From contig CM075765.1 in NCBI GenBank assembly GCA_037974665.1, forward strand, positions 17,683,648 through 17,747,647: a DNA stretch of 64,000 nt, written 5' to 3'. Of the stretch, positions 1-64,000 are shown piece by piece (the first letter of the stretch is position 1; each line of letters begins with the position of its first letter). Below the pieces are notes generated by a model. The model was not told the DNA's origin, did not search any database, and saw only the letters and a program-made list of their open reading frames with translations. Source of the stretch: Ehretia macrophylla (lineage: Eukaryota; Streptophyta; Magnoliopsida; Boraginales; Ehretiaceae). The position numbers and the translations under genes are program-made.

Positions 1-1
1 T

Positions 2-2445
2 CAACTTAAATACTTTTAGAGTGATGCAGGGGGCGAATTTATGGCCTCTAGTGTTCAAAATCTTTTTCAGACTAATGGCATTATTCATGGCCTGTCTTGT
101 CCTGGGACACCTGAGCAGAACGGCCTGGCAGAAAGAAAGCACAGACATTAGCACTTCTTGCTCACAGTCATCTATCTTAGAAATTCTGGAATTATGCCTT
201 CTCTACAGCAGTTTATCTAATCAATCGCTTGCCTACACCACTTATGGGAAATAAATGTCCTTATGAACAAATTCATGGGAAATCACCAGATTATTCCATC
301 TTGCGTGTTTTTGGATCGCTTTGTTTTCCTTGTTTAAGAACTTTTGGCAGGCCAAAGTTGGACTACAAGAGTGCTCGATGTATTTTCCTAGGATACAGTC
401 CCAATCATAAGGGATACAAATGTTTTAATCCAACAACAAACAAGATTTTGTTATCTCGCAATGTTGTATTTGACGAATTGCAATTTCCAGCCGCTAACTA
501 TAAGCATTTTTCATTATCAGCCAAGTCACAATTTCAACTCAAGTTGTTTCCTACTGGATTAATTAAACAACAACACGTTGACATATCGAGCACGTCATCA
601 CCAATTGGTGCTGAGCCATCATCTCCATGCCTTGGTCCACCTTCACAGAATATTACTCCGTTGCCGCCGAGTCCTATAATGCACCATGTGCTACCAAGTA
701 CTTCTATTCAATCATCTACTGATAATGCTTGTGCTTCCTATAATGAAGAATCAGGAGACTAACATTTAACTCCATCGAGTCCTCTAAAAAGGCCTGACGC
801 ACCATTACGAACTCACCCTATGGTGACGCGGTTAATGGATGGTATTAACAAGCCAAAAATACTATTCTCAACAAAATATCCACTGACTACGTGCTTTCTT
901 GCTGATACTTCTAGTCTTCCACCATAGCCAACATGTTTTTCCATTGCTAGTAAGGATCCAAACTTGCATCTTGCGATGACAGAAGAATTCAATCCTTAAT
1001 TAAGAATAAAACTGGGTCTCCGGATCCACCATTGCCGCATTACAATCTAGTTGGTTGCAAATGGGTTTATCGAGTCAAGCAACGATCTGATGGCACCCTC
1101 AAACGATACAACGTTCGCCTTGTTGCAAAGGGCTATACCCAGCAGCCCGGACGTGACTTTGGTGAGACATTCAATCATATGGTTTGACCGGCCACCATTC
1201 ACTAATGATTGGGCATTGCGACAACTTGATGTGAATAACGCTTTCCTCCATGGTGAACAAATGGAAACTGTATACATGACTCAGCCACAGGGTTTTATTT
1301 ATCTATCACATCCTGACTTTGTTTATAAATTGCACAAATCACTTTATGGGCTCAAACAAGCACCACGTGTCTGGTATCATAAATTCAACAACCTTTTGCT
1401 CTCAAATGGGTTCTCTAACTCACATCACAATGCATCTTTATTTGCTCGTTACCCAGCTGATTATATTCTTATTATCTTGATTTATGTCGATGACATTGTA
1501 CTTACGAGAAACTCACTCTCTAAGGTGTCTGACTTCATTTCTCTATTATCACAGCAGTTCAAAATAAAGGATCTAGGACCTCTTCATTTCTTCCTTGGCA
1601 TGGAGGTTCACCGCTCTTCAAGTGGCCTTCATCTTAGTCAAACAAAATATGTAGTTCACTTCAACAATTTGGCCTTGATGGTGTTAAACTAATCAGTTCT
1701 CCCATGTCAAATGAACGACTTAATGCTAATGATGGTGAGTTGTTGTCGAATCCTTCTACGTTTCGGCAAATGGTGGGTGCTATTTAATATCTGACTATGA
1801 CCCGACCTGATATTTCATATGGTGTGAATTCGATATATCAATATATACATGAGCCTAGGACACCGCATCTCATCGCAGCCAAATGAGTGCTTCGATATAT
1901 TAAGCACACACTTACTCATGGCACCTAGTTCAGCTCGTCCTCTATTATGCAACTATCAGGATATAGTGACGCGGATTGGGCAGGTTGTCCAGCCATGAGA
2001 CGTTCTACCTCTGGATTTTCAATTTTCTTTGGTAGCAACTTGGTCTCTTGGAGTTCGAAACGGCAATCGACTATGTCGAAGTCTAGTTCAGAGGTTGAAT
2101 ATCGTGCTTTGGCCTCTCTTGCCTTAGAAATACTTTGGGTTACCCATGTATTGCACTTCCTACGTTTTCGGCTCTCGCATTCTCCAACTCTGCATTGTGA
2201 TAGTATTAGCTCATTGTACATGGCCACCAATCCCATTATACACAATCGTAGCAAACAAATAGAGATAGACATCCATTTTGTGCGGGATAAGGTTAATGAT
2301 GGCACGTTTCGCTTTCAGTACATTGCCACTAAGGACCAGCCAGCAGACATCTTGACTAAACCTTTGTACCGCCCACGCTTCGAGTTTCTTCGAGATAAGC
2401 TACCTGTCGTGTCTCCTCCATCCGCTTGTGGGGAGGGAGGGGGGA
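2..2445 (+). pseudogene. copia pol pseudogene (integrase end, RT, RNase H), copy 1
   Basis: Domains in order: end of the integrase core (SDAGGEF near 20-43 and the AERKH motif near 128-142), a linker, reverse transcriptase (KWVYRVK near 1060, YVDD near 1486-1497) and RNase H (SDADWAGC near 1960, KRQST near 2060). In copia elements these parts of pol copy the RNA genome and insert the cDNA. The frame is broken by a TAG at 17-19 where copy 2 reads CAG, a deletion of about 20 bp near 150, a TAA at 760-762, a 1-base loss near 993 that copy 2 shares, a deletion of about 25 bp near 1200 and a TAG at 1926-1928. The C-terminal frame (1947-2480) runs on into the LTR. It cannot make a working Pol. Confidence 0.88.
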
Positions 2446-2643
2446 GGTCAAGGGCTATTGTAACAACTTCTATCAGATAACAATGATCAGATAACTTCGC
2501 ATCTATTTACATGTATATTTGTAGCCAATGATATGTATAGCTGTTAGAGTCTTATTACGTGTAACCCGTCTTGTTGTAACTTTATAAAGGATAATGCACA
2601 GGCCCTTGATCGAGTGGACAATTCTGTAATATGTGTCTCTATA
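2446..2643 (+). repeat. copia LTR shared by tandem copies 1 and 2
   Basis: This stretch of about 198 bp matches the 3' LTR at 10229-10426 along its length, starting in TCAAGGGCTATTG and ending in TGTGTCTCTATA. The first bases are slightly degenerate (GGTC instead of TGTC). A TATA-like TTTATAAAGG lies at 2581-2590, where an LTR promoter is expected. A purine tract precedes it, as for a 3' LTR, and a primer-binding site follows it, as for a 5' LTR. Confidence 0.85.
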
Positions 2644-2735
2644 TGGTATTAGGAGCTTAGGCCTAATTTTTGGTCATCTTTCTCTCCTTTCTGCCTTACA
2701 CGACAACCTTTCTCTTTCTCATATCTCCCATGGCC
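2644..2735 (+). other. primer-binding site, leader and gag start codon of copy 2
   Basis: TGGTATTAGGAGC at 2644 is a slightly mutated copy of the initiator-Met tRNA primer site TGGTATCAGAGC and abuts the LTR. A pyrimidine-rich leader follows to an ATG at 2730 and the bases GCC. The sequence then jumps into a foreign element; the gag frame resumes at 6115 with the same ATGGCC. These bases therefore belong to the 5' end of copy 2. Confidence 0.8.
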
Positions 2736-5072
2736 TATAAAACCCGACACGTGAGCCTATACGTAATTATACTATTAATAATGCATTTATAATATTTCAT
2801 ATGCATGAGCATCAATTAACATGCATTAATATCATTTAACGTGCATATTCATCGTTTTGCCAAAATGTTCATTTACGTGCATTTAAATATTTTTGGTATA
2901 ACGTAGGCATTAATAATACCCAAGCAATACAAATCTACCAACTAATTAGTTGCAATTCAACCAAAAGGGCAAACTACCAAAACATGACTTAGTTGGAGGG
3001 CAAGGTGGTCATTTGGCTCATTAGATATTTGATCACCTAATAACACTATTATCTCCCCCTCAAAACACACACAAACACACTCAACACACATAGAATTCTG
3101 CAACACACACTACACTACTCGAGCAAAGAGAGAAAGGAAAAGAGAAAGAAGAAGAGAAAGAAAGGAAGAAGAGGGAATGAGGAAGGGTTTAAGGGCATTT
3201 TCTTCAATCCTTTAGCATCTTCAAGCTCCATTTAGCCTCTATTGTTACATCTAAGGTGAGGGATGATTTTCAAATGTTTTGCAAAGGCATAAAACTCATG
3301 GTAGAGTGATCTATATGTGTGTAAAGCATGATTGAGCTAATATGTATATGTAGATGTTGGATTTGAACTTGTTTGATTTTCTAGGGTTTCAAGACTTAGT
3401 GATTAAGCTTCATTGTGCTTATTCTTGTTCTTGTAAGCTATCAAAATGCTAAATATGATTACTACACTTGAATTGAAGTATGAAAATAGAAGATGCAACT
3501 CTAGGAGGTAAATCTTGATGATTGAGCTTGCAAATGTATTGTAGTTGTTGGTTGAGTACTTTTGTTGCTTCTAAGATGATTTTGATGCTAGATTATGCTT
3601 AATCCATGTTTAAATGATGTTAACAAAGTTGTAATTGAAAGGAATTTGAGGCATGAACTTAGTTGTAGCAAGATTGAAGAAGAAAGAATGAAAGAACATG
3701 AAAATCGGGCTTGGAATGACCTTGACAGCTTGAGTCGGTCAAGGGATCTCACCCGACTCCCACTGCTTGAGTCGGTCAAATGAGTCGATCGAAGCCCTCG
3801 ACCGACTCCCTCGTCCGACTGCCCTTCCCTGTTTGTGCAATATTTTTGTAAAGGCCATAACTCACTAAATTCAACTCCGAATTGAGATCCGTTTGATTCT
3901 AGAACTATCTACTTTCGATAAGCTTCGATCCTAGACCAAAATAAGGGTAATTGGAGTTCAATAATGTAAGTAAATTAATTTTTTATGTTAGGCTAATGCA
4001 AGAGCGTTAAAGTTATTTAGTTATATCAAAAGTTGTCAATGATCGGAGCAATTGTTTAAGGGACGAACTGGCAAGTTCTTGTTATTATGTGCTAATTTTA
4101 AAGGAGCTTATATGAAATATATTGTATATGTTACATGTCCATAAGAATACATGATAAATGCTTGACATGAATACATGATGCAAAAAAAATGAAAGATATT
4201 TGATATGATTTCTTGAGGCAAACATGAAATGGTACTACTTGTGGCACTCTAGCTTGTTTTCGAATGTTTTAAGGATCTTTTAGGGGAAAAATTGAATGAT
4301 ATCATGTGTATGTTTTCCATCTCGCATGAGTACATGAAGTTATCACCGATCATGAACATCGAGCTAAAGTGAATTATTTAATACTACATACTTATACGTG
4401 TTCATTGTGAATAACTTTCTTGGTTGATTATTACATGCTTGTTTATGGGTTATATAGACATGATTGAGATTTCGACATGGATATTTTCTATAAATGATCG
4501 AGGGCAACTTACTTTGTTACCCTCCTATCAATGTTATTGTGTATATCTTGTGTTTATACTATTATCAACTACGGGCGCGACGGTTGCAACCGCACTATGG
4601 GCATGGTAGCGTTTGTTTCCTCTGGGTAGCATTGGGCTACCAGTCGGTCTCGACTACCATGGTCCCCAGTGGATATCCGGATATCACCTAGGGGTTTGGG
4701 AATATTGATGGAGATTGATGTAAGGCCGGCCGACTACAACAACTGTAAGAACAATTGTATCCTTTTGATATTATGTGATACACTCCCGTGGGAGCCTTTG
4801 CCCCCGGAGTTGGGTTAATTGTTACCACGTGTTCATTAATTCTTGTACTTAATTGAAACTCATGCATAATGTGTTTTCCAAAAAGGGCTTTCTAAATGGA
4901 AAATGTTTATGAAAACCACCCGTGACCTTTAACCCTCGCTGAGCTAGTTGTAGCTCATTCATCTTGTTTTACTATTTCAGGTATAGTTAAGCCATTCATG
5001 GGATGGAAAGCTCCAGTTCCTTATTGAGTTGGATCTTTTGCCTTTTGTGATCCTACATGATGCCATGATGTA

Positions 5073-5328
5073 TGTAATATCCCACATCGGACGCGGATGG
5101 TTTTGGGCTGTTAGATATAAGTGGATATGTGTCCCTTGTATCGTGACGACGCGTTTTCACGTGCAGTGCGTGCATGGGAAACAAATCCGTGAGGGGTATA
5201 GGCCCCAGAGCGGACAATATCGTCATAGTGCGTTTCCGGGCCCGCTCGCTACGGCCTCGGTGCTCGCTTGGGCCCTAAGTCTAGGGAGTATCCTACAGGC
5301 GTAGGGGTGTTGGTTTCAGGGCATTACA
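5073..5328 (+). repeat. 5' LTR of TRIM
   Basis: It starts TGTAATATCCC and ends GCATTACA, and is preceded by target repeat ATGTA. It is a direct repeat of 5396-5645. Confidence 0.9.
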
Positions 5329-5395
5329 AAGGTGGTATCAGAGCCGACGCGTTCGCATGGCCAGCGAAGACGCTAGGTCCCCAAGGGGGGGTGGG

Positions 5396-5645
5396 TGTAA
5401 TATCCCACATCGGACGCGGAGGTCTTTGGGCTGCTTGATATAAGGGGTAACATCCTTGTATCGTGTACACGCGTTTTCCTGGCAGTGGTTGGGAGGCGAC
5501 AAAACCGTGAGGGGTATGGGCTCCAAAGCAGACAATACGTGCATAGTGCGCTTCCGGGCCTGCTCGCCATGGCCTCGGTGCTCGCTTGGGCCCTAAGTCC
5601 AGGGAGTATCCTGCAGGCGTGGGTGCGTTGGTTTGGGGCGTTACA
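5396..5645 (+). repeat. 3' LTR of TRIM
   Basis: It starts TGTAATATCCC after a polypurine tract and ends GCGTTACA. It is followed by target repeat ATGTA. Confidence 0.9.
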
Positions 5646-6114
5646 ATGTACTCCCTTATGTTATGCTATTGTGTGATGTAAATTAGAATACTTGAAGGGT
5701 TGTAATCATTCTTTTGGTTATGCGGATTGTAAATAATTAGTTTATTGTTCTTGTGAGGTCTAGATGAAGTAGCTGAACCTAGATGATGTAATCTGAAGGA
5801 TCTAGGTCTTGTGGATAAAGATTCGTTAGTTGTAATTCTAATTATTAGTAATGAAGTTTACATAATGTATTGATTTGAGAAAATCTTGTAATAGGTAATA
5901 TAATTGTAGAGTTAGCAACTTAGATGTTTAGTTCATGGAAATTATAGCTCAGACTAGTATATTTTTCCTTAGCGGACCTAAGAGGAGTGATCTTCTTAAG
6001 CCTGTTGCATCACGATCCCAGATTTTGAAGTCTACGTAAGTTAAATGTAATCTTCTTGTTTCATTAATGCGGTATCAGAGACTATTACATTAATTATAAA
6101 AATGGGATCGTGAC

Positions 6115-9100
6115 ATGGCCTCCACTGATAGCGGCTCTACTGCCACACCATCCTCCTTCTCCCTCGTGGCGTCTCTCCACGAGGTTTCTCAGATTCATCA
6201 GAAAGTTTCTCTAAAACTCACCAGTGACAACTTCTTGCTATGGAAGACGCAACTTTTTTCGGTTCTTCGATGTCACGGCCTTCTTGGTTTCGTTGATGGG
6301 TCTTTGGCCAAACCCACGACACCACCGAAAGACATTGCCAAATGGATACGTCTTGATCAGATGGTGCTGGGCTGGATTTTGATCTCCCCTTCTAATTCAG
6401 TTCTTGCACAAGTAGTGGACAAGAACACCGTTCGCGAGGTTTGGCAGACTCTTGAACTCTTGTATGGCTCTCAATCACGTGTCAGGATTCAACAAGTTAA
6501 AACAGAATTGCAATCCTTGGTTAAAGGGAAAGATTCAATTCATACGCACATTCAGCGTGCAAAGTCATTATCCTTGGTGCTTGCTGCCACTGGGAAACCA
6601 ATTGATAATGATAACCTTATATTATGCACCTTACGAGGATTAGGTTCAGACTATGATCCAATCGTTGCTGCTATCAATTCGAGATCGACCTCACCATCTT
6701 TCGCGGAAGTATATGGCTTCGCATCAATCTTCAAGACATTTTCCCTTCTCTGGCTCAAATAATGTTCTGTATAACACAGCACCCCAGCAAACTGGCCGTG
6801 GTTCTCACAACAATCGTGAAAACAAGGGTGGTCGCGAAAGAATTCCTCTTCAGACTCATCAACAGTGGTATGCTATAAGTGTGGTTATCCTTATCACAAG
6901 GCCAATAATTGTTGGGCCCCGGATGACATTGTCGCCGCGACAGGGAAGGTATTTAGTGCAATGACTATGTCAAACTCTTCAGATGCTGATTGGTATGTGG
7001 ATACTGGTGCAACACACACAATAACAACTGATAATCCAAATATTACAAGTAAGCAACCTTATTTTGGTTCAGATTCAGTACTTGTAGGCAATGGCATGAA
7101 TTTAGCCATTATACACTCTAGTCGCACACTTATTACTCTTTCGAATGGTACTATCTTCACTTCTAATGCTTTATTAATTCCCTCTTTGGCGAAGAAATTA
7201 TTGTATGTCTCCCAATTTACTCAAGAACATGATTGCTACTTTGTTTTTACACCTTTTGCTTTCTTCATTAAGGACATGAAGACAGGGAAAACACTACACT
7301 AGGGACAAATTAAAGGTGGTCTATACTCTATCTCTCAGCAGCCCAAAATATTATTTTTTACTAATAAAGTGTCTGGTTCGCTTTGGCATGCAAGGCTGGG
7401 CCATCCCTCCCATCATGTCCTGCAACAACTGGATAAAGTTGTATCTCCTCGGTCTTCCTCGTCAGACAGAGAAATATGTAGTAGTTGTCAATTAGGCAAA
7501 AGTCATCGTTTACCTTTTAATGTTTCTAGTTCTCACTCTATTACACCTTTTTCTGTTATACACAATGATGTATAGGGCCCTGCGCCTGTTGTTTCAATGG
7601 ATGGGTTTAGATATTATCTTGTTTTAATTGATGATTATTCTCAATTCGCTTGGTATTATCATATGGCTCGAAAGTCAGATGTTGTTAATATCTTACCCAT
7701 ATTCATTGCTATGGTTCACAATATATATAATGCTCAACTTAAATACTTTCAGAGTGATGCAGGGGGCAAATTTATGGCCTCTAGTGTTCAAAATTTTTTT
7801 CAGACTAATGGCATTATTCATCGTCTGTCTTGTCCTGGGACACCTGATCAGAACGGCCTGGCTAAAAGAAAGCACAGACATATTATTGAGACAGGCTTAG
7901 CACTTCTTGCTCACAGTCATCTATCTTGGAAATTCTGGAATTATGCCTTCTCTACAGCAGTTTATCTAATCAACCGTTTGCCTACACAACTTATGGGAAA
8001 TAAATGTCCTTATGAACAAATTCATGGGAAATCACCAGATTATTCCGTCTTGCGTGTTTTTGAATCGCTTTGTTTTCCTTGTTTAACAACTTTTGGCAGG
8101 ACATAGTTAGACTACAAAAGTGCTCGATATATTTTCCTGGGATACAATCCCAATCATAAGGGATACAAATGTTTTAATCTAACAACAAACAAGATTTTGC
8201 TATCTCGCAATGTTGTATTTGATGAATTGCAATTTCCAGCTGCTAACTATGAGCATTTTTCACTACCAGCCAAGTCACAATTTCAACTCAAGTCGTTTCC
8301 TACTGGATTAATTAAATAACAACATGTTGACATATCAAGCACGTCACCACCGATTGGTGCTGAGCCATCATCTCCATGCCTTGGTCCACCTTCACAGAAT
8401 ATTACTCCGTTGCCGCCGAGTCCTATAATGCACCATGTGTTGCCGAGTATTTCTATTCAATCATCTACTTATAATGTTTGCGCTTCCTATAATGAAGAAT
8501 CAGGAGACCAACATTTAACTTCATCGAGTCCTCTAATAAGGCCTGACGCACCATTACAAACTCACCCCATGGTGACACGGTTAATGGATGGTATTAGCAA
8601 GCTAAAAGCACTATTCTTAACAAAATATCCACTGCCTACGTGCTTGCTTGATGATGCTTCTAGTCTTCTACCAGACCCAACATGCTTTTCCATTGCTAGT
8701 AAGGATCCAAACTGGCATCTTGCTATGACAGAATAATTCAATCCTTAATTAAGAATAAAACTTGGTCTCTGGATCCACCATTGCCGCATTACAATCTAGT
8801 TGGTAGCAAATGGGTTTATCGAGTCAAGCAACGATCTGATGGCACCCTCGAACGATATAAAGCTCGCCTTGTTGCAAAGGGCTATACCCGGCAGCCCGGA
8901 CGTGACTTTGGTGAGACATTCAGTCCTGTGGTTCGACCGACCACCATTCATTTAATATTGAGTTTGGCTATTACTCATGATTGGGCATTGCGACAACTTG
9001 ATGTGAAGAATGCTTTCCTCTATGGCGAACAAATAGAAACTGTATACATGACTCAACCACAGCGTTTCAATGATCCATCACATCCTGACTTTGTCTGTAA

Positions 9101-10228
9101 ATTGCACAAATCACTTTATGGGCTCAAACAGACACCATGTGCCTAGTATCATAAATTCGACAACTTTTTGCTCTCAAATGGGTTCTCTAACTCACATCAC
9201 GATGCATCTCTATTTGTTCGTCACTCAGCTGATCATATTCTTATTATCTTGATTTATGTCGATGACATTGTAGTTACGGGCAACTCACTCTCTAAGGTGT
9301 CTGACTTCATTTCTCTATTATCACAACAGTTCGAAATGAAGGATCTTCGAAATGAATGATCTAAGACCTCTTCATTTCTTCCTCAGCATGAAGGTTCACC
9401 ACTCTTCAAGTGGCCTTCATCTTAGTTAGACAAAATATGCAGTTCACTTACTTCAACAATTTGGCTTTGATGGTGTTAAACCAATCAGTTCTCCCATGTC
9501 AAGTAAACGACTTAATGCTAATGATGGTGAGTTGTTGTCGGATCCTTCTACGTTTCGACAAATGGTAGGTGCTCTTCAATATCTGACTATGACCCGGCCT
9601 GATATTTCCTATGCTGTGAATTCGATATGTCAATATATGCATGCGCCCAGGACACCGCATCTCACCGCAGCCAAACGAGTGCTTCGATATATTAAGCACA
9701 CACTTACTCATGGCACCTGGTTTAGCTCATCCTCTATTATGCAGCTATTAGGATATAGTGATGCGGATTGGGCAGGTTGTCCAGCCACGAGACGTTCTAC
9801 CTCTGGATTTACAATTTTCTTTGGTAGCAACTTGGTCTCTTGGAGTTCGAAACGGCAATCGACTGTGTCGAAGTTTAGTTCAGAGGTTAAATATCATGCT
9901 TTGGCCTCTTTTGTCTCAGAAATGCTTTGGGTTACCCATGTATTGCGCTTCCTACGCTTCCGACTCTCGTATCCTCCAACTCTGCATTGTGATAATATCA
10001 ACTCATTGTACATGGCCACCAATCCCATTATACACAATCGTGGCAAACACATAGAGATAGATATCCATTTTGTGCAGGATAAGGTTATTGATGGCACGTT
10101 TCCCGTTCAGTACATTGCCACTAAGGACCAGCCAGCAGACATCTTGACTAAACCTTTGTACCGCCCACGCTTCGAGTTTCTTCGAGACAAGCTGCCTGTC
10201 GTGTCTCCTCCATCCGGTTGTGGGAGGG
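6115..10228 (+). pseudogene. copia gag-pol pseudogene, tandem copy 2
   Basis: Gag starts at 6115 (its true leader is at 2644-2735) and stays open to 6762. A CCHC zinc knuckle, CYKCGYPYHKANNC, is intact near 6868-6909. Next come the protease motif DTGA (near 7000), the integrase zinc-binding HHCC region (7385-7500), the integrase core (7597-8106), reverse transcriptase (8781-9359, YVDD near 9255) and RNase H (9496-10269, SDADWAGC near 9757). Lesions: an internal deletion and frame change near 6715, stops at 7300, 7573, 8104 (TAG), 8317 (TAA), 8734 (TAA) and 9144 (TAG for TGG), a 1-base loss near 8742 shared with copy 1, a short tandem duplication near 9336-9365, and a TAG at 9426. The third acidic residue of the integrase DDE triad is Lys (7864-7866). 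Confidence 0.9.
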
Positions 10229-10426
10229 TGTCAAGGGCTATTGTAACAACTTCTATCAGAGAACAATGATCAGATAACTTCGCATCTATTTACATGTATA
10301 TCTGTAGCCAATGATATGTATAGATGTTAAAGTCCTATTACGTGTAACCCATCTTGTTATAACTCTATAAAGGATAATGCACAGGCCTTTGATCGAGTGG
10401 GCAATTCCATAATTTGTGTCTCTATA
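10229..10426 (+). repeat. 3' LTR of copia copy 2
   Basis: It begins TGTCAAGGGC directly after a purine-rich stretch and ends TGTGTCTCTATA. The inner TATAAAGG box and flanks match 2446-2643, and the similarity stops at 10426. Confidence 0.88.
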
Positions 10427-11146
10427 ATATGTACACTAGCAAAGAAGCTGCAGCTATGCAAGGTAAACAGTCTTGCATAGTTCATTTTGTTTTTCTTCTC
10501 ATTCTTCATCCCTCTTTAGGTCATCATGTTCCATGAAACTAGGAGAGATCAAAAGCAAAGAAATACCATGTTTAAGTATAACAAAAATTGTGAGGTAAAA
10601 GAAGATAACGTGGTGGGATGCATCTGCAGATCTTAGCATACACTAACACAACTCATGAATAAAAATATATCAACTGCATATGCAGAACAATGTGGCATTT
10701 AGTCGTGCAATAAAAATCTAAAGCCTTCATACCCATGGTCCAGCATACTAAGTGTACACTAGCTGCCCGACAAACAACATAAGAGGCACTTTGACAAACA
10801 TCAAGAGCCCTGCAATTCACACGAGTAGAGAGCAGAAATCCAGAAGCTACGGCCAACTTCAATTTAACAAACAAAAATCTTCACAGATGGCCAAATCCAG
10901 AAACTTCATGACGTGCCAAAAACTTCCATTATGTTCCATAACAGACAAGAAAGCCATCATGATTAATTGAACATCATGCTCCACAATAAGAACAATGGAA
11001 GCAGAAAAAGAAAATGCATGTTATGATTTATAAAGAAGAAAAACCATGGATAACCAATGGTATGAATCTTCTTATGCAATTACTATGAGATATGAGGACC
11101 AAGTAGTAATAAATATTAAGTAATTAAATGACATTAAGGCTTATCC

Positions 11147-11240
11147 CAAGCGGTAAGTGATGTCTGGATTCAAGTATCCGAATCCCCCCTTCTCCTTCCA
11201 CCTCCTCCCAAATCCCCCAACCCAAAATAAAATAATATGA
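11147..11240 (+). repeat. possible tRNA-related SINE remnant
   Basis: AAGCGGTAAGTG resembles a tRNA A box. The downstream GGATTCAAGTATCCGAATCC resembles a B box, followed by a C-rich then A-rich tail. No target repeat was identified, so this is a weak call. Confidence 0.35.
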
Positions 11241-11573
11241 AAATAAATATCAGTAATTATTAACAATATAATTGCAACATGATGCCCTGCATATTGAAAA
11301 AACTTAACTTCTTTCATAACATGATCTGTCCCTTTCTTCTTTTTTTTTCCCAGAATAGTTGAGGTGCATTAGCAACATATCTTCCTCATAAAATGATATA
11401 TTACACAGCCTTTCATTTTCTTTTGAAGATTTCTATATAACAAGTATACACACCATGAAAAAGTTTATTGTTTACATATTGAGTAAAATAACTTTATCCG
11501 TATCCTTGATAAACAAAAGCATTTTCAAGACAATGACAAAATTGGCAACATCTTATAAGTGTGACCTTATACA

Positions 11574-11597
11574 CAGCACACGCACACACACACACAT
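11574..11597. repeat. CA dinucleotide microsatellite
   Basis: About eleven CA units with one CG interruption. Confidence 0.85.
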
Positions 11598-13230
11598 ATT
11601 GCATGAAGAAACACACTAATTATTTATATCTGGATAGAATAAAGCATTTGTCTCTAACTCACCGTCTTAGAGCACTTACAATCGCATCTTCGCAGAATCT
11701 GGTACATACCCCACATTAGCTGCCTACTTCTAACACCACTCCATTTAGAGTGTGTTTCACATCCATCAATGTCATTGACAGAGAAAGCAACAGTCAACAA
11801 ATCCCATCGGGCAAAGACACTCCCAAGATATACCAACATAAACAAGCCAAATCAGAACCCCCGAGAGTATGTTTTTGGCGATGCGGTATGCATTCAGGCA
11901 ACAATGGCACCTCTTATGCAACAGTATTCCCCCAAAATCATTCACCTAACTTTTGTCTTGGTTATATTTTAGTCCTACAATTTTGGCAAATAATGTTACT
12001 TTTAAGTTTATCATTAACCAGATTTAACATATCAACATGCATACAGGACTTGATCTCATGTTGAACTGAAACAATACACAACATAATGATTACAGTTTCA
12101 AATCCTCAGAAGCAGAGTGATTACTCTCTATAGTTTACAAAAGGTGAACAGCTACTATTTGTGCTTTCCATCCTAGGCTATAAATTTTGACTTGTAAAAG
12201 CATCTGTACCTGCATCTGTCTATTATAATCTTATATAATAATTTTGGAAATTTAGTACAAAATCCTATGTTTTTTTCACTTTCACTTGCGCTGGCAATGA
12301 TACAGACATAATATTTCAAACCCATCAAGTCTTATGCAATTATATAGAAAGAAGAGAGAACATTTTTCTGATCATGATCCATTAATCATAGTCAGGTAAA
12401 TGCAATAAGAGGTCTAAAGATCAAACATGCAATCAGGATCATGATGCACACTCAAATAATATGATACCCTCAATCCACAAAAGAATAGTCCAAATCAGTA
12501 TAAGATATTTTTTCTCCATGAATCCCCGAGTATCAAACATTAGCAAGTTTATTAGCAGCCCAGGTGTGCAACTCCCAGAAAACAAGCTATAAACCTTGAA
12601 ACTGTTCGGTAACCATGAAGTTACTTCATTTAACATCTGAAAGTATCAGACTAATTCCTAAAAAAGAAAGGAAAAAGAAGCATCTACTCTACCGAAAACA
12701 TGAAATCAACATTCAGCTAGCTTCAGTCCATCTACTTACTAAACTGTGTACATAGATTTATTACAAGAAAGAAGTTGTTTAAGAGGATCAAAGTATAAGC
12801 ATAGTGATAACAGTCTGCAGCAACTATCATATGCATGCCTAGCATAACATATTGAACTCAATAAAGACAGCTAGGTGCACGAAACTCCCGCTAGCACAAG
12901 TTCCAGGGAAGGGTCATTCCATTTCGGATATGGTCACGTGTCAAACAAGTTTAATGCTGTGCCAAAGGGTCTCCTTCAACTCAATGAACTCATAAGGTGA
13001 CAAAATCCTAGGCGATAACAACTCAATTACAGAAATAGATTAATTATAGACGCACTATGATGATATTCTCATGGCATGACTATATACAATAGCAAAATAC
13101 AACAAAACAGTAAATGACTACGAAACAAGAATTCTATTTCTCCCATGACCATTTCCGATCTAGGCAACCTTGGAACGTTTTACCTATCTCATGTTCTACA
13201 AGTCTACCAGATTTAACACACAAGTTCAAA

Positions 13231-13311
13231 AAATAATCAATAATCAATAATAACAACAACGATAATAATGACAATTATAACAACAACAACAATAATAATG
13301 ATAATAATAAG
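13231..13311. repeat. AAT/AAC triplet low-complexity repeat
   Basis: Degenerate AAT, AAC and GAT triplets run for about 80 bp downstream of the BAP31-like gene. Open frames across it are artefacts of the repeat. Confidence 0.8.
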
Positions 13312-13531
13312 GTAAAATTAATCGAATAACACTCAAAATCAAATGACATCACCATCATAATAAAACACAAATCAGAGTTAAAAACTATCCTCCAACAAAA
13401 CATAATAACATAATAATTACCCTTAAAAAGAGTCAAAATCCAAATCCAGGTCCAAAAGACCAAAATGGACCAGATCATTCATTTCTAAATCTTAATCAAA
13501 TTTGAAAGGCAAAGCAAAAAAAAAAAAAAAA

Positions 13532-13927
13532 TCAATCCTGGGACTTCAACTTCTCGACGCGCTTATTGAGCTGCTCAACACGAACAACGAGGCTCGTAAC
13601 GGAATAAAGCAGCCAGTAAAAGATGAGTGCAGACGCGATCAAGAGCGCGTTGCGTTGAGACTTGAAGATGGACTTCTGGTGACGGAGATGCTCGGATGGA
13701 GAGCAGGAATCGGGTGATTCGCAGGTGGGACGAGTCTCGTACTTCCAGTAGATGTCCATCAGAAGGAATAGGCAGAAGGGCACGATCGAGAGGAATGGTT
13801 TCAGCAGGCTTCGGGTCACCGAGATCAGGCCCTTTCGGAGCGGGTCAAGACCCGGGACAGTTAGGAGTAGGAGCATGATCGCCTCTGCGCCTGCTGCGTA
13901 GCCTAGCACAACCCACTCTAGTGCCAT
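13532..13927 (-). CDS. short BAP31-like endoplasmic reticulum membrane protein
   Basis: A 131-residue single-exon frame. Three hydrophobic segments are visible: residues about 5-27 (MALEWVVLGYAAGAEAIMLL at the start), 41-60 (LLKPFLSIVPFCLFLL) and 93-114 (ALLIASALIFYWLLYSV). A short charged, coiled-coil-like tail follows (VEQLNKRVEKLKSQD). This matches the N-terminal membrane part of the BAP29/BAP31 family, ER proteins that in animals sort membrane proteins. Plants have short members of about 130 residues, so the length is normal. The start is the first ATG after an in-frame stop-rich leader. A MITE lies 131 bp upstream of the start. The function in plants is inferred from the family only. Confidence 0.85.
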   Translation of the reverse strand: MALEWVVLGYAAGAEAIMLLLLTVPGLDPLRKGLISVTRSLLKPFLSIVPFCLFLLMDIYWKYETRPTCESPDSCSPSEHLRHQKSIFKSQRNALLIASALIFYWLLYSVTSLVVRVEQLNKRVEKLKSQD

Positions 13928-14058
13928 TTTGGTTTTGATCTCTGTGTGTGGTGTGTGTGTGAAGATGAGTAGGCGGTTTTGAGCAGAGGTGTGTAGATTT
14001 GTTTGAAGAGAGGAATGGGAAAGTCTGATGCGCCGCTCAATGTGTCATAAGTTTTTAA

Positions 14059-14332
14059 GGCTCCGTTTGTTTGCTGTAAAATATTTTTTCAATTTTTTAG
14101 TATTTGATACCATCAAAAAATTAGTTAATTAAAAAATATTTTCTAATAAAAATGGTGGCTATTTTTTTTTTCAATTTTTAAGTGTTTAGTAACACATAAA
14201 AATTAATCAATTAAAAAATATTTTCTGATTAAAGATTACGACTAGTACAAAGTTGGAAAAAATATTTCATATTTTTTGAAATAAGAAAATATTTTCTCTA
14301 AACAAATTATTTTACCGCAAATAAAAGGAGCT
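14059..14332. mobile_element. Tourist/PIF-like MITE, short member
   Basis: It starts GGCTCCGTTTGTTTGCTG and ends with the imperfect inverse (TTTACCGCAAATAAAAGGAGCT). The left flank is TAA and the right flank is CAA, fitting a 3-bp TWA target with one change. The inside contains two related AT-rich blocks of about 100 bp. It shares its ends with 14605-15417. It lies just upstream of the BAP31-like gene and could affect its promoter. Confidence 0.7.
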
Positions 14333-14604
14333 CAAAAAAATATTTTATTTTTAAAAAAATTATGCAAATGTCTTTTTCTCAATTTTTTCTCTTTTGCTTC
14401 AATAATTTCAAATGATTCTTTTTTTATCTTTTGTCAATAATAATAATTTCCGATGATTAATAAGTGAGTAAAATTCTCAAGAAATCATATAGATTTAATT
14501 TTTTCCCAATTTCTACGGCCTTGGTTCCGTGGATTGAAATTACGACGGGATGCATGAAATGCAAATGTGCTTTGGGAATCACGTGATAAAAAAATTTCAT
14601 CTAA

Positions 14605-15417
14605 GGCTCCGTTTGCTTGCTATAAAATAATTTATTAGTAAAAATTACTTTAAAATTTTTTTTTGAAAATATAATATTTTTTTGTGTTTAATTGATGCCC
14701 TAAAAAATATTTTCTAATTTTTGGATATAATAGTAAAAATTATTTTAAATTATTATTTTATTAATTTTTTAAAAATTATTAATAGTTAATCACTATTAAT
14801 TAATTAATTTATTAAAAAATTTAAAATAAGTTAAACATAATAAACTAATCAAAATTTTAATTAATACATAATAAATAAATAAATTTTAATTAATGCATAA
14901 TAAATAAATAAATTAATCAATAATTTATACAATTAATAATTATTCAATAATTTATAATTAATTTATAAAATTATTAATTTAAACTATTTTAGTTGAATAA
15001 TTAATTAATAGCTAATAAATGAATAAAAAATATTAAATTAAATAACTAATTAATGAGTTAATTAATTATTATTATTTAATATTAATTTATTACATATAAT
15101 TTTATTTATTATTAATTCAATTAATTAATTAGTCATTATTAAAATAATTAATTTTTATTTAATAATAATTAATTAAAAATGTGACGGAAGTTGGATTGGG
15201 GTGGGGTGCGTATGGGTGAAGGTGAGGTAAAATGAGTGAAAAATATTTTTTTCTCCTAAAAGATATGAAAACATTTAGAAGAAAACATTTTTCACTCTTT
15301 TTAACTAAACATTTTTTTTTGATCGAAAAATATTTTGCGCTTGACTAATTTTTCAATGTTACAAAACATTGAAAATTTTAAAAAAATATATATATTTTAC
15401 AGCAAATAAACGGTGCC
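14605..15417. mobile_element. Tourist/PIF-like MITE, long member (813 bp)
   Basis: The terminal inverted repeats are about 24 bp, GGCTCCGTTTGCTTGC at the left and GCAAATAAACGGTGCC at the right. Both flanks are TAA (14602-14604 and 15418-15420), the target type of PIF/Harbinger elements. The inside is extremely AT-rich without a transposase frame. It has the same ends as 14059-14332 but is three times as long. Confidence 0.8.
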
Positions 15418-15439
15418 TAAATTGAAATGGAAGTATAAT

Positions 15440-15780
15440 AAGATTATTATTAGGCCAACTTTATTATACGGTTCAGAGTTTGGGCAGCGCTATACCACCA
15501 TATTCATAAGATATATGTGACCAACATAAGAACGTTGAGATACATGTGTGAAAAAATCAAAAAAGATGAGATTAGAAACAAGATGATATAAGAAAAAGTG
15601 GAATGTCCCTAATTGAGGATAAGATTAGGGAAACTCGTTTGAGATGAAATTAACATATGAGAAAACAACATGTAGAGGCATATGTGTTACAAGGTATGAA
15701 TGTATATATATAATGTCTCATAAAAATGATAGAGGAAGTTTTAAGATGAGTTAGATGGAAACGCTTTAGTGAGACTTCAC
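15440..15780 (+). pseudogene. decayed LINE reverse-transcriptase C-terminal fragment
   Basis: Translated in mixed frames, this stretch recalls the end of plant LINE ORF2: LLYGSE near 15460, RTLRYMC near 15530, then KDEIRNK and EKVECP. These correspond to the conserved block after the RT domain of plant non-LTR elements. Many stops are present and no ends are recognisable. Confidence 0.45.
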
Positions 15781-15838
15781 TTGTATAAAGCTAACCATGA
15801 AGAAGATTTTGGACAAGAATGAGTCACGTGGTCAAATC

Positions 15839-16011
15839 TGATAAGCCAAGCATAATTATCAGTTTGAAATTTAAGTTCTACATATCAACGAGGACAGTTA
15901 GTTTTATTTATCAGTTGTGATTTATATCTCTTGTAACAAACCTGTTGTACAACTTCTTATATATATTACAATATACACAACCCTGTTATCATCGGGCAAA
16001 TATTCCTTTCA
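15839..16011 (+). repeat. 5' LTR of copia element 3
   Basis: 173 bp, TG to CA, followed at 16012 by the primer-binding site TGGTATCAGAAG. It differs from the 3' LTR at four bases. Confidence 0.95.
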
Positions 16012-16074
16012 TGGTATCAGAAGTCTAGGTTCCCTCCTCTCATTCTTATTGTGTCTATCTTGCTCTAAACTGCC

Positions 16075-19000
16075 ATGGCCACTTCTTTCGCTGTTACATC
16101 CACGACTGCTGCTGCTTCTTCCTCTCCTCTTCCTACTCTTGATCATATCCATCAAGAAGTCTCTCTCAAGCTGGCTAGTAGCAATTATTTGTTGTGGAAA
16201 ACACAGGTTCTGCCTGTCTTACGCTGTCATGGTTTATTAGGCTTCGTTGACGGCACAATTGCTAAACCGGACGCTGCTTCTGATCAATTGGCGACGTGGA
16301 CTCGACTTGATCAATTGGTCCTTGGCTGGTTGTTGATTTCACTATCTGATTCAGTGCTTTCTCAGGTTGCTGACAAACACACCTCTCGGGATGTTTGGCT
16401 AACCTTGGAGTCCTTATATGGCACTCAGTCGTGCGTTCGTATTCAACAGATCAAAACTGAACTCCAATCTCTTTCTAAAGGTTCCTCTCCCATCCATGCA
16501 TACATTCAATATGCCAAATCCCTATCTTTGGCGCTTACAAGTGTGGGTAAGCTCGTTGAGGATGATGATCTTATTCTCTGGACACTTCGTGGCTTAGGCT
16601 CAGAGTTCGACCCTATTGTAGCTGCTATTAATTCTTGCCTAGTTGGTCCTACCTTTGCGAACGTCCGTGGCCTTTTATTGGATTATGAGTTGCGTCTTGC
16701 TTCCTCCTCTTCTATAGTAGATAAAGCCGTTGCCTTCATAGCAACACCAAGTCGCCCAGTCCTTTCATTACCTCTGATATCTGCTGCTCCTGAGACTCGC
16801 CCAAATTAAACTGACTGTCACTTCTCTCACTCACGTCGGAGTCGTGGTGGCCGTGGCTCTAGTAAAGGTCGTGGTCGTTCCTCCTCTAATGGTCCAGTAG
16901 TGTGCTATCGGTGTGGCCATCCCTATCACAAGACTAATAATTGATGGGCTCCTGACGATGCTATCAACTCTTCTGCCAAAGCTTTGAATGCTATGACTAT
17001 TGCAAATCCACATGATCCTAACTGGTATTTGGACACCGGTGCCATACATACCATGACACCTAACGATGCTCATCTCTCAGGTAAAATTGCATATTCTGGA
17101 ACTGATAAAGTCATGGTAGGTAATGGTGATGGTCTTTCAATTTCTCATGTTGGTTATACTTCTCTCCCCTTATCTAGTGGCTTAGTTTTCAACTGTAAAA
17201 CATTACATGTGCCTTGTCTTGCAAAACAGCTTATTTCTATTGCTCAGTTCACCAAGGATCATGATTGATTCTTCAGTTTCACATCTTCTAGTTTTTTCAT
17301 TCTCGACTCGAAAACAGGCCGTCTACTACATCAGGGGACTCTCCATGATGGTTTATATCAGCTCCAATCGCCTCTCAAGTGCTCTTTTTTGGCTCCGAAG
17401 GTTGACTCGCGAGTTTGGCATGCCTGCCTTGGGCATCCTTCTGTTCGCACATTGCATCTTTTGAATAAAGTTCTTCCGATTGCATCTTCCTCTCCTAATA
17501 ATGTCTGCAGTAGCTGTCAAATGGGAAAGAGTCATCGTTTGCCGTTTGAAGCTGTCTCTCATCGCTCCACATCTTTATTACATATTGTTCATTGTGACGT
17601 ATGGGGGCCTGCCCCAACAGTTTCTGCAGAAGGTTTTCGTTACTATCTTGTATTGGTAGATGACTATAGTCGGTTCACTTGGTTTTATCCGATAGATAGA
17701 AAATCTAATGTAATTAGCATTTTTCCAGTTTTTATCAACATGGTTCAGAATCATTGCAATTCTATTGTTAAGTTTATTCAATCAGATGCTGGGGATGAGT
17801 TTGTTAATCATCATCTTAAGAATCTTTTTCGCAGCTATGGCATTACTCATCGTTTGTCTTGCCCATCCACTCCAGAAAAAAATGGTGTGGTTGAACGTAA
17901 GCATAGGCACATTGTGGAGACTGGGTTAACATTAATGGCTCACAGTCAGTTACCTGCTTTGTTTTGGCCTCATGCTTTCTCTATTGCTATTTATCTTATC
18001 AACAGGCTCCCAACACCAATACTCGCACACAAGTCTTCTTATGAACTTATGTATAGTGCTCCACCAGATTATACCACTTTACGTGTCTTCGGGTCTATTT
18101 GCTATCCATGCCTGGCTCCTCTTGGTCATACTAAATTGCAATACAAGAGTGTGCGGTGTGTTTTTCTTGGTTATAGTCCGGATCATAAAGGATACAAATG
18201 TTATAATCATTTCACGACCAAAATTATTATCAGTCGCCATGTGGTTTTTTACGAAGAGCAGTTCTTTTCTTTTTCCTCTAACTATGAAGAATCTTCTAAT
18301 TCTTCGCCTCAGTTTCGACTTCGCCGCTTTCTCTCACGTCTCGTGACTCCTTGAATAACACTAATTTACACAATGAAGTTTCTACTGCAACAATTCATGA
18401 GCTGCCCCCGAACTCCAATGATGACCATGTTGTTGCACCTGATGATGCTCACATTGCCATACAACCCACTGTTACTGCTCCTTCACTTGAGTTGACATCT
18501 GGTTCAATGACAAATATTGAGCCTAACTTTCCTTCACCGCAAGAGCAAGATTCTAATTTGCAACCAGACTTGCCACTATCTACTGCTTGAAATCACTCCA
18601 TGATCACACGTTCCATGGATGGAACACGCCGGCCACGAGTTTTTTTATCCACTCGATATCTAATCCCTGTCATCGATGAGTGGTCTTCCTGATGAACCCA
18701 CGTGTTTTACTCAAGCAAATTGTGATTCTAATTGGCGCACTGCCATGGTTGAAGAATTTAATGTACTAGTTAAAAATCAGACATGGCAATTAGTTCCTCC
18801 TTCTCCTCATATGAATATAGTTGGCTGTAAATGGGTGTATAAGGTTAAACAAAGGGCTGATGGTACATTGGAACGTTACAAGGCCTGGTTAGTTGCAAAG
18901 GGTTACAATCAACAACCTGGAAAAGATTATAGTGAAACGTTTAGTCCAGTGGTTCGCCCGGCCACTATTCGGTTAATGTTTATCTTGGCTCTTTCTAAAG

Positions 19001-20236
19001 GGTGGTCTTTACGGCAGTTGGATGTTAAAAACGCGTTTCTTCATGGGGATATTGTTGAAACTGTGTATATGCACCAACCACAAGGGTTCACGGATGCCAC
19101 CCACTCTGACTATGTATGTAAGCTTCGCAAATCGTTGTATGGCCTTAAACAAGCACCAAGGTCTTGGTATCAAAAATTCAGTAACTTTTTACTTACACAT
19201 GGTTTCTCCCATTTGCATCATGATGCTTCGTTGTTCGTTAGTCACTCTGATGGTCATACAATCATACTGCTTCTATACGTTGACGACATCATAATCACTG
19301 GAAGTTCTGATCGATGCCTTTCAGATTTTATTTCTCTATTGTCCAGTGCCTTTGAAATGAAAGATTTGGGCACACTTCACTATTTTTTAGGGATGGAAGT
19401 CAGATCACATGACAAGGGCTTGGTCCTCTCACAAACTAAATATTCTCTTTAGCTACTTCGCCAATTTGGTATGGATGGAGCCAAGCCTATCTCAACTTCA
19501 ATGTTTGGTGATCGCTTGTATCATGACGACGGTGCACCCCTGGATGACCCAACTGAATTTCGTCAATTGCTTGGAGCGTTGCAATACCTCACTATGACTA
19601 GGCCTGATATTTCTTATGCTGTCAACTCGGTCTTTCAGTACATGCAAACCCCTCGCCAGCCTCATCTTGTTGCAGCAAAACGTATCCTTCGTTATATTAA
19701 GCATACCTTACACTATGGTCTTTTGTTGCAACCCACCACCACTATACATCTCACTGGCTTTAGTGATGCTGATTGGGCTGGCTGCCCTTCTACACGACGT
19801 TCTACATTTGGCTATGCCATTTATCTTGGGCCTAATTTGCTCACGTGGAGTTCAAAACGACAATCAACAGTCTCCAAGTCGAGTGCCGAAGTCGAATATA
19901 GGGCTCTTGCTACTTTGGTCTTTGAATTCTTATGGGTACTTCATTTGACTAATTTTTATGTCTTCCAGTCTTATCAACTCCTGTAATTTTTTGCGACAAT
20001 ATCAGCTCTATTTATATGGCGACAAATCTGATTATTCATACTCGGAGCAAGCATATTGAGGTGGACATTCATTTTGTGCGTGATCGCATCAGTGATGGCA
20101 CTTTCAAATTGCAATATATTCCCTCGGATGCGCAGTTCGCTGACACATTTACTAAGCCATTGTATCGACCTCGGTTTCTTTTTCTGTGTGACAAGCTTCA
20201 GGTCGTGGCCCTTCCTTCAGCTTGTGGGGGGGAGGG
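16075..20236 (+). pseudogene. copia gag-pol pseudogene, element 3
   Basis: Gag starts at 16075 with good ATGGCC context. Domains: gag (16075-16800), CCHC zinc knuckle (16902-16944), protease (WYLDTGA near 17023), integrase zinc-binding region (17410-17530), integrase core with DDYS, SDAG and VERKH (17620-17910), reverse transcriptase (18676-19450, YVDD near 19276) and RNase H (SDADWAGC near 19764). Stops: TAA 16807, TGA 16942 (at the last Cys of the knuckle), TGA 17266 and TAG 19450. Frame changes: near 18350, 18670 and 19960. The acidic integrase triad is kept. It is not functional as it stands. Confidence 0.92.
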
Positions 20237-20409
20237 TGATAAGCCAAGCAGAATTATCAGTTTGAAATTTAAGTTGTACATATCAACGAGGACAGTTAGT
20301 TTTATTTATCAGTTGTGATATATATCTCTTGTAACAAACCTGTTGTACAACTTCTTATATATATTACAATATACACAGCCCTGTTATCATCGGGCAAATA
20401 TTCCTTTCA
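20237..20409 (+). repeat. 3' LTR of copia element 3
   Basis: 173 bp starting TGATAAGCCAAGC after a GGGGGGGAGGG polypurine tract. It is followed by target repeat AAATC. Confidence 0.95.
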
Positions 20410-20540
20410 AAATCCATATAGCTATATAGACAACCCTACCTAATAATAAAATACTTGATTTGGTTTGGTATTCTTTTGGCCTCGGATATATAAATCATAT
20501 GATCTCCATTCAATGCTTAAACTTTGTTATTATGTTTGAC

Positions 20541-20926
20541 AAAAAATTGTACAAACAATCTCTATTGTTTCTCTAAATTTTTAAATTCGTTCTTATTGTT
20601 TAAAATTAATCAATTAGTTCTTATTATTTTTTAAAATTTTAAATTCATCCCTATTGTTTAAAATTAACTAATTTAGTCCCTATTGTTTCAAAAAAATTTA
20701 ATTTAGTCCCTATTGTTCCCTAAAAGATTTCAATTTAGCCAATTTAGGCAAGAACTAAATTGAAATTTTTTAAGAAACAATAGGAACTAAATTTGCATAT
20801 TTTAAACAATAGGAACAAATTTAATTTTTTTTAAAAAAATAATAGAGATTAAATTGACTAATTTCCTACAATAAGGCCAAATTTAAAATTTTAGGGAAAC
20901 AAAGGGATCATTTGTGCAAAATTCCC
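20541..20926. repeat. foldback repeat, member 1
   Basis: The left half repeats a unit of about 30-35 bp of the type TTTAGTCCCTATTGTTT. The right half carries the same unit inverted (AAACAATAGGAACTAAAT). The outer ends pair as GTACAAAC and GTTTGTGC-like sequence. The whole can fold into one long hairpin. There are no coding frames and it is related to 21031-21490 and 47520-47976. Confidence 0.7.
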
Positions 20927-21030
20927 TTATGATTGACCATGAACAGGAAAACATATAACTCCACAAATTTTTTTTTATTTTTTTATTTTTTTAACTTTTC
21001 AAGTACATTAGTAAGTTGTGTTGATATTAG

Positions 21031-21490
21031 AGGGGAAATTTTCACAAATGGTCCCATTATTTACACTTTTTTTTTAAAAAAAAGTTGTTCTTATTGTTTC
21101 AAAAGTGACACATTTAGTCCCTAAGAATTATAAAAAAATTAATTTAGTCCCCAATGTTTACCCTTTTTTTTAATTTCATCTCCATTTTTTTCAAAGTAAT
21201 GCACTTAGTCCTCAAAGTTTATAAAGAGTTTCAATTTAGTCCTTGTCAAGGGATTTCAATTGTGATCGATATATGAAACTTTGGAGACTAAATTAGAGAA
21301 AAAATGAAAATATTGGAGATTAAATTAAATTTTTTTGTAAATTTTGGGGGACTAAGTGCGTCACTTTGAAATAATAAGGACAAAATTAGAAAAAATGCAA
21401 ACATTAAGTACTAAAAATGTCATTTTTAAAATAATAGAGATAACATTGAGAAAAAGTACTAACATTAGAGACTATTTGTGAGATCACCCT
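21031..21490. repeat. foldback repeat, member 2
   Basis: It has the same design as member 1: left arm GGGAAATTTTCACAAATGG with repeated TTTAGTCC units, right arm inverted and ending in TTTGTGAGATCACCC. The ends pair well; the middle near 21250 is the turn. Confidence 0.7.
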
Positions 21491-23263
21491 TTTTCTTCCA
21501 TCAAATGTGTCACATTTCGATTTCTTTTACTTATATGCAAGCAGATGCTTGATTATGTTATTAAAGAGCATTGTTAGATTGCTCTCTAATGACTTATTTA
21601 TTATCTCTGATATGGATATTTAGTTGGTATATTAAAAAAATAAAAAAATAAATCTTAATTTAGTAGGAATAGTCACAAGGAGAATGCCTCTTGATTTATT
21701 TACATGTGGAACATAAATAAGTCTTATGTGCGGGCTCTTGACGTTCTACAGTTGGATTAACCCAATAAAGTTACTTGTTCAAAAAAAAAAAAAAAAAGCC
21801 AATAAAGTTACAAAAGTTGGACCTATGCTGTTTGCAAGTTGTTTGAATGTACTAACGCTTAGAAACAGAGGAGGAATAAAGTAGTGAGTTTTGCAATAAA
21901 TCAAACACAAGCAAAGAGTAATATATGAGAGTAAAGAGAAATTGAGAGCGATCGAACACAATAAGTTTTAGATGGTTCACTAATCTACATTTTTCACCTA
22001 AAGATTTCTTTCCTTAGAATTTTTACTAGCTCCACTAGAGTTGTTTCTTCAAAAGTTAGTGAAACGTACAAGTTCTCTTCACTTAATTCTTTGAGGTCAC
22101 AAAGAATATTTTTTCAACATTCTCTATACAATGATTATCTCAAAACTATAGTTCTAAATTGTTTGTGTTTTCAAGCAATAGAGATTATAATAAAGTTGAG
22201 TACAATAATAATTTCCTCTAAAGAAAGATTATACAAATGAAGCTCACATGAATGCTCAATGATTTGTAAGTTAAAACTCAATAAATGTGTTAGCAAGGTG
22301 TTTTGAATGATATAAAAGTTTTAGATCGATTGTTTGTAGATAGAAGAGGTGAATAGTATAAATGCGGGTATTTGGATATATATAGAAACACATTTTACCG
22401 GCTAATTAACAACTATATTTTTCAAATGCTGGTTGAGTAGCTTGCTCAGTATTTACTTGACCGATCTGGTTTGAAAATACTTGTTGAGTAATGTCGATTG
22501 CGTAACTCACCTGACTTTACTTAATTGGCCTGGTCTGAAAATGCCAATCAAGTGAATAGTCGAATACCACAGTCGACTTTACTCAACCGGCTTGTCCAGT
22601 TCTACAACCAGGACAAGCTGAGCTATGTAAACACAATTTTTATATTCAAATTTGCATTATCTTTGAAACTACTTTTTGGCAATTAGATCAATTTGAAGCA
22701 AAGTGTTAAAATTCTTTTTGAAAGAACAAATTAATTCTTAAAACATTTTAAAATATGTAAAAGCATTTTCCAAAAAGAGTTTGAAATCATTTTGAACTAT
22801 ACGTACATTTCAAAAACATTCGACATTATATAAACTGCTACCCCTTATAACACTACGTCTCCATCCTTTTGTCCTCCTCTTCATTCTTCAAATTGCAAGG
22901 TGCGATCTTCATAAGCATTGAATCAAGAAAGCCTCAAGATCTTTACCAAAATAGCTAATTTGATATTGCAGCTTAAACACTAGCTCGATATAGCTTCATG
23001 ACATCTTTACTCTTTGATTACTTTGACTAATCATATTTTAACTATTCTCAAACATAATACAAGATTAGTCAAGTATTAAGAGCGTAAATAATATTTTAGT
23101 TATCATCAAAACCTTTGATTTATTGCCCAAGGCCACATCCTTTGATCATTATTTGCACAATTATCCATTCTTTATTACAATCACAAATTTCATACACTCC
23201 CAACTTTCATTACACCTCATAAGCCACCTTTAACATAACACAAACTCAAAGCCCATTAGAACA
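21491..23263. other. intergenic region with retroelement-like debris
   Basis: No host gene was found. A poly(A) micro-insertion sits at 21762-21811. The stretch 21830-22840 has repeated phrases such as GGTTGAGTAG and ACCGGCTTG that recall the LTR at 44347-45511 and may be an old LTR, but ends are not recognisable. The last part is the 3' flank of the heat-shock gene. Confidence 0.45.
21762..21811 (+). mobile_element. minimal retroposed poly(A) insertion with 13-bp target repeat
   Basis: The direct repeat CCAATAAAGTTAC lies at 21762-21774 and 21799-21811. Between the copies are only TTGTTC, a run of about 17 A and a G. This is the footprint expected of a target-primed LINE-type event with extreme 5' truncation. 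Confidence 0.65.
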
Positions 23264-23933
23264 TCACAGCCTGCTAGTGATGTTAATATTCCTCACTTTA
23301 GATGGCTTAGGAGATGTGTCCTTTGGAACAGTAACAGTAAGCACACCATTATCAACGTGGGCCTTGATCTGATCCACCTTCACATCTTCTGGCAATTCAA
23401 TCTCCCTCGAAAAGTTCCCTTTTTCGATTCCTCCTCTCTCGGCTACGTGCCATATTATGTCCTTCTCTTTCCCTTGTGCTTCCTCTTTCCCACCTTCGGC
23501 TTTTATCACCAATACATTCCCTTCTTCTACTTGCACCTTTATATCGTCCTTGCTATACCCTACAATCATCACAAAATTAAGTACAAAAAAAAAAGAAAAA
23601 GAATTCAACTTAATATACACATAGAATCATGACATATAATATCTTGGTCGTAACTAGTGCACAAGATTCGTGCAAAAAACATTGTTGGCAATTAGTTTTT
23701 GGAGACTATTATGTCTCACAAGTCATAAATTATGAATTCTAAAAGCAGTATATAAAATTTTGAAGTATTTCATTTTAAAAGAAAAAGAATGGAAGTTGAC
23801 CTGGGACGTTAATCTTGAAGATGTGGGCAAGAGGGGATTCAAGCCAGTCGAGAAGGGCAGGTGAGCCTTGGGATGTGCGGTAGATGGTAGGGCTCCAGAA
23901 GAATCGCCTGAAGGGATCACCAAATAGGGCCAT
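23264..23933 (-). CDS. HSP15.7: peroxisomal 15.7 kDa-type small heat-shock protein
   Basis: Two exons: 23801-23933 (start ATG at 23933, NVPG at the junction) and 23264-23559, joined across a 241-bp GT-AG intron, giving 142 residues. Small heat-shock proteins hold unfolding proteins in soluble form. The protein starts MALFGDPFRRFF, has IFKINVPGYSKDDIKVQVEE opening the alpha-crystallin domain, WHVAERG, and the conserved GVLTVTVPK block near its end. It ends in SRL, a type-1 peroxisomal targeting tripeptide; Arabidopsis Hsp15.7 (At5g37670) ends in SKL and is peroxisomal. The short N-terminus and single intron fit. A heat-shock element and TATA box lie upstream. Both splice sites are inferred from sequence. 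Confidence 0.93.
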
Positions 23934-24000
23934 TTTTCTAATTTGTGTGTGTGTGTTTTCTGTAATAATGAAATTGGCATTGCAAATCTGAGGGGAGAAA

Positions 24001-24010
24001 TATATAAATA
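24001..24010 (-). promoter_or_regulatory. TATA box of the HSP gene
   Basis: TATTTATATA on the minus strand, about 70 bp before the start codon, as expected for a strongly induced heat-shock gene with a short leader. Confidence 0.6.
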
Positions 24011-24080
24011 TTTGTGGTTGGAAGGGGTTAATAATGTTATGGGATGTAGAAGGTATGAGAGAGTCTAGAAAATGAAGTGT

Positions 24081-24093
24081 GTCTGGAAGGTTC
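24081..24093 (-). promoter_or_regulatory. heat-shock element upstream of the HSP gene
   Basis: Minus strand GAACCTTCCAGAC: perfect GAA-nn-TTC followed by a GA half unit, the layout bound by heat-shock factors. It lies about 70-80 bp upstream of the TATA box. Confidence 0.65.
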
Positions 24094-24109
24094 GATGAGG
24101 CTTATCATT

Positions 24110-25189
24110 TTGGTGCCTTGGAGAAGATGATGTGACTACTGTTTCATGTTGTAATATTCTTGACAGTTGACCATAGGCGTTTGGTGTGGGAGAGATTTTA
24201 AAATTAATTTTGATGAATGGTTTAATATATATTATACAGTTTAAGTTTTGTTTAAATAAAAAATGAATTTATATTTTTTACATTTTTTTTTTTGGGTTGT
24301 CTTTACAAACCAAATATTTCTTGTGGACTATGATGCTTTGACCCCCAAAAACAATAACACCATGTATCGAGCCCGAAAAGTTTACAAAGCTGTGTTTCAT
24401 TGGATCTAGCCCCGTTGTATAAGCCCAATGGTCTAAATCAACATGGTACAGACTAACAATCTTCTTACTAAATTGAGACAACATTTGAGTAGCAATAAGG
24501 TTACTACATTTTGAATTAATGAATAGAGAAGATATCATTAGGATTTGAATATGGTTTTCCTTTTTCCTTTTACTTTTAGGTTCTAAAATATATCTTCACA
24601 TTGTAAAGTACATAAGCGTAGATCAAGTGATCGGGGAAGAAATTTGACAATGTTCTTAGAAAACTACCGCTAAGAATAGAAGACATAAGAAAATTTCGAA
24701 AACGTATTATTATAGGTCAATTATTCTTAACTGAATAAATAAAAAGTGTAGAATATATTTTATTTTTCTATTTTAAGAAAACTTGTCCTTTTTAACTCCG
24801 TTATAAAACAATTATTTGAATAACTTAACCAACCAATTGGGTTCTCTTTTCTTTTTGTCTCTACTCTGTACTTTTGAAACACTGCATATGGGTTGCACCA
24901 CAGTCCGGCTCTGAGTACTATTCGGATCAATAGCATACAGAAATAAATTGGCTTGTACTCGGGCCTAATTTGGCCCATCTCATTCTTTTTTCTTTTTCTT
25001 TTTCCTTCAAAGGGAGACACGAGGCTGGAAATAAAAATTTTTAAGTCAGGAGCGACCAGTGAAGAACAAATTCTCAACAACATCCATTTTGACGTGAAGT
25101 ACAGACTTCAAAATAGAGAAAAATTTAAGTCATGTTTTTTGAATAGGGCTGTTTGTAAAGTTTGGAATATCGATGAAAATATCCTTGTA
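24110..25189. other. intergenic, no gene recognised
   Basis: AT-rich sequence upstream of the heat-shock gene. Short open frames here have no recognisable motif and no codon structure. Confidence 0.5.
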
Positions 25190-25296
25190 TAGTTAACTGA
25201 GTTTGGGCATTTTTTTGGCTTTTGTCCTTTGTCTTGTAAATGGTCTGATTGTGATTAATACAACGCCTTGCTTATTTACCAAAAAAAAAAAAAAAA
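25190..25296 (+). mobile_element. LINE-type 3' tail with poly(A)
   Basis: CTTTTGTCCTTTGTCTTG, a GATTAATACAACG block and a run of about 16 A after TTTACC resemble the 3' untranslated end of plant LINEs. Coding sequence was not found upstream, so it would be strongly 5'-truncated. Confidence 0.4.
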
Positions 25297-25611
25297 CATA
25301 CATTATTACAAATCTAAGGGACGACTCTTTCTTTTTGTCTTTCTCAACAAGATTAATGAGAGTCTCTTTCGGCTGTCGATCAACATTGTGGCTTCCATGG
25401 CCCATCGCATTCTTTTGTCAACATATACTAACTTGTACTATTGCTTTAATTCAAGCGAGAGTGGCCTTTTCATTGCGAATCCAATTTGGGCTGATCGCAA
25501 ACACACATGTCGTTACCTGTCCATAAATCAAGAGTAAGACCGCATAAGGATGAATTTTAAGTGGCATTTTAAATCTTCATTGCTTAACTCTAGGTCAAGA
25601 GCGATTAACAT

Positions 25612-26140
25612 AGTGTTTGGAAGCACTTGTATTGTGAAATTTATTTGATTTATAAATGAATTTTATAAGAATTTGTATTTATAAATGAATTCTTTTGTTT
25701 GGAACTATAATTTACAACACATGTGGAATTGGAATTAAAAATTATATTTTACTCAAATACCTCTATTTTATTCTATTGGAATTAGTAAAATTTAAGAATG
25801 ATAAACAAGAATTTTTGAGTTATCCAACAAGCACTAGCATTAACTAATGATACTCTGACTTGTTGATCAATTATTTTCTTCTTGTTTTATTAAAAGAAGA
25901 AGGGTGAGAGAGTGGGTTTGAAATATTTTTATTTTTTTATCTTTGTATTTGAGCTAAAGTTAAACTTAAGTGTAAAAAAAATATAGAAGGTAATTTTGTC
26001 CTCAAAAGATTGGAGCTAACTTAAAAAATGTGAATTTGTAAATTTCACCTCTTGAGCAGGGATTTGGGTTAGGCTTGAGGAAATCTAAGATTTGCAAATC
26101 TTTGATTTTTAATTTTTTAAAATGCTGCTTCCAAACATGA
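25612..26140. repeat. possible non-autonomous DNA element with short inverted ends
   Basis: GTGTTTGGAAGCA at the left and TGCTTCCAAACAT at the right form about 12-bp inverted ends around AT-rich non-coding sequence. A clear target repeat was not found, so this may be coincidence or a decayed MITE. Confidence 0.35.
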
Positions 26141-28799
26141 AAAATTGGATTTGTAAATGAATTACGCAAAATTTTGTGGAATTTATTTGTTTCAAATAGT
26201 CTGTAAGTGGAAAAATATAGTTGCTAGGTTAAGTTTCTCCTACCATGTGGTAAAAGACGGACAGAGTAAAATCCACCCTTGAAAAAATGTGTGATCAAGA
26301 AAAGGGTAGTTATATATTGAGTAAAATACACAATATTTTTTGTGGTTCGTTGAATTTATTTACCCCATTCTATGAGTAGACTTCTCCTTGCTTCAATGAG
26401 AAAGGGTGGCCCGCTTCCTTTTGTTGTGAAAGGCAATCAAATCACAACTCTCCACATTTAGGTATTGACCCTTGATGATTGAATCAATTCTGAAACATTT
26501 GAGGTCTTAGTTTGAATTGTTATTAATATGTTGCCAATCGAGGGCCGTGAGGTGGTAACCGAAAGGCATGCTTTGATTGCTCTCTTGTATCTTCTTCAGT
26601 AATTAAGATGCTGCAGAAAATTAAATCTTTCAGCTGTGTCAAATACTCAAATGGTTTGCCAAATTGCAAAGCTAGTTATCATTTGCTGCCGTTGATGGGG
26701 ACCTTATTTCACAATATAGGGTTGTTATTGGTTTTAACCAACAGGACCCAACAGCTCATACAATACGGTGGTGTAAATTCCAACTGCGTAAAGAGTCGAA
26801 CCTAAACATTTTCCTACAATTATAATATAGGGAGTCACTTTGTCTCGCACCGAGCAAATTAGGTATGTGAGCTTCCTTGCTAAAAGCAGCTCATTTCTGT
26901 TGCTCTATTAAGTATTTGTCTTCAAAAAGCTTACATGCATGCACGATTTTCATATATAAAGCAGTACACTCTAGATGTTGTGAATGCATGATTCCTCTGC
27001 CTCTCCTTCCATGTTGCATGTTCTTACACAGATACGGTGATAAATTCCATGCAAATCACTTTATTGGCCCATGATCTTGCCACTTTCGGCTTTACAACTG
27101 GGGATGACATTCATAATGGTGTCTTATTCTAGCATAGGAGTGGCCTCGTGACCATGATTGGAAACATAAAGTTGGTTGCTAGCTACTTGTAGAGTCTGAT
27201 TTAGAGCTTTCTCCCGTTGAGATTTCACGTGTATGAACCGCAGACACTTTAAAATTAGAATCGTGTTGTGTCGAATATTGGTTGTACATAGATACCCAAT
27301 TAATATGATTCGAATACTCCAAATATGTTCGATTACAACGCTTCTCGTTGTAAGCACAAGAAATTGAGATATTAATTCTTGTGGGTAGCATCTTGTGATA
27401 TGTGTTGTAAAACTGAAACATTTCTTAATTTTTTTTTAAAAGAACAAAACTATTTTCCATTATATGACACTACTCTAATACTCCTCCGACTCGTGGGATA
27501 TTTTCTTGACACAACTAGGATATGATTTTGATAGTTTCTTCACCAAAAAAAAAAACAAGAAACAAAAGAAAAATTCATTCTCTTCTCTCATATAAAGTCT
27601 TCTTTAAATTTGTTTTCACTCGTGTTGAGTTCGAATATGATATTAATTCAAATATAATTTAATTCATAACAAAATAAGAAATATTCATAAAGATGTAGAG
27701 AAAATTTTACATGGTATATTTTGATATGAGGAACTTATAATGAAACCATTAATTTCTGGCTCTTTCATTCCTGTAGGATTTGCTAAGGCTTGTTTCAATT
27801 GGACATGCATTAGATGACTTGAAAATGCTTAAAACAAACAACCATATTTTATTTGCATAAGTTTAACATTAAATTTATCTAATATTCATTTATATATCTG
27901 ATATTGTTAACCAATAAAATTATTTAACTATAATATTTTTTTTAATCACAGTGTTCTTCCACAGTTGTGTCTTAATTTTGAAAATTTGTGATGTGGGCAT
28001 ACATGTGTCCTATGTCCATGTTCGTGCGTGCTGTGTAGTCTGTAAATATCTTTAGGGAACTCTATGAGTCTTGGCTAAGGTTGTGTGGCTATATTTTCTA
28101 ACGATAGGTTGTAGGTTCAAGTCTTTTATATGGAAGATAGCGAGTTTAAAATTATTAATGTTGTAAAAAGAAATAATATTGTAAAAAGTTAGAACAATAG
28201 TGACAGAATATTCATAATGATTCTTCTTTTTAAGAGATCAAAAGAACTAATTAGGATCACTTTAACAAAAGATGCTAGCATGCAATCCACTACAAATATG
28301 AGCAACACTGTGTAAAGAAAGGTAAATAATTGATATTCAATACATGTACACAAATCGATTGCATTCTTTCATAGTAAATTAGAGTCGTGTTTGCGGACAC
28401 ATTTTGTAATAAAAAAAAGTCTACAATGAGTTTGTATGGAACTTTATACAAGCTTGATCACATTGTTGTCGTCAAAATGTTTCCTTGCTTTATTTATTTA
28501 TTTATTTTTTATTTATTTATTTTTAAATTTAAGAAAAACCTAAGCTATTTTACATCACTTAAAATATTACATAATCGATCTCGAGACCTCTCGTACTTAG
28601 AGCGAGAATCATACCACTTGACCAAATGGCCAGTGATTTTCCTTGATTAGCCATTCAATGCACACAGTATTCATTTTTGTTTTCCCCTTTTCCTTCTCTC
28701 TCTCCCACCCTTTTTTTTGGTGATAGGATATTGGGAAACTGACGCCCGGTGCTAAGGAAACTTTCCATAAGTGAAACTGACTGAAAGTGTGCATTTATT
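26141..28799. other. intergenic, no gene recognised
   Basis: AT-rich sequence with a TTTA repeat (28490-28530) and a tRNA-like phrase near 28560-28625 (GACCTCTCGTACTTAGAGCG). No exon with conserved motifs was found on either strand. Confidence 0.5.
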
Positions 28800-29240
28800 C
28801 GAGTAATTTTTTCTTTTTTTGGAAGAAAGAAATATATTCATTAATGACATACAGAACAAAACACACCATCCAATTTCTTCCTATAGGGTGGAGATGATAG
28901 AGTCGGTTCATGAATTTTTTTTCCTTTTCTTTTGTTTGCATTTCGCTCAAAAGATTGAAGGGAGATAATGCATCAAGTAGTTCGCAAGCCAACTTGATCC
29001 TCTTCTTCAAGGATCTCAGATGATGGAACCTGAGAGAACCGCCGATTCCAACTACTGTCCATGTACTAATAATATTGGAGCACCAATCAATTTAAAGAAA
29101 ATTACATTCACAACTTTTTGTGCAATCTAATTTGCAATAGCGTTAGCATTTTAACACATGCCTAACGCTTGAATTGAATGATTCTGCAAATAAGAGCTTC
29201 ACACTTCACGGCCAATTATTCACGCATTGCAAGAAATTCC
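28800..29240 (-). pseudogene. decayed retroelement 3' end with RNase H-like traces
   Basis: On the minus strand a broken reading recalls the end of a plant non-LTR element: HVLKC and NAIAN followed by IAQKVVN near 29090-29150, the usual tail of an RNase H domain. Downstream are an untranslated stretch and an A-rich end near 28805-28820 (TTCTTTCTTCC then A-rich). Several stops are present. Confidence 0.35.
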
Positions 29241-29525
29241 AAGTATTGAATCATATAATTACTATATACTCCTCTAGCAAGTAGCATCCATCTGGGGATC
29301 AATTATATAGATCATGAACCTATTAGGAGGAGCAATATCCGATCGAGAAACTTGAGCACACATACCTGAAAAGCTTAATTTATGATGAGCAATGTGTAAG
29401 ATATCTAAGATTCCGAATTTTTATGTTTGGGAGAGCCAATGCGGATCTACAAGGGAAGAGGGCTGGTAGAAGTCCTTCATCTCTCTCCTTTTTATTATAT
29501 TTTATATAATTATGAGGAACCCTCC

Positions 29526-30858
29526 AAGGGACAGAGCCAGAAATTAAAAATTAATGGGGCCAAATTTTCTTTTTATTTTTTTGTACATTACAGTATTTTT
29601 TAAACTAGTAAAAAAAGACTCAAAAAATATTTTTTCAATATAATTAGTTATAACAAAATTAAATAATAAAAAACTAATTAAGAATTCAATCAATTATAAA
29701 TTATATATTTATCGATCAAACTTGAAACTTTTAATATTACAAGCTGATTTGATTCAAGAATGAATACAAATATGATATATACTACAAAAAAAATAACAAA
29801 CACATCATATTCATATCAAAATCAAGTATTTAAGTTTAACAAATAATTATCCAGTATAAATTCAAACTAACAATTAACAAACAAAAGATAGATTAGAATT
29901 AAGAGAGAAGTTAATAAAAAATAAACTAACCTAACAAAATAAAGCCATGTGTACTCATATTTTAGCCTGAAAATAATTTTCAAAAAATAAAATAATTAAA
30001 AAAAGCCACTTGATTTTTCTGTATAAAAAGAATTCTATATAAAATTTTAAATTTACTATATTCATGTATTTAATTGTTCTAATTGATATGAAGAAATTCT
30101 CATAATTTTTTGTATATTAAAATCTAAAATTAACTAGCAAAAAATTAAATAAATTACAGCTTACTAAAATTTATCCACTAAAATTATCTATTTATCACAG
30201 AGAAATAACTTTTAAAATATAATTAACAAAAAAAAATAGACACTAAAAAGTTATTATGAGAATTATTTTTGTCAAATTACTTATCTTAGTCATTTTTTGG
30301 TTTTGTGTTAAGATGTTCGTTCCCCCACTGTAAAAAAAGAATTAACAAAACAAATTATGCATTTATAAAAGTATAGCCTATAAAAATTAATAAACAAGTA
30401 CAATACAATTGTTTTCGTAATATATTACCCTACTTTTCCATAACTATGTTGGGGTGTGTATTATCATGTGAGATTAATTAAGATGATTAAGAAGAAGTGA
30501 TTAGGGGTGGAAGATGGTGAAGGAAGAGGAGAGCTTTGCTGATGGGAAGAAGAAGAATAGAAGAATGAAGAAGAAAATTAAGATTTTTTAAGAAAAAAGT
30601 TAAAGTGGAAGTGGTAATTATCAAAGGGGACAAACAAGAAACAAAATGGGCCAACTTTTTCTGTTTTTTTTTTTTTTTTGCTTTTGACCAATTTTTCCCT
30701 TTTAAAACACTTTTACATAAGTTCTGTTTTTTTTTTTTTTTGTTTAATTGGGGGGCCGACTCTATTTTTTTTTTATTATAAAAAAAAGCTACTTAATATT
30801 TTATTTTTGGAGTTTGGGGGCCTGGGTCACCCCGGCTTCCGTAGCACCGCCCTTGCCC
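29526..30858. mobile_element. possible hAT-like non-autonomous element
   Basis: The left end CAAGGGACAGAGCCAG and right end GTAGCACCGCCCTTG form imperfect inverted ends of the CAGGGGCGGAGCC type seen in the small MITEs at 31908 and 38989. GGGGCC boxes lie inside both ends. No transposase and no clear 8-bp target repeat were found. Its right part is included in the 0.8-kb duplication. Confidence 0.45.
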
Positions 30859-31310
30859 TTCTCTTGGTAATACTATGTTAAATTCACCCTAATGCTACAA
30901 ATTTATAGTGGAATAAAATATTTTAATGCATACTCTAAGTCATCAGGAGCTAAGAAATATTGTAATGGGAAGGCATAAATGCAAATTAGAGTGTTTTGAT
31001 CATCATAACGACTCGTTACTCCACCATTATCACCTAATCCCTCATCTCTTTGTAACAGAGATAGACTCATCCTTAGCCTCAAGCAAATGGACTTTTTTTT
31101 TTCAAAAGTGAAAGGAGTCACCATAATAAAAGCCGATGAGAACAATTTCAAATCTTTATATTTTTTTTTTTTAGATCGTTAGGATGGGTAAGGGGTATGG
31201 GATTTGAATCTACACTTTTTAATTGAGAACGTTGGCCTTTACCATGGAGATGTCCCTTTAGGAACAGATTTGAAACATGAGAGATCAAACTGTGCAAAAA
31301 TAAACACTTT
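30489..31310 (+). repeat. segmental duplication, copy A
   Basis: About 820 bp closely matching 36894-37720 in the same orientation, from GAAGAAGTGATTAG to GATCAAACTGTGCAAAA. It differs from copy B by scattered substitutions, changed T-runs and an extra stretch of about 30 bp around 30830. Confidence 0.9.
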
Positions 31311-31907
31311 ACATTGTAAAGAATTAAATAGGCAGTTGTTCTTTTTCCTTATACGTGCTTCTTTTCGTTTGAGATGATAAGAGGTATAAAGACGAAAATT
31401 TGCAGCTATCATCGCCTCAATATTGTTTTAGGTTTTGAAAATAGATCAAACTCATACATAAAGTCCAACTATACATTGAGAAATGCTTTATATCATTAGA
31501 AGAGATTTCATTCCCATTTTCAACCCTTATATGATAATAATCCGCCATATTAAATGCCCCATGGTGGATGTCTGTTCAAAGCATATTTTTTTTTGGTGGA
31601 GTTCTTTCCTCCGAGTGTTTTATTAAAACCAAAGGGAATGTATAAAAGTGGAAGAGGACATCAAGCCAAAACCTCCACGGAAAATGGGGTACTTACCTGC
31701 CCCATAAGTCCTTCTAAACTAAAAGGAGCACAAGTCATTCCTTTTTACAAAAGCCTAACTAAAATAGTTAGAATCTACTATCAATAAAATCAAAAGTTCT
31801 GTTTAGAGCATGTTAAAGCTTATCTGTTTTATATAACATCCCTCATTCACATTTATTTTTGTTAACTAGTATTAAAATTAAATTGGGCGCGCACCCTAAC
31901 TTGAGCA
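31311..31907. other. intergenic, no gene recognised
   Basis: AT-rich sequence between duplication copy A and a MITE. A 77-codon frame at 31554-31787 has no recognisable motif. Confidence 0.5.
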
Positions 31908-32114
31908 TAGGGACAGATTCATAAATTCTTCTTTATAGGGGCTAATACATCATTTTTAAATTCTATATGAGTGCAATTTTTTTTTTCAGTGTGGATTAAT
32001 TAATTATTTTTAACAAAAAATACATATATATTTAATTTTTTTAAAAGAAAATACATAGAATTTTTAACATTTTTCTAAGTCAGCCCTCTTTAACCCCATT
32101 TACATCCCCCACTG
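31908..32114. mobile_element. hAT-like MITE, 207 bp
   Basis: The 8-bp target repeat CTTGAGCA lies at 31900-31907 and 32115-32122. The ends TAGGGACAGATTCA and CATCCCCCACTG are loosely inverted. The AT-rich inside resembles 38989-39187. Confidence 0.7.
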
Positions 32115-32798
32115 CTTGAGCATGATGATCAAAGATTTTCACTTACTTATTAGTTTGGGCTTCTTGTTTATCACAATATTAAGCTTCATTGGGCAATTGG
32201 AGTAAATTCAGACTAAGGCTTGGGAAAATACTCATCAAATAAAACAAATGAGACAATTTATTTGGGTTATTTGAATCTCACAAAGATTGTTAAAATACAC
32301 GGAGTTCCATACTGAAATTTCAATTATGTCAAGTAAAATAGTTCAAGATCTTGTATCATATTCTTCGAACTCATAATTTATCAATGTAACAGAAAAACAA
32401 ATGGAAATGAAAGTTACTGGCCTTCTATTGATAATTTCAGCACCTTTACAGAAAGAATATGCCATTCTTCACATTAGACAACAAACTTTGTTAAATTGGA
32501 TCGGAAAAGATGGGAATCATAGTCTACTTTTTTTTTTTTCTCTCTTTCACACTTTATCTTAAAATTCGCGCTCCTATGATGCATCTCTTCATCATCTTTT
32601 CTCCACAGTCTCCTTTTTGGTGATGGAATCATAAAGCAACTCTTCCAAAAGAGCAACGAGAGAAGGGCAAGTTGATGTGCATGATCATGCAGTAAATAAA
32701 AAATTAAATTAAAAAAAAAGCTTCTAAACGACCAAATAAAGAAGCAAGATTCAGCAATATATAGTGTCAAAGCCAATTACTTTTTCCAGCCTTACTGT
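32115..32798. other. 3' flank of the PDLP gene
   Basis: No other gene was found. The part near 32798 is probably the 3' untranslated region of the minus-strand PDLP gene. Confidence 0.5.
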
Positions 32799-34632
32799 TT
32801 ATTTTCCTGCAAAAAGCAACAATTGTATGATTATAATACGTTTCTCAATCTAATGAATGAGACTTTTCAGGTCAATGTAGAAAGGTGGAAAAAAAATAAA
32901 GAAAGCAAAAGAAAAGGGTAGTGATTAAAGATCTCACCATTTCCTCCAAAACTCCTTCTCAAGAAAGTTAAGAAAATGATAAGTAGAGCTACTCCGGCAA
33001 ATAATCCGATGATTATAGCGAATGTCTTCTCAGATTCACTGTGAGAAGAATCTGTAATGGAAGAAAGTGAGCGAGGGGGATATGTATAATCAGGGGTCGA
33101 TCTATTCTTTGGGCGACCCCACAAAATACCTTAGAGTATCATTATATATTATTAGTCTATAAACTTATTTTGCAGTTACGTATCCATTTATTATAATTTT
33201 CAAATTACTTATTCCCTATTGCAAAATATTCTAAATCCGTTTATATTGAATAATGGTTGAACTAAGCGGGTGATGATGATTAACTCACCAAGAAAAAATA
33301 AATCTATAAGATATCTAGGAAATTTGTGGCAATAGAAGTTTCTAACATAGGTGCAAATTAGACTAAAGTCCAAGGTTTGTGAGTACTATGGGAGCAGTTG
33401 AGGCCAAGTAGTCTTGATAAGGTGCATTTGCTGCTTTTCGGAAGGACCGTAGTAACTCTAAGTTAACACGTACATGGATATCTTTAAATCAAATTAAATC
33501 GAGTCTTATCTTTAGTTATGAACATTTGTTCATTACGGGATAAAAAATAAAATAAAAGAAAGAGAAAGAATGTTCCAAGTTTTCCTCTTTGATTATTATC
33601 AAAGGCAATTAGCCCCAAAACCAATGCAGATAGCAAAATTGACTGAATCCATTTACAATGACTATGAAATACATGACTTTTAATTTGCAGTACTAATACT
33701 TCATAATATGCACTCGCTGTTAATGCGGGAGATCCCGAGATAAATTATCGTGGAAAATGTCCTTTGATATGTTATACACTTTAAGTCTTTTTTGAATTAA
33801 GCTAGACCTATTTGAGTATCAACACTCACTAAATGTCCCATGGCTATTTGCAAAATTATCAGAGTCCTTAATTAGCTTTTAACAATTTTGAAGAGAATTG
33901 CTTACCATGGTTGGAGTTGGCTAAAGCATGAGCTCCACTGGTTGAGTATCTAACATAACACTTGCCCAGAAACACTTCTCCATAAACAGCACCAACACAC
34001 TCATTCTTGAGTCGTCCGATAGCCTCCATCAAACAATCTTGACACTGTCCCATGCTCAAATCCCCTACACACTGCGCCACACCTTGAACATCCTGGGCCC
34101 CACCCACGCGATAGAGCCCACCGGCCCCACCTAAGCCAGCTAGAACAGCATCACGACGGTCCATTGCATCTTCATCAACACCAACCGACGGTCCACATTT
34201 CTTGGACACCACAGTCTTGTCCTCTACACCAATAAATGAAGTGTTATCATACTTCACAAAACACCCTTGTAATTGCATAGCTCCACCACATGTTTGTGAG
34301 CACAAGTTGCCGATTTGAGACACTGCTTGTGCCACACATGTAGCACAATCTGGCATGGATAGGTCACCTCGGCATTGGTACAGGCCGTATACTATGTCGT
34401 GTTGGCTTGAGCCCATGATGCTATACTTGTTGTAGGATGAGTACGTAGCTGAGTTGACTAATGAGGTTAACAATGAATTGAGATTTGACTCGTATGGTGA
34501 GCCTGGTGTGTATTTAATCTGTGAGCATCCACCATAGACGAAAGATTGCAGAGATGAATCTGAACGAATGAGAAGAGGGAAGATTGAGAGAAGAGATATT
34601 ATGGAGAGGAGAAGACGCATTGTTCTGGCCAT
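32799..34632 (-). CDS. plasmodesmata-located DUF26 protein (PDLP6/7/8 type)
   Basis: Three exons, 33906-34632, 32938-33051 and 32799-32806, with GT-AG introns, give 282 residues. PDLPs are type-I membrane proteins at plasmodesmata that affect callose and cell-to-cell traffic. Seen: a signal peptide (residues 1-24), two extracellular DUF26 (Gnk2-like) domains each with C-X8-C-X2-C (C87, C96, C99 and C188, C197, C200), a membrane helix (252-273, AIIIGLFAGVALLIIF) and a short tail RRSFGGNGK. There is no kinase domain, which separates it from cysteine-rich receptor kinases. The tiny last exon codes only the final residues, as in other PDLP genes. The sequence best recalls PDLP7 (At5g37660), the neighbour of Hsp15.7 in Arabidopsis. 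The exact paralogue is not certain. Met5 could be an alternative start. Confidence 0.92.
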
Positions 34633-34740
34633 GTTGTGATAATGTATGACTGCTTGAATGAGCTTGTATTTAAATGTAAATTGTTTTGGTTAACATGCAA
34701 AGCTTTTTATTTTTATTTTTATTTTTTTCTTTTCTTTTCT

Positions 34741-34925
34741 AGGGGTATGGTCTAGCGGTAGTGGGGTGAAATCGCTGTTTCGAGGTTACGGATTCAATAC
34801 TCACCACTACTGTGGAGTTCCGTCCTTAATTGACCTGACGCATGTGTGGAGGCGCACCTTTGAACCCAGAGTTTTATCAATTTATTGTTAGATTCCGTCA
34901 ATTAAGTTCCCATATCATAGAAAAA
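34741..34925 (+). mobile_element. tRNA-derived SINE
   Basis: The head GGTATGGTCTAGCGGTAGTGG matches a tRNA-like polymerase III A box. GAGGTTACGGATTCAATAC about 35 bp later is a degenerate B box. A non-tRNA body of about 110 bp and an A/T-rich tail follow. It lies about 110 bp upstream of the PDLP start codon. The target repeat is unclear. Confidence 0.6.
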
Positions 34926-36893
34926 AATATTTATTTATTTCCTAAAAGAACATGCAAATTTCTTTTCTGAAAAGGAACTACTGGGGCCATTTCAACCTCC
35001 TACTGCAAATAGGAAGGTCCCATTTTGCTTTCTATTATAAAAAAAAAAAAATGAAAAGGGGCAAGTTGGGTATAATACATTACTAATTGAAAATATTTTT
35101 TTATTTTTTATTTTTAGTTTGAAGAGAGGCATAATCAATTATATCTTGAAAAATATGATTCGAATTGGAGAGGTATGGTCGGGGTTATGCGCAAGGCTTA
35201 TAAAAATTAGTCCCAAGGAAAATAGATCTTTGATTAATTCAAATTCAAGAAGTGAACATGTCTTCATACTCCAAAGCTACACTAATCCATAGGGTTTATG
35301 TGGTAGTAAGTGGAGCAAGTAATGAAGTTCATTTGGAAGTTCAAGATGTATGAAGCTTAATGCGCTGGTAGATCTTCGCCGAAGGAAGAATTAAATTACG
35401 GGATAAGTACTTAGAAAATCGACAATCCATTCTTAAGAAACAGGAAAATCTGTACCTTTTATTTTCATCAAGCAACTTTTTCTACAATCAAGGATGTACT
35501 AAGAGTTCATGTGAGAAAGTGCTTCCACCTTTTTCACTTTTTAGAGTCATACCAAGATTAGTTTCTTTTATACAGATAGTTTTATTGAGTCATGACGTAT
35601 ATCAACAACTGTACCACCATGTTAATTTTATTAATTTTTTAACTTAAAAATATCTTAAAAATACATATATTTTTTGATAAAATTTAAGTTGAGTGGGAAT
35701 TGCAACCCCCACAATCTTAAGACTTGCTTCGCCACTACAAGTAATAGTCGTTAATCCCAACACACGAAGCACGGACGGAGTTGAATCATGATAAGAATTT
35801 TCAGCCTCGGCTTAATTTCTCATGTACAAAGATGATATGAGCAATTATTGTTATATGCAGAAGTACATGACAAAAAATAAGTAGTTGATGGATGATATCA
35901 TCTTCCAGAAAAAAGAATGGGTAAATCCCTATCGTCTCTTCTCTATGTTCATTGGTGATAAAAGTCTAGACAGGAAATAATACTTTTGGTTTGTATATTA
36001 TTTGTTCAAGATAATTAATAAATAAATATAGTAATAACTTTTCTCTAATAAATTAAGTTCTTATCTGAGGTGTTCACTTAATATGGTATCCAATTTCAAG
36101 CTACCAAATGCTCTTAAATGAATCTCGCCTGTACATCAGGTGTTGTTGGAGATAATAAAAATAATATATAATAATAAACTCCTCTCTACCTAATAGTTTA
36201 AACTTTTTGATTAGTTAATAATTCGTAATTTGTTAAGTCCGTACTAAATTCCAACTTGACTCCAAATTTCAATGCTTAGTAATCTTGTTGATCGTCATCC
36301 TAATTGGGCAGCATATAGTAGTAAGGCAAAATAAGTATTCCCCTAGAAGAGACGCTCAAAGAGACGAGTCTTTTTAATTACTTGTATCAATTATTAGAGA
36401 ACGTGTCAATTTCTATGGAAAAGGAATCAAGAAAAAAACATGCATTTATATCATTGTTTTAGGCGGCTGCCGTCTAGACTACGTTGTCAACGGGCTTGCA
36501 TGATATTAATTAGATGAACATATTGAATACACAACTGGGGCTTCAGCCCCTTCATCACGTTATACGAAGGACTATTTCAAAATCAATTGACAGTAGAAAA
36601 ATAACATCGGATTTTATAAAATAGTCTTAAAATTTTTAATTTTTTGTACGTAGGAGAAATGGTATATTCTAATATCCCCTCATGCATGACTTGGTCTAAA
36701 AAAACAGATTTTAATACTTCGAACTAATATTGACGTGACTGATTTGAGTCAGAAAAGTGAGTAGTGGATCATACATGACTGAACATGATAGGACCACGTG
36801 GATAAGTCGAATCAGCGAGGTGAGTGTTGGGTTATACATGGATGACTATGACAACTAGACTAAGAGCTCAGCTTCAATATCATGTAAAGAATT
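34926..36893. other. intergenic, no gene recognised
   Basis: It contains a poly(A) run (35039-35051) and, at 35625-35742, a sequence resembling the right half of the 38989-39187 MITE (GAGTGGGAATTGCAACCCCC and CTTCGCCACTAC). No conserved exon was found. Confidence 0.5.
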
Positions 36894-37195
36894 GAAGAAG
36901 AAGTGATTAGAGATGGAAGATGGTGAAGGAAGAGAAGAGCTCTGCCGATGGGAAGAAAGAAGAATAGAAGAATGAAGAAGGAAATTAAGATTCTTTTAGA
37001 AAAAAGTTAAAGTGGAAGTGGTAATTATAAAAGGGGACAAAAAAGAAACAAAATGGACCAACTATTTCTGGTTTTTTTTTTTCTTTTGCTTTTGACTCAT
37101 TTTTCCCTTTTAAAACACTTTGACATAAGTTCTGTTTTTTTTTTTTTTTTGGTTTAATTGGGGGGCCGACTCTATTTTTTTCAAAAAAAAGCTAC

Positions 37196-37236
<41 letters not shown>

Positions 37237-37720
37237 TGGAGTTTGGGGCTGAGACCCTCCCTAATACGTAAGACTACATTAGATTCATTCTAATGCTACA
37301 AATTTGCAGTGTAATAATCTATTCTGATGTATACTTTAAGTCATCGGGAGCTAAAACATATTCTAATGAGAAGACATAAATTTAAACTAGGATCTTTTGA
37401 TTATCATAACGAGTCATTACTCCAACAGCGTCACCTAAGGCTTAGGAAGTCCCTCATCTCTTTGTAACAGAGATAGACTCGTCCTTACCCTCAAGCAAAT
37501 CTAACATTTTTTTCAAAAGTGAAAAAGAGTCACCATAATAAAGGCCGATGAGAACAATTTAAAATCTTTATATTTTTTTTTGTAGATCGTTAGTATGGGT
37601 AAAGGGTATGGGATTTGAATCTACACTTTTCAATTGAGAATGTTGGCTTTTACCATGGAGATGTCCCTTTAGGAGCAGATTTCAAACATGAGAGATCAAA
37701 CTGTGCAAAATAAACATTTT
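36894..37720 (+). repeat. segmental duplication, copy B
   Basis: Direct repeat of 30489-31310, about 6.4 kb away, with the PDLP gene between the two. It lacks part of the hAT-like right end present in copy A and has an expanded AT run (37199-37228). Confidence 0.9.
37199..37228. repeat. AT dinucleotide microsatellite
   Basis: About 14 AT units inside duplication copy B. Copy A has only TATTTTATTTTT at this place, so the repeat expanded after the duplication. Confidence 0.85.
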
Positions 37721-38980
37721 CTTCTTAGTTTCGTTACTGACTAGAGGGCATACTATCGGTTGATCATTGTCCTGATATGCTGTTTAAAAACCGAAGGAAA
37801 TTAAAAGGCCAATCTGTCACAGAATGCATTGCTCGTTCGTCTTGATATAGTGATTAAAACCGGGAGAAATATGTGGTGCTTATTTTTTTTTCTTTTCAGA
37901 AAAACTCTAAGCGACAAACCCGAAAATATATGATCCTGTTGGGAAGATATATGCTTCAAATTTATCAGGCCGGCCTAAACGGACTGGCCCAATGAGCTTC
38001 TTGAGTACTGATCAAGACTTGATACGTGAGGTTATTTTCAAGATTCACGTTCAAAGAGCTCCACAGCTAGACATTCCCCCTTAGAGTTAAAAGTGTAGAG
38101 TTTTTTAAATATTTAAATTATTCTTGGAAAACATACTGTTGCGGTCTCGTGATAGAAAACAAACGCAGTGGACGTCAGAAGCGAAAATAAGCGTACAAGC
38201 AAAACAGACGACAGATCTCATTGGATGGCTATATGATCCTAGAAGCCCAAATAATCCCATCTCATATTTTCATCTCATCGACCACAAAAAAAATATTTTG
38301 ATCTCATTTAATGGCTATCTAAACACCTATAAAAAATTTAGAGAGAAATGAAGGAAGATAAACAAATTATGCAATACCAACATTAAAAGACAACGAATTT
38401 ATTGGTGCTAGGCTTGAATTGTTACCAATAGTGAGTTTTGAACCACAAATTTGACGAGAAGCTTTCATATATATATATATATGTGTGTGTGTGTGTATAC
38501 ATAAATGTGATACTTGTAGCTCTAACAGGTCAATGTGCATGGCTTACTCTATGTTACTCTCAGTACGGGGTCATAATAAATGTAGTTTTATTTAAAATTG
38601 TCATGTAGCTTATTCTTCATAGAGATCACCAAGCCCTACATTTCCTTCGTAGAAGGAGATGGATCGGACTACGTCACTTTCAATTATGTCTTCTTTAGTT
38701 TAATGGTAGTTTGTCTTTGAATCGATTTGCTAGTCCCAATTAAGTTTCTTGCGTGAAAATGCCACCCCACCATGTTATTATCACTTCTCTTTCTCTATAA
38801 GGATAGTGTCTATCACCTTTCGAACCTTCGAGTGCAGCCCAATGAATTTTTTCGTGGTGATGAGTCTTTTATGTTTGATACCTTAGTTTTTCCGTGGTGA
38901 TCACTGATCAGTCTTTGAGAAATCCAGTTAACTGGAAAAATATATAAGATTTTTTATTCTCTTCTCCATGGACTATGCCG
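37721..38980. other. intergenic, no gene recognised
   Basis: It contains a compound AT/GT microsatellite (38466-38498). A 75-codon frame at 38124-38351 shows no recognisable motif. Confidence 0.5.
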
Positions 38981-38988
38981 CCTCCAAT

Positions 38989-39187
38989 TAGGGGTGGAGT
39001 CAGGATACGTCTTTAGTGAAGGTTAAAATTATACAATCAAATACTCATATATAAATAAATTTTTTTACTGGAGGGCTAAATTAATTTATTAATCCAAAAA
39101 TATCTTTAAAATATATATATTTTAAAATAAAATATGAATTGAGTGAGAATTACAATTCCCACATATTTTAGAGTGGCTCCGCCATTG
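38989..39187. mobile_element. hAT-like MITE, 199 bp
   Basis: The 8-bp target repeat CCTCCAAT lies at 38981-38988 and 39188-39195, within an 11-bp identity GCCTCCAATTA. The inverted ends are TAGGGGTGGAGTCA and TGGCTCCGCCATTG. No coding frame. Confidence 0.8.
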
Positions 39188-39828
39188 CCTCCAATTATGA
39201 TGCCATGTGCTCCAGCCTCGGCCCAGTTCCGCTTAGTCCATGGGGGCTTGTGCTGCAGCGAGTTGGGGCAATGTTTTAAAAAGCCAATCTAGGCATTTTT
39301 AGTCGATTTGGTCTTTCGACCTTCATACTAGCCAAGTTTATAATGGAAAAAAAGACATTCAAGTCTCTCTCTGTTTTACCTTAATCGAAATAGCTCCCCT
39401 AATTTTTCTTTTACTCTCCCAAGTTTCTGAAACTTAATGATGTTAGTTAATTTTAATGAATTAAGAGTATTATAGTCATTTCAACATCATTAAAAAAATA
39501 ACATAATAAAATAAATAAAATTGAACAACCTATATATAGGAGAAACTCCACCCTCCACCCCAATCCTTACTGTCACCCGTCACCACACTACCCACCTCAG
39601 CAACCTCCCTAACAATAGCCTCCCCCACCCTAAAGCCACCGTGTGGCCCTACCCACCTAGCTCTCCCTTCACATCCTTTTCCTCCGTTACACACATGCCA
39701 AATACCTACACACATCACATGCCCAAAAATACACAGACACCGGATAGAGAGTGGGTTGAAAGATTAGGGATTTAGGGGGTGGGGATTGGCCATTTTCCTT
39801 GTTAGAGTAGGGGCAGGGAGCTGTTAGA

Positions 39829-39868
39829 GGGGGGGGGGGGGGGGATAAGGGGGGGGGGGGGGGGAGGG
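39829..39868 (+). repeat. paired poly-G runs
   Basis: Two runs of 16 G separated by ATAA, then AGGG. It can form G-quadruplexes and is also a common place for sequencing errors. Confidence 0.9.
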
Positions 39869-40112
39869 AAAGCTAATTGTTAGGGTGGGGTGGGGGTTTG
39901 GGGGCTGGTGTTGATTTTTTTACTGCATGAAATAATGATAATACCCTCATGTCAGCATTCATTAAAGGTAAAACAGTCCATTCACACGATTAACAAGTTG
40001 CATTTCTATCACAAAGGGACTATTAAGTTTGAATTTAACAATCATATTAGGAATCTACCGGCTAAATTTCACCTTAAAAGAATTTAATTTTTAAATAGAT
40101 GTGTGTACGATG

Positions 40113-40307
40113 TGTCAAGAGAAAGACAAGACATGAGATTACAAGAAAGAATATATTGTAGTATAGTCAAGAAAGTTATTTTACAACTATAATACATTAG
40201 CTATTATATAGGTGCTAGGGTACTTGCTCCCCAAGTTAAGCTAAATATGGTAATTCTAACTATGGTAAATTATACAACTGTACACGGAATAATTATATAC
40301 ATTAACA
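40113..40307 (-). repeat. 3' LTR of minus-strand copia element
   Basis: 195 bp, near-identical to 46003-46197. The polypurine tract lies at 40308-40320 on the minus strand. Confidence 0.94.
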
Positions 40308-40319
40308 CCCCCTTCAAAC

Positions 40320-43300
40320 TCAAGGTGGTACAAATGACACTAGCTTGAGTTTGTAAATCAGATCCTGAAGGCGGCTCGGAGGGTGCGCTTTAGTAAAGAA
40401 ATCTGCAAGCTGATCAACCGAAGGAGTATACCGAAGCTTGAGAGTTCCCTGACCAATATGCTGATGAATGAAATGACAGTTATACTCAATGTGACGAGTG
40501 TGCTCATGAAATACGTCATTATAAGTAATTTGAATAGCACACTGATTGTCACAATGAAGAGTGTACCAGGAGGCTAAGAGATACCTATATCAACAAGAAG
40601 CCAACGAAACCAGATGACCTCTTGAGTGGCATCGGCGAGTGCACGATACTCAGCCTCAGTACTCGAGCGAATAACAACAGTTTGTTTCTTGCTGCGCTAA
40701 CAAAGAAGAGAATCACCAAGAAGGAAACAGTATCCAGTCACAGAACGCCGGTCAGTAGGGTTACCAGCCCAATCTGCATCAACCATGCAAGATTAATGAT
40801 GAGCTGGTAAAGAAGAAGAGGCCATGAAATAAGGTACCCTTAATATAACGAAGTATATGGAGAACCGCAACATAGTGTGTGGTGCGAGGAACATACATGA
40901 ACTGATTGACTAGGTGAACATCATAAACAATGTCAGGTTGAGTCACAGTGAGATAGATAAAATTGTCAACCAGCTAGCGATACAAAGATGCATCTGCAAG
41001 TGGTGTCCCATCCAATGGAGTTCGATGAACGTTAGCATCAAGAAGAGTAGATGCAGTCTTGCCATCAGTGAGACTGGCACGAGCCAGAAGATCCAAAGAG
41101 TACTTGGTTTGAGTGAGATAGTAGCCAGCTGAATCAGATGATACTTCAATGCCCAAAAAGTAGCTAAGAGGACCAAGATCTTTCATCTCAAAGTGGTGAC
41201 TGAGAAACCGCTTGAGATCAGAAATACCTGCCAAGTCATCGCCAGTGATAATCATATCATCCATATATAAAAGCAATAGAATAAGACCAGAATCAGAATG
41301 CCGAATAAACAGTGCAGAATCATGGTTACTCGAAGTAAATCCGAAATCAGTAATAATATAACTGAATTTAGAAAACCAGGCACGTGGAGCTTGCTTGAGA
41401 CCATAGGGGGCACGACGTAAACGACACACTTTGTGAGGAGGATGAGAGTAGCTTGGATAAGGCTTCATGAAAACTTCTTCTGTCAGATCACCATTAAGGA
41501 AAACATTTTTAACATCCATCTAAAACAACTTCCACTGTCTAATGACAGCAACATCAACTAGTGATCGTACAGAGGTGAGACAAGCAACTAGAACAAATGT
41601 TTCCTCATAATCAATACCATATTCCTGAGTGAACCCTTTAGCTACCAAACGAGCCTTATACCGCTCTATAGAGCCATCAGAGCGAGTTTTCACCTTGTAC
41701 ACCTATTTGCATCCCGTGGTATTCTTCCCCGGGGGTAGATCAACCAAATCCCAAGTGTGTTTTGCTTCCAAGACCTGTAATTCATCAATCATAGCTTGCT
41801 GCCAAAGAGGGTCAGAGCTAGCCTCATGATAAGTTTGAGGTTCATGGAGAGAAAGGATAATAGAGAAACAATGGTAATCAAGAAGGTGAGGGGGAATGGC
41901 TCTTACACGTGTAGATTGATGGAGAGATGGATCAAGAGAGACATGAGACAAATCAACAATGGAAGTCTCAGCATCGGGCACAGGATCATCAGATGGAACA
42001 GTCTCCGCAGGATTGGCCATGTCAGGGCCGACGTCAGTGCTTGTGCTAGTACCTGTGTCACTGTTATCATCAGGAAATAGGGAAATGGAAGGATTTGTAC
42101 AGTACGGGGTAGATACACTATCAGGAAGAGAGAAGAGAGAGAGGGATGAGAACATTTTATTTTCCCAGAAGATCACATGATGAGAGATGCGGAGACGTTT
42201 AAAGAGTGGATCCTAACACCGAAAACCCTTATGCTTAATACCGTAACCTAGGAAACAACATAATTGAGCTCCAGGTTCAAGTTTAGTGCGCTCATGTGGA
42301 GGAAGAGATACAAAGCATGCACAACCGAAAACCCTAAGATGATCATAGTATAGGGGACGGCCATACAGGCATTCAAAAGGGGTGAGATTATCGATTGTAG
42401 GAGAGGGCAAACGGTTAATGACATGCACAACAGTAAGGGCAGCTTTTTCCCAGAAGCGCTAAGGACATGATGAAGAGATGAGGAATGTGCGAATGATATC
42501 AAGAATGTGCCTGTGTTTTCGCTCAGCCTACCCATTTTGCTGTGAAGTGTAAGAACAAGAGCGATGTGAAATAGTGCCGTGTTGACAGAAAAGATCAAGT
42601 ATAGTAGACTCTTTATATTTCATGGCATTGTCAGCACAAAGGATTTTTATACGTCGATTGAAATGAGTGTGAATCATGGTAGTGAATTCAGAGTAGATAC
42701 GTGGCAAATCAGACCGATGATGTATAAGATATATCTAGGTAAACCGAGAATAATCATCCACAAAGATTACAAAATATCGATATCCCTCCATAGTAGGAGT
42801 TGGGGAAGACCCTCAAATATCAGAATGAACTAAATCAAAGCCCGCAAAGGATAAAGAGTCATTTTTATTAAACGGTAAGACATATTGTTTTCCAAGTTGA
42901 CAAGATAAACATTCAAGAGTATGCCCAGACAATTTGCTTAACGAGTCTCTAGAAGTTAAAGACTGTAATTTGCCTAGAGAAACATGACCTAAACGCGAAT
43001 GCCATAAATAAAGAGAGGTAGAGCCTTATGAAGTTGTAACTGAGGCGGTAGTAGAGAGATGAGATGAAAGATGCAGGCTGACAAGCTCGAACAATCGCCG
43101 AACCTTACGGCCGATCCCAAGGAGCCGTCCTGTTTGAGGGTCCTGCACACGACAACTAGAAGTAGAGAAAGTAACAGTAAGAACCAGTTCACATAGTTGA
43201 CCGACAGAGATGAGACTAAGAGTAAGTTTAGGAACAAGATAAGTATCAGGAAAAGAGGCATGAGATGTGGATACAGATCCGATATGACTAACATGCATGG

Positions 43301-45960
43301 ATGTGCCGTCAGCCATGTAAATAGCAAATGCAGATGAATTGACTACAGTATTGATCAAACTATGAGAATCATAGGTCATGTGATTAGAGCAAGTAGAATC
43401 AAAGAACCATGAGGACTTATCGGAAGTGACTGAAAGAGCAGTGGAAGTAGAAGAGCTAGACTGGGTTAAAACCTATTTAAGAATATCTTGGAAGTCGAAA
43501 ACAGATATAGGTAAGGTAGAAGGATCACTGGGAGAGGAAATAGAGCCCCCAGTCACGGCAGCAGAATATGATGACGGCATTGATTAGTTGTAGTCTTTGG
43601 AAGATCCACCTTTAGGCCGATTACCTTGAGAATTCCTGTTAGGGTTGCGATAGCACTTATGTTGATAGTGACCAGGGCCTGTTTTTTTGCAAAATGAGCA
43701 TGTCCGAGTAGGGCAATTTAGAAGAATGTGCCCAGGCTGATGATAATACTTGCTTTCTTGTGAAGAAACTGAATTTTTCTTTGCAGTGTGATTAGGAGTT
43801 GCCAGTACTACATCAGTTGAGCGAGATTTTAGAGATTGAAGGCGGGTCTCCTATGAGATAAGTTCTTGGACTGCTTGTTCAAGTGTAGAAAAGGGGTTGT
43901 GGTGAAGAAGAGATGCACGAATAGGCTCGAAATCATCATGGAGGGCCATGAGAAACTGAACAAGTTGTGCACGGTCTCGCCAAGTCATCCTCAAAACAAT
44001 CCCAAACAGACTCAGAGGCCGTGAGATGATCCCAAATTGAGTACATCTGAGACAAAAAACTATTAACCGATTGCCCTGCTTCTTGACGCATACAGTGAAG
44101 GGCGGTGACAAGTTGGTATTGGTGTGTTTCATCAGCAGCTGTGTATCTTTGTGCCAAGAAGTCCCAAACTTGTTTTGCTGTATCAAAACGCCCAAACTGA
44201 AAACTGATAGAAGTGACAGAAGTGTTTCGAAGCCAGGTGATTATCTGATGATTCTTGCTATCCCAATCTTCAAGGCGTTCTGCAAACTTATCATCTGACT
44301 CATCAGATTTCTTCTTTGGTTCCTTGACATCCCTAGTTATGATTCTTGTTAACCCAAAGGGCTTATAATCTTGGTTTTGATGATAACAAACCATGATTAT
44401 GTTTAATGAGTTTGTTTAAGTGTGCATGAGTGAGATGAATCAAGATTGACTCCGAATTCAAGTCCATCAAGCTAAAGGAGAAATAAGATCATCCATCAAC
44501 TCAAGGAAAGATAAAGATTCGAAGAATGAATATGGAGCTATAAGGATGGAGATGGAAGTCATAAGAGGTACCAGTTGAGACTTGATCGGGATTTGGGTCT
44601 TGCAAATGGTATATGCTCAGTGATAATTCTTAAAAGTCTTTTTGAAATATTTGAAAAACTTCATCTATCTTTAAAAAATGCTTTACAAAAGACTCTATAA
44701 AAGAAACATTCAAAAAACCCAAATCTTTGCATTTTTTATCAAACCGGTAGACCCTGTAGCAACCGGTCGACTGGTTGAGTAGGGGTCGACCGGTCGTGGC
44801 AAAGCGCTGTTTTAAAAATATAGTCGTTTGTGAACATTGCAATGCATTAAATGCACGCCTCTCAGCCTCTATTAATGTCCCTCAATAGCTCTCTTCCAGA
44901 TTATTGATTCAAAGCAATTACTCTTGATTTTCTAACACTATATTCATCTTTGAATCATCATTGAGCTATACTAGAGCAAGAATTTGTGAGCAATATTGAG
45001 AGAAGCATTCATTGTATTCATCTACCCTAAAAGAGGGCTTTTATTGTTTTCTCAAACACTTATCAAAAGAGTGAGTTAAAACACTTTGAAAGGAAGGACT
45101 TCCTTGTCAAAGATGTTGGGGTTTAAATTTTGTTTTGAGAAGGAATTTTCTATTATAAAAGTTTGAACTATTATTGTAGTTGGTTTGTGGACTCACCAAC
45201 AATTGAAGAGTCACAATAGTGAAGAATGTTAAAATCCTAAGCGGGGAGCTTAGGTCGTAGACGTAGGCGGGGGTTAAACCACGCTAAATCACGATTTGCA
45301 ATCTCTTTCTCTCAACTCTCTCCTAGTATTAATTTATGCACATTAAGTGTTTGATATTTTGTCTCACTTACACTTTATATTGCTAGAGTGCATATTTGTT
45401 TAAGACTATTTTTTGATTGATCATTGCTAGTATATTGCATAATCGAAAAAGTAGTAGTATTGCCTATATAACCTAATTCACCCCCCTCTTAGGTTTAATT
45501 AAGGGACAACAATTCTCCATAACTTTCGACCTTTGAGAAAGCTGGTCATGTCCTGAGCCCATGGTACATAGTTACCACCATCAAGAAGTAGAGAGATGGG
45601 TTGTGAAACCTCCGAGCGTTCTATTATGATACTGCAAAAGTGACCTTTAGAGATAGAATTTGAAGAAACAGGCTGCAAAAATGGACTCAGGACGTCGAAA
45701 AACGTGGGAAAGAGTCTGGTCATTTTTTTTTGTTGAAAAATCAGCAGTGGCAGCACTTCGGGAGGCACGTGGCGGCGTGTCCAGCGGCGGCTGGTGGTGA
45801 TTTTTATGTCACCGGAATCCTTGTGGCGAGATCTTCGTCCTGGTATAGCGCGTGGCCCGAGGAGGTAAAGGAAAAATTCAAAAACAGCCTGGAACAAATT
45901 GACAGATTGTGAAGCTTGTGATATTTTGCTGCGAATGAATTTGGCAAATAGAAGGGTGCG
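40320..45960 (-). pseudogene. copia gag-pol pseudogene, minus strand
   Basis: Read on the minus strand: gag starts around 45897-45500 (DGGNYVPWAQDMTSFLKGRK), is broken by the solo LTR, and resumes at 44341-43936 (UBN2-type gag). Then come a Cys/His knuckle (CSFCKKTGPGHYQHKC near 43690, wider spacing than the standard CCHC), a protease site reading DST (near 43400), integrase (43000-42213), a linker, reverse transcriptase (41760-40974, YMDD near 41255) and RNase H (to about 40340). Stops include a TAG for Trp at 41703-41705 (before VYKVK), a TAG at 41520-41522 and several others. It is not functional. Confidence 0.88.
44347..45511 (+). mobile_element. solo LTR, probably SIRE/Maximus-type copia, 1165 bp
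   Basis: It starts TGTTAACCC, ends GGGACAACA, and is flanked by the target repeat ATTCT (44342-44346 and 45512-45516). The early phrase GGTTTTGATGATAACAAA and the final CACCCCCCTCTTAGG block are typical of long LTRs of the SIRE/Maximus group. No internal region is left. It interrupts the gag of the minus-strand copia element and is therefore younger. Confidence 0.85.
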
Positions 45961-46002
45961 ATGACAGTGGCATAGGCTACCAGAATGGTGGCTCTGATAC
46001 CA

Positions 46003-46197
46003 TGTCCAGAGAAAGACAAGACATGAGATTACAAGAAAGAATGTATTGTAGTATAGCTAAGAAATTTATTTTATAATTACAATACATCAGCTATTATATA
46101 GGTGTAAGGGTAATTGCTCCCCAAGTTAAGCTAAATATGGTAATTCTAACTATGGTAAATTATACAGCTGTACACGAAATAATTATATAAATTAACA
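46003..46197 (-). repeat. 5' LTR of minus-strand copia element
   Basis: 195 bp with the primer-binding site directly inside it. The outer flank is CGACG. Confidence 0.94.
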
Positions 46198-46280
46198 CGA
46201 CGTAGTAAGTAATGCATAAGTATGTGGGGATATAAACTGTGTGGGTTAATTGAATATGACTTTCTCTTGTATCAGTTAAC

Positions 46281-46305
46281 GAAGAAGAAGAAGAAGAAGA
46301 AGAAG

Positions 46306-46335
<30 letters not shown>
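46281..46335. repeat. GAA triplet microsatellite
   Basis: About 18 uninterrupted GAA units just outside the copia element. Confidence 0.95.
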
Positions 46336-46338
<3 letters not shown>

Positions 46339-46498
46339 AAAAAATCAGCATAAGAAGAGATAAATTGTTCAAAGTTAGAAGAAGTTAAAAAAAGAAAAAT
46401 GGCTAAGTAAAGAAACTCTTTTAGTTAATTTTTCTACTTGAGCCTAATTAACCTACTAATTAAGCCTAGGTTATGATTTTATGCGTCATTGTTAGTGT

Positions 46499-48508
46499 TG
46501 GGAACCTGAGCATTGTTTCATCATAATGCTTCTAATCTTACAGAGATAGTATTCGTGAAAATTATATTTTGATTTGAAGACATAGGCTTTTGCTTCCTAA
46601 TGAGTTTTCTTGATGCGTCAATTTTTCTACCAATAGTGTTTGGTAAACTTAGCTATCCATTAACTATACTTTTTTCTAATCTTCCGTATAGATTTTGTGA
46701 CAAGTCTTTGGTTACATTCTGGTCCATTATTGATTGACACCCAAGTCTTGCTCCTCCACGAGTCTATTTCTGCATGCGTTACCTTAAATCATTTTATTCG
46801 ATCATTTCATATATTGCAAGAGCAATGGCTTATTCTTGCGTGAGATTGACCTTTTGGTTGTGATCGTCAACTGCGTCTATGTGGATATGTGTGAGGGGTG
46901 CACTTACCACCCGGTAAGGACTTAGTACTCACTTTATATTATGTAGTAGGGGTTTAGTACAAAGTTTTTATTCGGCGCGTCATGAGTAAATGCAGTTGCA
47001 ATTTATAGTTGGCTAGCCATTTCGTCCATATATAGTTACGCTGTATGTAACCTTGTTTATCAACGTTTCGTTTTTGCCATAATATATGTATGTATGTATG
47101 TATGTTTGTATGTTTGTATGTTCTTTCTATACCGGATCTTATGTTCTCATCTTATTATGTTCCGCATAGTGATTCTTGTACTAGTATTAGTGGCTAAGTT
47201 GTTTGTGATCTCATATCATTAGCTTGATGTGTCAGTTTTTGTCGCTCTATGGGATTCTTTCTCTAATTGATCTTATGCGTTACATTATCATACATTCCTA
47301 TACACGTGTGGCGAGTCCCATGTCTCATCCTTGGTTACGGTATCATGTGTTTTCAGCGAGCTAGTCATATGTGTAGTTTTGTCTTACTGTCGCGTATTTC
47401 ATTAGACTCTCCTTCCATTTTATTTTAGTTATTTGTTAGTGTCTCTGTTTTCTCGATTAATATTCTCTCGTTCGACCAACCGGTCTTTTATTACCGTATG
47501 GTGAGTTTTGTATTTGGTTTTGGAAACATTTCATATTTAGTTCTTATTATTTATAAAGTATTTCAATTTAGTTTTTATTATTTAAAATATCTCAATTTAG
47601 TCTATATTATTTCACCAAAAATTTTAATTTCATCTCTATTGTTTAATATGTCTCAATTTAGTCCTTATTATTTTTTAAAAAGTTTTAACTTCGTCCTTCT
47701 TATTTTTAAAAAGTTTCAATTTCATCCCTATTATAAAAAGACTAAATTGAAATTTTTTGAGAAACAATAGAGATGGATTTGAAACTTTTTAAAAACAATA
47801 GGGACGAAATTGAAATTTTTTGAAAAATAATAAGGACAAAATTGAAAACTTTCAACAATAGGGATGAAATTGAAACTTTTAGGAAAATAATAGGGACTAA
47901 ATTAAGGCATTTTAAACAATAATGACTAAATTGAGACACTTTACAAACAATAGGGACTAAATGTGAGATTTTTCCTTTGGTTTTCGTCACTTCGTTTAGT
48001 TTTCCTGCATGGTTAGTCATTAGTCTGGATTCAATATCATTTATTTTCTTTTACCTATAAATTTTTGTACACCAACTAGATAGTATCTTCAACTCCTTTC
48101 TCCACCGGGGTATTCTTACTTATCGAGTGGTTTTTTGCACACTTCCTTTTTGTATATCTTTTTGCAGAGGAAAAATAAGATCTTGATCTCATGACTGGTT
48201 AGAGCTTACCTAAGCTGACAACTACATTCGGAATCGTTCAGTGATTTTGAATAAGTTAAGGTTATTCAGTTAATTTATGCTCGGGAGCATTTACAGAATA
48301 ATTATTGATGAATTATGATTAGGAGTTGCACGTGGAATTATTTGAAGAATATGACTTTATTTTTGCTTTTTGGTGTATAGCGTACTTGTTTAGATTAGTT
48401 TGGTTGAAATTGCTTGTGGAATTAGCGTTGCTGGCTTAGGAAATGACTTTTTTAAACTTGCGGCGGTTACGTTTTCAAGATTATCATGAATATTTTCGGG
48501 GCGTGACA
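46499..48508 (+). mobile_element. gypsy-type solo LTR, 2010 bp
   Basis: It starts TGGGAACCTGAGC and ends GGGGCGTGACA, with target repeat AGTGT at 46494-46498 and 48509-48513. The end matches the solo LTR at 57740-60017. It contains a foldback repeat (47520-47976). No coding frame is present. Confidence 0.8.
47520..47976. repeat. foldback repeat, member 3
   Basis: Left-arm units of the type CAATTTAGTCCTTATTATT and right-arm units inverted (AATAGGGACTAAAT), with GGAAACATTTCATATTTAG pairing with the right end. It has the same design as the repeats at 20541 and 21031. Confidence 0.7.
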
Positions 48509-48513
48509 AGTGT

Positions 48514-49075
48514 ACTTTACTTGGCTTAAGCGCAATAATAGACTCTAAAACAATATTGTCCAACTAGTGAAGAGCATGTTTTAAATTCGATCCAAGAATG
48601 TGTCAGATATAAGCTATACAACTTGATAGATCAATTTGTATTGCTTGGAAAGTTGATACATTACTCCTTGTATGAGCTGATTTTATGCGTCCGCTGGATT
48701 TTTCTTTGTTTTTCAATCTTTTGTAAACCCTTTTTGCAAAGGTTATTGGAATGAAAAGAAGTACTTGCTCATGAGCCAAAAAAAAAAAAAAAAATATTTT
48801 GTTTTGGTTTTTTAGCCATTGTGAGTGAAAAATATTATGAGACGGACAAAAAAATAAGGCGGCATCTAGTTACATCAATATAAGAGTTTAATAAGATAAG
48901 TAGAACTTTGGATGGCAATATAATGTGCGCAATTAATGAATATATGAAACAACAAGGAGACCAAAGAAGTTAAACGCTGCTATACCTCTATCATCAACTT
49001 AATTCCTATTCTACTTGGAGTTGGAATGTTTCAGCCCACTTGATATCGAAATAGGAAGAGAATAGGATTTGTCAT
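48514..49075. other. intergenic, retroposon-like poly(A) at 48779-48796
   Basis: No gene was found. A run of about 17 A after CATGAGCC, preceded by T-rich sequence with GTAAACCC, may be the 3' tail of a LINE-type insertion. Confidence 0.4.
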
Positions 49076-49085
49076 CTATATAAGG
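49076..49085 (+). promoter_or_regulatory. TATA box before the 49171 open frame
   Basis: CTATATAAGG lies 86 bp upstream of the ATG, a usual distance for a plant promoter with a short leader. Confidence 0.45.
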
Positions 49086-49170
49086 AGCATTGCATGACAG
49101 GCCACTTCCCTCGCTCAATCTCTTGTTCTGTGCACCCTTTGATAATTAAGTATACGTATTTGATTGTTCA

Positions 49171-49569
49171 ATGGCTTTTATTTCCATCTTCATGTCGCAT
49201 GAAGACTTCATCTGCGAGCAAGGCTATTCACTTTGTCCAGCGGAATTACTAGGGCAATCTCTTTATGCTGACGTCTGCGGAATATTGGGCCTTGAATTGT
49301 ATGTATTTGTCAAGAAAAGTGGAATGATCAATGAAGGAAACACGTTAAAGGACTTCATGAAAAATCTTGAGGAATCGGTGAAACAAGAACCAAAGGCCAT
49401 GGTCGACATTGATGCTCACAAAAATAGCTGGGATTATAGCTATGAGGAAGAAGAAGAAGAAGAAGAAGAAGACGCAATGCTTTCGAGTATAGTTCGTAAG
49501 GCGTCTAGAGAGAAAACCATTAAGAGGAAGAATTTGCAGAAATCTAAAAGAAAGGTGAAAGCCAAGTGA
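49171..49569 (+). CDS. hypothetical protein, 132 residues
   Basis: I do not recognise this protein. The frame starts at ATG 49171 in good context (CAATGGC), about 86 bp after a TATA box, and runs 132 codons without introns. The N-terminal half is mixed and slightly hydrophobic (CPAELLGQSLYADVCGILGL). Next comes an acidic run of nine Glu near residues 91-99, then a strongly basic tail (KRKNLQKSKRKVKAK) that could be nuclear-targeting or nucleic-acid binding. The acidic run comes from a GAA repeat, so part of the frame could be chance. It lies between a solo LTR and a LINE fragment. It could be a young lineage-specific gene, a gene fragment or noise. Confidence 0.4.
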   Translation: MAFISIFMSHEDFICEQGYSLCPAELLGQSLYADVCGILGLELYVFVKKSGMINEGNTLKDFMKNLEESVKQEPKAMVDIDAHKNSWDYSYEEEEEEEEEDAMLSSIVRKASREKTIKRKNLQKSKRKVKAK

Positions 49570-49939
49570 GCTGATGATCATGAATGGAGAGCAAGTGCAT
49601 GCGCTCTTAGGTTTACGTTGATAGGAGCTGAGTCTCTGTCACAATTTAGTGTTCTTGTTCTTTCTTTGGTCAATACTATTTAGTTTTTGGTAGGTTGGAA
49701 ATTGTAATAGAAAAGATGCGAATATGTTTTTACGACTTCTTGAACAAAACATATTAAGAGGTTTCCTTTTATTTTATGTTTTATCACGTTATTTCATAAT
49801 ATTTAAATTATACTTAGTAGAAATAGAATGGTAATTAGAGGTAAACGCATATTGCATATGTGCTTTTTTGTTTACTATCACAAAGATATATACATATCGA
49901 CCCTATCAAGCCAAATCTAATATTAGTAAGTTTGCTTCA
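49570..49939. other. intergenic, no gene recognised
   Basis: Probable 3' flank of the 49171 frame, AT-rich. Confidence 0.5.
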
Positions 49940-50343
49940 TCACCAATACCACAAGTCAATTTGATAACTGTTGAAAGAATAGTTGACACCTATGTTCCAA
50001 GTTGTCCAAAAACTCAAAGCAGTTAAGAAAGAGTTGAAAGATTTCAATGAAAAACACTTTTCTGGTCTTTCTGAAAAATGTTCTGCGCTCAAGGAAAAAA
50101 TCCATAATATCCAGCTGAAAATTATTTCTGGGAAAGCTAGTGCAGAAGACTCCGCAGTTGAAAAAAGTCTCCTTAAGGAATTGGAGAAATCTTCTAATAT
50201 GGAAGAAAGCATTTTGAGACAAGAGTCGAGAGTTGATTGCCTTAAAGGGGGCGACTCGAACTCAAGTTTTTTCTTCAAATCAATTAAAGGAAGACAGTCG
50301 AGAAATGGTATCTCCAGTATCATTAATTCTGCAAGGGTGAGAT
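49940..50343 (+). pseudogene. LINE ORF2 fragment, cut by the CACTA insertion
   Basis: An open stretch from 49983 encodes the linker between endonuclease and reverse transcriptase of plant L1-type LINE ORF2: LKAVKKELKDFNEKHFSGLS, LLKELEK, then RQESRVDCLKGGDSNSSFFF and RQSRNGISSI. The similarity stops at 50343, where the terminal repeat of the CACTA element begins. The rest of the LINE may lie beyond the right window edge. Confidence 0.8.
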
Positions 50344-50356
50344 CACTACAAGAAAA
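50344..50356 (+). repeat. left terminal inverted repeat of the CACTA element
   Basis: CACTACAAGAAAA, identical to the consensus end of plant En/Spm-type elements. The adjacent outer bases GAT would be one copy of the 3-bp target repeat. Confidence 0.85.
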
Positions 50357-50389
50357 CAACGCACAGACAACGAATTTGGGTGACAGATT

Positions 50390-50830
50390 TTTTCCGTAAT
50401 AAATTGGTTACGGATGGGCTACGGAATTGCTACGGGCAATTAATTCCGTCGCCCATCCGTAGCCAACTTCGACCCAGTTGAAATGGAGACAAAAAATAGC
50501 TACGGACAATAATTTTAATTATAAAAAAAATAAAAAATAATATTCCGTAGCCTAGCCGTGACAAATTTGCTACGGACTAGCTACAGATTATTTAATTAAT
50601 GCCGCAACAAAAATCATAAAAAATTCTGTAGTCATGCGGTTGCCAAATAGCTACGGATTGGCTACGGATTATGTATTATTCAAAAAAATGTCCATAAAAA
50701 ATAAAAGACCGGAGGGAAAGATAAAAATAACAAAGTCGGTAGTCCATCCGTGGCAATTGGCTATGGATGGGCTACGGAAAAATGAAATCCGTAGCCAATT
50801 GCCACGGATGGGCTACGGACTTTCAGATAA
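50390..50830 (+). repeat. subterminal repeats of the CACTA element
   Basis: Many copies of GCTACGGA, GGCTACGGATGGGCTACGG and the inverse CCGTAGCC lie in the first 480 bp. In CACTA elements such subterminal arrays bind the TNPA-type protein and pair the ends. Confidence 0.8.
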
Positions 50831-53365
50831 AAATGAGGTTTATCGGTTTTAATTTGAATTACGGTATTTTGATTGCACCTATAACGTAGTAACTTCACTT
50901 GAGATATTAATTTTCCAAATAAAAATAAACTTTGTCCATATTTTATTAGCGTGCGTATTTTAATAAAGAAATCTCCTACAAAGTCATTAGCCGTTTAAAT
51001 CGAAGTTATCACGTCCTCACTTAACATTGCATTAATATTAATAAACGTTCAATCTATGGGTCCAAAAACTCTCATATTGTCTCTAAACTTCATAAACATG
51101 AAAAATATAAATATATAAACACGCTTTAATATATTGTTCATACCTATTAACATGTTAGAATTTATACTATTAGTGGTCCGTAGCCTATCCGTGGCAATTG
51201 GCTACGGATGGGCTGCGGATTTCATTCTTCTATAGCCAATTACAACGGATGGGCTACGGAATTTCAGGTAAAAATGAGATTTATCAGTTTTAATTTGAAT
51301 TATGATATTTTAATTGCACCTACAACGTAGTAAACTTCACTTGAGATATTAGTTTTCCAAATAAAAATAAACTTGGTCCGTATTTTATTAGCGTGCGTAT
51401 TTTAATAGAGAAATCTCCTACGAAATCATTAGCCGTTTAAATCGAAGTTATCACGTCATCACTTAACATTGCGTTAATGTTAATAAACGTTCAATCTAGG
51501 GATCCAAAAACTCTCATATTGTGTCTAAACTTCATAAACATTAAAAATATAAAGATATAAACACGCTTTAATACGTTGTTCCTACCTATTAACAAGTTAG
51601 AATACGTATTATTTATTGTCCGTAGCCTAGCAGTAGCCAATTGGCTATTGCTAGGCTACAGAATTGAACTATTCCGTAGCCCAGGCTACGGATTTAAATA
51701 AAAAACTGAAATTTATTATTTTTCATTTGAATTATGAAATTTTGATTGTACTTACAACGTAATAACTTCACTTGAGTTGAAAATTTTTGAAATAAAAATA
51801 AACTTGGTCCATATTTTATTAACGTGTGTACTTTTATAAGGAAATCAAATGTCGTTTAAATCGAACTTATTATGTTTTCACTTAACATTGTGTTAATATT
51901 AATAAACGTTCAATCTAGGAGTCGAAAAACTATCATATTGTGTCTAAACTTCATAAACAAGAAAAATTTAAAGATATTAACACGTTTTAATACGTTGTTC
52001 GTACCTATTTTGGAAGTTATAATACGTATTATTTATTATCCGTAGCCCAGCAGTAGCCAATTGACTACTGCCGGGCTACGGACCTCAACTAAAAATTGAG
52101 TTTTATTGTTTTTAATTTGAATTTTGGAATTTTAATTACATCTACAACGTAGTAAACTTCACTTGAGTTGAAAATGTTTCAAAAAAAAAAAACTTTGTCC
52201 GTATTTCATTAACGTGTGTACTTTTATAGAAAAATCTCATAGGAAATCATTTGCAGTTTAAATCGAACTAATCATGTTTTCACTTAACATTACATTAAGG
52301 TTAATAAACGTTCAATCTAGGAGTCAGAAAACTATCACATTGTGTCTAAACTTCGTAAACAAGAAAAAATTGAAGATATTAACACGTTTTAATACGTTGT
52401 TCGTACCTATTTTAGAAGTTAAAATACATGTTATTTGTTGTTCGTAGCCCAGCAGTAGCCAATTGGCTACTGCTGGGCTACGGACCTCAACTAAAAATTG
52501 AGTTTTATCATTTTCAATTTAAAATTTGAAATTTTAATTGCACCTACAACGTAGTAAACTTCATTTGAGTTGGAAATGTTTTAAAAAAAAAACTTTGTCC
52601 GTATTTCATTAACGTGTGTACTTTTATAGAAAAATCTCATAGGAAATCATTTGTCGTTTAAATCGAACTAATCATGTTTTCACTTAATATTACATTAAGG
52701 TTAATAAACGTTCAATGTAGGAGTCGAAAAATTATCACATTGTGTCTAAACTTCATAAACAAGAAAAATTTGAAGATATCAACACATTTTAATAAGTTAT
52801 TCGTACCTATTTTGGAAGTTAGAATACGTATTATTTGTTGTCCGTAGCCCAGCAGTAGCCAATTGGCTCTGCTGGGCTACGAACCTCAACTAAAAATCGA
52901 GTTTTATCGTTTTTAATTTGAATTTTGGAATTTTAATTGCACTTACAACGAAGTAAATTTCACTTGAGTTGAAAATGTTAAAAAAAAAACTTTTTCCGTA
53001 GTTCATTAACGTGTGTACTTTTATAGAAAATCCTCATAGGAAATCATTTGCCGTTTAAATTGAACTAATCATGTTTTCACTTAACATTACGTTAAGGTTA
53101 ATAAACGTTCAATGTAGGAGTTGAAAAACTATCACATTGTGTCTAAACTTCATAAATAAGAAAAATTTGAAGATATTAACACATTTTAATATGTTATTTG
53201 TACCTATTTTGGAAGTTAGAATACGTATTATTTATTGTCCGTAGCCCAGCAGTAGCTTACTGCTGGGCTACGAACCTTAACAAAAAATTGAAATTTATAT
53301 TTTTAGTGACGTGGCTATGGATGGGCTACGGACGCATAGATGTCTGTAGCCCATCCGTAGCCATG
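50738..53365 (+). repeat. tandem array of about 400-bp units with hairpins
   Basis: Hairpins start near 50738, 51178, 51620, 52040, 52443, 52841 and 53238, spaced about 440 falling to about 400 bp. Between them lies a conserved AT-rich unit (phrases ACCTACAACGTAGTAAACTT, TTAATAAACGTTCAATCTAG, GTGTCTAAACTTCATAAAC). Hairpins are palindromes centred on AATT; the one at 52443-52482 is a perfect 40-nt palindrome. A final CATCCGT-type hairpin closes the array (53313-53365). No coding frames. Confidence 0.88.
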
Positions 53366-53558
53366 TCATTAAAAAAAAAAAAAAAAAAACTAAGGATGTA
53401 TAAAATATATATACCATAATTTGTCAAACATAGATGTCTATAATAACTAACATAAGAACCATAAGTCGGTACAAGCATACATAAATGGTAAATCAGATAT
53501 CTAGTTTCATATGTAATTTTAATTATAAAAAACTAACAGCAAGTTGCCCAAAATAAAA

Positions 53559-55037
53559 CTATTGTCTCGGTCCACAACCACAACGTCCACATTGACCTCC
53601 ACGACTCCGATTGTTGGTAAACCCAGGGTCTTGTCCAACTCCCTCACCACGAAAGTCATCATCCATGAGTAGAAGCCGACCTTGTATATCCTCAAATTGA
53701 GTTTCAAAATATTGTCGATCTTCTGCTCTACGTTCTTCCATACTCTGAAATTGACTTTCAAAGTATTGACGATCTTCCGCTCTATGTTCTTCCAAAGTCT
53801 GAAATTGAGCTTCAAAATATTGACGATCTGCCGCTTTACGCTCTTTCATTGTTTGAAGTTGAGTTTGCAAATGGTTGAGAGTTCTATCATTGTTGCCCAT
53901 AGAAGTAGAGATATCATTTGATTTTTCCAAAATTAGATCAAATGACGAACTAGAAGCGCGACTAGAACTAGCACCTCTCCTCCTTTCTTGCTCATCTATT
54001 TGTGAGACTCTCTCTGCATGAATATACTCCTCCAGAATATCGGTTTCCATAGGCGTTTCACGATATAAGTTTTCTTTCATCTCAAAATCACCAATATAAC
54101 TCAAATTCTGAACAAAGGTTCTGCTCTTGGTAGTATTAGTTCTAATGAATGATTTGGTTTCCTCTGGTAGTCTATTAAATTCTTCTTGGTTTATATAACT
54201 ATCTTGATACCAATAAGTTTGTTGTCTATTCAGAGATAGCATATTAAGATACCAAGAAGGGTTGAATTTCTTACTTTCAACCCCATCAAATGAAACCCCG
54301 AAGTACTAAAAAATTTGCGTAAGGGCTATTCCATATGGCAAAGATTTGTTGTTCTTAGCCGCATAATTCATGTGACGAACAATCATATACGGTAAGTTCA
54401 CTTGTCTACCACTAACCAACAAATATACAATATAAGCATCTCCTTGAAGTGTCATTTCATCATTAATATTTCTATGTACAAGACAAGAGCCTACAAAGTT
54501 TACCCAAATTTTCTTTAGTATGGGCAACTCTCTTTTATCTAGTGCATTTCCTCTATGAGCAGTTCTATCATACCTTTCCACCCAGAAAAATCTCAAACAA
54601 TTATCTTTGTCTTCGGGCTCCATTCTACTTTCTGGCCAACCAGTGGTGTCATAAGCTTTTACCCTTTCGTTTATCATATTAAAGATTGTAGCTATAATAT
54701 CCGGGGTTAACTCAATATCAACACCTCTAACTCTACTTTTTACAACAACAATTTCATCACTTTCCATATTGGCATAAAATTCACGGATTAAAAGCGGATA
54801 AACAAGACAATGAATATGTAGGAAGTCATACCAACCTTGTTGTTGCACGAATTCAGAAATTCTAGTACCTTGTATGTCCTCGTCTATCAAACACTTTCCA
54901 TACAATATCAGCTTGACTACCTCGTTGTTTGCAAGTGTGGGATGAGGATCCCTATCCAGACTTGGAAGCCTTGTAGAGGTTCTTGCATTGGTTTTCTTAG
55001 GAAGATTTTTTTTCCCACTTTTTCTTGTATCCACCAT
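53559..55037 (-). pseudogene. plant transposon protein with coiled-coil repeats, one in-frame stop
   Basis: On the minus strand a frame starts at 55037 (MVDTRKSGKKN) and runs to a TAG at 54306-54308. It continues in the same frame to 53559, so about 490 codons would be open but for this single stop. The first part (VYPLLIREFYANM, SRVRGVDIELTP, KKIWVNFVGSCLVHRN) resembles the putative plant transposon protein domain (Transposase_32-like). The second part has an 18-residue repeat, three copies of DRQYFE-QFQ-EE-RAE, predicted to form a coiled coil, and a Gly/Cys/Arg-rich end (GGQCGRCGCGPRQ). The gene is divergent from tnp2. It may be a CACTA accessory protein or a captured gene; its role is unknown. 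Confidence 0.7.
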
Positions 55038-55503
55038 GATAAAATATAGAGATTTTGAGCTTTTGGGAAGTGGGTAACGTGACTATGGAAAAAAACTTGA
55101 GATTTAATGGCTAAATTTTGAGTTTAAGACAACTTTACCTGTATTTTGGCTTAGGGCTTGAAAAAATTGGGGTTTGGAAAAACTCTTTGTAGATTTGGAG
55201 GTTTTGCCAAGTGGGTAATGTGATTATGGAAGAAATTTTGAGGTTTAATGGCTAGATTTTGAGAATTTGAGAGAGATTTTTTTGAGTTTTTCTTGCAATG
55301 GAGTTGAAGAAATTAGTGTTTTGAAAAAATATTTGGAGATTTTGATGTTTTGTGGGATGGGTAATGTGATTGTGGAAGAAATTTTGAGATTTAATGGTTA
55401 GTTTTAGTTGATTTTAGAGAGATTTTGAGAGAGTTTTAGAAAAGAAAGGTGAAGAGATGTAAAGTTGGAGAAGAGATGGGATTTGGGGGTAGGTTTGCTG
55501 ATT

Positions 55504-55706
55504 TTTATTAGTTAAAAAAAAAAAAAAAAAATTTCTCCAAGCAGGTCACGGCTCGCCGACCGGCCGGCAGGGCACCCGCCTTGGCTGGCACCTCGTCCGG
55601 CGGGGACAGAAAGGCAGCCTTCCCCCTCGTACCCAAGGCGGGTAACCCGCCGGCGGGCCGTGACCTGCTTGGAAAAAAAATATTAATTTTTTTTAAAACT
55701 AATAAA
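55504..55706. repeat. 203-bp inverted repeat with GC-rich core
   Basis: The outer arms TTTATTAGTT and AAAACTAATAAA flank A-rich stretches. The core 55537-55672 is strongly GC-rich, with left arm CCAAGCAGGTCACGGC and CCCGCCTTGG pairing with right-arm CCAAGGCGGGT and GCCGTGACCTGCTTGG. The surroundings are AT-rich. It sits between the divergent minus-strand gene and tnp2. Confidence 0.88.
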
Positions 55707-55796
55707 GCTTAATGTTTAAAACATTTCCCCTAAATTTTTTCCCAAATTCACTTCACTCTTTTTTTCTCTTACAAAAAACCTCTCTCTCTTAACTCT

Positions 55797-56110
55797 ACTA
55801 CCATCAGCACCATCACCACCACCACCAACAAAGGCTCCATCAGCACCACAAGGTCCTCCATTACCATCATCACCATCTAGGGTACCATCACCATCACCAT
55901 CACCACCACCACCACCACCACCACCACCATCACCACCAAGACCATCATCATCAATGCCACTACCATCACCATAAAGAGCACTACCAAGGGTACTACCATC
56001 ACCACCAACAAAGGCTCCATCACCACCATGTAGGCCACCCTTACCATTACCACCATCTAGGGCTCCATCATCACTTCCAACTCCACCACCATCACCACCA
56101 AAGACACTAT
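55797..56110. repeat. CCA/TCA triplet low-complexity repeat
   Basis: Degenerate CACCAC, CATCAC and ACCACC triplets run for about 310 bp upstream of tnp2. Frames across it read as Gly/Asp-rich on the minus strand or Pro/Ser-rich on the plus strand and are not taken as genes. Confidence 0.8.
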
Positions 56111-56554
56111 CGCCATATCTCTCTCTATTTTTTACTAGTAAGTCTTTTATTATATACATTTTCCTTAATTTTTTTGTCTAGTATAGACATATTTATATAT
56201 GTGTATAATATGTATATGAGATTATGTGTAATTTTGCTTGTTTTTTAGTTGTTCAATTTATTATTTTTGTATTTAATGTTATGTTTAATTCTAATTGTTT
56301 TAAGTGAGGTTTTAAAATAAATATGTGGTAGTGATATTTGTTGTGACTTCTTTGACATCAATGTTGTATTGTTGTGATATTTGTTTTAATTAATTAACAA
56401 TAGATTAACTAGTGGGTCATAAATTATGTTTAAATAATGTCACCACCAAGCACATTACTTAACCGTATATTGTACTATTAATTTCTTTAATGGAATGAAC
56501 ATATATTATGATACAGAAGTTGAGAAAATGGAAACACGCTGACAATAGTGGATA

Positions 56555-59500
56555 AACGATCGATTAACATCTAAGGGAGTATTAAATCCTAAGTTTGTTC
56601 ATGGAGTAGACGAATAATTCATTCCTTTTGCGTGTCGTCAACGAAAGTACATGGATGTAGGCAAAATTAGATGTCCTTGTGCGAAATGTAAGAATTGTGA
56701 CTTTAAGGACCTTTATACTTGTAGACACCATCTCTACTCATGGGGGTTCATGAGGCATTACTATGTTTGGACTTTACACGGGGAGCATGATGACCTCAAT
56801 CAGGATAACAACCATAATGTTGGTGATCATTATGGATATGATGAAGGAAATAGTTATAGGACAATGGTGTTTGATACATTTGGCCCATCAAATGTACCAC
56901 TAATTCCTTATCAACCAATTGAAGAAGAGCCTAATATAGAGTCAAAATATTTTTATGATCTATTAAAAAGTGCAGATGAGCCTTTGTAGAGTGGATGTGA
57001 GGTCACTCATCTGTCAGCTGTGTCTTTGTTGTTGAATATCAAGTCATATTAGAATATATCTGAACATTATTTTAATCAAATTATTGAAGTTATTCGAAGA
57101 ATGTTGCCCAAGGATAACACTTTGCTTGAGAACTACTATAGGTTTAAGAGTGAAATGAGTCCTCTAGGTTTGAGTTACATGAAGATTGACGCGTGTGTAA
57201 ATTGATGTACGTTATATTACAAAGATAGAGATCAACTCAAATCTTGTCCAAGGTGTGGTCACCCACAGTTTAAACCTACAGAAGTTGGGAAAAAAACGTG
57301 GTAAACCAATTGCCTTCAAACGATTGAGGTATCTACCATTAACGTCCAGGTTGACCAAATTATACATGTCTCCCGCAACAGCTAAACATATGCAATGGCA
57401 TTTTAGACACCAAGTTGAGAATGGAAAAATTTGTCATCCATCCGATACTGAAGCATGGAAACACTTTGATAGAACGTATCCAAACTCTGCTTCTGAACCG
57501 AGAAATGTACGTCTTGGACTTTCTTCTGATGGTTTTAACCTATTCAACTCTTCTTCTCAGCCTTATTCTTGTTGGCCTTTGATAATCACACCATACAATC
57601 TTCCACCATGGATATGTATGAAGGATCCTGTAATGTTCTTGACCCTTCTTATTTCTGGGCCAAAGAGTCCGGGAAAGAGTATAAATATATACCTTGAACC
57701 TCTGATTGAAGAGTTGATTAAATTATGGGAAGTAGGAGTTGTAATACCCGAGCCCGGAATGTGAAAATTTCTTGTTTATTATTTTAGAAATTATATTTCC
57801 TTAAACTCTTTTAGAATTAATTGTTACTTCCTTACTGTCGCAACGTGCATTGCATTTAGGGAGCGATAGCTAGAGAACGGTTTTTAGTCCTCAGCAAATA
57901 GTGAAACTAGTATTTAGATGACTTAAATTGTATATTTTAATTGTTGCTAGCTATAATTAATCTTTCCTTAGTTAAAATGGCTTCAAAGTGCAAAAAATAG
58001 TCTAATTGACCAAAGTTTTAAGTTGTTTGACCTAGTGCTTTGACCATTTGACCAAGTCATCACTTAATAAGCTAAAACAAAGCAAAAAAAAAACAAGGCT
58101 GAAAAATCAGAGAGCAGGTCGTGAGCTTCAAAGAGAAAAAAAAAAAACCTTTCAACTTCCAATCGTTCAATCTTCGCGTGAGCTCGTGCGGGGTGGTTTC
58201 CGAGGTGACCAACGTTGTTTTCCTAGCGACTAGGAGTGCCTAAGGTGAGGGAAGCATGTTATTTGCGCATTTAAATGTCAAGTGTATCAACTTTGTGATT
58301 TTTAGATTTTATCCGTAGATTATTTTTTAAAGCGTTTTGATGCATCTAGAATGTTCCTTGGCAATTGTAGAACATGTATTTATAGCTTTTTAACATTTTC
58401 TGCAGTTAAATGTTGAGATTGCAATTTAAATTAGTTGTTGAATAGTGTTTTGTGAATAGTAAACCCTTGAAACGATGAAGTTGCTCCGTTATCCTGTCTG
58501 TTGATGTAGAAATGTGCTAGGTGTGTTAGAATGCCTAAATGCATGGTTTGTTTGGGTTGCGTAATGGAAAAAACGGGAATTAAGCTTTGGTGAAAGTCGG
58601 AGTCGTTTAGGTCGAGTTTGGCATTTTCTCGTTTTGCGTGTTGTCATTGTTTCGGGAGGCCATGGAAGCACTTTTGGTGCGATTATGGCGTTGGTTGGGT
58701 GTTTGGTTGATATAGTTGTAGTTCAAACGAGCAAAGGGGGAAATCGGGACTTTGCGTGAATTCTAGGGTTAAGTAGGGTTTCGGGGTGTTTAGACGTGCC
58801 TTATGGTGACCTAGGAGGATTGGCGCAGTCGGTTTCCAGGACTCGTGGCTCGTTTGGAAATGGTAGGATTTTGATAGTTGGGGCCGATTTGTGTTTTTGC
58901 TTGTTTTCTTGGTTTTATGCCTATAAAATGCTTAGGGTTGCTTGAAATACTTGTTTGAATTGATTTGGATTGAAATGCTTATCAATTGTTGCTATTGCGT
59001 GCGAGAGTAACCTACTTTGTTATTCTCCCACGTGTGGCTTTATCGCTTGTTTATCGCCTTGTATCGAGTCTTGCATTGCATAGTGTCTCGCGCGTGAGTG
59101 ATGGGCCTCTCTGGGTAGCCTCGGGTTGCCAGTGTTGGTTGCTCTAGCTCCGCTGCTATTCCCTCTTCTCGCTTGGGTTGCCTCCCAGGGAGTTTTGGGT
59201 CGTAGGTTGATGGATACTTCCGGGGTATTCCAAACTGGTGTTATAAGGTGGTTTGGGCCGGCGCGTCGTCATCGAATTCGTGTTTGAAAGTTGCTCGTGA
59301 AAAGAGTATCGTATCCTTTGAATGAGTGTTTACAACTTTAAATACTTGCCTTGCTTTATTGATGGCTTTATTATGTCTCTGTATGATATTTGTATGCATT
59401 GCTTGGCTAATTGCATTGCATACTCCTCTCATCTCCATCCTTGAGACCAATTGCCCTCGCTGAGCTATAGTTTTTGCTCATTCCTCTCTATACTATATTT

Positions 59501-62384
59501 TTACAGGAGTAGTTGAAGCAGACCCTCTTGAGGTAATTGAGGAGGAGGAACAGGTGGAGGTTTTCCCGTGATAGCACTTCTTTGCTTTGCTGGTGGTTGG
59601 TTACCAGATTTTGTGCCTGCCTTGCTTGATATGTATATTGCTTGGATGTCGCTTAATTTTGAGGCTTGTAGCCTTGTATGTATTTTCTAGTTGGAGGCCT
59701 CTACGGTCTTATGTTGTATAAGTTGAAAGAATGTAAAGTTGTAAACTTATACTTTTGTGACTAGTAAGGAAATGCATGCTAATGGGATTGATTAGTGGCA
59801 TAAATACTTGTGTAGTATGCATATCATTTTTGGGTTGCAAAGTTGGTTAATAAGAAATGTATGTTTCGAAGAAAGTTGGCTTGTTTGAATTGTTTTATGG
59901 CTTTCGCAAGTATTATGATGATTTTAGGGTTTTCGGATCGTCCGCGGTACAGAGGAGGCTCCGATCGTGTGTCGGGTCCGGGCTTGGCCTTTTGCGGGGT
60001 CGGGTCGGGGCGTGACAGGAGTACCTTGTTATGATGTGTCGTCCAATTTCAATTTTCAATTGAGGGCAGTTTTAATGTGGACAATTAATGATTTCCCAGC
60101 ATATGACATGTTATCTGGCTGGAGTACGCACGGTAAATTTTCATGTCCGTATTGTATGGGATCTTCTCAAGCATTTCAATCGACTGTAGGGAGAAAGAAT
60201 TGTTTCTTTGACTGCCATCGGCAGTTCTTACCAAGCAATCATCCCTTTCGATGAGACAAGAAGAACTTTCAAAAAAATATGTTAGAGAGATCAGACCCTC
60301 CGCCGAGATTGAGTGGTGATGATATATGGGAAGAAGTTTGAGATCATCCGACTATAAATGAATTGGGTAAAGATAAAATAGATGGTTTTGGAAGAAAGCA
60401 TAACTGGCTAAAAAAAAGCATCTTTTGGGATTTGCCTTATTGGCGGTCACAGCTTGTGCGTCATAATCTAGACATCATGCATATAGAGAAGAATGTTTTT
60501 GATAATGTCTTTAACACTATAATGAACGTAAAGGGGAAGACAAATGATACAAAAAATTCAAGGGCTGATATTGAGAGAATTTGTGATTGTCATGAATTAT
60601 GCATTAGAGATGGCGTTATGAAAATGGTCGTGCATACTCTTCCGATTCCAGCTAGGAAAGCAATTTTGGAGTGGGTCAAAGAGTTAAAATTTCTTGATGG
60701 ATATGCATCAAATATAGCAAGGTGTGTTGACATGAACAATTTAAAGTTGTCACATATGAAGAGCCATGATTGCCATGTATTTATAGAGAGATTGCTTCCT
60801 ATAACCTTACGAGAGTTATTGCCAAATAGTGTATGGGAACCTTTTACCGAACTAAGCTTATTTTTTAGAAACATTTGTTGCTCGTCTCTTGAAATAATTG
60901 ACCTTGAAAGAATGCAACAAAATATTGTGATTACCCTTTGTAAGGTGGAAAAGATCTTACCTCCAGCCTTCTTTGGCTCAATGGAGCATTTGCCAATACA
61001 CTTGGTTCATGAAGCAATTTGCGGCGGTCTTATACAATATTGGTGGATGTACCATTTTGAGAGGTTTTTGCAAGTTTTGAAGAGAAAGGTGAAGAATAAA
61101 GCACATGTTGAGGGATCTATATGTGAAGCATATCTTATCCTTGAAACAGTGACATTTTGTTCATATTATTTCGAACCGCACGTGCAATCAAAAACAAGAA
61201 ACATCGGTCAAAATGAAGAGTTCGTGGATGCGGATTACCCTGAACGGTGTTTACCCATACTCAAGCATCCAGGTCGTCCGATGGAGAAGATGATCTCTAA
61301 AGATTTAGACGATCGAGATTTCAATGCTGCTCACTTGTGTGTTTTGATGAACTGCGAAGAAGTGTCCCCATATATTAAGTAAGTTTATGACTCAACTTTT
61401 TAGTTCTATTAAAGATCTTATATATATAATCCACTAATTAATACTATACAGGACGTTTGAGGATGATCTTCGAATAGAGAATCCATCATTTACTGATTCA
61501 CAAATCAATAACAACATTGAGAAATTTTTCCTGACTTGGTTACGTTACCATGTTAGTATTACTACTTTTTTAACGTCCCTAATAATATATTCGATTCATT
61601 CCAACCTTGACGCTTTCTATTGTCCCTAATTTACCCCTTTCAGCTTACCCACAATAACATTTTGGATGATCGCATGAAATGTCTTTCAATAGGTCCAAGT
61701 AAGGTGGTCAGTACATGGTCAAAGTACTTGGTGAATGGGTACAGATTTCACACTTTGGAGTATGGATCTTCAAAGACAACAATGAATAGTGGAGTTACTG
61801 TGAAAGGGACAATGCCTGATAATGAGAAGAGTGATTATTATGGTCTGTTGACTGATATTATCGAGTTAGAATACCATAATGGAACTTTGCAGCACACAAG
61901 AGTTGTCCTTTTGAAGTGTTAGTGGTTTGATTCTCACAATGATAAGGGATTAAAGATTCATCTGAAATATCGCTTGATTGATATAAATGTGAAGAAAAGA
62001 TACCCAAAGTATGACCCCTTTGTCTTAGCCGAACATGCATATCAAGCATATTACATCAGGTATCTTGATACTAAGAGAGAACGGGCAGCTTGGTCAGCTG
62101 TATGCAAAATCAGATCCAGGAACCAATTTGATAAGGAGTTAAACAATGATGATAATGATAAAGATGAACAGTTGACTTTTCAGTCCGATGAGATGAACGT
62201 GGCATTGGTACAATCAGATGATCATGATGATGTCGTATTGCGTTGTCTTGAATCAAGTGAATGCATTGCTGTGGTTAGAGATGTAGAAGAAGAGCACGAG
62301 GACAATGCCCAAAATGATGATGAAGATCATGAAAGTGACTCTGATAATGACATAGAATCTGAATACAATGAATTATCTGATTGA
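56555..62384 (+). pseudogene. CACTA tnp2-type transposase, broken
   Basis: Domains in order: Transpos_assoc zinc-like region (CPCAKCKNC, CRHHLYSWGF, 56660-56770), the tnp2 catalytic region (57520-57739 GLSSDGFNLF, SQPYSCWPLIITPYNLPPW; 60023-60300 WTINDFPAYDMLSGWSTHG; HNLDIMHIEKNV at 60450), DUF4218 (60790-61150, LPITLRELLPNSVW, MEHLPIHLVHEA) and DUF4216 (61830-62100). Introns with GT-AG ends are likely at 61379-61451 and 61552-61643. The coding is cut at 57739/60023 by a solo LTR. In-frame stops occur near 56613, 56987, 57049, 57204, 60252, 60339 and 61919. A normal copy would cut and insert CACTA elements; this one cannot. Confidence 0.9.
57740..60017 (+). mobile_element. gypsy-type solo LTR, 2278 bp, inside tnp2
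   Basis: It starts TGTAATACCCGAGCC and ends GGGGCGTGACA, with target repeat GGAGT at 57735-57739 and 60018-60022. Removing the LTR and one target copy restores a continuous tnp2 frame across the junction (WEVGV then PCYDVSS). No internal region or second LTR is present. Confidence 0.93.
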
Positions 62385-62540
62385 GATTTTGTACTTATAA
62401 ATTCAATATTTTGTATGTCAACTGAATGTCAATTGTATGATTGATAATCGAAAAATATAATGAAAAGTGGTTATAGTATCTCTTCATTCATAGAATATAT
62501 TGTACATCTCTTTGTATCTTATGGTTTTTTTGTAGCAATC

Positions 62541-63720
62541 ATGGTTAGAGCTGGTAAACCCAGGGCAGATAATACACAATCTGGCATGCCATCAACTTCG
62601 TCCTCCGCAGCCTGTGGTGAAGCTGATAGTGAGTCCTCTACTGCTACAGGGTCGTCAGTTCGTTCCACCGGACTATCTGCCCCTTTGTGTGACATCAGAG
62701 TAACTAACAAGGATCGTCATAATAATACCACGCCCACGCCCAGTGTCCAGCAGGAAACGGAACATCTAGAATCATCATCACATTCATCTGGCACAACAAA
62801 TTGACAGGGTATGGGATTCAAGTCACTCGAGCAGTGCGCCACATGGTTGGAGGATAGACGTACTCACGTTCGATTATATAATAACGGGTGAAATTACAAT
62901 TAAATTAAATGATAGAGCAATTACTTTGATTGTTTGTTATTAGTTCTTGAAGTTATAATAAGGTAATGCAAGTGACACTAACTTATATAATTGATATACT
63001 TATTAACAGATTTGTACCTGCTTCGGTAGTAAGAGATTTTAAGTCAATATTTGCAGGCGGATTCAAAGAACCTTGGATTACTTATGGAAAAATTCCGAAC
63101 GATGTTAAAGACCAATGGTTTTGCTCTTTTGAGGTTTTTATAAACATTAATGCAGTCAATATCTATTATATTATACACTTGTACATTTATACGTGAGTAT
63201 TCAATTAACACATGTTCGCATTTACCTATATTTGTCGTTGTCGAGAAATTATAAGTGGCACCCATGTGATAGGGCACCCATCAACCATTGCTTCCATTAT
63301 AAGCCGGCGGAGAGAATGAAAGACCAATTGGCTAAGGCCTGTAAATTTGACAAGCCTCCTAAGTGGATGACATTAGATAATTGGGAACAAATGCAAGTAA
63401 GATGGCGTGAACCAAAATAGATAGATAAATCAAATGCGGCCAAGAAAAATAGGGGAAAAAATCAATCGATACATTACACGGGTGCCACCTCCTTTCATGA
63501 GGTTATGAGAAGGATAGTATGCAACTTAAATTTAATAGCCGTTTAAATTTGTCTATCTTACTATTCTAGTTTTTGAGTAATTACTACTTATGAAGTTAAT
63601 AACGTAGGCGGACACAGTAAACGCCCTTGTCTATAAAGTTGATGTTTTCAAGGTCGCTCATAGTAAAGGGGAGGGTGATGGTATACAATTCTCTGATCCA
63701 AAGGCTGCTCAAACGATAGT
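62541..63720 (+). pseudogene. Transposase_24-type CACTA protein, fragmented
   Basis: Exon-like pieces in order: 62541-62801 (Ser/Thr-rich, MVRAGKPRADNT), about 63012-63134 (ASVVRDFKSIFAGGFKEPW, NDVKDQWFCSFE), about 63250-63500 (RMKDQLAKACKFDKPPKWM, NAAKKNRGKNQSIHYTGATS) and about 63610-63718 (VDVFKVAHSKGEGDG). The order matches plant Transposase_24 (Ptta/En/Spm) proteins, thought to bind the element ends as TNPA does. Stops lie at 62802 and 63418 within or between the pieces. The 3' end may be outside the window. Confidence 0.75.
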
Positions 63721-64000
63721 AAGTATTATACAGTGTATTACTTTTACTGTCGATTAATTTTGTTAAATTTATATAATTTTATGTTAAGTTTAAGTTGCTA
63801 CTTTTAGTTTAAAATGTTATAAAAATTGAATTTCATAAATCTCTTTTGTAATGTGTAGGTTGTTAGACTTATGTATTTCATTATGAGAATTGTATCTATA
63901 TGATTATGTTGAAGTGGTTGTTACAGACGACATATCATTTGGTTGTTTGTTGGAGACCCAGGATTGTAAATTTGGAATATTTGTGATTGTATGTTGGTTG

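Follow-up and report, generated by a model that had tools for sequence, protein, structure and literature searches.

When the two arms of a hairpin change together, is the fold being maintained? Covariation of this kind is often taken as proof of a functional fold, and the question is raised here by a row of hairpins from Ehretia macrophylla, lying in a stretch of 64,000 nucleotides (hereafter the window) that, from its domains and open reading frames, appears to be transposon-rich plant nuclear DNA. The original prediction for this locus was that matching changes on both arms imply that the fold, or copying between the arms, is maintained. Using the spacers between the palindromes as a built-in yardstick of divergence for testing covariation, we find that the covariation consists of a few old matched steps, not of a fold visibly kept by continuing selection, and that a small number of copying events between arms, together with tandem duplication, accounts for it better.

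Judged by its sequence features, the palindrome array belongs to a decayed CACTA (En/Spm) element and lies in its 5' subterminal region; the recognizable parts of the element outside the array itself are listed here.

50344–50356, + strand: 5' terminal inverted repeat of the CACTA (En/Spm) element, CACTACAAGAAAA, containing the sole exact CACTACAAGAAA in the window
50401–50734, no strand assigned: pre-array subterminal region with three further palindromes of the GGCTACGGA motif, seen as inverted pairs
50406/50445: upstream palindrome, 2 of 20 arm positions mismatched, CATCCGT type
50544/50568: upstream palindrome, 6 of 18 arm positions mismatched, decayed
50625/50649: upstream palindrome, 7 of 20 arm positions mismatched, decayed
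56618–62384, + strand: remains of the transposase gene as a whole, from Pfam matches
56618–56989, + strand: open reading frame with a Pfam match to Transpos_assoc
57201–57764 and 59928–60254, + strand: open reading frames with Pfam matches to two pieces of Transposase_21/tnp2
60342–61382, + strand: Pfam match to DUF4218
61923–62384, + strand: Pfam match to DUF4216

Searching both strands of the window for CACTACAAGAAA, we found a single exact match, at 50344. No convincing inverted partner of this terminus was found within the window, the one 2-mismatch match to it, at 55300 on the − strand, lying within a 146-bp tandem repeat; the 3' terminus of the element was likewise not found in the window and may lie outside it. 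The basic subterminal motif is GGCTACGGA, frequently doubled as GGCTACGGATGGGCTACGGA. Allowing at most one mismatch, 33 of its 43 matches in the window fall in the 3.06 kb from 50344 to 53400, a density of 10.8 per kb as against 0.16 per kb elsewhere in the window, and these 33 copies, with their inverted pairs, make up the direct and inverted short subterminal repeats characteristic of CACTA elements. A tnp2-type transposase is indicated by two Pfam matches to Transposase_21 (1.1e-46 and 5.1e-22), and the tnp2-family domains lie downstream of the terminus at 50344 on the same strand. Transposase_21 is split between two open reading frame pieces about 2 kb apart (57201–60254, + strand), which looks like the result of a decayed or interrupted gene, or of an intron there. 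The array had originally been placed beside CACTA subterminal repeats; we place it inside the subterminal region.

Several other features of the window were observed in passing. The element appears to be inserted within an open frame at 49983–50343 (+ strand) that has no Pfam match at 0.01 and that, by eye, looks like sequence flanking a plant LINE reverse transcriptase. On the opposite strand, between array and transposase, are two open reading frames (53559–55037, − strand), one with a Pfam match to Transposase_32 (2.9e-21), the other with no Pfam match at 0.001 and holding a 54-bp tandem repeat (53694–53871); the 146-bp tandem repeat (55049–55426, 2.6 copies) adjoins the Transposase_32 frame. 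At two places farther away (20562–20831 and 47524–47962), a tandem array of about 30/60 bp is followed immediately by a similar array with what appear by eye to be reverse-complement units, and these could form long inverted structures. An open reading frame at 33868–34632 (− strand) has two stretches matching Stress-antifung (4.9e-32) and is possibly a host gene.

The array itself contains seven palindromes with 20-bp arms (50735–53275) and an eighth after them, the arms being composites of GGCTACGGA. Seven hairpins at about 400-bp steps had been predicted, and they are present, the steps between successive palindromes being 441, 442, 420, 401, 401 and 397 bp. Each unit opens with a palindrome of about 43–46 bp (shorter in H7), as follows.

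50735–51175, + strand: unit 1, with H1 (50736–50778), an inverted second copy extending to 50823 (37-bp arms) and the spacer
51176–51617, + strand: unit 2, with H2, a degenerate second copy and the spacer
51618–52037, + strand: unit 3, with H3 (CAGCAGT type, T-A at pair 10), a short second palindrome (51674–51691) and the spacer
52038–52438, + strand: unit 4, with H4 and the spacer, no second palindrome
52439–52839, + strand: unit 5, with H5 (one arm mismatch) and the spacer
52840–53236, + strand: unit 6, with H6 (a one-base deletion in the right arm) and the spacer
53237–53310, + strand: unit 7, truncated, with H7 lacking the loop region and about 30 bp of spacer
about 53313–53365 (at its widest 53310–53368), no strand assigned: closing palindrome H8, CATCCGT type, arms in the opposite order

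A second, shorter copy follows the palindrome in units 1–3 and is absent from units 4–7, which mostly accounts for the shorter step of the later units. Identity among the six spacers (15 pairs) ranges from 0.767 (U1–U6) to 0.926 (U5–U6), and their tree, ((U1,U2),(U3,(U4,(U5,U6)))), separates U1 and U2 from U3–U6 with a support of 100 and groups U4–U6 and U5–U6 with supports of 100 and 79, respectively. The branching order agrees with the order of the hairpin types, and the unit structure and spacer tree together carry what we read as the pattern of stepwise tandem duplication. In the remainder of the window (1–50734 and 53401–64000) we found no convincing copy of the array spacer; the better matches there were mostly to the upstream subterminal palindromes, and the rest were short and weak. 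Exact searches with the arm patterns returned 0 matches in each of two collections, viral_contigs and genome_contigs, a result that is uninformative for a plant element.

The palindromes fold well. As RNA, H1–H7 have z-scores of −7.2 to −11.7 relative to dinucleotide shuffles, with 0 of 200 shuffles as stable as the hairpin in each case, and H8 has a z-score of −10.2. The three perfect inverted repeats found in the whole window (arms of at least 14, at least 4 G+C, loop of up to 30) are all inside the array. Counted strictly, H1 to H7 contain 4, 3, 2, 2, 1, 1 and 1 arm mismatches, so none is a perfect hairpin. For the mismatch, simulation and permutation counts the two loop-side bases of H7 were treated as loop and excluded from the arms, and from these counts and those of covariation the second palindromes after H1, H2 and H3 were left out.

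The shift from CATCCGT-type to CAGCAGT-type stems on which the original prediction rested is real, except that H2 reads TATCCGT; exact CATCCGT occurs on the + strand of the window at three places, 50454, 50745 and 53352. The matched pairs quoted in support, CCTAGC with GCTAGG in H3 and CCCAGC with GCTGGG in H5, are also correct. Among the 20 arm pairs, 3 have changed on both sides, 6 have changed on one side only, 3 vary only through non-pairs and 8 are invariant, and 95.6% of 135 cells are paired when G-U is allowed. The double-changed pairs, numbered from the outer end, are 10, 12 and 14. Pair 10 is T-A in H3, C-G in five other hairpins and T.G in H2; pair 12 is T-A in H1 and H2 and G-C in H3–H7; pair 14 is C-G in H1 and H2 and A-T in H3–H7. 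The fixed switch affects only the inner arm half, where CCGTAGCC becomes CAGTAGCC and the preceding T becomes G, and the outer half remains CCGTAGCC in most arms. Since pairs 12 and 14 have each changed only once among the seven hairpins, on a single deep branch, counts of sequences overstate the number of events. Each arm of the upstream palindrome 50544/50568 carries T, G and C at positions 10, 12 and 14 (in a register set by two hand-placed gaps), and the states at which both arms agree form a ladder, CTC, TGC, TGA, CGA, which points to about three matched steps rather than one. It counts against this that the neighbour 50625/50649 has arms that disagree at positions 12 and 14 (AGG and ATC). 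From the ladder, the sequences suggest about three old matched steps that were later spread by duplication.

How could both arms have taken these steps? We consider it probable that the palindromes were amplified as a unit of about 400 bp in the CACTA end and that their arms were occasionally homogenised by template switching. In neutral simulations, with 3000 runs for each setting, the arms evolved on the spacer tree, starting as a perfect palindrome; the root position, the base frequencies and the place of H7 were assumed. A first simulation, with independent arms, covered two base-frequency settings, two roots and four rates (scales 0.75, 1.0, 1.5 and 2.0), and an arm-copying simulation covered one base-frequency setting, one root and two rates (0.75 and 1.0). 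With a joint statistic and copying nodes that were picked after the data were seen, not one of the independent-arm runs (3000 at scale 0.75 and another 3000 at scale 1.0) combined at most 14 mismatches with a minimum of two transversional double changes; the fraction of runs that did so was 0.004–0.008 with arm copying at one node, 0.039–0.052 at two nodes and 0.146 (0.75) or 0.182 (1.0) at three. Few mismatches together with three double changes of any kind arose in fractions of 0.0007 and 0 of runs with independent arms, and of 0.35 and 0.43 with three copying nodes. Multibase matched changes beyond the reach of independent mutation, the mark of template switching, are thus seen at both rates by a post hoc statistic. 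We stress that, with three matched pairs in a single array, this is one case of arm homogenisation, however neat; and since the arms differ strongly in two of the three palindromes upstream, homogenisation was at best sporadic.

The matched switch could instead come from a diverged CACTA copy whose palindrome was already of the CAGCAGT type and was imported whole by gene conversion or recombination. The neighbouring pairs 12 and 14 switch jointly, both by transversion, and none of the seven hairpins is caught half-changed, as an import would have it; two CACTA subfamilies with diverged motifs are also described as co-existing in soybean (PMC2613891). However, the spacer tree splits as the hairpins do, which makes a separate import unnecessary, and the upstream palindrome 50544/50568 carries the intermediate TGC on both arms. 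We regard an import as unlikely.

It is also possible, though we think it decidedly improbable, that the fold itself, as an RNA hairpin or a cruciform, is selected, a change in one arm being retained only if compensated in the other. The strong folding of the hairpins fits this, as does the shortage of mismatches: simulated from a CATCCGT root at scale 1 under arm-like base frequencies, neutral independent arms predict 28.9 mismatched cells versus 14 of 134 observed (P = 0.026), although at scale 0.75 under the same settings so few are less surprising (P = 0.11); with spacer base frequencies the shortage is stronger. The covariation that had been claimed survives shuffling of the column pairs in part, in that 0 of 500 shuffles reach the observed pairing, the covariation score or the number of cells changed on both sides, but 31 of 500 reach the number of pair types and 89 of 500 reach three double-changed pairs; moreover, this control ignores the relatedness of the hairpins. 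Against a selected fold, the arms diverge as fast as the spacers: their mean pairwise differences are 0.173 and 0.153 (ratio 1.13), and the arm value lies inside the range of 39-site spacer samples (0.080–0.229 around 0.150), a range so wide that modest constraint on the arms is still compatible with it. The arms are also richer in G+C than the spacers, and a possibly higher mutation rate in them could mask some constraint. Compensatory change in a structural RNA should be accompanied by constraint relative to the neutral flank, which this ratio does not reveal; Rfam at gathering scores gave no match in the whole window, and on this ground a known structural RNA was rejected.

Re-pairing of the arms bears on the same question. 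Taking 11 palindromes together, arms are closer to their own partners than to others (0.0003 of 20000 re-pairings as low), and the same is true of the seven hairpins (0.0079 of 5040). Within classes, however, the similarity of partners does not exceed that of non-partners: in H4–H7, 16 of 24 re-pairings do as well (0.667), as do 24 of 24 in the four of CATCCGT type (50406/50445, H1, H2 and H8; 1.0), the fraction being 0.14 of 720 when 50544/50568 and 50625/50649 are added to these four. Partner similarity therefore lies between the classes and not within them, the groups being small. A continuing excess of partner similarity is absent from both classes, and occasional copying events do not require one. 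Mismatches in H1 and H2 are G.T in 6 of 7 cells, as selection on a fold might leave them; over all hairpins there are 8 G.T, 5 A.C and 1 other on the + strand, and the 8:5 split (P = 0.58) does not clearly favour wobble pairs on one transcribed strand. In H6 the one-base deletion has no compensating change. Selection on the fold is thus unsupported by the comparison of arm and spacer rates, by the partner permutation and by the orientation of wobbles. That arms might differ independently had been named beforehand as evidence against upkeep, and this is what the youngest units display, all 5 mismatched cells in H4–H7 being one-sided, whereas the matched pair 10 of H3 is the single later change to point the other way. 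What stands of the original prediction is copying between the arms, as a few old events (0 of 3000 runs without it, 15–18% with three nodes); continuous upkeep has no support.

Chance, in the form of independent arm mutations inherited through tandem duplication, seems to us very improbable. At least three double changes are not very rare under independent arms: over all settings P is 0.004–0.11 at scales 0.75 and 1.0 (for example 0.022 at scale 1 with arm-like frequencies and a CATCCGT root, and 0.04 and 0.11 at scales 0.75 and 1.0, respectively, with spacer frequencies), and at scales 1.5 and 2.0 they are common (0.10–0.61). The shuffles that reach three double-changed pairs tell in its favour too, and recent changes do look independent. 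Yet a mismatch count as low as this is almost never reached at scales 1.5 and 2.0 (P at most 0.001), and at the two lower scales the joint outcomes given above are all but absent from the independent-arm runs. Finally, an adaptive switch, in which the inner half-sites changed on both arms along with the specificity of a TNPA-like protein, is scarcely credible: the change touches only the arm's inner half and CACTA motifs and binding proteins are described as varying between families (PMC2613891), but the arms lack constraint relative to the spacers, both palindrome types stand together in one element end and no binding protein was found.

We therefore return to amplification with occasional copying between arms, and propose the following course. 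Inverted pairs of GGCTACGGA would most likely be binding sites of the element's TNPA-like protein, a role made plausible by their likeness to TNPA-type sites. One palindrome and about 350 bp of neighbouring DNA would have been tandemly duplicated stepwise, and deletion of the second palindrome, to judge from the unit structure, would have reduced a unit of about 441 bp to one of 400 bp. On a few occasions before and during this amplification, one arm would have served as template for the other, the simplest route being template switching within the hairpin during replication; pairs 10, 12 and 14 would owe their matched changes to such copying, duplication would then spread the changes, and afterwards the arms would have mutated independently. 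The array presents a CACTA end gaining subterminal palindromes in tandem units of about 400 bp. In a bolder version, which we hold to be very improbable, the element multiplies its binding palindromes in a tandem unit, and template switching changes the two half-sites of a palindrome simultaneously. If it were true, a new binding specificity could arise in a single step and then multiply, and an element end with both palindrome types would capture such a change in progress.

Separately, the ingredients of this proposal are already in print: stem-loops at CACTA ends, tandem arrays in CACTA elements and compensation by template switching. A tandem unit bearing subterminal palindromes was not found in the parts of the open-access literature covered by our search, and of 39 matches to CTACGGA in the CACTA transposon literature the 12 listed were unrelated by title. 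Stem-loops are described in soybean CACTA subterminal regions, where the motifs are presented as TNPA-like protein sites, a point that the same paper says remains to be determined (PMC2613891). Like soybean Tgmt*, Tgm1 and TgmR*, as characterized in the accounts cited, the present element combines a CACTA end, a tnp2 transposase and direct and inverted short subterminal motifs capable of forming stem-loops (PMC2613891, PMC4219821). Tgmt* is reported to have a 17-bp motif of two sub-motifs and 14 stem-loops, and Tgm1 a motif of 17–20 bp (PMC2613891, PMC4219821); the motif here, GGCTACGGA, differs from the soybean motifs given there, and whereas Tgmt* has its palindromes crowded into the 159 and 732 bp nearest its ends, seven are carried here on a tandem unit of about 400 bp over about 2.6 kb.

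The CACTA element Jozin of Chenopodium quinoa likewise has a tandem array inside the element towards one end (PMC8978399). Its monomers are 171 bp long, with 32.5 copies near the 3' end of the element described, and the main text of that account uses neither the word palindrome nor the word hairpin (PMC8978399); the array reported here has units of about 400 bp with palindromes, at the 5' end. Also in Chenopodium, a satellite family has been traced to a tnp2 fragment (PMC7320549). Template switching is described as homogenising the arms of inverted repeats and producing multibase compensation (PMC8794818, PMC8604942), and the changes at this locus resemble such quasipalindrome mutation in that multibase matched changes bring the arms into agreement. 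The cases in those papers come from RNA genes, mainly rRNA, and from yeast coding DNA, whereas ours would place the process in a transposon end, through events deduced from one array.
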